Shown one piece after another: positions 1 to 33,587 of a stretch of DNA of 33,587 nucleotides (position 1 is its first letter; every line of letters begins with the position of its first letter). The stretch is from Kitasatospora phosalacinea (lineage in GTDB: Bacteria; Actinomycetota; Actinomycetes; Streptomycetales; Streptomycetaceae). The stretch spans positions 1-33,587 of the forward strand of contig NZ_JNYE01000087.1 in assembly GCF_000717185.1 (NCBI RefSeq), written 5' to 3'. The notes below the pieces were generated by a model. It saw only the letters and a list, made by a program, of their open reading frames with translations, was not told the DNA's origin and searched no databases. Position numbers and translations under genes: made by a program.

Positions 1-325
1 ACCCCACCCCGCCCGCCACCACCCCCGCCACCACCACCAGCGCCACCCCCGCACACGCCAACCCCCGCCCCACCCCGCCCCGCCGCCCCGCCTGCGGCGC
101 CGCGTACGGCGGGAACTGCTGGGGGAACTGCGGCTGCTGCTGCGGGAAGTGCGGCGGGAACTGCTGGTACGGCGGCTGCGGGTACGGAGCCTGCTGGTAC
201 GGCGGTTGTTGCTGCTGCTGGTACGGCGGCTGCTGATAGGGCGGCACCGGCTGCCCCGCACCGGACACGCCGGACTGCGGCGGGTACGTCACAAGATCCC
301 CCTGGATGAACGACGCGCCATTCAT
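1..325 (-). CDS. Pro/Gln-rich membrane protein, 3' part cut off by window edge
   Basis: Only the first ~108 codons are present; the gene runs off the left edge with no stop. The visible protein starts MNGASFIQGDLVTYPPQ, followed by about 60 residues dominated by Pro, Gln and Tyr (repeats of PPYQQ and FPQQ). An Arg/Gly stretch and a hydrophobic segment (GLACAGVALVVVAGVVAGG) follow, which looks like a transmembrane helix or the start of one. This suggests a cytoplasmic disordered N-terminus and a membrane anchor. The start is uncertain: ATG at 325-323 has little of a ribosome site, while an in-frame GTG at 292-290 is preceded by AGGGGG and would give a protein starting VTYPPQ. It is divergent from the adjacent mycosin, whose C-terminal tail has a similar PYGGQ composition, so a link with type VII secretion is possible but unproven. 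The C-terminal domain that would identify it is outside the window. Confidence 0.6.
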   Translation of the reverse strand, partial: MNGASFIQGDLVTYPPQSGVSGAGQPVPPYQQPPYQQQQQPPYQQAPYPQPPYQQFPPHFPQQQPQFPQQFPPYAAPQAGRRGGVGRGLACAGVALVVVAGVVAGGVG

Positions 326-577
326 AGCACAGCCCCCCACCGCCCTCACCGGCCCTTTCCCCCGCACCGGTGCGTGAACGACGCGCCCCCGCCGGACGCC
401 GCGTCAGCAGCCCCACCAGGGCGGCAGCCGACCGCAGGACAAGGTCAGGTGAAATGTTCTGCACCCGTCACGAGAGCCCCGTGTCGGGACGGGTGACGGA
501 CGATACGATCGGACCCGTCCCACGTTCCGGGGGCGCTGCGAGAGCGAACGGGCCGACGATCGACTGACGGGGTACTG

Positions 578-1987
578 ATGACGCTGACCAAAGCCGTGCG
601 CCTGCTCGGCGCGACGACACTGACCGGGGCCCTGCTGCTCAGCGCCGCACCGACGGCGTCGGCGGACCAGGTGCGGGACGCGCAGTGGACGAACGCGTAC
701 TTCGACCTGGACAAGGTGTGGTCGGTCAGCAAGGGCGACGGCGTGATCGTCGCGGTGATCGACTCCGGTGTCGACGCCACGCACCCGGACATCGCTGGTT
801 CGGTGCTCAAGGGCTACGACCCGAGCGGTACGGGGGAGAACGAGCACCCGACGGTGGCCCACGGAACGAGCATGGCCAGTCTCATCGTCGGGCACGGGCA
901 CGGTAACGGAGCAGGGGTCGTCGGTCTGGCGCCGAGCGCGAAGGTCCTGCCCGTCTTCAAGGAGTCGGCATCGGGCGGAGACGCGATCCCGGAAGGCATC
1001 AAGTGGGCGGTCACCCACGGTGCCAAGGTCATCAACATCTCCCAGGGCAGTTACAACACCTCGAAGTCGAAACCCGAACTGACGGAGGCGGTCGCCTACG
1101 CGGCCCAGCACGATGTGCTCATCGTCGCCGCGGCGGGCAACGACGCCTACGACAAGGTCGGTTCCCCGGCGAACGAGCCGGGCGTGCTTGCGGTGGCTGC
1201 CACTGACAAGACGGGTGCGGTCTGGTCCAAGTCCAACTACGGGCCGCAGGTGATGATTGTCGCGCCGGGGGCGGAGATCGTCGCCGCGGGTGCTTGCGGG
1301 AGCGGCCAGTACTGCATGGACGACGGCACCTCGGACGCCACCGCCTACGTTTCTGCGGCGGCCGCGCTGGTCCGGGCGAAGTTCCCGGACCTGACGGCAG
1401 GCCAAGTGGCTGACCGGTTGGTCAAGTCGGCGAAGGTTCCGGGGGGTGGGCAGGGCGGCAAGCTGCCTGACCCGCACTACGGTTACGGCGTCCTGTCGCC
1501 CTACGACGCGTTGACCGCGGACATCCCCGCCGGTTCTCCGCAGGGCCCGCTCGCCGCTGTCGCCGGGACCGGTGGCGACGCCTCGCCCACCCAGGGCGCG
1601 GCCACGGGTGGTGGTGCGGATCCGGCGAAGACGCTTCCGGCGAGCCCCAACATGGTGAAGAAGTCTTCGAGTACGGGCCTGGGCGTGGGGGTGGTCCTCG
1701 CGGTGGTCGGACTCGCTGTCATCCTCCTGGTCATCGTTCTCGTCGTGGTCCTCAAGTCCCGGCGCAAGCCCGCGCCCGTGCCGCCGCAGGGCATGCCGCC
1801 GTACGGCGCCCCGCAGGCGTGGCCGGGCGGCCAGCAGCCGTACGGCGGTCAGCCCTACGGCGGTCAGCAGCCCTACGGTGGTCAGGCGCCGCCGCCGGGG
1901 TACCCGCAGCAGCCGCAGCCGTACGGGCAGCAGGCACCGCCGCAGTACCCCCACCAGGGGCCCGGAGGGAACCAGCAACAGCGTTGA
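578..1987 (+). CDS. mycP: Mycosin-like subtilisin serine protease, type VII secretion-associated (left copy)
   Basis: 469-residue S8 subtilase with mycosin architecture. A signal peptide (~1-29, ending APTASAD) is followed by the catalytic domain: Asp62 in VAVIDSGVDATHPD, His95 in AHGTSMAS, the oxyanion Asn188 in AAAGND, and the nucleophile Ser252 in DDGTSDATAYVS. A disordered linker leads to one transmembrane helix (~367-392), a basic stop-transfer patch (KSRRKP) and a cytoplasmic tail of PYGGQQ repeats. Mycosins are membrane-anchored proteases whose catalytic domain faces outward and which are needed for type VII (ESX) secretion; the actual substrate here is unknown. The ATG follows a weak purine run, and the sequence CGATACGAT about 70 bp upstream may be part of a promoter. 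It lies 125 bp before two ESX-like genes on the same strand. A diverged paralogue lies at 32002-33474. The family call is secure; the mycP name is by analogy. Confidence 0.9.
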   Translation: MTLTKAVRLLGATTLTGALLLSAAPTASADQVRDAQWTNAYFDLDKVWSVSKGDGVIVAVIDSGVDATHPDIAGSVLKGYDPSGTGENEHPTVAHGTSMASLIVGHGHGNGAGVVGLAPSAKVLPVFKESASGGDAIPEGIKWAVTHGAKVINISQGSYNTSKSKPELTEAVAYAAQHDVLIVAAAGNDAYDKVGSPANEPGVLAVAATDKTGAVWSKSNYGPQVMIVAPGAEIVAAGACGSGQYCMDDGTSDATAYVSAAAALVRAKFPDLTAGQVADRLVKSAKVPGGGQGGKLPDPHYGYGVLSPYDALTADIPAGSPQGPLAAVAGTGGDASPTQGAATGGGADPAKTLPASPNMVKKSSSTGLGVGVVLAVVGLAVILLVIVLVVVLKSRRKPAPVPPQGMPPYGAPQAWPGGQQPYGGQPYGGQQPYGGQAPPPGYPQQPQPYGQQAPPQYPHQGPGGNQQQR

Positions 1988-2112
1988 CACGCCCATGGGT
2001 TCGGACGCTGTGCTGGCGATACGATTGAACGCTCCGACCAACTGAACCGTGCGGACAGGTGGTTGGGCGCGTACGAGGAAGCAACCAACACTCCAGGGGG
2101 AGGAGAGGCCAC

Positions 2113-2442
2113 GTGGCTGACGGATACCGCGTCAACACCGACGAGTTGGAGGCAGTCGTCAAGCGACTGCGGGTGATCCAGCAGAACATGGCGCAGACTG
2201 CTGATCGGAGCACATACGGCACCGAGGTTCCGGCGGAGGCGTTCGGGGTGAACTTCAGCCACGCCACGGACCTGTACCAGGCGCACAGCCGGATGCAGAG
2301 CTGGTTGAGCACCACCATCGCGGGGCTGAACTCGCTGATCAGCGACTTCGGTGACAAGGCACAGACCGTCAACAACGCTTACAAGGGCCAGGAAGCGGAG
2401 AACTCGGCAGCCATGACCCAGTACGGGCAGGGGGCGAACTGA
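2113..2442 (+). CDS. Small ESX/WXG100-like helical protein (left copy)
   Basis: 109 residues, predicted almost wholly alpha-helical with a break near residues 34-47. I chose the GTG at 2113 because the purine-rich run GGGGGAGGAGAGG sits just upstream; a longer frame from 2059 would place that site inside the gene. There is no classic W-x-G at the turn, but the C-terminal region holds Y90-K-G-Q-E94, matching the YxxxD/E type VII export element known from ESX substrates. The size and the position, 1 bp before a larger WXG protein, fit the usual heterodimeric ESX substrate pair, with this as the smaller partner. A functional analogue (not an obvious sequence match) lies at 29928-30359 in the same position relative to the right-hand large protein. 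Pairing and secretion are inferred from context and motif only. Confidence 0.75.
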   Translation: MADGYRVNTDELEAVVKRLRVIQQNMAQTADRSTYGTEVPAEAFGVNFSHATDLYQAHSRMQSWLSTTIAGLNSLISDFGDKAQTVNNAYKGQEAENSAAMTQYGQGAN

Positions 2443-2443
2443 C

Positions 2444-3952
2444 ATGGACGAGCGTTTTCCCGAGTACGAGAACCAGGCACTCATCCCGCTCAAGGCGATG
2501 CTCAAGTCCGCACGTCCCGACACCCTCAAGACGGCAGCCACCCACTGGGGCAACGCCTCCTCGGACCTGCAGGCCGCCATCGACGAGCTCCAGCAGGCGC
2601 TCGACCACGCCAGGGCCAACTGGGAAGGTGCCGCGGCGGACGGTTTCGCCAAGAAGGCTGCCGACATCCAGAGTTGCCTGGCCAACACGGCGGAGCACGC
2701 CGCGAAGACCTCTTCCGCCATGCACCTCGCCTCCGACGCACTCAAAGCGGCGCAGGACAACATGAGTGACATCTCGGTCCCGAGCCAGCTGAGCAGCGGA
2801 CTCAAGTTCGTCGGCGACCTCGGAGACCGGTCGGACGCCCAGTTCAAGGCGGACCTCGCCAGCGGCATGAACCGCTTCGACGCCGTCAACAAGAACTACG
2901 ACGAGCTCTCGGCCACCGAGATCCAGCACCAGTACGCCATCGGCACCATGGAGTACCTGGCTCCGTACTACCAGCAGGCCGCCGCGGAGATGCCCGAGCC
3001 CCCGACCAAGGACTGGAACAGCAGCAAGCCCTTCCCGCCGCCGCCGGACGACCCGGGTGGCAAGGGCAGCATCCCCCCGGTGGGGAAGCTGCCGGAGATG
3101 CTGCCGCCCAAGGAGACGCCGCAGCAGACCACGCCGCCCCAGCAGGTGTCGCCCGGGCAGCCCGGGGTCACGCAGCCGACGTCGCCCGGGCACCCGACGT
3201 CGCCCGGGATCCCCCCGATGACGACGATGCCCGCGCCCGGGCACCTGCCGTCGCCGTCGAGCCCGGGAACGGGGATCGACGGGATCGACCTGCCGCCTTC
3301 GGTGGGGGTGCCGATCGGGCCGGGGACCGGGGTGCCCGGCGGGGTGGGGACGTTGCCCGGTGGTGGTGCCGGTGGTGGTGGTGCCGGCGGTGGCGGGATC
3401 GGCGGTGGTGGCGGTTACCTGCCGGGGGTCGGTGGTGGCGGGTACGTGGCCGGTGGCGGTGGTCTCGGTGGTGGCCGGGTGTCCGGCGGCGGGCTGGCGG
3501 GGGCCACCGGCGGTGGTGGCCGGACGGCCGGTGGTTCGGGTGCTGCGGGGTCGGCGGGCCGGGGGGTTGCCGGTGGGGCCGGGTCCGGTGGGGCCGGGGC
3601 TGCGGGTGGCCGCGGGGCCGTGGGTGCCGGTGGGATGGGTGGCATGCACGGCGGTGCCGGTGGCGGTGCGCGGGGCGGTGCCGGTGGCAAGAGCGGCAGC
3701 AGCGGCCTGGTGCGCAAGGGCGGTGGCACGATCGGCGGGGCCAAGGCGGCCGGTGCCGGTGGGCGGACGTTCACCGAGGGCGGGTCGGGCATCGGGAAGG
3801 GCCGGGCCGGGCAGGCGGGCGCGGCCGGGATGCACGGCGGCTCGGGCGGCGGCGGCAGCAAGAAGAAGAACCAGGGGCAGCGTCCCGACTACCTGGTCGA
3901 GGACGAGGACACCTGGCGCGGTGGCGAGGCCAACCCCGGCGTCATCGAGTAG
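2444..3952 (+). CDS. Large WXG-domain protein with Pro/Gly-rich region and conserved acidic tail (left copy)
   Basis: 502 residues in four parts. Residues ~1-110 form a helical hairpin with W60-E-G at the turn (ANWEGAAADGF), as in WXG100/PPE-like type VII substrates. Residues ~110-185 are further helices. Residues ~185-285 are Pro-rich and disordered. Residues ~300-470 are extremely Gly-rich. The protein ends in a lysine cluster (SKKKNQ) and the tail RPDYLVEDEDTWRGGEANP plus three to four residues. That tail recurs almost unchanged in the right-hand protein at 30406-31911, and Y483-L-V-E-D fits YxxxD. The ATG lies 1 bp after the small ESX-like gene's stop, so translation is probably coupled. 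No catalytic domain is visible. It is likely an exported or surface-exposed T7SS substrate; the export direction and role are inferred. It is followed by a strong hairpin at 3975-4012. Confidence 0.8.
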   Translation: MDERFPEYENQALIPLKAMLKSARPDTLKTAATHWGNASSDLQAAIDELQQALDHARANWEGAAADGFAKKAADIQSCLANTAEHAAKTSSAMHLASDALKAAQDNMSDISVPSQLSSGLKFVGDLGDRSDAQFKADLASGMNRFDAVNKNYDELSATEIQHQYAIGTMEYLAPYYQQAAAEMPEPPTKDWNSSKPFPPPPDDPGGKGSIPPVGKLPEMLPPKETPQQTTPPQQVSPGQPGVTQPTSPGHPTSPGIPPMTTMPAPGHLPSPSSPGTGIDGIDLPPSVGVPIGPGTGVPGGVGTLPGGGAGGGGAGGGGIGGGGGYLPGVGGGGYVAGGGGLGGGRVSGGGLAGATGGGGRTAGGSGAAGSAGRGVAGGAGSGGAGAAGGRGAVGAGGMGGMHGGAGGGARGGAGGKSGSSGLVRKGGGTIGGAKAAGAGGRTFTEGGSGIGKGRAGQAGAAGMHGGSGGGGSKKKNQGQRPDYLVEDEDTWRGGEANPGVIE

Positions 3953-3974
3953 CCGGGGGTAGGCGCGCACGGAC

Positions 3975-4012
3975 GGGCGTCGGCGGCGGTCCTGGGACCG
4001 CGGTCGGCGCCC
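3975..4012 (+). terminator. Likely terminator hairpin after the left T7SS cassette
   Basis: A 17-bp stem (GGGCGTCGGCGGCGGTC pairing with GACCGCGGTCGGCGCCC, two G-T wobbles and one mismatch) closes on a CTGG loop, starting 23 bp after the stop codon. There is no T-run, which is usual for actinobacterial terminators. Confidence 0.65.
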
Positions 4013-4159
4013 GCCGCCGTTGCGGGGGAGAACGGGGAATTCCCGGCCGGGGCGAGGAAAAGGAAGGGGGAGAGGAAGGGAAAAAGGAAAAAGGGCAGCA
4101 GAATTCGCCGGGCGCCCCTCCCGGCGGAGCGGAAGGAATGGCGACCGGTGAATTCCGAG

Positions 4160-4234
4160 TGGAGACCATGACGGGAATCGAACCCGTGTAAACCGTTTTG
4201 CAGACGGTTCCCTGAACCACTCGGGCACATGGTC
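4160..4234 (-). tRNA. tRNA-Cys (anticodon GCA)
   Basis: On the minus strand a full cloverleaf folds. The acceptor stem GACCATG/CATGGTC is perfect. The D stem is CCC/GGG. The anticodon arm is ACCGT-CTGCAAA-ACGGT with anticodon GCA. A 4-nt variable region follows, then the T arm ACGGG-TTCGATT-CCCGT. The discriminator base is U, the identity base expected for tRNA-Cys, and CCA is encoded (4160-4162). The length is 72 nt without CCA. Confidence 0.95.
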
Positions 4235-4552
4235 GTGGAGTGGAGCGAGCCGGCGGGGGCCGACGGGCAGGCGTCAACGGGCCTGCGGCTGGGGAGGGTT
4301 GCGACTCAGGCGCAACAGCTGCAACGACAGGAACGGGCGCAGCCGGGACAGGGGGCACAGGTGCGGGGCGCTGCGAGGGCCGCCGTCTTCCTGTTCATCG
4401 CCATCTCCTGTCGCGGGGTACGGACTGCGCCGGATTCGTTCCGGTGAATTCACTATAGCGGGCGTCTCCGGGGCGGCGTCAATATTCGGCGGTGAATTCC
4501 GCGTGTCGGCGCCGTGCTACCGTCGGAGGGGAGGCGGCCCTTCGCGGCGGCC
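4235..4552. other. Intergenic region between tRNA-Cys and the riboswitch
   Basis: About 320 bp with no credible gene: the short open frames here have poor codon structure. It must contain the tRNA promoter (reading left) and the promoter for the riboswitch-exporter transcript (reading right). An A/T-richer patch at about 4440-4500 (GAATTCACTATAG and TCAATATTCGG) is the best place for the latter, but I cannot assign -35/-10 boxes with confidence. Confidence 0.5.
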
Positions 4553-4592
4553 CCGGACGAGGTGCGTCGTACCCGGCACGACAAGACGGCGC
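4553..4592 (+). promoter_or_regulatory. Guanidine-III riboswitch aptamer
   Basis: This 40-nt stretch begins CCGGACGAGGTGCG and continues TCGTACCCGG, CACGACAAGACGGCGC. As I remember it, this closely matches the guanidine-III (ykkC-III) aptamer from Thermobifida fusca, differing at only a few stem and loop positions, including the conserved GACGAGG, GTACCCGG and GACAAGACGG blocks. That class binds free guanidinium through a pseudoknot and switches on export genes. The aptamer's last bases overlap a possible 7-bp hairpin (GCGGTAG, 4591-4597, with CTACTGC, 4607-4613) that ends directly against the ribosome site GGAGGAG (4614-4620, sharing no base with the stem). Competition between aptamer and hairpin could therefore control access to the start at 4630. 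The aptamer call is strong; the switching mechanism is inferred. Confidence 0.9.
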
Positions 4593-4629
4593 GGTAGGTG
4601 TTTCGACTACTGCGGAGGAGTCCGTCGTC

Positions 4630-4944
4630 ATGGCCTGGGTGGTTCTGATCGTTGCCGGGGTGCTGGAGACCGTGTGGGCGGTGGCGCTGGAGGCGTCGAA
4701 GGGGTTCTCGCGGCTGGTGCCGAGCGTGGTGTTCGCGGTGGCGCTGGCGCTGTCGATGGGCGGGCTGGCGTACGCGATGCGGTCGATCCCGCTGGGGACG
4801 GGCTACGCGGTGTGGGTGGGCGTCGGCGCGGTGGGCACCGCGGTGTACGGGATGGCGGCGATGGGGGACGCGGTGAGCGCGGCCCGGATCACCTGCCTGG
4901 TGCTGATCCTGTCCGGGGTGGTCGGGCTCAAGGTGCTGCACTAG
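4630..4944 (+). CDS. gdx: Gdx/SugE-type small multidrug resistance protein, guanidinium exporter
   Basis: 104 residues with four transmembrane helices and the SMR fold, the normal family length. The essential membrane-embedded glutamate is E13 (VAGVLETVWAVALEASKG), and the WAVAL...S.GF pattern after it is typical of the Gdx (formerly SugE) branch rather than EmrE. The later GTGYAVWVGVGAVGTAVYG stretch is the standard SMR helix-3 motif. Such proteins act as antiparallel homodimers that export guanidinium in exchange for protons. The ATG has a strong GGAGGAG site ten bases upstream. The guanidine-III riboswitch directly ahead of the gene gives independent support for the substrate and predicts induction by guanidine. 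No partner subunit gene is adjacent, consistent with a homodimer. Confidence 0.92.
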   Translation: MAWVVLIVAGVLETVWAVALEASKGFSRLVPSVVFAVALALSMGGLAYAMRSIPLGTGYAVWVGVGAVGTAVYGMAAMGDAVSAARITCLVLILSGVVGLKVLH

Positions 4945-5030
4945 GGCGGGACGGAGCGGGGCGGGGCGGGACGCGGCGCGGGTCCTAGGGCCGGGGGAGG
5001 AGGCCGGGTTCCGTCTGCAGGTCAGGATCA

Positions 5031-5060
5031 AAGTGCGGAAATGGCACTTACCATGTCTCA
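5031..5060 (+). promoter_or_regulatory. Operator-like inverted repeat in a probable leaderless promoter
   Basis: AAGTGC (5031-5036) and GCACTT (5044-5049) form a perfect inverted repeat with a 7-bp spacer. It abuts a -10-like TACCAT (5049-5054) only six bases before the GTG start of the MFS gene, and there is no Shine-Dalgarno sequence. This fits a leaderless transcript with a repressor site in the core promoter. The regulator is not adjacent and is unknown; the -35 element is weak. Confidence 0.45.
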
Positions 5061-6521
5061 GTGACCAGCACCTCCCCGGCCGAAACGGCGGCACCCGCGC
5101 ACCCCCTCCCCGACGGCACCGGCACCGACGACGGCGGCGGAGTGCTCAGCGGCCCGTGGCGGGCGCTGACCCTGGGCATCGTGTCGGTGGTGCTGCTGCT
5201 GGCCTTCGAGGCGACGGCGGTGAACACCGCGATGCCGACGGCCGCCCAGCAGCTCGACGGGATCGGCCTGTACGCCTTCGCGTTCTCCGCGTACTTCACC
5301 ACCACGCTGCTGGCGATGGTGGTCTCCGGGCAGTGGTGCGACCGCAGCGGCCCGCTCGCGCCGCTGTTCAGCGGCATCGCGGTGTTCGCGGTGGGCCTGG
5401 TGACGGCCGGCACGGCGGTGGACATGTGGATGTTCGTCGCGGGCCGGGCGGTGCAGGGCCTGGGCGGCGGCCTGGTGATCGTCGCGCTGTACGTGGTGGT
5501 CGGCCGGGCGTTCCCGGAGCGGCTGCGGCCGTCGGTGTTCGCGGCGTTCTCGGCGGCCTGGGTGCTGCCCTCGATCCTCGGCCCGGTGATCTCCGGCGCG
5601 GTGACGCAGCACCTCGGCTGGCGCTGGGTGTTCCTCGCGGTGCCGGTGCTGGTGCTGCTGCCGCTGGCGGTGATGGGCCCGGCGCTGCGCCGCTCCGAGC
5701 GGTCCCAGCCGCCGCTGCGGGCCGGTGCGTACGACTGGCGGCGCACCCGGGACGCGGCGATGGTCGCGGTCGGCGCGGCGCTGCTGCAGTACGCGGGCCA
5801 GCGGCTGGACGGCTGGGCGCTGCTGCCCGCGGCGGCGGGGCTGGCGCTGATGGGCCCGGCGGTGCTGCGGCTGCTGCCGCGCGGCACGCTGCGGGCGGTG
5901 CGCGGGCTGCCGACGGTGATCCTGCTGCGCGGGGTCGCGGCGGGCGCGTTCTTCGCGTCCGAGCTGTTCATCCCGCTGATGATGCAGACCCAGCGCGGGC
6001 TGTCGGTGACGATGGCGGGCCTGACGCTGGCGCCGGGCGGGCTGTCCTGGGCGTTCGGGTCCTGGCTGCAGGGCCGGCCGGGGGCGGAGCGGCACCGGGC
6101 GGCGCTGATCCGCACCGGTTTCGTGTCGACGGCGGTGGCGGTCGGCGGGGCGGCGCTGGTGCTGCTCCCGGCGGTGCCGGTGTGGGTGGCGGCGGTGTTC
6201 TGGGGGATCGGCGGCGCCGGGATGGGCATGGCGATCGCCAGCATCAGCGTGCTGATGATGAAGCTGTCGAAGCCGGAGGAGACCGGCGGGAACTCGGCGG
6301 CCCTGCAGCTCAGCGACGCCCTGGGCAACGTGCTGCTGACCGGCCTGGCGGGCGTCCTGTTCGCGGCCCTGGGCGGCGGCGCGGTCGCCGCGGCGCACGG
6401 CCCGGACGGCGGGGCGGGGCTCCCGGCGGGGGCGTTCGCCGCGGTGTTCCTGACCATGCCGGTGGTCGCCCTGTTCGGCGCGGTGCTGTCGGGCCGGGCG
6501 ACGGCGAGGGCCGGAGCCTGA
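5061..6521 (+). CDS. Major facilitator superfamily transporter
   Basis: 486 residues, hydrophobic throughout, consistent with 12-14 transmembrane helices. A short hydrophilic N-terminus is followed by an N-terminal half with a motif A-like loop (SGQWCDRSGPLAPLF), the GRAVQGLGGG helix and a motif C-like segment (SILGPVISGAVTQHLGWRWVF) characteristic of drug/H+ antiporters. The C-terminal half has MSKxExTG-like loops (MKLSKPEETGGNSA). The likely role is proton-driven export of a small molecule; the substrate cannot be read from sequence. The GTG start at 5061 has no ribosome site but a -10-like element just before it, suggesting leaderless translation. The operator-like repeat there suggests control by a repressor. 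It converges on the gene at 6579-7880, with a perfect hairpin across its stop codon. Confidence 0.88.
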   Translation: MTSTSPAETAAPAHPLPDGTGTDDGGGVLSGPWRALTLGIVSVVLLLAFEATAVNTAMPTAAQQLDGIGLYAFAFSAYFTTTLLAMVVSGQWCDRSGPLAPLFSGIAVFAVGLVTAGTAVDMWMFVAGRAVQGLGGGLVIVALYVVVGRAFPERLRPSVFAAFSAAWVLPSILGPVISGAVTQHLGWRWVFLAVPVLVLLPLAVMGPALRRSERSQPPLRAGAYDWRRTRDAAMVAVGAALLQYAGQRLDGWALLPAAAGLALMGPAVLRLLPRGTLRAVRGLPTVILLRGVAAGAFFASELFIPLMMQTQRGLSVTMAGLTLAPGGLSWAFGSWLQGRPGAERHRAALIRTGFVSTAVAVGGAALVLLPAVPVWVAAVFWGIGGAGMGMAIASISVLMMKLSKPEETGGNSAALQLSDALGNVLLTGLAGVLFAALGGGAVAAAHGPDGGAGLPAGAFAAVFLTMPVVALFGAVLSGRATARAGA

Positions 6522-6537
6522 CGAACGGCTCCGGCCC
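6508..6537. terminator. Terminator hairpin overlapping the MFS stop codon
   Basis: An 11-bp perfect stem (GGGCCGGAGCC with GGCTCCGGCCC) has an 8-nt loop that contains the TGA stop. It lies between two convergent genes and could work on both strands. Confidence 0.65.
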
Positions 6538-6578
6538 GGTACGAGGGGAACGGAGAGGAAGGGAAAGGGGAGCGGGGG

Positions 6579-7880
6579 CTACTTGCCGCCCGCGACCGCC
6601 GGGACGGACGGGGACGCCGCCCCGCCCGCCGGGGTCCCGGCGCCGCCGAGGTAGGCGTTCCAGCCGCCGGCCGGGGCCTGGCCCGGGGCGAGGGCCTGGA
6701 GCTTCCTGAGGACCGCCGGGTCCTGGACCTCCAGCCACTCGACGAGCTGCCGGAAGGAGACCATCCGGACCTCGGGCTTGTCGGCGATCTGCTTGAGCGT
6801 CTCCTCGACGGCGTTCATGTAGATGCCGCCGTTCCACTGCTCGAAGTGGTTGCCGATGATGAACGGCGCCCGGTTGCCGTTGTAGGCGCGCTCGAACCCG
6901 GACAGGTACGAGTCGCGGGCCTGGTTCTGCCAGAACGCCTGCCGCCCGGGGTCGCCCTTGGTGTTGTCGCCGGACTGGTTGTACATGATGTTGTAGTCCA
7001 TCGAGAGCACCTGGAAGCTGTGCCCGGGGAACGGGATGGACTGCAGCGGCATGTCCCACAGCGCGCCGCCGGCGAACTTCTGCGGCCACATCTGCAGGCC
7101 GCCGGGGCCCGAGCTGTCGTACTTCCAGCCGCGCTTGACGGCGGTGGGGAGCAGGCCGCGCTGGCCCTCCAGGCAGGGGGTGCGGCCGCCGATGAGCTCC
7201 TTGCGGTAGTCGAAGGGCAGCGCGGGCAGCTCGGTGTTGCCGGTGTTGGTGCGCCAGTTCATGACGAAGTCCATGGCCTGCTGGATCTCGCTGTCCCAGT
7301 CCTCGGGCGACCAGCTGCCGCCGCCGTTGGCGCCGCAGAAGTGGCCGTTGAAGTGGGTGCCGATCTCGTGGCCCTCCAGCCAGGCGGCGCTGACCTGCTC
7401 GATGGTGGCGCGGATGTGCTGGTCGCTGAGGTAGCCGATGTCGGAGGCGCCGACCGGGTGCTGCGGCGGGCGGTACAGCGACTTCTTCGACTCGGGCAGG
7501 GTGTAGATGCCGCTGAGGAAGAACGTCATGGTGGCGTCGTGGTCCCTGGCGAGCTTCCGGAACCGGCTGAACAGCTGGTTGTCGAGCTCGCCCGCGCCGT
7601 CCCAGGAGAAGACCACGAACTGCGGGGGCCGCTGCCCGGCCTCCAGCGGGACGGCCTGGGGCTGGTTGGGCTGCGGGCCGGTGTCGGAGGTGGAGCCGTC
7701 GCCGATCAGGGTGGCGGGGGGCTTGGGGACGGCGCTGGGGCTGCCGTTCCCGGCGAGGCCGTCGGCCTGCGCGGGCGGGGCGGCGCCCCCGCTCCCGGAG
7801 GTGCTCGCGCAGCCCGCGGCGAGGGTGGCGGCGGTCGCCGCACCGGCGGCCAGCAGGGTCCTGCGGGAGAGGGCGTCCAT
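6579..7880 (-). CDS. Tat-exported lipoprotein, polysaccharide deacetylase-like
   Basis: 433 residues. The N-terminus combines a twin-arginine motif (SRRTLLAAG, residues 5-13) with a lipobox (LAAGC, Cys24), so it is probably exported folded and lipidated on the outer face of the membrane. A low-complexity linker (~25-85) precedes a domain resembling the NodB/polysaccharide-deacetylase (CE4) fold: FSWDGAGELDN with Asp94 where the catalytic aspartate is expected, and HEIGTHFNGHF with His171, His176 and His180 where metal-binding histidines are expected. Deacetylases of this kind act on cell-wall or extracellular glycans, but the motif spacing is not canonical and the substrate is unknown. The protein ends in an Ala/Pro/Gly tail. 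It is a single gene, convergent with the MFS gene and divergent from the MprF-like gene. Confidence 0.78.
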   Translation of the reverse strand: MDALSRRTLLAAGAATAATLAAGCASTSGSGGAAPPAQADGLAGNGSPSAVPKPPATLIGDGSTSDTGPQPNQPQAVPLEAGQRPPQFVVFSWDGAGELDNQLFSRFRKLARDHDATMTFFLSGIYTLPESKKSLYRPPQHPVGASDIGYLSDQHIRATIEQVSAAWLEGHEIGTHFNGHFCGANGGGSWSPEDWDSEIQQAMDFVMNWRTNTGNTELPALPFDYRKELIGGRTPCLEGQRGLLPTAVKRGWKYDSSGPGGLQMWPQKFAGGALWDMPLQSIPFPGHSFQVLSMDYNIMYNQSGDNTKGDPGRQAFWQNQARDSYLSGFERAYNGNRAPFIIGNHFEQWNGGIYMNAVEETLKQIADKPEVRMVSFRQLVEWLEVQDPAVLRKLQALAPGQAPAGGWNAYLGGAGTPAGGAASPSVPAVAGGK

Positions 7881-7933
7881 GTCTCACATCCGTTCACCAG
7901 GGAGTCAGGGGACGTCACCGGCCGGATGAACGG

Positions 7934-7946
7934 TCCATCAGATGGA
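7934..7946. promoter_or_regulatory. 13-bp palindrome upstream of the lipoprotein gene
   Basis: TCCATC-A-GATGGA is a perfect palindrome about 55 bp upstream of the lipoprotein start. It could be a regulator site, but there is no known partner and chance is not excluded. Confidence 0.3.
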
Positions 7947-8109
7947 ATGGAGAGATGCGTCGTCCGGGGGAGTCGGCCTCAGCATGGCACGCGCCCGCCC
8001 GTCGCGCCGGTAAGCACGGCCCGGGTACGGATGACCGGGGGACGCCGCGCCGAAACGCTCACCTGTTCGGCGCACCGGGCCGGAGCGGCAGCGCCGCCGC
8101 GGAGTTGAC

Positions 8110-8119
8110 CTGACGTCAG
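8110..8119. promoter_or_regulatory. 10-bp palindrome CTGACGTCAG upstream of the MprF-like gene
   Basis: A perfect palindrome overlaps a -35-like TTGACC (8105-8110) about 55 bp before the start at 8172. The placement would suit an operator, but no convincing -10 follows. Confidence 0.3.
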
Positions 8120-8171
8120 ATGGCACGGTGCACCAGCCCCGCAGACCCGGACACGGAGGTTCCGCCCGCCG

Positions 8172-10775
8172 ATGTGGCAGCCGCTGATCGACGCCTACCG
8201 GGACCGGATCGTCGACACCGGTCGGGAGCCGCTGTTCCTGCTGCTGCTCGGCCTGGTGCTGTCGTTCCTGTTCATCCGGCTCAGCACCCGGATGATCCGC
8301 GCCCAGGTCCGCTGGTGGCCCGGCAACGTGGCCCCGGGCGGGCTGCACATCCACCACGTGGTGTTCGGCCAGGCCCTGCTGCTGCTGTGCGGGGTGGCCG
8401 GCTTCGCGCTGCGCGGGGACGGCGGTGCCTGGTGGAACCTGCTGGGCTTCGGGTTCGGCGTCGGCGCGGGCCTGGTGCTGGACGAGTTCGCGCTGGTCCT
8501 GCACCTCGAGGACGTCTACTGGTCCACCGAGGGCCGCGCCTCGGTGGACGCCGTGGTGTTCGCCGTCGCCGTGATCGGGCTGCTGCTGGTCGGCGAGCTC
8601 CCGCTCGGCGGCTTCGCCCGGCACCCGGACGGGCCGACCCTGGCCGGGGCGGCCGTGCTGGTCGCGCTGGTCGTGGTCAGCCTGCTCAAGGGCAAGACCT
8701 GGACGGGGCTGCTGGGCATCATGCTCTGGCCGCTCGCCCTGGTCGGCGCCGTCCGCCTGGCCCGCCCGGCCAGCCCGTGGGCCCGCTGGCGCTACCGCGC
8801 CCGCCCCCGCCGGCTGGCCCGCGCCGAGCGCCGCGAGGAGCGGTTCCACCGCCGCCTGGTCGCGGCCAAGACCGCCGCCTACGACCTGGTGGCCGGCACC
8901 CCCGACGCCGACCCGGAGACCGGTCCGGCGGCCCCCGCGCCGCAGCCGGTGCCCGCGCCCGTCGTCGAGCCGCCAGGGCCCGAGCGGCCGCCCGCGCCCT
9001 GGCGGCTGCGCTGCGCCGCGGCCGCCCGGTGGTACCTGCGGATCGCCGTCCTGCTGGACCTGCTCGGCGCGCTGGTCGCCCCGTTCCGGGCCCGGGTCGA
9101 ACGCGCCGACCGCGGCGAGTACTTCACCCCGGTGCTGGTCGCCCCCGGCTTCACCACCGCGCTGCTGGCCGGGCTGCTCGCCGTCATGCTGCGCCGCCGC
9201 AAGCGGGCCGCCTGGATCGCCGCGCTGGCGCTCACCGCCGTCCACGCCGCCGTCTACGCCCTCGCGCTGGCCCTCCCCGAGTACCGCGGGCACCCGTTCA
9301 ACTGGGTCTCGGCCGCCCTGACCCTGGCGCTGCTGCTGGCCCTGCTGGCCGCCCGCCCGGTGTTCCGGGTCCGCGGCGGCCGCGGCAACCTGCCGCTGGC
9401 CGCGGCCGTGCTGCTGCTCGGCGGGGCGCTGCTGACCGGCGTCGGCGCGGTCGCCGTCCGGCTCTGGCACACCGGCGCGGCGCCCGGCTGGGACGAGGCC
9501 GCCCGGTACGCGGTGCTGCGGCTGGCCACCGTCTCCGGCACGGTCGAGGTCGACGGCGTGGACGTGCCGGGCCGGCTCGACCTCGGCCTCAACCTGCTCG
9601 CCACCGCCCTGCTGCTGCTCACCCTGCGGATCCTGCTGCGCTCCCCGCACGGCACCGGGCGGCAGGGCCCCGAGGACGAGCGGGCGCTGCGCGCGCTGCT
9701 GGCCCGGTACGGCGGACGCGACTCGCTGGGCTACTTCGCGCTGCGCCGCGACAAGGCGGTGTGCTTCTCGCCCGGCGGCAGGGCCGCCGTCGCCTACCGG
9801 GTGGTGAACGGCGTGGCGCTGGCCTCCGGCGACCCGGTCGGCGACCCGGAGGCCTGGCCGCAGGCGATCGGGGAGTGGCACCGGCTGGCCCGCGCGCACG
9901 CCTGGGTCCCCGCCGTCACCGGTGCCGGGGAGCGCGGCGGCACGGCGTACGCCCGGACGGCCGGGCTGCGCGCGCTGCACCTGGGCGACGAGGCGGTGGT
10001 CGACGCGGCGGGCTTCACCCTGGAGGGCCGGGAGGCGCGCGGCCTGCGGCAGACCTGCCACCGGGTGGAGCGGGCGGGCTACACGGTGCTGGTCCGGCGT
10101 CACCGGGACGTCCCGCCCGGGGAGTTCGCCGACCTGGTCCGGCTGGCCGACGCCTGGCGGCACGGCCGCACCGAGCGCGGCTTCTCGATGGCGCTGGGCC
10201 GGCTCGGCGACCCCGCGGACGGCGACTGCCTGCTCGCCGAGTGCCGCGACCCGGCCGGGCGGACGTCCGCCCTGCTGTCCTTCGTCCCGTGGGGCGCGGA
10301 CGGCCTCTCGCTCGACCTGGTCCGCCGCGACCGGGAGTCCGACGACGGGCTGGTCGAGTACGCCGTCGCCACCGTGCTCGGCCGGGCCGCCGGGTTCGGG
10401 GTGGTGCGGGTGTCGCTGAACTTCGCGATGTTCCGGGAGGCCTTCGAGCCGCGGCTGGGCGCCGGGCCGGTGCTGCGGCTGTGGCGCGGGGTGCTGCGGT
10501 CGCTGTCCCGCTGGTGGCGGCTGGAGGAGCGGTACCGGGCGAACGCCCGCTACCGGCCGGGGTGGGAACCGCGCTACGTGCTGTACGAGAAGGCCTCCGA
10601 GCTGCCCGCGATCGGGCTGGCCACCGCGCTGGCGGAGGGCTTCCTGACCCGGCCCCGGCTGCGGCGCGGCGGCCGGGCCGCTGACGGGCCGTCACCCGGC
10701 GCGCCGTCCGGTGGGTCACCCGGTGCGTCACTCGGACAGAACGCACCGGGTGCTGCGGCCCCGGACGCCGGGTGA
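8172..10775 (+). CDS. MprF-like DUF2156 aminoacyl-phosphatidylglycerol synthase with extra N-terminal membrane domain
   Basis: 867 residues in three blocks. Residues ~1-215 are a multi-helix membrane domain with the histidine motif H59-I-H-H62 in a loop; I do not recognise this as part of standard MprF. A basic region and a Pro/Ala/Glu linker follow (~215-285). Residues ~285-495 are another set of transmembrane helices. Residues ~500-830 match the DUF2156/MprF C-terminal catalytic fold (LGYFALRRDKAVCFSPGG, NGVALASGDPVGDP, RHGRTERGFSMALGRL, LSLDLVRRD, VSLNFAMFRE). MprF enzymes move an amino acid from aminoacyl-tRNA to phosphatidylglycerol and flip the product, changing surface charge and resistance to cationic peptides. 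The start has GGAGG upstream. A sortase gene begins 37 bp downstream. The lipid-modifying role is inferred from the C-terminal domain; the amino acid used is unknown. Confidence 0.8.
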   Translation: MWQPLIDAYRDRIVDTGREPLFLLLLGLVLSFLFIRLSTRMIRAQVRWWPGNVAPGGLHIHHVVFGQALLLLCGVAGFALRGDGGAWWNLLGFGFGVGAGLVLDEFALVLHLEDVYWSTEGRASVDAVVFAVAVIGLLLVGELPLGGFARHPDGPTLAGAAVLVALVVVSLLKGKTWTGLLGIMLWPLALVGAVRLARPASPWARWRYRARPRRLARAERREERFHRRLVAAKTAAYDLVAGTPDADPETGPAAPAPQPVPAPVVEPPGPERPPAPWRLRCAAAARWYLRIAVLLDLLGALVAPFRARVERADRGEYFTPVLVAPGFTTALLAGLLAVMLRRRKRAAWIAALALTAVHAAVYALALALPEYRGHPFNWVSAALTLALLLALLAARPVFRVRGGRGNLPLAAAVLLLGGALLTGVGAVAVRLWHTGAAPGWDEAARYAVLRLATVSGTVEVDGVDVPGRLDLGLNLLATALLLLTLRILLRSPHGTGRQGPEDERALRALLARYGGRDSLGYFALRRDKAVCFSPGGRAAVAYRVVNGVALASGDPVGDPEAWPQAIGEWHRLARAHAWVPAVTGAGERGGTAYARTAGLRALHLGDEAVVDAAGFTLEGREARGLRQTCHRVERAGYTVLVRRHRDVPPGEFADLVRLADAWRHGRTERGFSMALGRLGDPADGDCLLAECRDPAGRTSALLSFVPWGADGLSLDLVRRDRESDDGLVEYAVATVLGRAAGFGVVRVSLNFAMFREAFEPRLGAGPVLRLWRGVLRSLSRWWRLEERYRANARYRPGWEPRYVLYEKASELPAIGLATALAEGFLTRPRLRRGGRAADGPSPGAPSGGSPGASLGQNAPGAAAPDAG

Positions 10776-10812
10776 ACTGGGCGGGTCGTGGTGTCGGCGG
10801 GCGGAGGGCGCG

Positions 10813-11433
10813 GTGGGCGAGCGGACGTGGACCGGGGCGGTGGCGGCCGCCGGGGCGGTGGTCGCGGGCGCCTGGCTGCTGCAGGGCGGGCTGGTCGGGA
10901 CCCTGCCGCCCGCGCCGGTCGCCGCGCAGGCGTACGACGGCACCCCGGTCGGCCCGGCCGTCCCCGCGCTGCCGCCCTCGCCGCCGGTGCGGGTCCGGAT
11001 CCCGGTGCTCGGGGTGGACGCGCCGGTGGCCCGGCTCGGCCTGGACGGCGAGGGGCGGCTGCAGCCGCCCCCGGAGGAGGACCGCAACCTGGCCGGCTGG
11101 TACCGGGACGGGGCCGCGCCCGGCTCCAGCGGGGCCGCGGTGCTGGCCGGGCACGTCGACAACGCGCACGGCCCGGCGGTGTTCTACCGGCTGGGCGCGC
11201 TGCGCAAGGGCGACCAGCTGGAGGTCGCCCGGGTGGACGGGTCCGACGCCTGGTTCCAGGTCGACGGCGTGGAGGTCTACCCGAAGAGCGACTTCCCGGA
11301 CCGCAAGGTGTACGCGGCCACGCCGGACGCCCAGCTGCGGCTGATCACCTGCGGGGGCGGCTTCAGCCGGGAGGGCGGCTACGACGGGAACGTGGTGGTC
11401 TACGCGCACCTGGTGCGCACCCAGAAGGCCTGA
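10813..11433 (+). CDS. Class F-type sortase
   Basis: 206 residues from the GTG at 10813, chosen because GGAGG lies six bases upstream; an earlier ATG at 10711 would overlap the preceding gene. One N-terminal membrane anchor (~8-28) is followed by a Pro-rich stretch and a compact sortase domain. The catalytic His114 is in LAGHVDN and Cys180 in LITCGG, and the likely active-site Arg is R186 in GGFSREGGY. The short, single-anchor form fits the class F type common in actinobacteria. Sortases cut a sorting signal and attach proteins to the cell wall; no sorting-signal substrate is visible in the window. It follows the MprF-like gene by 37 bp, so both may be co-transcribed. Its stop codon lies inside a 9-bp tandem repeat. 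Confidence 0.85.
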   Translation: MGERTWTGAVAAAGAVVAGAWLLQGGLVGTLPPAPVAAQAYDGTPVGPAVPALPPSPPVRVRIPVLGVDAPVARLGLDGEGRLQPPPEEDRNLAGWYRDGAAPGSSGAAVLAGHVDNAHGPAVFYRLGALRKGDQLEVARVDGSDAWFQVDGVEVYPKSDFPDRKVYAATPDAQLRLITCGGGFSREGGYDGNVVVYAHLVRTQKA

Positions 11434-11485
11434 GCGGCCCGAGCGGCCTGAGCGGCCTGAGCGGCCCGAACGGCCCGAGCGGCCG
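11432..11485 (+). repeat. 9-bp tandem repeat, six units of GAGCGGCCY
   Basis: Six contiguous units (GAGCGGCCC, GAGCGGCCT twice, GAGCGGCCC, GAACGGCCC, GAGCGGCCG) begin within the sortase stop codon and run into the terminator-like hairpin. Only scattered single-base changes separate the units, suggesting slippage expansion. Confidence 0.9.
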
Positions 11486-11529
11486 CCGTCCTGGCGAGGC
11501 GTGCGGGCACCCGGCCGGGACGGCGGCCG
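11480..11529. terminator. Terminator-like hairpin between convergent sortase and SsgA-like genes
   Basis: CGGCCGCCGTCC (11480-11491) pairs perfectly over 12 bp with GGACGGCGGCCG (11518-11529). The 26-nt loop holds a smaller GTGC-GG-GCAC hairpin. It sits exactly between two convergent genes. Confidence 0.55.
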
Positions 11530-11530
11530 G

Positions 11531-12028
11531 TCAGGCCAGCAGCTCGGCGAGCGCCCGGTCGCAGTCCAGGTGGCGCAGCTCCTGCCCCTCGGGCACCACC
11601 AGGTAGCTGTGCCACAGGAAGCGGCGCAGCTCGGTGCGGTCGAACTGGAGCAGGGCGACGCCGTCGGGGGAGCGCAGTTCGACCACGGTGCGCTGGCCGA
11701 GTCCGGGGCGGACGTGCACGTCGCCCTCGCCGCTGGGCAGGTCCAGTCCGGAGGCGAGCAGCTGACGGGCGAACACCCACTCGACCCCGTCGGCCGGGGC
11801 GGCACCGGCCGGGTCGGCCGGGTCGGTCAGGACGTCCGCGCCCGCGTCCGGCAGGTCGGCGCCCGGCTCGGCGGCGTCCAGCGCGTACTCGGCGGGGAAG
11901 ACCATCCGGACCGCCAGCGGGTCGTCGGCGCGGTACCGCAGGGTGACCCGCAGCAGCGCGGAGCGGTGGGTGCTGACGATCAGCCGGGCGTGCGCGGTCT
12001 GCTCGACCGGCTCGGGCGCTGAGAACAC
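11531..12028 (-). CDS. SsgA-like sporulation/cell-division regulator (first copy)
   Basis: 165 residues of the SsgA/SsgB (SALP) family. Recognisable family blocks are LRVTLRYRADDPLAVRMVF, VEWVFARQLLASGL, GEGDVHVRP, VVELRSPDGVALLQF and the ending DCDRALAELLA. The family is usually ~135-145 residues; the extra length here is an Ala/Asp/Pro insertion (~50-78) just before the VEWVFARQ block. These proteins act in the cytoplasm at division sites or in spore-wall assembly in sporulating actinomycetes, SsgB recruiting FtsZ and others controlling peptidoglycan turnover. The exact member cannot be assigned, so no symbol is given. The GTG start at 12028 has GGAGG six bases upstream. It is divergent from the sigma-factor gene at 12315 and convergent with the sortase gene. 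A second family member lies at 24767-25186. Confidence 0.9.
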   Translation of the reverse strand: MFSAPEPVEQTAHARLIVSTHRSALLRVTLRYRADDPLAVRMVFPAEYALDAAEPGADLPDAGADVLTDPADPAGAAPADGVEWVFARQLLASGLDLPSGEGDVHVRPGLGQRTVVELRSPDGVALLQFDRTELRRFLWHSYLVVPEGQELRHLDCDRALAELLA

Positions 12029-12179
12029 GGGGGTTCCTCCGGGAAGTGCGGGTGGTGAGGGCTGTGCGGATGCGACCGGAGCCGCCTCCTGTTGAAGAAG
12101 AGTCAGGAGTGGCGGGTGTGATTACGCCGGTTTTGAGCCCCCTTTAAGTGATCTGCGCCACACTCGCACGGACCAATCC

Positions 12180-12213
12180 GGGCATTCCGGACCGGTGGCA
12201 TGGGCATTCCATG
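12180..12213. promoter_or_regulatory. Repeated GGGCATTCC motif upstream of the sigma factor gene
   Basis: GGGCATTCC occurs at 12180-12188 and 12202-12210, a start-to-start distance of 22 bp or about two helical turns. The second copy sits within an inverted repeat CATGG-GCATT-CCATG (12199-12213). The helical phasing is what a dimeric or cooperative regulator would need. The position is ~100-135 bp before the sigma start; the function is unproven. Confidence 0.35.
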
Positions 12214-12314
12214 GGCAGCGGCGGGGCGCCCGGGCAGGATCGCGGAAGCCGTACGGGCCCCCGCAGATCACCCGTACGGCGACCCAGGGGAGGGCCGAGA
12301 CCATCGAGGAACGA

Positions 12315-13388
12315 GTGCGGACGGCCGGGCGGACCCCGCTCGCCGCGTACACCGAGCTGTACCAGCGCCACCACCCCGGACTGCTGCGGTACGCCGGGAG
12401 CCTGACCGGCGGCGACCGCTGGCGGGCCGAGGACCTGGTCGCCGAGGCGCACCTGCGGGTGTGGCGGCGGCTCGCCGACGGGTACCGGATCGAGGACCCG
12501 CGGGCCTACCTGGCCGCCACCGTCCGGCACCTGGCGGCCACGCCGGTGCGCGAACGGGCCGCCGGGGAGCTGCCCGGGCGGGCCGCGGAGGAGGAGGCCG
12601 CCGACCCGGCGCCCCGGGTGGCCGAAACCGACCGGATGCGCGGGCTGCTCGCCCAGCTGCCCGAGCGCTGGGCGCAGGCGCTGTGGCTCTCCGAGGTGGA
12701 GGGCCTGCCGCCCGGCGAGGTCGGCGTCCGGCTCGGCGTGGGCCGCGGCGCCGCCGCCGTGCTGCTGCACCGGGCCCGCGAGGGACTGCGGCTGGCGTAC
12801 CTGCGGGCCTACCCCGGCGCCCCGCGCGACCCCGGCTGCGTCGGGCACTGGGCGGCGCTCGCCGGGCAGGCCCGCGGCCGGGCCGGGCGCCGGGTCCAGC
12901 GGCACCTGGCCGGCTGCGCCGACTGCCGGGGCCGCCTCGCGCTGCTGTGCCGGGTCAACCGGCGGCTGGCCGCCCTGGCGGGCAGCGCGGCGGCCCTGCT
13001 GGCCGCCCTGGTCCTCGCCCCGTTCGGCGAACCGGGCCGCGCGGACGCCGCCGGGGCGGGCTGCGAGGTGCGCTACCGGGTCACCAGCGAGAAGGACGAC
13101 CGGTTCAACGCCCGGATCGCCCTGCGCAACACCTCCGACCGCCCGGTGACCGGCTGGACGCTGCGCTGGGCGCTGCCCGCGGGCGAGCACCTGCTGGCGG
13201 CCTGGCCGGGCACCGGCGAGGGCCACGAGGGGGCGGGCGAGGCCACCATCCGCGACGGCGGCTGGAACGCCGTCCTGCCGCCCGGCGGCTCCGCCGTCAC
13301 CGGCTTCTCCGGCAGCTGGACGCACCCGCAGCCGGTGCCGGCGGAGATCACCCTGAACGGCCGCCCGTGCCGCGTGAAGGTGTGGTGA
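12315..13388 (+). CDS. ECF-type sigma factor fused to zinc-finger, transmembrane helix and CBM2-like module
   Basis: 357 residues from the GTG at 12315 (GAGGA five bases upstream). Sigma region 2 is at ~11-75 (YQRHHPGLLRYAGSL, AEDLVAEAHLRVWRRL, DPRAYLAATVRHLA). Region 4 is at ~107-164 (LLAQLPERWAQALWLSEVEGL through LLHRAREGLRL). A zinc-finger-like anti-sigma segment follows (C175; H197-L-A-G-C201-A-D-C204), then one transmembrane helix (~217-236). The C-terminal ~105 residues match a family 2 carbohydrate-binding module: flanking Cys250 and Cys352, GWTLRW (W281), AAW (W297), GGWNAVLPPGGS (W317) and LNGRPC. The topology would put the sigma domain inside and the sugar-binding module outside. 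C-terminally extended actinobacterial ECF groups with carbohydrate-binding domains are known; no separate anti-sigma gene is adjacent, so it probably regulates itself. The ligand is inferred (cellulose or chitin). Confidence 0.85.
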   Translation: MRTAGRTPLAAYTELYQRHHPGLLRYAGSLTGGDRWRAEDLVAEAHLRVWRRLADGYRIEDPRAYLAATVRHLAATPVRERAAGELPGRAAEEEAADPAPRVAETDRMRGLLAQLPERWAQALWLSEVEGLPPGEVGVRLGVGRGAAAVLLHRAREGLRLAYLRAYPGAPRDPGCVGHWAALAGQARGRAGRRVQRHLAGCADCRGRLALLCRVNRRLAALAGSAAALLAALVLAPFGEPGRADAAGAGCEVRYRVTSEKDDRFNARIALRNTSDRPVTGWTLRWALPAGEHLLAAWPGTGEGHEGAGEATIRDGGWNAVLPPGGSAVTGFSGSWTHPQPVPAEITLNGRPCRVKVW

Positions 13389-13548
13389 CAGTCGTACGAA
13401 TTGAGTGGGACGGGCGCCACAGGGGCGTGCCGCGACGGCCGTCCGGGCTCCGGGAGGGGCTAGGCTGGGCGGGTTCCACGACCGCCCGCCGACCGCGGGG
13501 AAAGGGCCTCGCGCAGGCTCTGACCTGCGACGACCCCGTTCGGAGACC

Positions 13549-15396
13549 GTGACTACCGCCGCCTCCTCCGCGATGTCCCCGCTGTTCTCGCACGCCGACA
13601 GCACCCACCCCCGCCCGACCGGCACCTCCGCTGCCGCGCACCTCTCCCCGGCCTTCCCGGGCCGCGCCCCCTGGGGCACCGCCGCCAGCCTCCGGGCCTG
13701 GCAGCAGGGAGCACTGGACCTGTACGTCGAGAAGCAGCCCCGGGACTTCCTGGCGGTCGCCACCCCGGGCGCCGGGAAGACCACCTTCGCCCTGACCCTG
13801 GCGTCCTACCTGCTGCACAACCACCTGGTGCAGCAGGTCACCGTGGTCGCCCCCACCGAGCACCTGAAGAAGCAGTGGGCCGAGGCCGCCGCCCGGATAG
13901 GGATCCGGCTCGACCCGGCGTACTCCTCGGGCCCGCTGTCCAAGGACTACCAGGGCATCGTGATCACGTACGCGGGCGTCGGGGTCAACCCGATGCTGCA
14001 CCGCAACCGGACCGAGGCCCGCAAGACGCTGGTGATCATGGACGAGATCCACCACGCCGGCGACTCCAAGTCCTGGGGCGAGGCCTGCTTCGAGGCCTTC
14101 GAGCCGGCCACCCGCCGGCTCGCCCTCACCGGCACCCCGTTCCGCTCGGACACCAACCCGATCCCGTTCGTCCAGTACGAGGCCGGGAGCGACGGCATCC
14201 GCAAGTCGGTCGCCGACTACACCTACGGCTACGGGCACGCGCTGGCCGACCACGTGGTCCGCCCGGTGATCTTCCTCAGCTACTCCGGCAACATGCGCTG
14301 GCGCACCAAGGCCGGCGACGAGCTGGAGGCCCGGCTCGGCGAGCCGATGACCAAGGACCTGATCGCCCAGGCCTGGCGCACCGCGCTCTCCCCGCAGGGC
14401 GAGTGGATCCCGGCCGTGCTGCAGGCCGCCGACCGGCGGCTGACCGAGGTCCGCAAGGGCATCCCGGACGCGGGCGGCCTGGTGATCGCCACCGACCAGA
14501 CGGTGGCCCGCGCGTACGCCAAGATGCTGCGCGAGATCACCGGCGAGAAGGTCGCCCTGGTGCTCTCCGACGAGGCCGAGGCCTCCCAGCGGATCTCCGA
14601 CTACGCCGAGGGCACCTCGCGCTGGATGGTGGCCGTCCGGATGGTCTCCGAGGGCGTCGACGTGCCCCGGCTGTGCGTCGGGGTGTACGCCACCTCGATC
14701 TCCACCCCGCTGTTCTTCGCCCAGGCCGTCGGCCGCTTCGTGCGCGCCCGCAAGCGCGGCGAGACCGCCTCGGTGTTCCTGCCGACCATCCCGATGCTGC
14801 TCGGCTTCGCCAACGAGATGGAGCTGCAGCGCGACCACGTCCTGGACCGGCCCAAGAAGGAGGGCGAGGGCCTCTTCGACGAGGAGGACCGGCTGCTCGC
14901 CGAGGCCGAGAAGGCCAACGACGGGGCGGACACCGGCACCGAGGAGTTCTCCTACGAGGCGCTGGGCAGCGACGCGGTCTTCGACCGGGTGCTGTACAAC
15001 GCCATGGAGTTCGGCATGCAGGCGCACCCCGGCAGCGAGGAGGAGGAGGACTACCTCGGCATCCCGGGCCTGCTCGAACCCGACCAGGTGCAGATGCTGC
15101 TGCAGAAGCGCCAGCACCGGCAGATCCAGCGCTCCAAGGCCAGGCCCGCCGAGGAGGCCGACCTGCTCGAACTCCCGGCCGAGGAGCGCCCGGTGGTCAC
15201 CCACCAGGAGCTGCGCGAGCTGCGCAAGGAGCTGAACGCGCTGGTCGCCGCCTGGCACCACCGCACCGAGCAGCCGCACGGCAGCATCCACAACGAGCTG
15301 CGCCGCCAGTGCGGCGGGCCGCTCACCGCGCAGGCCACCGCCAACCAGCTGAAGGCGCGGATCGGCCGGATCCGGGAGTGGGCGAACCAGGGCTGA
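13549..15396 (+). CDS. DEAD/DEAH-family SF2 helicase
   Basis: 615 residues from the GTG at 13549 (GGAGA just upstream; an in-frame ATG at 13573 is an alternative). Superfamily 2 motifs are in order: a glutamine-type LRAWQQGALD, Walker A TPGAGKTT (~residues 72-79), Walker B DEIHHAG (~165-171), motif III LTGTPFRS (~193-200), an LVIATDQ strand starting the second RecA domain, SEGVDVPRLCVGVYAT, and motif VI QAVGRFVRARKRGE (~392-405). A charged C-terminal region (~450-615) without a recognised domain follows. It is an ATP-dependent DNA or RNA remodelling enzyme by family; the substrate is unknown. The resemblance to the type III restriction/UvrB helicase-like branch is in the core only, and no methylase or nuclease gene is nearby. 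A TAGGCT at 13461-13466 is a possible -10 element. Confidence 0.88.
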   Translation: MTTAASSAMSPLFSHADSTHPRPTGTSAAAHLSPAFPGRAPWGTAASLRAWQQGALDLYVEKQPRDFLAVATPGAGKTTFALTLASYLLHNHLVQQVTVVAPTEHLKKQWAEAAARIGIRLDPAYSSGPLSKDYQGIVITYAGVGVNPMLHRNRTEARKTLVIMDEIHHAGDSKSWGEACFEAFEPATRRLALTGTPFRSDTNPIPFVQYEAGSDGIRKSVADYTYGYGHALADHVVRPVIFLSYSGNMRWRTKAGDELEARLGEPMTKDLIAQAWRTALSPQGEWIPAVLQAADRRLTEVRKGIPDAGGLVIATDQTVARAYAKMLREITGEKVALVLSDEAEASQRISDYAEGTSRWMVAVRMVSEGVDVPRLCVGVYATSISTPLFFAQAVGRFVRARKRGETASVFLPTIPMLLGFANEMELQRDHVLDRPKKEGEGLFDEEDRLLAEAEKANDGADTGTEEFSYEALGSDAVFDRVLYNAMEFGMQAHPGSEEEEDYLGIPGLLEPDQVQMLLQKRQHRQIQRSKARPAEEADLLELPAEERPVVTHQELRELRKELNALVAAWHHRTEQPHGSIHNELRRQCGGPLTAQATANQLKARIGRIREWANQG

Positions 15397-15440
15397 CGGG
15401 GCGGCGGGCCGGAAGTTCAACCCTTGGCAAAGGAAATGTG

Positions 15441-15470
15441 CAGACAGCCGGTCTGATGATCCGCTAATCT
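15441..15470 (+). promoter_or_regulatory. Possible sigma-70-type promoter for the TM2 gene
   Basis: CAGACA (15441-15446), an 18-bp spacer and TAATCT (15465-15470) resemble -35/-10 boxes and would give a leader of roughly 110 nt before the TM2 gene at 15587. It lies in a locally A/T-richer patch. Confidence 0.35.
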
Positions 15471-15586
15471 TCCGCGTGCCGGTGCTGGGGGGCCATCACA
15501 CAGTGTTCACCTCGGCATGTGGTCGACCTGCCGACGCCGCCGTTCCGTGCGGCCTCCGGCCCCGCATTTCCTCCGAGGAGCACCCC

Positions 15587-15823
15587 GTGGCGTACCCCGC
15601 CCAGAACCCCCAGATGTCCGACAAGTCGAAGGTCGTCGCCGGCCTGCTGCAGATCTTCCTCGGCGGCTTCGGCATCGGCCGCTTCTACACCGGTCACGTC
15701 GGCATGGGCGTCGCCCAGCTGCTCACCTGCGGCGGCCTGGGCATCTGGGCGCTGATCGACGGCATCATGTTCCTGGTCAGCGACGACCGCACCGACGCCC
15801 AGGGCCGCCTGCTGCGCTCCTGA
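15587..15823 (+). CDS. TM2-domain membrane protein
   Basis: 78 residues. A short Gln/Pro-containing N-terminus (AYPAQNPQMSDKSK) is followed by a TM2 domain. Its first helix is VAGLLQIFLGGFGIGRFYTG with the conserved G-x-GRFY turn, and its second is GVAQLLTCGGLGIWALIDGIMF with the family's G-x-G-x-W-x-L-I-D motif. It ends in an acidic/basic tail. TM2 proteins are small two-helix membrane proteins of unknown biochemical role. The GTG start at 15587 has GAGGAG seven bases upstream. The next gene begins 1 bp after its stop and also encodes a small membrane protein; this TM2-DUF2752 pairing suggests a joint function, which I infer only from the arrangement. Confidence 0.88.
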   Translation: MAYPAQNPQMSDKSKVVAGLLQIFLGGFGIGRFYTGHVGMGVAQLLTCGGLGIWALIDGIMFLVSDDRTDAQGRLLRS

Positions 15824-15824
15824 C

Positions 15825-16304
15825 GTGTCCGTCGAACCGACCGGCCGGCACCCCCGCCCCGCGGACCACCGCGGCGGGGGCGCCGGCCGTCGGCCGTTCC
15901 CGGGGCCGCGCCGCCGGGCCGCCGCGCTGCTGCGCCACCCCGCGGCCGCCCCGCTCGGCCTGCTCGCCGCGGGCGCGGCCGGCGCGGCGTACCTCTACAC
16001 GCGCGATCCGCACCTGCCCGGCCAGGCGCTGCCGTTCTGCCCCTGGCGCCGCCTGACCGGCCTGCAGTGCCCCGGCTGCGGCGGCACCCGGATGGCCTAC
16101 GACCTGCTGCACGGCGACCTCGCCGCCGCCTGGCACGACAACGCCGCGCTGCTGCTGGCCCTCCCGTTCGTCGCCGCCTGGTTCGCGGTGCGCCTGCGGG
16201 ACGGGCTGGCCGGACGGCGCCGGCGGCTGCGGATGGGGCCGCGCGCCGTGGCCGCGCTGCTCGCCGCCGCCGCGCTCTGGACGGTCGGCCGCAACCTGCT
16301 CTGA
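15825..16304 (+). CDS. DUF2752 membrane protein
   Basis: 159 residues. An Arg/Pro-rich N-terminus of about 45 residues is followed by a hydrophobic segment and the diagnostic DUF2752 block FCPWRRLTGLQCPGCGGTRM, in which the CPGCGGTR core resembles a metal or thiol site at the membrane face. Two further helices follow (LLLALPFVAAWFAVRL and VAALLAAAALWTVGR). The function of the family is not established. It starts with GTG one base after the TM2 stop, so translation is almost certainly coupled. Nothing in the sequence suggests a soluble enzyme. Confidence 0.85.
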   Translation: MSVEPTGRHPRPADHRGGGAGRRPFPGPRRRAAALLRHPAAAPLGLLAAGAAGAAYLYTRDPHLPGQALPFCPWRRLTGLQCPGCGGTRMAYDLLHGDLAAAWHDNAALLLALPFVAAWFAVRLRDGLAGRRRRLRMGPRAVAALLAAAALWTVGRNLL

Positions 16305-16659
16305 GCCGGGCGGCCCGCGCCCGACCGGCCGACCGGGCGGCGCCCAGATATCGGACGCTTGAGCGCTTGCGGCGTGAGTTATGGGCGCCTTATCCGATTT
16401 TTGATCACGACTTTCCATCGATACTGACCGAATTTTGGACAACCACTTCCACGGGCGTCCTCCGTTCATTAGCGTCTCCCCACACTCACCCGGGCCCCAC
16501 CCGCCGGCCCGGACGAGTGCCGCGGAGCCTGCGCCCTGCCGATGTCGCCGAGGCCGGACTCCCGCGCTGGACACCCTTCCCGCGCGCGATCAATTCCGGT
16601 GCGGCCCGCGGCAGTTGTGTCGTAGGGTCGGACTTGCCGCGGAAAGGACCTGGCGCCTC
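16305..16659. other. Intergenic region upstream of the IclR regulator
   Basis: About 355 bp without a gene. The middle (16345-16470) is distinctly A/T-richer than the surroundings (for example ATTTTTGATCACGAC and CCGAATTTTGGAC) and is the likeliest promoter area. A TAGGGT at 16623-16628 resembles a -10 box just before the IclR start. No repeat or RNA fold stands out. Confidence 0.5.
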
Positions 16660-17310
16660 GTGACTGCTGAGACTTCCCAGACGCTGGACAGAGGTGTCCG
16701 GGTACTGAAACTGCTCGCCGACTCCGAACGCGGGCTCACGGTGACCGAGCTGGCCGCCCGGCTGGCCGTCAACCGCACGGTGGTCTACCGCCTGCTCGCC
16801 ACCCTGGAACAGCACGGCCTGGTCCGCCGGGACATCGGCGGCCGCGCCCGGGTCGGCCTCGGCGTGCTCCGGCTCGCCCACCGCGTCCACCCGCTGCTGC
16901 GCGAGGCCGCGCTGCCCGCGCTGCGCTCGCTCGCCGAGGACCTGGGCGCCACCGCCCACCTCACCCTGGTCGACGGCAACGAGGCGCTCGCCGTCGCCGT
17001 GGTCGAACCGACCTGGACGGACTTCCACGTCGCCTACCGCACCGGCCTGCGCCACCCGCTCTCCGAGAGCGCGGCCGGGCGGGCCATCCTGGAGGCCCGC
17101 AGCTTCCCCGGCCAGCGCCGCCCCGAGCAGGGCTGCGTGATCACCCGCGCCGAGGAGCAGTCCGGGGCCAGCGGCGCGGCCGCCGCGCTGATCGGCCTCA
17201 GCGGCATCGAGGGCAGCGTCGGCGTGGTGATGCTCAACGGCCTCGTCCCGGAGCGGGTCGGCCCGCGGGTGATCGAGGCGGCCACCGAGGTCGCCGACGC
17301 GCTGCGCTGA
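16660..17310 (+). CDS. IclR-family transcriptional regulator (short form)
   Basis: 216 residues, shorter than the usual ~250. The N-terminal winged helix-turn-helix is clear: TLDRGVRVLKLLADSERGLT, then VTELAARLAVNRTVVYRLLATLEQHGLVRRD (~30-60). The C-terminal effector domain is reduced but keeps the family features LRSLAEDLGATAHLTLVDG, TGLRHPLSESAAGRAILEA (the HPL.ESAAGRA block is diagnostic) and VGVVMLNGLV. IclR proteins bind a small ligand and repress or activate nearby genes as dimers or tetramers. The GTG start at 16660 has GGAAAGGA about 11 bases upstream. The next gene downstream on the same strand is an S16 peptidase, which may or may not be its target. The ligand is unknown. Confidence 0.87.
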   Translation: MTAETSQTLDRGVRVLKLLADSERGLTVTELAARLAVNRTVVYRLLATLEQHGLVRRDIGGRARVGLGVLRLAHRVHPLLREAALPALRSLAEDLGATAHLTLVDGNEALAVAVVEPTWTDFHVAYRTGLRHPLSESAAGRAILEARSFPGQRRPEQGCVITRAEEQSGASGAAAALIGLSGIEGSVGVVMLNGLVPERVGPRVIEAATEVADALR

Positions 17311-17371
17311 GGCCGGGCCCGGGTTGGCGAGGCCGTCCCGGGCGGGTGCCGCGGTGTGTTTGGATGCGGGG

Positions 17372-18178
17372 GTGGCTTCCCAGAACCTGCCCCCGGTCCT
17401 GACCTCCCCGCGCACCCGCGCCCTCGGGCTGTGCGCGCTGCCGGTGCTCGCGCTGTTCGCGGTCGCCGCGTTCGTGCCGCTGCCCTTCACCCTGGAGTCG
17501 CCCGGCGCCACCGCCGACACCCTCGGGACGTACGACGGCGCCCAGGTGCTCACGATCACCGGGACGCCGCTGCGGCAGACCAGCGGGCAGCTGCGGGTGG
17601 TCACCGTCAACGCGACGCCGCCGCAGCAGCGCAACAGCCTGTGGGACTCGCTGGCGGCCTGGGGCGACTCGAAGCGGGCGGTGGTCCCCACCGAGGAGGT
17701 CTTCCCGCAGAGCGACCCGGAGAAGGCCGACCAGGTGACGCTGCAGCAGATGGCGCAGTCCCAGGACAGCGCGACGCTGGCCGCGCTGAACTACCTGCAC
17801 CTGTCGCCGGACCAGGTCGGGGTGCAGGTCCGCCTCGGTGACATCGGCGGCCCGAGCGGCGGCCAGATGCTCGCGCTGGGCATCATCGACAAGATCGCCG
17901 GGGACGGCAGGGGCGGCGAGCTGACCGGCGGGCGGGACGTGGCGGGCACCGGCACGATCGACGCGGACGGGCGGGTCGGCCAGGTCGGCGGCATCCCGCT
18001 GAAGACCCAGGCGGCGCGCCAGGACGGCGCGACGGTGTTCCTGCTGCCGCGCAGCGAGTGCGCGCAGGGCAAGGTCAACACCCCCGACGGCCTGCAGCTG
18101 ATCCCGGTGGACACCCTCGCCGACTCGGTCGCCGCGCTCCAGGCGCTGAACAGCGGCGGCGCCGTCCCGCACTGCTGA
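17372..18178 (+). CDS. Membrane-anchored S16 (Lon-type) serine peptidase, YlbL-like without PDZ
   Basis: 268 residues from the GTG at 17372; in-frame starts at 17324 (TTG) and 17354 (GTG) are also possible. One N-terminal transmembrane helix (~17-38) precedes an extracellular region with FTLESPGATADTLG and LRVVTVNATPP, the conserved front part of YlbL-like proteins. The C-terminal third is a Lon-type proteolytic domain with the Ser-Lys dyad: Ser162 in DIGGPSGGQMLALGIID and Lys211 in QVGGIPLKTQAA. YlbL proteins carry a PDZ domain between these two parts; here residues ~110-150 are too short for one and show no PDZ-like sequence. The likely role is regulated proteolysis at the outer membrane face. 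It is convergent with the second IclR gene. Confidence 0.82.
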   Translation: MASQNLPPVLTSPRTRALGLCALPVLALFAVAAFVPLPFTLESPGATADTLGTYDGAQVLTITGTPLRQTSGQLRVVTVNATPPQQRNSLWDSLAAWGDSKRAVVPTEEVFPQSDPEKADQVTLQQMAQSQDSATLAALNYLHLSPDQVGVQVRLGDIGGPSGGQMLALGIIDKIAGDGRGGELTGGRDVAGTGTIDADGRVGQVGGIPLKTQAARQDGATVFLLPRSECAQGKVNTPDGLQLIPVDTLADSVAALQALNSGGAVPHC

Positions 18179-18180
18179 GC

Positions 18181-18197
18181 GCCGGTCGTCGACCGGC
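18181..18197. terminator. Possible small terminator hairpin
   Basis: GCCGGTC-GTC-GACCGGC is a perfect 7-bp stem with a 3-nt loop, 2 bp after the S16 peptidase stop and ahead of a convergent gene. It is short, so confidence is moderate. Confidence 0.4.
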
Positions 18198-18310
18198 CGC
18201 GGCGGCGGCCGGGGAGCCGCTGGTGGGACCGGGCGTTGCACCCCCGTGCGCCCGGCCCTCGTACGTGGTCCTCCCCCCGGGAGAAGCGCGTCCGGCCCTC
18301 GGGTCCGGTC

Positions 18311-19072
18311 CTACAGGCCGAACGCGGCCGTCACCAGGTCGTCGCCGACCCGGGTGCGCAGCTGGGCGGCTATCTCCGGTAACCGGTGGGCCTGGGTCAT
18401 CGGCAGCGACACCGCGACCGCGGCGAGCCCGCTGCCCAGCACGATCGGGACCGCCGCCCCGGCCATGCCCAGCGCGTACTCCTGGTACTGGGTGATCGGC
18501 ACGGCCCGCTGCGGCCCGTGCCGGGGCAGCAGCGGCAGGTGGGCGGGTTCGCGCAGGGTGTACGGGGTGAACGGGACCATCGGGTAGCGGGTCAGGTGGG
18601 TCCGCCGCTCCTCGGCGGACATCAGGGCCAGCAGCGTCTTGCCGGCCGCGTGGGCGTGCGCCCCGGCCCGGAAGTGCCGCGGGTCGACGGTGGGGGCGCC
18701 GGGGGCGGCCGCCGCGGCGAGCAGCTCGACCTCGCCGTCCTTGTAGCGGGCGAAGTGCACGGCCGCGGAGAGCTGGTGGGCGATCCGGCCGAGCAGCCCG
18801 TCGAGCCGGGAGCGCCCGGCCGCCGGGCTCTCCGCCCGGCTCAGGCCGGAGACCGCGGGGCCGGTGCAGTACAGGCCCTCGCGGCGTTCCAGGTAGCGGT
18901 CGTGCACCAGGGTGCGCAGCAGGTGGTAGGTGGTGCCGAGGGCCAGCCCGGTGTCCCGGGCGAGCTGCTTGGCGGTGGCGCCCGAGGGGTGCCTGGCGGC
19001 GGCCTCCAGCAGCCGCAGGGCCCGTTGCGCCGAGGCGATCAGGGTGGTCTGCGGCTCGGTGACCCGGCTCAT
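18311..19072 (-). CDS. IclR-family regulator, possibly SsgR-like
   Basis: 253 residues from the ATG at 19072, chosen over a longer frame because a GGGGGG ribosome site lies just upstream. The winged helix-turn-helix is in the first ~75 residues (SAQRALRLLEAAARHPSGAT, AKQLARDTGLALGTTYHLLRTLVHDRYLER). The effector domain follows, with AHAAGKTLLALMSAEERRTHL and IVLGSGLAAVAVSLPM. The helix-turn-helix recalls regulators of ssgA such as SsgR, and two SsgA-like genes are in the window, but neither is adjacent (nearest 5.7 kb), so this link is only a suggestion. Its upstream region carries two palindromes (19178-19206) that could be its own operator. It converges on the S16 peptidase gene. Confidence 0.85.
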   Translation of the reverse strand: MSRVTEPQTTLIASAQRALRLLEAAARHPSGATAKQLARDTGLALGTTYHLLRTLVHDRYLERREGLYCTGPAVSGLSRAESPAAGRSRLDGLLGRIAHQLSAAVHFARYKDGEVELLAAAAAPGAPTVDPRHFRAGAHAHAAGKTLLALMSAEERRTHLTRYPMVPFTPYTLREPAHLPLLPRHGPQRAVPITQYQEYALGMAGAAVPIVLGSGLAAVAVSLPMTQAHRLPEIAAQLRTRVGDDLVTAAFGL

Positions 19073-19177
19073 CGGTCGGCCCCCCGTGGTCGAACGGCCC
19101 GGCGGGGCCGTGGTGCTGACGGCGGGGCGGCTGGCGGGCACTCAGGGAGTGCGGTCCGTGTGCTCATGGCTGCGATC

Positions 19178-19206
19178 TTTGCGTGCACGAGCAAAAGGCA
19201 TATGCC
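19178..19206. promoter_or_regulatory. Paired palindromes upstream of the second IclR gene
   Basis: TTTGC (19178-19182) and GCAAA (19191-19195) form an inverted repeat around GTGCAC. GGCATATGCC (19197-19206) is a perfect 10-bp palindrome flanked by A-runs. The site is locally A/T-rich and lies ~105-135 bp upstream of the IclR start, suitable for autoregulation. Confidence 0.42.
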
Positions 19207-19259
19207 AAAAAACCGCGGGCAAGGGGAGGCGCGCCCTGGAACGGGTCGGGTGACGGGGG

Positions 19260-19754
19260 TCAGCCCGCCCCGCCGCCGCCCGCCGCCTGCTCCACCAGCG
19301 GCAGCACCCGGTACGGCACCGGGTTCTCCAGCGCGATCGCGGTGGACGCCCGGACGATCCCGTCGAACCCCACCACCCGGTCGATCACCCGCTGCAGGTC
19401 CGCGTTCGAGCGGGCCACGATCCGCACCAGCATGTCCCCGTGCCCGGTGATGGTGTGCAGCTCCAGCACCTCCGGCACCGCCGCCAGGTGCGCCCGGACG
19501 TCCGCGCCCTGCCCCTGCGAGATCTCCAGCGTCGCGAACGCCGTCACCGGGTAGCCCAGCGCCGCCGGGTCCACCTGCGGGCCGAACCCGCCGATCACCC
19601 CGCGCGCCTGCAGCCGGTCCAGCCGGGCCTGCACCGTGCCGCGCGCCACCTGCAGGCGGCGCGAGCACTCCAGCACGCCGATCCGCGGCTCCTCGGCGAG
19701 CAGCCGGATCAGCTTTCCGTCCAGCGCGTCGATGGCGTCGGGCTGCGGGGGCAC
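19260..19754 (-). CDS. Lrp/AsnC-family transcriptional regulator
   Basis: 164 residues, the normal family length. The N-terminal helix-turn-helix reads DALDGKLIRLLAEEPRIGVL, then CSRRLQVARGTVQARLDRLQARGVIGGF (~30-57). The C-terminal RAM (effector) domain shows the alpha/beta pattern with AFATLEISQGQGADVRAHL, VLELHTITGHGDMLVRIVA and a final strand ending near residue 150. Lrp-type proteins bind amino acids or related ligands and act as dimers to hexadecamers in global or local control. The GTG start has GGAG seven bases upstream. It follows the secreted-protein gene at 19771-20304 by 16 bp on the same strand, so the two are probably co-transcribed. The ligand and targets are unknown. Confidence 0.9.
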   Translation of the reverse strand: MPPQPDAIDALDGKLIRLLAEEPRIGVLECSRRLQVARGTVQARLDRLQARGVIGGFGPQVDPAALGYPVTAFATLEISQGQGADVRAHLAAVPEVLELHTITGHGDMLVRIVARSNADLQRVIDRVVGFDGIVRASTAIALENPVPYRVLPLVEQAAGGGGAG

Positions 19755-19770
19755 GGGGCGGCTCCGGGGA

Positions 19771-20304
19771 TCAGTTTCCGATGACGTAGGTCTGCACGGC
19801 GGGTTCGGTGCCGTTCCAGCTCACCGAGACCGTGGAGACCCGGTCGTCCTTGGAGAAGTCGACCCGCAGCCACTGCTCGCCGTGCCAGACCTGCATCGAC
19901 CAGCCCGGCTCCGGCACCGCCGACACCAGCCGGGCCTCGGTGGGCCGCTGGTCGAGCGCCACCCGGCCGCCCAGCACCGGGTAGCTGTGCACCGTGCTGG
20001 GCGGACTGGTGCTCCTGCGGGCCGCCGCGGTCGGCCGCGAGGCCGCGGTCGCCCCCGGGGTCGGATCCGGGTCCGGCGTCGGGGTCGGCTTCGGGGCCGC
20101 CGCGGACGGCGGCGGATCGTGGGGGGAAGCCGGGGGCGGAGTCGTCTCCGCCGGCTTCGTAGAGGCCACCGAGGGCAGCTGAACCGCCACCGGCTGCTCG
20201 AACACCGTATCGACGAGCACCGCGTGCACGCCGAGCCAGGACAACGCCACCGCTGCTCCGGTGGCCGCCGTCCAGGCGCCCAGTTGAACCAGTCCGCTCC
20301 GCAT
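19771..20304 (-). CDS. Membrane-anchored secreted protein of unknown function
   Basis: 177 residues from the ATG at 20304 (AGGA upstream); a GTG at 20334 in the same frame would add ten residues. A signal/anchor helix lies at ~8-30 (LGAWTAATGAAVALSWLGVHAVLV). A long Pro/Ala/Thr/Ser-rich spacer with TPTPDPDPTP repeats (~50-105) follows, and the last ~70 residues form a compact beta-rich domain (HSYPVLGGRVALDQ, ARLVSAVPEPGWSMQVWHGEQWLRVDFS, VSTVSVSWNGTEPAVQTY). I do not recognise that domain. The architecture implies an extracytoplasmic domain held away from the membrane by a flexible stalk. It is divergent from the two-component system and upstream of the Lrp gene. Confidence 0.75.
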   Translation of the reverse strand: MRSGLVQLGAWTAATGAAVALSWLGVHAVLVDTVFEQPVAVQLPSVASTKPAETTPPPASPHDPPPSAAAPKPTPTPDPDPTPGATAASRPTAAARRSTSPPSTVHSYPVLGGRVALDQRPTEARLVSAVPEPGWSMQVWHGEQWLRVDFSKDDRVSTVSVSWNGTEPAVQTYVIGN

Positions 20305-20474
20305 CGCGGGCCCATCCTGCCGTACGAAGGTCACGGGGAGGTCAGGGGGCCGGGGTCATCCGCGGAAACCCGGTGGAAGAACGGGGGGCCGATCCTTCAG
20401 AGAAGCTGAAATCCCCTGCCCGTTCCGGGCCGCACCGAACCCCCCGAGGTACAGACCAGTCGGCCGCCATGCCG

Positions 20475-20488
20475 TACCGTGCAACCCC
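20475..20488 (+). promoter_or_regulatory. -10-like element for a probable leaderless response-regulator transcript
   Basis: TACCGT (20475-20480) lies eight bases before the ATG at 20489, and the intervening GCAACCCC has no Shine-Dalgarno character. This spacing fits a leaderless mRNA starting at or next to the start codon. The -35 region is weak. Confidence 0.4.
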
Positions 20489-21193
20489 ATGGCAACAGTG
20501 CTTGTGGTCGAGGACGACCCCTTTGTGCGTTCCGCCCTGATCCGCCATCTGGCCGACACCGGCCACGCCGTGCGCTCCGTCGGCACCGCCCTGGAGGCCC
20601 TGCGCGAAGTCGCCCAGGTCGGGTGCGACCTGGTGGTCCTCGACCTGGGCCTGCCGGACCTGGACGGCAGCGAGGCGCTCAAGATGATCCGCGGACTGAC
20701 CAACGTCCCGGTGATCATCTCGACCGCGCGGGACGACGAGGCGGAGATCGTCCGGCTGCTGAACGACGGCGCCGACGACTACCTGGTGAAACCTTTCTCC
20801 GGAGAGCACCTCACGGCCCGGATGGCCGCCGTCCTGCGCAGACTGGGCGGCGGCGCCCTGACGGCACCCCAGATCCTCCGGGTCGGCGGCCTCGCCATCG
20901 ACCCGCAGCGCCGCGAGGCCCTGCTCGACGGACAGCGGCTGGACCTCACCCGCCGCGAGTTCGACCTGCTGGCCTTCCTCGCCGCCCGCCCGGGCGTGGT
21001 CGTCCCGCGCAAGGAGATCCTGGCCGAGGTGTGGCGGCAGACCTACGGCGGCGACCAGACCATCGACGTCCACCTGTCCTGGCTGCGCCGCAAGCTCGGC
21101 GAGACCGCCTCCAGCCCGCGCTACCTGCACACCGTGCGCGGCGTCGGGGTCCGGCTGGAGGCCCCCTCCGGGCCGGTGGGGTGCACGACGTGA
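20489..21193 (+). CDS. OmpR-family response regulator
   Basis: 234 residues with standard OmpR/PhoB architecture. The receiver domain (~1-118) has the acidic pocket E8-D9-D10, phosphoacceptor D52 (LVVLDLGLPDLDG), T79 and K101 (LVKPF). The winged-helix DNA-binding domain (~130-230) has LTRREFDLLAFLAARPGVVV, RKEILAEVWRQTYGGDQTIDVHLSWLRRKLGE and RYLHTVRGVGVRLE. It is the DNA-binding output of the two-component system formed with the kinase that follows, whose GTG overlaps this gene's TGA by 3 bases. Target genes are unknown; the gene is probably leaderless. It lies divergent from the Lrp/secreted-protein pair. Confidence 0.95.
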   Translation: MATVLVVEDDPFVRSALIRHLADTGHAVRSVGTALEALREVAQVGCDLVVLDLGLPDLDGSEALKMIRGLTNVPVIISTARDDEAEIVRLLNDGADDYLVKPFSGEHLTARMAAVLRRLGGGALTAPQILRVGGLAIDPQRREALLDGQRLDLTRREFDLLAFLAARPGVVVPRKEILAEVWRQTYGGDQTIDVHLSWLRRKLGETASSPRYLHTVRGVGVRLEAPSGPVGCTT

Positions 21194-22599
21194 AGCGCGT
21201 CCTCCGCTCGCTGCGCTGGGCGATGGTCAAGGCCGCCATCGCCGGGACCGTCATGGTCGCGCTCGCCTTCCTCATCCCGCTCGGCCTGATGGTCCAGCAG
21301 ACCGCCCGCGACCGGGCCTTCACCGCCGCCGAACGGCAGGCCGCCGCGCTCGGACCGGCGCTCGCCATCACCACCGACCAGGAGGCCGTCTCCCGGGCGA
21401 TGGCCTCCACCGACGCCGGAGCCCGGGAACGGCTCGCCGTCCACCTGCCCGGCGGCGTCACGGTCGGCACCGCCCGCACCGACAACGACCAGCTGCCCGG
21501 CTCCGCCAACCAGGGCTGGACCCGCACCGTCCGGGCCGGGACCGTCCGGGTCGACGGCGGGTACGCGCTGCTGCAGCCGGTCGCCGTGGACGGCGGCGGC
21601 ATCGCCATGGTCGAGGTGTTCGTCCCGAACGCCGACCTGTCGCGCGGCGTCGGCACCGCCTGGCTGGTGCTCTCCGGCGTCGCGCTCGCCCTGGTCGCGG
21701 TGTCCGTCGCGGTCGCCGACCGGATGGGCACCCGGATCATCCGCTCCGCCCGCCGCCTCGCCACCGCCGCCCGCTCGCTCGGCTCCGGCAACCTCTCGGT
21801 CCGGGTCCCGGTCGAGGGGCGCGAGGCGGCGGGCGCGCCCGAGGAGCTCCGGGAGGCCGCCTACGCGTTCAACGCCATGGCCGACCGGGTCGTCCACCTG
21901 CTCGCCGCCGAACGCGAGCTCGCCGCCGACCTGTCGCACCGGCTGCGCACCCCGCTCACCGTGCTCCGGCTCAACGCCGCCGCGCTCGGCGAGGGCGACG
22001 CCGCCGACGCCACCCGGCACGCCGTCTCCCAACTGGAGCGCGAGGTCGACCAGATCATCCGCTCCGCCCGCCGCCAGCCCGAGGACGCCCCGGCGGTGGC
22101 CCTGGGCTGCGACGCCGTCGAGGTGGTCCGGGACCGGGTCGGCTTCTGGTCCGCGCTCGCCGAGGACGAGGGCCGCCCCTGGCAGCTGGCGGGCGACGAG
22201 GCGCCGGCGCCCGTCCCGGTGCAGCGCGGCGACCTGGCCGCCGCCGTCGACGCGCTGCTCGGCAACGTCTTCCGGCACACCGCCGTCGGCACCCCCTTCG
22301 CCGTCGACCTGCTGATCTGCGAGGACGCGGTGACCGTCCTGGTCGGCGACGGCGGACCGGGCTTCACCGACCCGACCGCGGCCATCCGCCGCGGCGCCGG
22401 GCACGGCGGCGAGGGCTCCACCGGCCTCGGCCTGGACATCGTCCGCAAGCTCGCCCAGGGCACCGGCGGCGACGTCGCCCTCGGCCGCTCCGCCGTCCTC
22501 GGCGGCGCCGAGATCTCGCTGCGGATCAACACCCGCACGGAAGTGGAACTGCCGCGGCAGCAGCGCCGCCGCACCGGCCGGCTGATCCGCAAGGACTGA
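21190..22599 (+). CDS. Membrane sensor histidine kinase
   Basis: 469 residues from the GTG at 21190, which overlaps the regulator's stop codon; a GTG at 21181 in frame is the alternative. The first transmembrane helix is at ~13-36. An extracytoplasmic sensor region (~37-155) has no recognised ligand motif. The second helix is at ~156-177, followed by a HAMP-type linker (MGTRIIRSARRLATAARSLGSGNLSVRVP). The dimerisation/phosphotransfer box is LSHRLRTPLTVLRL with His250. The ATPase domain has an N-box (LLGNVFRHTAVGTPF), G1 (VGDGGPGF) and G2 (GSTGLGLDIVRKLA). It phosphorylates the adjacent OmpR-type regulator; the stimulus is unknown. The C-terminus is basic (RQQRRRTGRLIRKD). Confidence 0.93.
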   Translation: MKRVLRSLRWAMVKAAIAGTVMVALAFLIPLGLMVQQTARDRAFTAAERQAAALGPALAITTDQEAVSRAMASTDAGARERLAVHLPGGVTVGTARTDNDQLPGSANQGWTRTVRAGTVRVDGGYALLQPVAVDGGGIAMVEVFVPNADLSRGVGTAWLVLSGVALALVAVSVAVADRMGTRIIRSARRLATAARSLGSGNLSVRVPVEGREAAGAPEELREAAYAFNAMADRVVHLLAAERELAADLSHRLRTPLTVLRLNAAALGEGDAADATRHAVSQLEREVDQIIRSARRQPEDAPAVALGCDAVEVVRDRVGFWSALAEDEGRPWQLAGDEAPAPVPVQRGDLAAAVDALLGNVFRHTAVGTPFAVDLLICEDAVTVLVGDGGPGFTDPTAAIRRGAGHGGEGSTGLGLDIVRKLAQGTGGDVALGRSAVLGGAEISLRINTRTEVELPRQQRRRTGRLIRKD

Positions 22600-23184
22600 G
22601 GGTCGAGGACGACAGAGGCGACCGAGGACGACCGAGGGCGACCGGTGCCGACACAGGAGCTGTTACCGCGGGGGCGACAGCTCGGTGCCGCCCCTCTCCC
22701 TTAAATACGTCCTAAGCGGCGGCCAATGCTGCCTCATGCCGCCCGGGCGCGGACGATCGCACCCGCCGCCCCGGATAGCGTCAGCCAGCACCGGGGCCCG
22801 AGGCCCCGGAACCGGTGCGCGAACCGGGGCCGGCCCGGCCCCGGACCGGGCGGCGCGGCCGCCGCACGTGACCAACGCCACCGCCCGCCCGGCACCGCGG
22901 CCCGCCGCACCGCCGACCGCACCACCGGCCGCACCGGCACCGCCGCCGGGAACCGCACCGCCGACCGCCGGCCGAGACCGGCCACGGCCTGCGCCGTTCC
23001 CGCCGGCCGACCCGAACCCGCGGTCGCCCCGGGCCGGGCCCGCCCGTCCGGCCGCTCTCCCCAGCGGCCGGGCGGCAGCCCCAGGAGGGGAGCCCGGGGC
23101 GCCCGCGACCGGTGGCGCCCGCCGACCGTTCGGGTAGTGTCGGCTGCTGGCCCAGCGCAGGTCGACGGCGGACGGAGCAACACA
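22600..23184. other. Long intergenic region before the mannosyltransferase
   Basis: 585 bp with no convincing gene. The first 50 bp repeat variants of GAGGACGACCGAGGGCGACC. A local A/T-richer patch around 22700-22740 (CTTAAATACGTCCTAAG) stands out. 22780-23110 is a low-complexity G/C run whose open frames translate to Pro/Ala/Arg-rich junk. A -10-like TAGTGT at 23135-23140 may be the promoter of the next gene. Confidence 0.5.
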
Positions 23185-24597
23185 GTGACCACGGTGCAAA
23201 CGGAACGGGGCACGCGCCCGGGCGACCCCGCCCGACCGCCCGCCCCGGCCTGGCAGCGCGTCCTCACCGCCCCCGTCCGACAGGCCGGAGCCGTCGCCGC
23301 GGCCCTGCGCGCCGCCCCCCGGCGCCCGCTGCTGGCCGCCGCCGCGCTCTCCCTGCTCTCCCTGCTCGTCTACGCGGTCGTGCGGCACTTCGTCCACACC
23401 TCGATGGTCGACATGATGGTCTACCGGGCCGAGGGCGCCGCCGTCGCCGACGGCCACGACCTGTACGCGCTGCGGGTCACCCAGTGGAACCTGCCCGCGA
23501 CCTACCCGCCGTTCGCCGCGATGCTGTTCGTGCCGACCACCTGGTTCGGCGTCCCGTTCCTGCGCCTCGCCGTCACCGCCGGGAACCTGCTGCTGCTCGC
23601 CACCCTCGCCCACCTCTCCTTCAAGCTGGTCGGCTGGCCGCGCCGCGACCTGCGGCCGATCGGCGTCCTGCTCGTCACCGGACTGGGCGTCTGGCTGGAG
23701 CCGGTCTTCACCACCCTGCGCTACGGCCAGATCAACCTCGCGCTGGCCTGCCTGATCCTCTGGGACCTCACCCGCCCCGACTCCGCCCGCAGCAAGGGCG
23801 TCGCCATCGGCATCGCCGCCGGGATCAAGCTCACCCCCGGCCTGTTCGCCGTCTACCTGCTGATCACCGGCCGGGTCCGCGCCGCGTTCGTGGCCGGCGC
23901 CACCTTCGTCGGCACCTTCCTGATCGGCGCGCTGTTCCTCCCGGACGCCACCCGCGGCTTCTGGACGAAGTACATGTTCGACTCCAGCCGGGTCGGCAGC
24001 ACCGTCATCGTCGACAACCAGTCGCTGCGCGGCCTGGTCGCCCGCTACCTGCAGATCGAGAACCCCGGCACCGTCGCCACCGTGCTCGGCGCACTGGTCG
24101 CCGTCGCCGGACTCTCCGTCGCCGCCTGGGCGCACCGCAGCGCCCGCTGGTCGCCGCGCGCCGACGCCTGGAGCGTGTGCACCGCGCTGGTCACCGCCGT
24201 GCTGGTCTCCCCGATCAGCTGGACCCACCACTGGGTGTGGTGCGTGCCCGTGCTCGTCCTGCTCGCCGCCGAGGCCGCGCACGAGCGCTCCCGCCCCGCC
24301 GCCGTCCGGCGCCTGCGCTGGCGGGTCATCTTCGGCCTGACGCTGGCCGCCTTCCTGTCCTTCGCGATGTGGGCCGTCCCGCACAAGGGCGACCTGGACC
24401 TCCACCTGTCGGTCCTCAAGCAGTTCCCGGCGGGCGTCTACCCGCTGACGGGCCTGTGCTTCCTCGCCGTCGCCGCGCTCCGGGTCCGCTCCCGGCGGCT
24501 CGCGGCCGGCGCCCCGCTGGTGCGCGTCCCCGCCCCGCGCACCGACGCGGACGGGCTCGGCAGCACCGGCCCCCAGAAGGCCCCCGCGGCCCGCTGA
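23185..24597 (+). CDS. GT87-family polyprenyl-phosphate-mannose-dependent alpha-(1,2)-mannosyltransferase
   Basis: 470 residues, polytopic membrane protein with about ten helices. The early loop contains VDMMVYRAEGAAVADGHDLYALR, with the acidic residue expected at the catalytic site of GT-C enzymes. It is followed by LPATYPPFAAMLF (the Y-P-P motif typical of GT87/DUF2029), then TTLRYGQINLALACLILWDL, GIAAGIKLTPGLFAVYLLITGR, DNQSLRGLVARYL and SPISWTHHWVWCVPVLVLL; the last two are strong family signatures. These enzymes add mannose from a lipid-linked donor to glycolipids or polysaccharides on the outer membrane face, as in lipomannan-type synthesis. The GTG start at 23185 has GGAG eight bases upstream. 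It is a single gene, convergent with the second SsgA-like gene. The acceptor is unknown. Confidence 0.88.
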   Translation: MTTVQTERGTRPGDPARPPAPAWQRVLTAPVRQAGAVAAALRAAPRRPLLAAAALSLLSLLVYAVVRHFVHTSMVDMMVYRAEGAAVADGHDLYALRVTQWNLPATYPPFAAMLFVPTTWFGVPFLRLAVTAGNLLLLATLAHLSFKLVGWPRRDLRPIGVLLVTGLGVWLEPVFTTLRYGQINLALACLILWDLTRPDSARSKGVAIGIAAGIKLTPGLFAVYLLITGRVRAAFVAGATFVGTFLIGALFLPDATRGFWTKYMFDSSRVGSTVIVDNQSLRGLVARYLQIENPGTVATVLGALVAVAGLSVAAWAHRSARWSPRADAWSVCTALVTAVLVSPISWTHHWVWCVPVLVLLAAEAAHERSRPAAVRRLRWRVIFGLTLAAFLSFAMWAVPHKGDLDLHLSVLKQFPAGVYPLTGLCFLAVAALRVRSRRLAAGAPLVRVPAPRTDADGLGSTGPQKAPAAR

Positions 24598-24609
24598 TCC
24601 GGTCGTCCC

Positions 24610-24657
24610 GTCCCCGTCCCGGTTCCCGTCCCCGTCCCCGCTCCCGTTCCCGTCCCC
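24610..24657 (+). repeat. Hexamer tandem repeat (GTCCCC variants)
   Basis: Eight contiguous 6-bp units of GTCCCC, GTCCCG, GTTCCC and GCTCCC lie in the short gap between two convergent genes. It is simple-sequence DNA likely to vary between strains. Confidence 0.85.
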
Positions 24658-24766
24658 TCCGGTCGGCCGGGGCGTCCCGAGGGCGGGCGCTCCGGCGGAC
24701 GGCCGGGCGGGCGGGTCGGCCCGGACTGCGCCCGCACCCGCGCTCGGGACGGCCGTGCGCGCCCCC

Positions 24767-25186
24767 TCACGCCAGCAGCTCCGCCAGTGAACCGTCCAGG
24801 TCCATCGCCTCCAGCTCCGCCCCCGGCGGCACCAGCCGGTGCGCCCGCTCCAGCCAGGCCGCCACCGTCGGCAGCGGCGCCTCCAGCAGCGCGTCCCCCG
24901 CGGGCGAGCTGAGCGCCATGCACAGCACGCTGCGCCGCCCCGACCGGGTCGGCCAGATCCGCACGTCGCCCTGACCGCACGGCCGGAACGTCCCCTCCAC
25001 CAGCAGCTCGCGGGCGAACACCCAGGTCACCGGCGTCCCGCTGTCCAGGTGGAAGGTCACGTACACCGCGAACGGGTCGTGGCTCCCGTACGACAACCGG
25101 GCCGCCACCGGGACGCTGCGCTCCGGCGACAGCACCAGGTTCAGCTCCAGCTCCTGCTCCACCACTCCGGTCGACTGTCCGGCCAT
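24767..25186 (-). CDS. SsgA-like sporulation/cell-division regulator (second copy)
   Basis: 139 residues, the normal family length. Family blocks are LELNLVLSPERSVPVAARL, LSYGSHDPFAVYVTFHLDSG, PVTWVFARELLVEGTFRPCG, GDVRIWPTRSGRRSVLCMAL, LSSPAGDALLEAPLPTVAAWL and the ending DLDGSLAELLA. The agreement with the SsgA/SsgB consensus is closer than for the first copy at 11531-12028. The role is cytoplasmic, in septum placement or spore-wall formation; which SsgA-like protein it is cannot be decided, so no symbol is given. The ATG is preceded by GAGAGGG. It is divergent from the large RDD gene, with a 408-bp gap that must hold both promoters. Confidence 0.92.
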   Translation of the reverse strand: MAGQSTGVVEQELELNLVLSPERSVPVAARLSYGSHDPFAVYVTFHLDSGTPVTWVFARELLVEGTFRPCGQGDVRIWPTRSGRRSVLCMALSSPAGDALLEAPLPTVAAWLERAHRLVPPGAELEAMDLDGSLAELLA

Positions 25187-25594
25187 CGTCCTCACCCTCT
25201 CCGCCAAGCGGGCCGCGCTTCGGCCCCGCACCGGTCGAGAGCGCGGTCGCCGCGGACTCTTACACGGGTTGCGCGAGTTCCCGCGGAACTTTTTTCCGGC
25301 CGCACCCGGCAGAACCTTTTCCGCCCCGCCCCGGTTGTTCCGGACGGGAACACCGGAACCCGGAGCCGCCCGACCGCTGCTCCGCCACCGCCCCCGGAAC
25401 GGCCCCGGCCGTCCCGGGCGCACCTGCCGTACCACGTGTCTCCGCTCGTTACACGAGTTCCGGTGAACCCGGGGGACGAGGTCGTTCGAGGTACTACCCT
25501 TTGTGACTGCCCGGCGACTCTCCGCCCGCGGCTCCCCCACGCACGTCCGCACACCCGCACGCCGCGGTGCCGGTACGAAGGAAGACGCGACGCA
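25187..25594. other. Divergent promoter region between SsgA-like and RDD genes
   Basis: 408 bp without a gene. It contains two short T-runs (AACTTTTTTCCGG near 25290 and GAACCTTTTCCGC near 25315) that share a GAAC-TTTT-CCG core about 26 bp apart, and a GTACTACCCTTTGTG patch near 25490. These may mark regulator or sigma-factor sites, but I cannot assign them. Confidence 0.45.
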
Positions 25595-27586
25595 ATGACG
25601 GACCGGCCCTCCACCGCAGGCCCGATGCTCGGCGCGCCCCTGGCCGGGGACGCCGGAGCCCCCGGCTACTACCCCGACCCCTCGGTGCCCGGCTTCATCC
25701 GCTACTGGGCCGGCCACGCCTGGGTCCCCGGCACCAGCCGCCCCGCCCCCGCCCCCGGCGAACCGCTCGACCCGCCGCGCTTCGTCGCCCGCTACCTCAC
25801 CGCGCCCCCGTACGCCCTCCCGCCCGGCCTCGTCCCCGTGGCGGCGGCCGGGTCCGGGTCGGGGCCGGGGCCGGGAATGGGGCCGGAGCCGGGAGCGGGT
25901 CAGGAGGGAGCTGCGGGGCCGCTGGTCGAGACCGGGCCGATCTACCTGGACGAGACCCGGGCGCAGGCGGTCTTCACCATGCCCGTCCACCCCGAGGCGG
26001 GTACGGGTACGGGTACGGGTGCGACGGTGGTGGCGGTGGGCGGGGCGGCGGGATCCGGGCCGGGGGAGCTGGAGGTCCGCCCCCGCAACGAGATGGAGTC
26101 GCTGCGCCCCGTCGAGGCGGCCCCCTGGGCGGTCGCCGGGAACGGGCTGCAACCGGTCGCGGCCGAGTCCTGGGCCACCGCGGCCGCGCTGCACCTGGGC
26201 GGCGGGGGAGCGGGTGTGCCGACCGGCGCCGTCGTCGCTCCGCGGAAGGGGCGGGAGGGACAGCCCCGGGAAGGCACCCGGGAGGGCCGGGGCGCGCGGT
26301 CGGCCGGGGAGGCGCGGGAGGTGGAGGCCGCCGTCCGCCCGCTGGAACTGGCCGGGCCCGCGGCCGCGGTCGCCGTCGCCGTCGAGTCGGAGCCCGAGGC
26401 CGCCGTGGGCGTGGCGACGGTGCCGCGGGCCGCGCAGCCGCTCGGGGGGACGCCCTGGCACGGGGCCGGCGCCGGGGAGGGGGTCGGCCCCGGTGTCGGT
26501 GTCGGCGACGGTGTCGGTGACGGTGTCGGCGACGGTTCGGTGGGCCTGGCGGCCACGCCCAGGGCGCTGTTCGAACCGGTGCCGTCCGCGGAGCCGGCGG
26601 AGCCCGTACGGCCCTCGGCCGGGCCGCGGCCGGAGGCACCGGCGGGGGCGCTGTCGGAGGCGCTGGCGGAGGCACTGCCGCAGCCGCGGTCGGCCGACTC
26701 CGGTTCGGGGTGGCGGGCCGATCCGCGGGCGCAGCGCGGGCTGATGGAGACGGGCGGGGCTCCGCGCTGGGTGTCGTGGGGCGTCGAGCCGGAGCCCGGT
26801 GCCGCGGGGGCCGTCGATGCCGCCGGTGCGTCCGTGCAGGAGCAGGCTCCGGCGTCGGCTCCGGTTCCGGCGTCGGCTCCGGCTTCCGCGGAGGCGCCGG
26901 TCGAGGCGGAGCGGCCCGGGCGGGAGCCGCGGACGGCGCACGTCACCAGCGAGCGGGTCCGCCCGTCGCGCCGGGCCGGGGAGACCGTGCCCGCTCCGGC
27001 TGCTCGGGCCGCCCGGGCTGCTGAGGGTGCCGCGGCCGGAGCCAGGAAGCGGCGCACCGGGGCCCCGGCGCCCGTACCCGCGGGGCTGGGCGCGCGGGTG
27101 CTCGCGTGGCTGGTGGACGGGGCGGTCACGGTGGTGGTCGGCGCGGCCGTCGCGGTGCCGCTGGCCGGGACGGTGCGGGCGCACGTCCAGGAGAAGATCG
27201 ACCGGGCCGCGCTGGCCGCCAGCCTGACGGGACGGCAGCACCAGGTGTGGCTGCTGGACGGGACGGTGCTGAGCCGGGTGGGCGTGCTGCTCGGGGTGCT
27301 GCTGGTGTTCGGGCTGCTGTACCAGGTGCTGCCGACCGCCCGGACCGGCCAGACCTTCGGCAAGCGGCTGGCCCGGGTCAGGGTGGTCGCCGCGGGCGGA
27401 ACGGGCGCGCCCGGCTTCGGCCGGTCGCTGCTGCGCTGGCTGGTGCGCGGGTTGGGCACCGCCGTCCTGCTCGGCCCGCTCGCCGCGCTGCTGGACCGTC
27501 CGGCCCGGCGCGGCTGGCACGACCGGGCGGCGCGGACCCGGGTGGTACGGGCGGAGCGGGCGGTGCGGGCGGTGCGGGGACGCTGA
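25595..27586 (+). CDS. RDD-family membrane protein with N-terminal DUF2510-like domain
   Basis: 663 residues. Residues ~23-50 match the short DUF2510 motif (GYYPDPSVPGFIRYWAGHAW, the YPDP...R.W.G..W pattern). A very long disordered stretch (~50-490) follows, rich in Ala, Gly, Pro and Glu and containing simple repeats (GTGTGTG, GVGVGDGVGDGVGDG, PASAPVPASAPA). The last ~150 residues are an RDD domain: LGARVLAWLVDGAVTVVVGAAVAVPL with the R..D pair in the first helix, then VLLGVLLVFGLLYQVLPTARTGQTFGKRLARVRVV (GQT.GKRL is diagnostic) and a final hydrophobic region. RDD proteins are membrane proteins of mostly unknown function, some linked to cation or sodium tolerance. The ATG has GAAGGAAG upstream. 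It lies 74 bp before a second RDD gene. Confidence 0.82.
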   Translation: MTDRPSTAGPMLGAPLAGDAGAPGYYPDPSVPGFIRYWAGHAWVPGTSRPAPAPGEPLDPPRFVARYLTAPPYALPPGLVPVAAAGSGSGPGPGMGPEPGAGQEGAAGPLVETGPIYLDETRAQAVFTMPVHPEAGTGTGTGATVVAVGGAAGSGPGELEVRPRNEMESLRPVEAAPWAVAGNGLQPVAAESWATAAALHLGGGGAGVPTGAVVAPRKGREGQPREGTREGRGARSAGEAREVEAAVRPLELAGPAAAVAVAVESEPEAAVGVATVPRAAQPLGGTPWHGAGAGEGVGPGVGVGDGVGDGVGDGSVGLAATPRALFEPVPSAEPAEPVRPSAGPRPEAPAGALSEALAEALPQPRSADSGSGWRADPRAQRGLMETGGAPRWVSWGVEPEPGAAGAVDAAGASVQEQAPASAPVPASAPASAEAPVEAERPGREPRTAHVTSERVRPSRRAGETVPAPAARAARAAEGAAAGARKRRTGAPAPVPAGLGARVLAWLVDGAVTVVVGAAVAVPLAGTVRAHVQEKIDRAALAASLTGRQHQVWLLDGTVLSRVGVLLGVLLVFGLLYQVLPTARTGQTFGKRLARVRVVAAGGTGAPGFGRSLLRWLVRGLGTAVLLGPLAALLDRPARRGWHDRAARTRVVRAERAVRAVRGR

Positions 27587-27660
27587 GGGAGCGCGGCAAA
27601 ACGGACGGAAACGGATCAAATATCCCAACATCGTAGTATTCGCGGTGTTCTACTCGTGCC

Positions 27661-28383
27661 ATGAGCACCAGCGACCCCTCCGGAACCGAGCCGGAGGAGG
27701 GCGGACGGCCTTCCTTCGACAAGCAGCCCCCGTCGCCGGGCAGCCCGTACGACACCCCGCCCGGCTACGGCGGCCAGTACGGTGCCCCGGCCGACTCGGG
27801 CTCCCCCTACGACGCCCCGCCCCCCGGCTACGGCCCCCCGCCCGGCGGACCGGCCGGCCCGGGCGGCCCCGGAGGCCCCGGAGGCCCCGGAGGCTCCGGA
27901 GGTCCTGGCGACCCGTACGGTTCGCCCTACGGCGCGCCCGGGCCCGGCCCCGTCCCCGGCATGCCCCCGCTCGGCGGCTGGGGAGCGCGGATCGTCGCCC
28001 GGCTGGTCGACTACCTGCTGGTGCAGGTGATCGCCATCGTGGTGCTGCTCCCGTTCCTCCACTTCAACGAGCGGAACGGCTGGGCCGGCTCCTTCTGGCT
28101 CGGCGGAGCGATCTACCTGGTGTACGAGGGCCTGATGCTCAGCCGGGACGGGCAGACCCTCGGCAAGAAACTGATGAAGGTCCGGGTCGCCATGCTCACC
28201 GACGGCTCTTCCCCCACCCCCTCCGCCGCCTGGACCCGCGCCGCGGTCTTCATCTTCCCCGCGCTGATCTGCTGCGGCGCCCTCTGGTGGGTCATCGACG
28301 GCCTGTTCGGCGTCTTCGACAAGCCCTACCGCCAGTGCATCCACGACAAGGCGGCCAAGACCGTGGTGGTCTCGACCGACTGA
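27661..28383 (+). CDS. RDD-family membrane protein (short paralogue)
   Basis: 240 residues. The N-terminal ~100 are Pro/Gly/Tyr-rich and disordered (PPGYGGQYG, GGPGGPGGPGGSGG; the DNA shows a 9-bp GGCCCCGGA repeat). Then comes an RDD domain: LGGWGARIVARLVDYLLVQVIAIVVLL with the R-L-V-D core, YLVYEGLMLSRDGQTLGKKLMKVRVAML (GQT.GKKL) and AAVFIFPALICCGALWWVIDGLFGVFDK, ending RQCIHDKAAKTVVV. The function is unknown beyond membrane location. There is no Shine-Dalgarno before the ATG; a -10-like TAGTAT (27634-27639) in an A/T-rich patch suggests its own promoter and a very short leader. It is adjacent to the longer RDD gene, and a strong hairpin follows. Confidence 0.88.
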   Translation: MSTSDPSGTEPEEGGRPSFDKQPPSPGSPYDTPPGYGGQYGAPADSGSPYDAPPPGYGPPPGGPAGPGGPGGPGGPGGSGGPGDPYGSPYGAPGPGPVPGMPPLGGWGARIVARLVDYLLVQVIAIVVLLPFLHFNERNGWAGSFWLGGAIYLVYEGLMLSRDGQTLGKKLMKVRVAMLTDGSSPTPSAAWTRAAVFIFPALICCGALWWVIDGLFGVFDKPYRQCIHDKAAKTVVVSTD

Positions 28384-28402
28384 CACCCCTCCGCTCCTGG
28401 GC

Positions 28403-28442
28403 CCCGGGCGCGCGGCAGCCGTTGACCTGCCGCGGGCCCGGG
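28403..28442. terminator. Strong bidirectional terminator hairpin
   Basis: CCCGGGCGCGCGGCAG and CTGCCGCGGGCCCGGG pair over 16 bp with one mismatch around an 8-nt loop (CCGTTGAC), 20 bp after the RDD stop and between two convergent genes. Confidence 0.7.
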
Positions 28443-28475
28443 AGTCTTCGTCCTCGCGTCGGTGCGCGCCCGGCC

Positions 28476-28838
28476 TCAGTGCCCCTGGTGCGCGTACACC
28501 CGCTCCCGGGCGGCGGACGGCGCGGGCTGCTCCCGTCCCTCCTGCCCCTGCGGTGCCTGCTGTGCGGTGGCGGACGCCCGCGCCCGCGGCGGCAGGCGGC
28601 GGGCCGCGGCCGGGGACAGCAGGACGGCGGACAGCGTTCCGAGCGCGACGGCGAAGCCGACCAGCACCGCGATCCGCCACACCCCCGACTCCCCGGACAC
28701 GGCCAGCAGCGCCACCGCGGCGACCACCGCGACCAGCGTGCCGACACCCAACTGCACGGCACTGAAACGACTTCCGGACACCAACGCGGAAGCCCGGGAC
28801 GCGGCAACGGCACGGGACGGAACTGCGGGGCGCGGCAT
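28476..28838 (-). CDS. Small two-helix membrane protein, unknown
   Basis: 120 residues from the ATG at 28838, preceded by AGGGTGA. Longer frames upstream lack a ribosome site. A basic/Ser-rich start (RPAVPSRAVAASRASALVSG) is followed by two hydrophobic helices, FSAVQLGVGTLVAVVAAVALLAV and WRIAVLVGFAVALGTLSAVLLS. The C-terminal tail is rich in Gln, Arg and Ala and ends ARERVYAHQGH. Both ends are probably cytoplasmic. I recognise no family. It is convergent with the short RDD gene and divergent from endonuclease V. A real gene is supported by the ribosome site, the third-position bias and the terminator between convergent genes. Confidence 0.68.
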   Translation of the reverse strand: MPRPAVPSRAVAASRASALVSGSRFSAVQLGVGTLVAVVAAVALLAVSGESGVWRIAVLVGFAVALGTLSAVLLSPAAARRLPPRARASATAQQAPQGQEGREQPAPSAARERVYAHQGH

Positions 28839-29096
28839 GGCAGTCACCCTTCGCGCGGGGCGGGGGAAGCGGGGCGGAGAAACGGGTGCGGGGAAGAACG
28901 GTAAGTACAGCCTAACCGCCGTGAGTTGACCTACTCGGGGGCACGGGGGGCGCACAGGCTCACTCCCCGGCGGCCGCACCACCGCACCACCTCACCCGGC
29001 GCGTGCGACCGCCCGCTAACGTGCGTACGGACACGGCGGGCAGCACCGCGCCCGTCCGTCCGTCCGCCGCACCTGTTCCTGACACCGGGAGCCGCC

Positions 29097-29786
29097 ATGA
29101 CCGTCCCCGCCGACTGGCCCACCACGGCCGAGGCCGCCCGCGCCGAACAGGAACGCCTGCGCCCCCTCGTCGTCCCCGAAGGCCCCGAACCCCCGCGCCG
29201 CCCCGGCACGTTGATCGCCGGGGTCGACGTCGCCTACGACGACGAACGCGACGTCGTCGCCGCCGCGGCCGTCCTCCTCGACTACCCCACCCTCGACGTC
29301 GTCGAACAGGCCACCGCCGTCGGCCGGGTCGCCTTCCCCTACATCCCCGGCCTCCTCGCCTTCCGCGAACTCCCCGCCGTCCTCGACGCCCTGGCCCGCC
29401 TCACCCGCACCCCCCACCTCGTCGTCTGCGACGGCTACGGCCTCGCCCACCCCCGCCGCCTCGGCCTCGCCAGCCACCTCGGCGTCCACACCGGCCTCCC
29501 CACCCTCGGCATCGCCAAGAACCCCTTCACCTTCACCCACCAGCCCCCCGCCGACCACCGCGGCGCCTGGACCCCCCTCCTCGACGGCCCCGACCCCGTC
29601 GGCCGCGCCCTGCGCACCCGAGCGGGCGTCAAGCCCGTCTTCCTCTCCGTCGGCCACCGCATCGGCCTCGACGAAGCCACCGCCGTCACTCTCGCCCTCA
29701 CCCCCTCCTACCGCCTCCCCGAAACCACCCGCCGCGCCGACGCCCTCTGCCGCCAGGCCCTCGCCGCCACCGCCCCCGCCCCCTGA
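29097..29786 (+). CDS. nfi: Endonuclease V (deoxyinosine 3'-endonuclease)
   Basis: 229 residues, the usual family length. The catalytic acidic residues are all in place: D44 in IAGVDVAYDDE, E91 in FPYIPGLLAFRE (the FPY.PG...FRE block is diagnostic) and D112 in VVCDGYGLAHPRRLGLASHLG. The C-terminal part has GIAKNPF and KPVFLSVGHRIGLDEATAVTL, also family features. The enzyme nicks DNA near deaminated adenine (inosine) and starts repair in the cytoplasm. The ATG at 29097 has GGGAG upstream. Codon use is striking: almost every third position is C, more extreme than in neighbouring genes. It appears monocistronic; a promoter for the next cassette begins 28 bp after its stop. Confidence 0.93.
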   Translation: MTVPADWPTTAEAARAEQERLRPLVVPEGPEPPRRPGTLIAGVDVAYDDERDVVAAAAVLLDYPTLDVVEQATAVGRVAFPYIPGLLAFRELPAVLDALARLTRTPHLVVCDGYGLAHPRRLGLASHLGVHTGLPTLGIAKNPFTFTHQPPADHRGAWTPLLDGPDPVGRALRTRAGVKPVFLSVGHRIGLDEATAVTLALTPSYRLPETTRRADALCRQALAATAPAP

Positions 29787-29813
29787 TCCCACCCGCACCC
29801 ACCAGGGGGCGTG

Positions 29814-29842
29814 TTGACAGCCCGTTCCATGTGTTAGACATA
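29814..29842 (+). promoter_or_regulatory. Promoter of the right T7SS cassette
   Basis: A perfect -35 TTGACA (29814-29819) is followed by TGTTAGACATA. The -10 could be TAGACA (29835-29840, 15-bp spacer, extended by TGT) or GACATA (29837-29842, 17-bp spacer). It lies ~85 bp before the small ESX-like gene in a locally A/T-richer stretch, indicating a housekeeping-type promoter. Confidence 0.65.
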
Positions 29843-29927
29843 GAGGTTGGAGCCAACTTTCTTTCAGGCCCCAGGCGGTCGAGCAGGAGTCGCGCGGGGC
29901 AGCAGGTACGGGGGAGGTACGAGACAC

Positions 29928-30359
29928 ATGACTACGAGCGGCAACGGCTTCCAGGTGGAGGTCGACAACCTGCGAGCGTTCGCGTCCCAAGTGCGCGGGC
30001 TGCTGAGCGAGTTCGAGAGCGGTGCGGGCAAGTCCGCGGTGTACGGGGCGAGCGGCGTCGGCTCGGGGGCCTTCGGGAGCTTCGGCGAGGCGCAGGAACT
30101 GGGTGCGGCGTACAACCGCGCACGCGTGCAACTGAGCGGCCTTCTGGACCAGATCCAGGAAACCATCGATGTGGCACAGCAGAATGCGGACCACACGGCG
30201 ATGAACTACGAGGAGCACGAGCAGGACACCAGCAAGCGCATGACGATGGCGCAGGACGGGTGGACCACCACCTGGAGCCAGTCCGAACTGAACGCGCAGC
30301 AGGCGTCTGCCAAGGCACCGCAGAGCCAGCCGACGACCACGGCGAGGCCGCAGTGGTAA
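29928..30359 (+). CDS. Small ESX-like helical protein (right copy)
   Basis: 143 residues from the ATG at 29928, preceded by GGGGGAGGTAC. It is helical throughout, with a Gly/Ser break near residues 31-52 (GAGKSAVYGASGVGSGAFGS), and a Gln/Thr/Pro-rich end. There is no clean W-x-G, but Y94-E-E-H-E98 fits the YxxxD/E export element, as in the left small protein. It is placed 46 bp before the large WXG/Gly-rich gene, matching the order in the left cassette. It is likely one half of a secreted heterodimer or a chaperone-like partner; this is inferred from context. Sequence identity with the left small protein is not obvious by eye, so they may be only functional counterparts. Confidence 0.72.
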   Translation: MTTSGNGFQVEVDNLRAFASQVRGLLSEFESGAGKSAVYGASGVGSGAFGSFGEAQELGAAYNRARVQLSGLLDQIQETIDVAQQNADHTAMNYEEHEQDTSKRMTMAQDGWTTTWSQSELNAQQASAKAPQSQPTTTARPQW

Positions 30360-30405
30360 CGGCAAGGAAGACTGAGGTCACGGAAGAAGGACGGGGGACT
30401 GTACG

Positions 30406-31911
30406 GTGAGGATGCTGGATCAAGGCGGGGACGGCGGCGGCGCGTACACCGACTTCTCCGCCCACAGCCATGGTGAGTTGATCTCCATGGTGCAGTCGCT
30501 TGACTCTGGCTCGGTCATGGCGGCGGCCGATCCCTGGCGGCGGGCTCATGAGACGCTGACCCGGATCCAAGCCGCGCTGGTGACTGCCACCAGTGACGCC
30601 ACCAGCACGTGGCAGGGAAGTACTAGCGACGCTTTCCACCAGCACATGACCGCGCTGGCAGAAAATGTTGGCGTGGTGGCCGAGACCACACACTACACCG
30701 CCACTGTTTTGCAGCAGCTGTCATCGTCGATCGACCAGGCCAAGGCTGACATGCCTGACGAGCCGGGTTTCTGGGACAAGGTCGGTGACGGTGTCAGCGA
30801 TGCGGCCAAGGAATCGGTCGGAGTCGACAACGCGGACACCCAGCACAGCATTACCGAATCGCGTAAGCAAGAGGCGGTCGGAGTGATGCAGGTGCTGGCG
30901 GCCAAGTACAGTGTCGCCAGTACTTCTCTGGGGAAAATCAAGGGCGTTGATGACGACCCGAACGCGGCGAAGCAGCTGACGCCGCCGAGCGATGGTGCCG
31001 CGGGATTCATCGCGGCGATCGCCGGTATCAGTGCAGGCTCCTTCCAGGGATCCAGCCGAACGACTGGTTCTTCGGGCTCGCAGACTTCGCTCAAGAGCAC
31101 GTCCACCAGTCGGTCGCCGCAGACTCCGAAGATTCAGCCCACCGTGATTCGCCCCACCGATGCGGGGATCTCCGGCGGCACGGCCAACGCGCTTCCCCAG
31201 CCGAAGGGCCCGGGGACGGGGATCGACGGCATCCAGGGTGGTGTCCGTGGCGGTACCACGACGGTTGGCGGCTCCGGTGGCGTGCACGGCCCGGTCGCCG
31301 GTGGTAGCGGTGGCGGGCTGGGCGGTGGCGGTACCACCGGTGGCGGGCTGGTCGGTCAGGGTGGGGGAACCCTGGCGGGTGGCACCGGTCTCGGTGGTAG
31401 CCGTGCTGGCTTCAGCGGCAGCAGTGTCTCCAAGGCCGGGACGTTCGGTGCCAGTGGCCTGAGCGGTAGCGGTTCCGGTGCGGGCAGCGCTGCGTCCGGT
31501 GGCGCCGGTGGTACCGGTGCCCGTGCTGGTGGCATGGGCGGCGGTATGGGCGGTGGCGCCGGTGCCGGTGGTGCCGGTGGCGGGGGCCTCAAGGGGCGTT
31601 CCGGCAGCGGTCTGACGGGCAAGGCCGGCGGTGTCGTCGGCGAGGCCGCGCAGGGTGGCGCCGGTAACCGGTCCTTCTCGCAGGGTGGTTCCGGCATCGG
31701 TCGGAGCCGCTTCGGCCAGGGTGCCGCAGGCGGCGCCGGTCAGGCCGGTGGCGCGGGCCAGGGCGGTGCGGCCGGGCACGGCGGCATGGCCGGTCAGGGC
31801 CAGGCGGGCAAGCGGGCCAAGAAGGGCACGTCGGACCGCCCGGACTACCTGGTGGAGGACGAGGAGACCTGGGCCTCCGGCGAGAAGGCCAACCCGAACG
31901 TGGTCGAATGA
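30406..31911 (+). CDS. Large WXG-domain protein with Gly-rich region and conserved acidic tail (right copy)
   Basis: 501 residues from the GTG at 30406 (GGGGGA eight bases upstream; ATG at 30412 is an alternative). The N-terminal helical hairpin has W69-Q-G at the turn (TSTWQGSTSDAF). Further helices run to ~170, a Ser/Thr/Pro-rich linker to ~275, then a Gly-rich region to ~460. A short block (GNRSFSQGGSGIGRSR) matches the left protein's GGRTFTEGGSGIGKGR. The basic patch GKRAKKG precedes the tail RPDYLVEDEETWASGEKANP. The tail and PGTGIDGI are almost identical to the left copy while the helical domains have diverged, so the tail is under stronger constraint; Y481-L-V-E-D fits YxxxD. It is probably a T7SS substrate. 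A hairpin separates it from the mycosin gene downstream. Confidence 0.8.
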   Translation: MRMLDQGGDGGGAYTDFSAHSHGELISMVQSLDSGSVMAAADPWRRAHETLTRIQAALVTATSDATSTWQGSTSDAFHQHMTALAENVGVVAETTHYTATVLQQLSSSIDQAKADMPDEPGFWDKVGDGVSDAAKESVGVDNADTQHSITESRKQEAVGVMQVLAAKYSVASTSLGKIKGVDDDPNAAKQLTPPSDGAAGFIAAIAGISAGSFQGSSRTTGSSGSQTSLKSTSTSRSPQTPKIQPTVIRPTDAGISGGTANALPQPKGPGTGIDGIQGGVRGGTTTVGGSGGVHGPVAGGSGGGLGGGGTTGGGLVGQGGGTLAGGTGLGGSRAGFSGSSVSKAGTFGASGLSGSGSGAGSAASGGAGGTGARAGGMGGGMGGGAGAGGAGGGGLKGRSGSGLTGKAGGVVGEAAQGGAGNRSFSQGGSGIGRSRFGQGAAGGAGQAGGAGQGGAAGHGGMAGQGQAGKRAKKGTSDRPDYLVEDEETWASGEKANPNVVE

Positions 31912-31943
31912 CGTTCGGTCAGTAGAACAGTCGGACATGACCT

Positions 31944-31979
31944 GGCCGCCCTGCAGATCCGAGGGTCTGCGGGGCGGCC
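31944..31979 (+). terminator. Hairpin between the large WXG gene and the mycosin gene
   Basis: GGCCGCCCTGCAGA pairs with TCTGCGGGGCGGCC over 14 bp (one G-T wobble) around an 8-nt loop, 32 bp after the stop and 22 bp before the mycosin start. It is a terminator or partial attenuator that would lower mycosin expression relative to its partners. Confidence 0.6.
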
Positions 31980-32001
31980 GCTCAACGAGGGGTGACGAGG
32001 C

Positions 32002-33474
32002 TTGACGACCAGCCGATCTGCGCGCGGTCTGGCCGCGCTTGCTGCCGGAGCCCTGCTGTGGGGCGTGAGTGCAGGGCCTGCTGCTGCGGATCAGGACCGC
32101 AATCAGCAGTGGGTGTTGAAGAACTACAACATGGCCACCAAGGTCTGGCCCATCAGCCAGGGCGAGGGGGTGGTCGTCGCAGTCATTGATACCGGTGTCG
32201 ATGCTAGCCACCCGGACCTGGCTGGGCAGGTGCTTCCCGGTCTTGATCTCACCGATCCAAATGGCGATGGGCGGACCGACAGTCAGGGCCACGGAACCGG
32301 TATGGCATCCAACATTGCTGCGCACGGGCATGGCAATGATGCAGGTGTCATGGGGCTTGCACCTAAGTCAAAAATTCTCCCAATAAAGATTGACATTGAT
32401 GCCGGATTGAGCCTCGGCTCGGGAAAACCGGTCAACTATAATGATCTCGCCAGGGCGATCCGATATGCGGCTGATCACAATGCAAAGGTCATCAATATGT
32501 CCTTTGCGGGCCCGGGGGAATTTCAGCAAGAATATAGGGATGCGATCAACTATGCCCTTCAGAAGGATATTGTCCTTGTTGCCGGGGCCGGGAATGACGG
32601 TATTCCCGTGGTGTCATATCCTGCGGGATTTCCTGGTGTAGTGGCAGTCTCGGCCGTAACGGAAACTGGCGATATCTGGAAGAAATCATCTACGGGTCCG
32701 CAGATCACGTTGGCCGCTCCGGGCGACAATATTCACCATGCCGCCCTTGGCAGAGGGTATGGCAGCCCTTCCGGGACCTCTGATTCGTCGTCGTTTGTCT
32801 CGGCAATTGCTGCGCTCGTGCGCTCAAAGTACCCGAACCTCTCGGCGGGGCAGGTCATCAACCGGATGACCAGTAGCGCTTACCAGCAAGAAGGCCAGGG
32901 TCCGTTCCCGAACGACAAGTACGGCTACGGCATCGTTTCTCCGTCGGGGGCACTGGCCGAGAATCCCACGGTGGACAACGGCCCGAAGGAGAACCCGCTG
33001 CTGAACCGCGCGGAGCCGGACTGGGCCAACATCGACGGTCCCGCGGCCTCGCCGTCCGCAGGGGCATCGAGCCCCGCGAGCGGTGGCGCCAAGACCCCTG
33101 CGAACGGCGGTGGCTCGGCCGCTCCGCAGGCGAGTGGTGACTCGGACAGCAAGAGCAACACCGGGATGCTGATCGCGATCGGTGGCGGCGTCATTGCCGT
33201 GATCGTGGTCGTGGTGATCGTCGTTCTGGTGCGTCGCTCCAAGAACGGCAACAACGGCAGTGGCCCGGGCGGTCCCGGTGGGCCGGGGGTGCCGGGTGGT
33301 CCGGGTGGGCCTGGGGGGCCGGGGTACGGGTATCAGCAGCCGCAGCAGGCGGCGGCGGGGTACGGGTATCCGCAGGGGCAGCAGCAGCCGGGGTACCCGC
33401 CGCAGCAGCAGGGTGGGCAGCCGGGGTATCCGGTGCAGCAGCCGCCGGCGGGGGGGAATCCGTACCAGGGCTGA
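32002..33474 (+). CDS. mycP: Mycosin-like subtilisin serine protease, type VII secretion-associated (right copy)
   Basis: 490 residues starting with TTG at 32002 (GAGGGG about ten bases upstream), the only start that keeps the signal peptide (~1-29, ending AGPAAAD). The catalytic residues are Asp63 (VAVIDTGVDASHPD), His97 (QGHGTGMAS), oxyanion Asn198 (AGAGND) and Ser260 (PSGTSDSSSFVS). A linker, one transmembrane helix (~386-408, GMLIAIGGGVIAVIVVVVIVVLV), a basic stop and a cytoplasmic GGPGGPG/GYGYPQ-rich tail follow. It is a paralogue of 578-1987 with the same layout. By hand count the DNA from 32341 to 32640 is only ~51% G+C, with A/T-ending codons rare elsewhere here, while the ends of the gene return to the normal high value. 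This suggests a recombined or transferred catalytic-domain segment. Confidence 0.9.
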   Translation: MTTSRSARGLAALAAGALLWGVSAGPAAADQDRNQQWVLKNYNMATKVWPISQGEGVVVAVIDTGVDASHPDLAGQVLPGLDLTDPNGDGRTDSQGHGTGMASNIAAHGHGNDAGVMGLAPKSKILPIKIDIDAGLSLGSGKPVNYNDLARAIRYAADHNAKVINMSFAGPGEFQQEYRDAINYALQKDIVLVAGAGNDGIPVVSYPAGFPGVVAVSAVTETGDIWKKSSTGPQITLAAPGDNIHHAALGRGYGSPSGTSDSSSFVSAIAALVRSKYPNLSAGQVINRMTSSAYQQEGQGPFPNDKYGYGIVSPSGALAENPTVDNGPKENPLLNRAEPDWANIDGPAASPSAGASSPASGGAKTPANGGGSAAPQASGDSDSKSNTGMLIAIGGGVIAVIVVVVIVVLVRRSKNGNNGSGPGGPGGPGVPGGPGGPGGPGYGYQQPQQAAAGYGYPQGQQQPGYPPQQQGGQPGYPVQQPPAGGNPYQG

Positions 33475-33499
33475 GGCCTGAGAGGTTTGGTGGGTGGAC

Positions 33500-33530
33500 G
33501 GCCCCTCGTGGGGTGGCTGGGCGAGGGGCC
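33500..33530 (+). terminator. Terminator-like hairpin after the right mycosin gene
   Basis: GGCCCCTCG and CGAGGGGCC pair perfectly over 9 bp with a 13-nt loop, starting 26 bp after the stop codon. The remaining 57 bp to the window edge hold no recognisable gene start. Confidence 0.55.
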
Positions 33531-33587
33531 CGGTTGCTCGGCGGGGGGCCGTTGGGGTGGGGAGGGGTGGGGGACACGCTCACGGAT

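Follow-up and report, generated by a model that had tools for sequence, protein, structure and literature searches.

A compact, CBM2-bearing ECF sigma factor of Kitasatospora phosalacinea, encoded by a gene that half of the closest genomes have lost or carry in damaged form

The stretch of DNA analysed here, the window, comprises 33,587 nucleotides of a Kitasatospora phosalacinea contig and holds, on its forward strand at 12315..13388, a gene with a GTG start for a protein of 357 amino acids that joins an ECF sigma factor, a zinc-finger anti-sigma-like stretch, one membrane helix and a family 2 carbohydrate-binding module (CBM2). Its divergent neighbour, retained at most of the loci that were read, is an SsgA-family sporulation/cell-division gene (11531..12028, reverse strand; PF04686, 1.1e-26), and downstream follows a DEAD/ResIII-type helicase gene (13549..15396, forward strand), the syntenic anchor, for which each of 70 genomes of the genus yields a single match at E 1e-200. 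The gene order mprF-like, sortase, ssgA-like (opposite strand), sigma-CBM2 and helicase is found in the window and in seven of the eight other loci compared, and at the locus of genome G067 the sortase gene is located farther away. At two loci, L031 (genome G012) and L032 (G008), the mprF-like match comes in two pieces, which may reflect a broken frame or a region of divergence. Of the 19 loci read outside the genus, 17 likewise have the ssgA-like gene as divergent neighbour, and the association of ssgA with the sigma gene is therefore old.

Between the ssgA-like and the sigma gene lies a Crp-type site, GTGATCTGCGCCAC (12148-12161), that fits GTG(N)6GNCAC, the pattern quoted for Streptomyces coelicolor Crp in PMC10033298 and matched 14 times in the whole window. 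The site recurs at the equivalent place in all of the 12 closest genomes, defined by a helicase of at least 95% identity, with a reverse-motif form in G042, and may serve the ssgA-like gene, because it is present also where the sigma gene has been lost.

The start region (12287..12317, forward strand) was aligned over nine rows. In the window it shows a Shine-Dalgarno-like run, GGGGAGGG, followed by GAG at 12297, a column in which three of the nine aligned genomes have a start codon (ATG in G008, GTG in G011 and G012), two others share the GAG of the window (G024, G027), and the remainder have GAC (G041) or ATC (G036, G014). As judged from the sequence, the likely present start of the gene is the GTG at 12315, which has GAGG ahead of it and occurs in six of the nine rows.

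Both sigma regions announced by a previous sequence-only reading were recovered in this one polypeptide above their Pfam cut-offs, region 2 at residues 15-81 (12357..12557, forward strand; PF04542), where the fold matches too, and region 4 at residues 107-156 (12633..12782, forward strand; PF08281, Sigma70_r4_2). Regions 2 and 4 are the only Sigma-70 regions present, as in ECF sigma factors (TIGR02937, 48.4 bits, cut-off 42.9). The ligand pattern of ZAS, or class I, anti-sigma domains is C-x(n)-H-x3-C-x2-C, and a ZAS-like finger at residues 175-208 (12837..12938, forward strand) displays it as C175 followed by H197-x3-C201-x2-C204, the presumed ligands; in a 14-row alignment C175 is invariant, and conservation of H197, C201 and C204 is almost complete (at least 90%). 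The HxxxCxxC anti-sigma-like finger proposed earlier hence persists as a motif with conserved ligands, but as a profile match it falls short, with zf-HC2 at residues 180-205 scoring 19.6 bits under the Pfam cut-off of 22.2. A single hydrophobic segment, residues 218-236 (12966..13022, forward strand; mean Kyte-Doolittle 2.13), agrees with the one membrane helix predicted earlier and carries arginines directly on its N-terminal side, so that the protein, with hydropathy as the sole predictor, fits a single pass with the N-terminus inside and the C-terminus outside. Confidence in the AF2 model is low as a whole (pLDDT 67.5, pTM 0.35), with pLDDT below 50 over residues 217-247, which comprise the helix and most of the tether that follows it.

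The sequence-only reading had staked its case on a CBM2 fold being detectable in residues 250-352 (13062..13370, forward strand), and a profile search found the module there, with a match over the entire Pfam CBM_2 profile (1-101 of 101; E 1.3e-19; 70.8 bits, cut-off 24) and both cysteines, C250 and C352, in place. Since the C-terminal part of the predicted model also fits solved CBM2 structures, and since a 97% identical protein, the closest one annotated, is known from K. phosalacinea, a chance origin of the open reading frame is excluded and the protein is real. Three surface aromatics act in the binding of cellulose by type A CBM2 modules, and the window protein has two of them: W297 (13203-13205) and W317 (13263-13265) align with binding positions, and the first position is occupied by K260 (13092-13094). 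W281 aligns with a core tryptophan of CBM2 and not with a surface residue. The earlier view of these tryptophans, including the missing first one, was therewith borne out. The CBM2a modules of Cellulomonas fimi enzymes (1exg/6qfs) share the fold and both cysteines with the window module at 36-37% identity, but possess the first of the three binding tryptophans where the window protein has K260. The host genome has 22 CBM2 matches, and the best-scoring 12 of them all keep the first two tryptophans and a tryptophan or tyrosine at the third position.

Helix and CBM2 are joined by a tether of merely 13 residues (13023..13061, forward strand), which stretches to about 4 nm, whereas the 117 residues at this place in the longer relative P0014 would reach about 35 nm. 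The Gram-positive wall is tens of nanometres thick, so that the compact module is expected to remain inside it. This speaks against the sensing of an external insoluble polymer, from which the short tether probably keeps the CBM2. The protein had been proposed as a transmembrane polysaccharide sensor that controls transcription. The domain assignment finds support, the sequence fits the proposed topology, and a polysaccharide sensor in control of transcription would be plausible by analogy with ECF52 and ECF53 proteins; healthy external sensing is disfavoured by the short tether and by the stepwise loss of binding aromatics and the lack of a full-length copy in six of the 12 closest genomes, both treated below. 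An external sensor in working order would release its sigma factor upon binding of the CBM2 to cellulose, chitin or xylan and switch on degradative genes, a role to which the complete fold, the two retained aromatics and a genome well equipped for polysaccharides, as its CBM2 matches indicate, would lend themselves. We consider this rather unlikely, as the tether is unlikely to span the wall, the first binding tryptophan is absent from all nine compact proteins compared and the CBM2 count per genome is the same with or without a full-length gene. A link of the gene to cellulase content was accordingly rejected (on average 15.8 CBM2 matches in both sets of six genomes, the window copy included). 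The sensing of self-made cellulose found no support either: PF09118, presumably the GlxA-type domain, occurs in three of the 12 close genomes, one of the six with and two of the six without the full-length gene, and is not found in the genome of the window. Cellulose production in Streptomyces is assigned to CslA-GlxA in PMC11022532.

The hydrophobic segment could, alternatively, be an internal signal peptide. Signal peptidase sites follow an AxA rule, and cleavage at A-D-A (residues 243-245) would shed the CBM2 and leave a membrane-held sigma factor behind. By eye, the hydrophobic stretch followed by ADA-A ahead of the CBM2 does resemble secreted CBM2 enzymes, but the site is not conserved, G024 having ADP and other compact relatives differing as well, which renders this reading very improbable.

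CBM2 is a rare attribute among the relatives of the protein. The precomputed Pfam column annotates it in nine of 108 homologues, seven of which are named Kitasatospora, one 'Streptomyces sp. TLI_171' and one is the metagenome protein P0014; a profile search with the long form identified the same nine as the CBM2 carriers among the 120 matches listed of 472, where either search scored only about 8,000 candidates. Within the genus, the sigma-CBM2 gene reaches E 1e-40 in nine of 70 genomes, which G014 joins as the tenth once the threshold is relaxed. The long CBM2 form, represented by P0014 and by P0016 from Kitasatospora, has the same sigma-ZAS-CBM2 plan as the window protein and is 60-62% identical to it over the sigma-finger part. 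It differs in length (496 and 509 amino acids against 357), in possessing two hydrophobic segments instead of one, in the spacer between membrane and CBM2 (117 and 118 residues against 13) and in the retention of all three binding tryptophans, two of which are kept in the window protein. Across nine compact proteins (P0001-P0004, P0006, P0007 and P0009-P0011, with the truncated P0005 and P0008 set aside), the first tryptophan is present in none, the second in four and the third in three; binding aromatics have thus been lost stepwise within the compact group. The 13-residue tether, this stepwise loss and the six of the 12 closest genomes without a full-length copy therefore make the compactness of the window protein look like reduction rather than design, a change that would have run from the long to the compact form on a tree whose root is not fixed. 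A shortened copy in K. terrestris (P0017; L035 in G067) has its sigma factor joined to a partial CBM2, without finger motif or helix. No report of the compact CBM2 form was found in the open-licence literature searched.

Among the 12 closest genomes, the open reading frame is full-length in six (the window, G024, G027, G041, G008 and G036), damaged in three and reduced to a relic in three (G009, G023 and G042). In G011 and G012 the stop falls within the CBM2, and sigma, finger and helix remain open, so the rest of the protein may function without the module; in G014 the frame is broken in the sigma part. In the copy of G036 (L034), some 20 residues of the CBM2 are duplicated in tandem, with the frame still open. 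The compact form, the damaged copy and the relic share one syntenic site. Upstream of the helicase, sigma or CBM2 matches were found in 11 of the 69 other genomes and none in 58, one of which, G042, has an apparent scar of the last codons of the sigma-CBM2 gene. In the four gene-less Kitasatospora genomes of which the gap was read (L070, L071, L074 and L104), the interval between ssgA-like gene and helicase holds a Fic/Doc-like open reading frame; gaps of 850-990 bases occur in other genomes, and the interval is undefined in the five of 69 genomes in which no ssgA-like match was found. At L070, the one of the four that was profiled, 5194-5888 is a Doc family toxin by profile, with an Arc-like open reading frame adjoining.

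The gene might, in consequence, be turning into a pseudogene without selected function in the window genome too, as the damaged or relic copies in six of the 12 close genomes suggest and as would agree with the upstream start column, which is ATG or GTG in G008, G011 and G012 but GAG in the window. Divergence of the CBM2 points the same way: its identity to the window is 89% in G024, 83% in G027, 73% in G041 and 56% in G008, compared with 92-94%, 87-92%, 81-95% and 86% for enzyme CBM2 modules in the same comparisons (three modules per genome, one for G008). The CBM2 of the sigma factor hence changes faster than those of enzymes, most clearly against G008, and this lower amino-acid identity is a firmer sign of fast change than the codon positions. 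Third-position shares of the CBM2 against G024, G027, G041 and G008 (0.39, 0.47, 0.36 and 0.29) show no excess, but the enzyme modules mostly lack an excess as well, with shares of 0.31-0.54 over ten rows (including 0.45 and a 0.31 based on 13 changes), and only the G008 share lies, barely, under their range. Relaxed selection on the window CBM2 was consequently dropped as a conclusion from codon positions, its near-neutral look being largely removed by the enzyme control; because most enzyme CBM2 modules are without third-position excess too, the test does not distinguish relaxed selection from the change that is ordinary for a CBM2. Against a dying gene stand, apart from this overlap, the third-position excess of the sigma part in all four window pairs (shares 0.50-0.60, p 0.03 to 5e-5) and the intact frame in the window, G024 and K. 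phosalacinea. NG86, crude for GC-rich genes, gives dN/dS values of 0.57-1.27 for the CBM2 and 0.20-0.46 for the sigma part in window pairs; over ten pairs the sigma part shows 0.20-0.65, within the range of the sortase, ssgA-like and mprF genes (0.26-0.72 for these controls taken together), though above that of the helicase (0.11-0.17). We judge decay into a pseudogene in the window genome to be unlikely.

The explanation to which we give somewhat better than even chances is a reduced Kitasatospora form of an ECF52/53-type membrane-tethered ECF sigma factor. The neighbouring ZAS-like finger, together with the membrane helix, would keep the sigma regions inactive in cis, and regulated proteolysis would cut the protein and free the sigma factor, for both of which SCO4117 and IutY provide analogues (PMC5826349; PMC8999054). 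A site-2-type protease family is present in the host genome, as it is in all 14 control genomes. A longer ancestor would have lost one of its two hydrophobic segments, the second, as well as a spacer rich in proline, with the binding face now eroding, and the tethered CBM2, outside the membrane and inside the cell wall, would most likely read wall-proximal or soluble glycans or have little sensing left. We count against this explanation that two of the three aromatics and the cysteine pair persist in the window CBM2, that codon positions do not set this module apart from enzyme CBM2s, that sigma, finger and helix stay open in G011 and G012 despite the cut CBM2, that zf-HC2 stays under its cut-off and that the AF2 model is weak. 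Loss of the spacer could instead have changed the ligand, converting the CBM2 into a wall-status sensor of wall glycans or entering soluble fragments, in place of external insoluble polymer, that works beside the divergent SsgA-family cell-division gene, a scenario which we regard as decidedly doubtful.

The domain plan itself is already published. Actinobacterial ECF52 and ECF53 sigma factors are described with membrane helices, a zinc finger and a module that binds carbohydrate (PMC5826349; PMC8999054; PMC10766802), which confirms the earlier remark that extended actinobacterial ECF groups with carbohydrate-binding domains exist and makes the window protein a variant of a known receptor type. 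Like ECF52 SCO4117 of Streptomyces coelicolor, it unites sigma factor, zinc finger, membrane helix and a carbohydrate-binding module C-terminal to the sigma factor in one protein (PMC5826349; PMC8999054). In SCO4117, in contrast, the module is of the smart00776 type, not a CBM2, and a spacer rich in proline is present; its gene lies downstream of atrA (PMC5826349), whereas a Pro-rich extension between helix and module is absent from the window protein with its 13-residue tether. Orthology to SCO4117 was rejected, as the host genome has a separate ECF52 candidate, L015 (3-1517, reverse strand, contig C172), beside a TetR gene, unlike the window gene between ssgA-like and helicase genes. A tree that took L015 as the ECF52 candidate in place of SCO4117, with the root not fixed and with warnings on long branches and composition, splits L015 from the group of the window protein at 100/100 and places the latter with the remaining Kitasatospora forms and the family linked to ssgA. 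The Pfam scan of L015 detected no finger, though HxxxCxxC is visible in the sequence, and the contig ends in a Pro/Thr repeat tail, which hides the C-terminal module. The adjacent TetR regulator matches the NCBIfam ScbR type with 44.9 against a cut-off of 150 and may be termed AtrA-like.

ECF53 proteins, compared by description, have a C-terminal zinc finger and one or two helices, and for some members of ECF52/53 a glycosyl hydrolase or carbohydrate-binding domain is predicted (PMC8999054; PMC10766802); the available portion of PMC7406223 mentions neither group. About 50% identity over sigma and finger is shared with ssgA-linked sigma-ZAS proteins of Streptomycetaceae (e.g. P0021 and P0028), which differ from the window protein by a long Pro-rich tail and, in P0023 and P0028, the two measured, by two hydrophobic segments; CBM2 is absent from this family in the precomputed Pfam column, with which our own scan of P0028 and P0023 agrees. 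According to PMC10766802, experiments have yet to validate the carbohydrate domains that are predicted for ECF52/53 proteins, and the Kitasatospora series of long CBM2 form, compact form, damaged copy and relic offers a natural set on the role of the carbohydrate module, in which P0014 and P0016 are better suited to tests of binding and activation and the window protein serves as the short-tether comparison. What is distinctive in Kitasatospora is a CBM2-bearing, linker-less, one-helix form of a known receptor plan.
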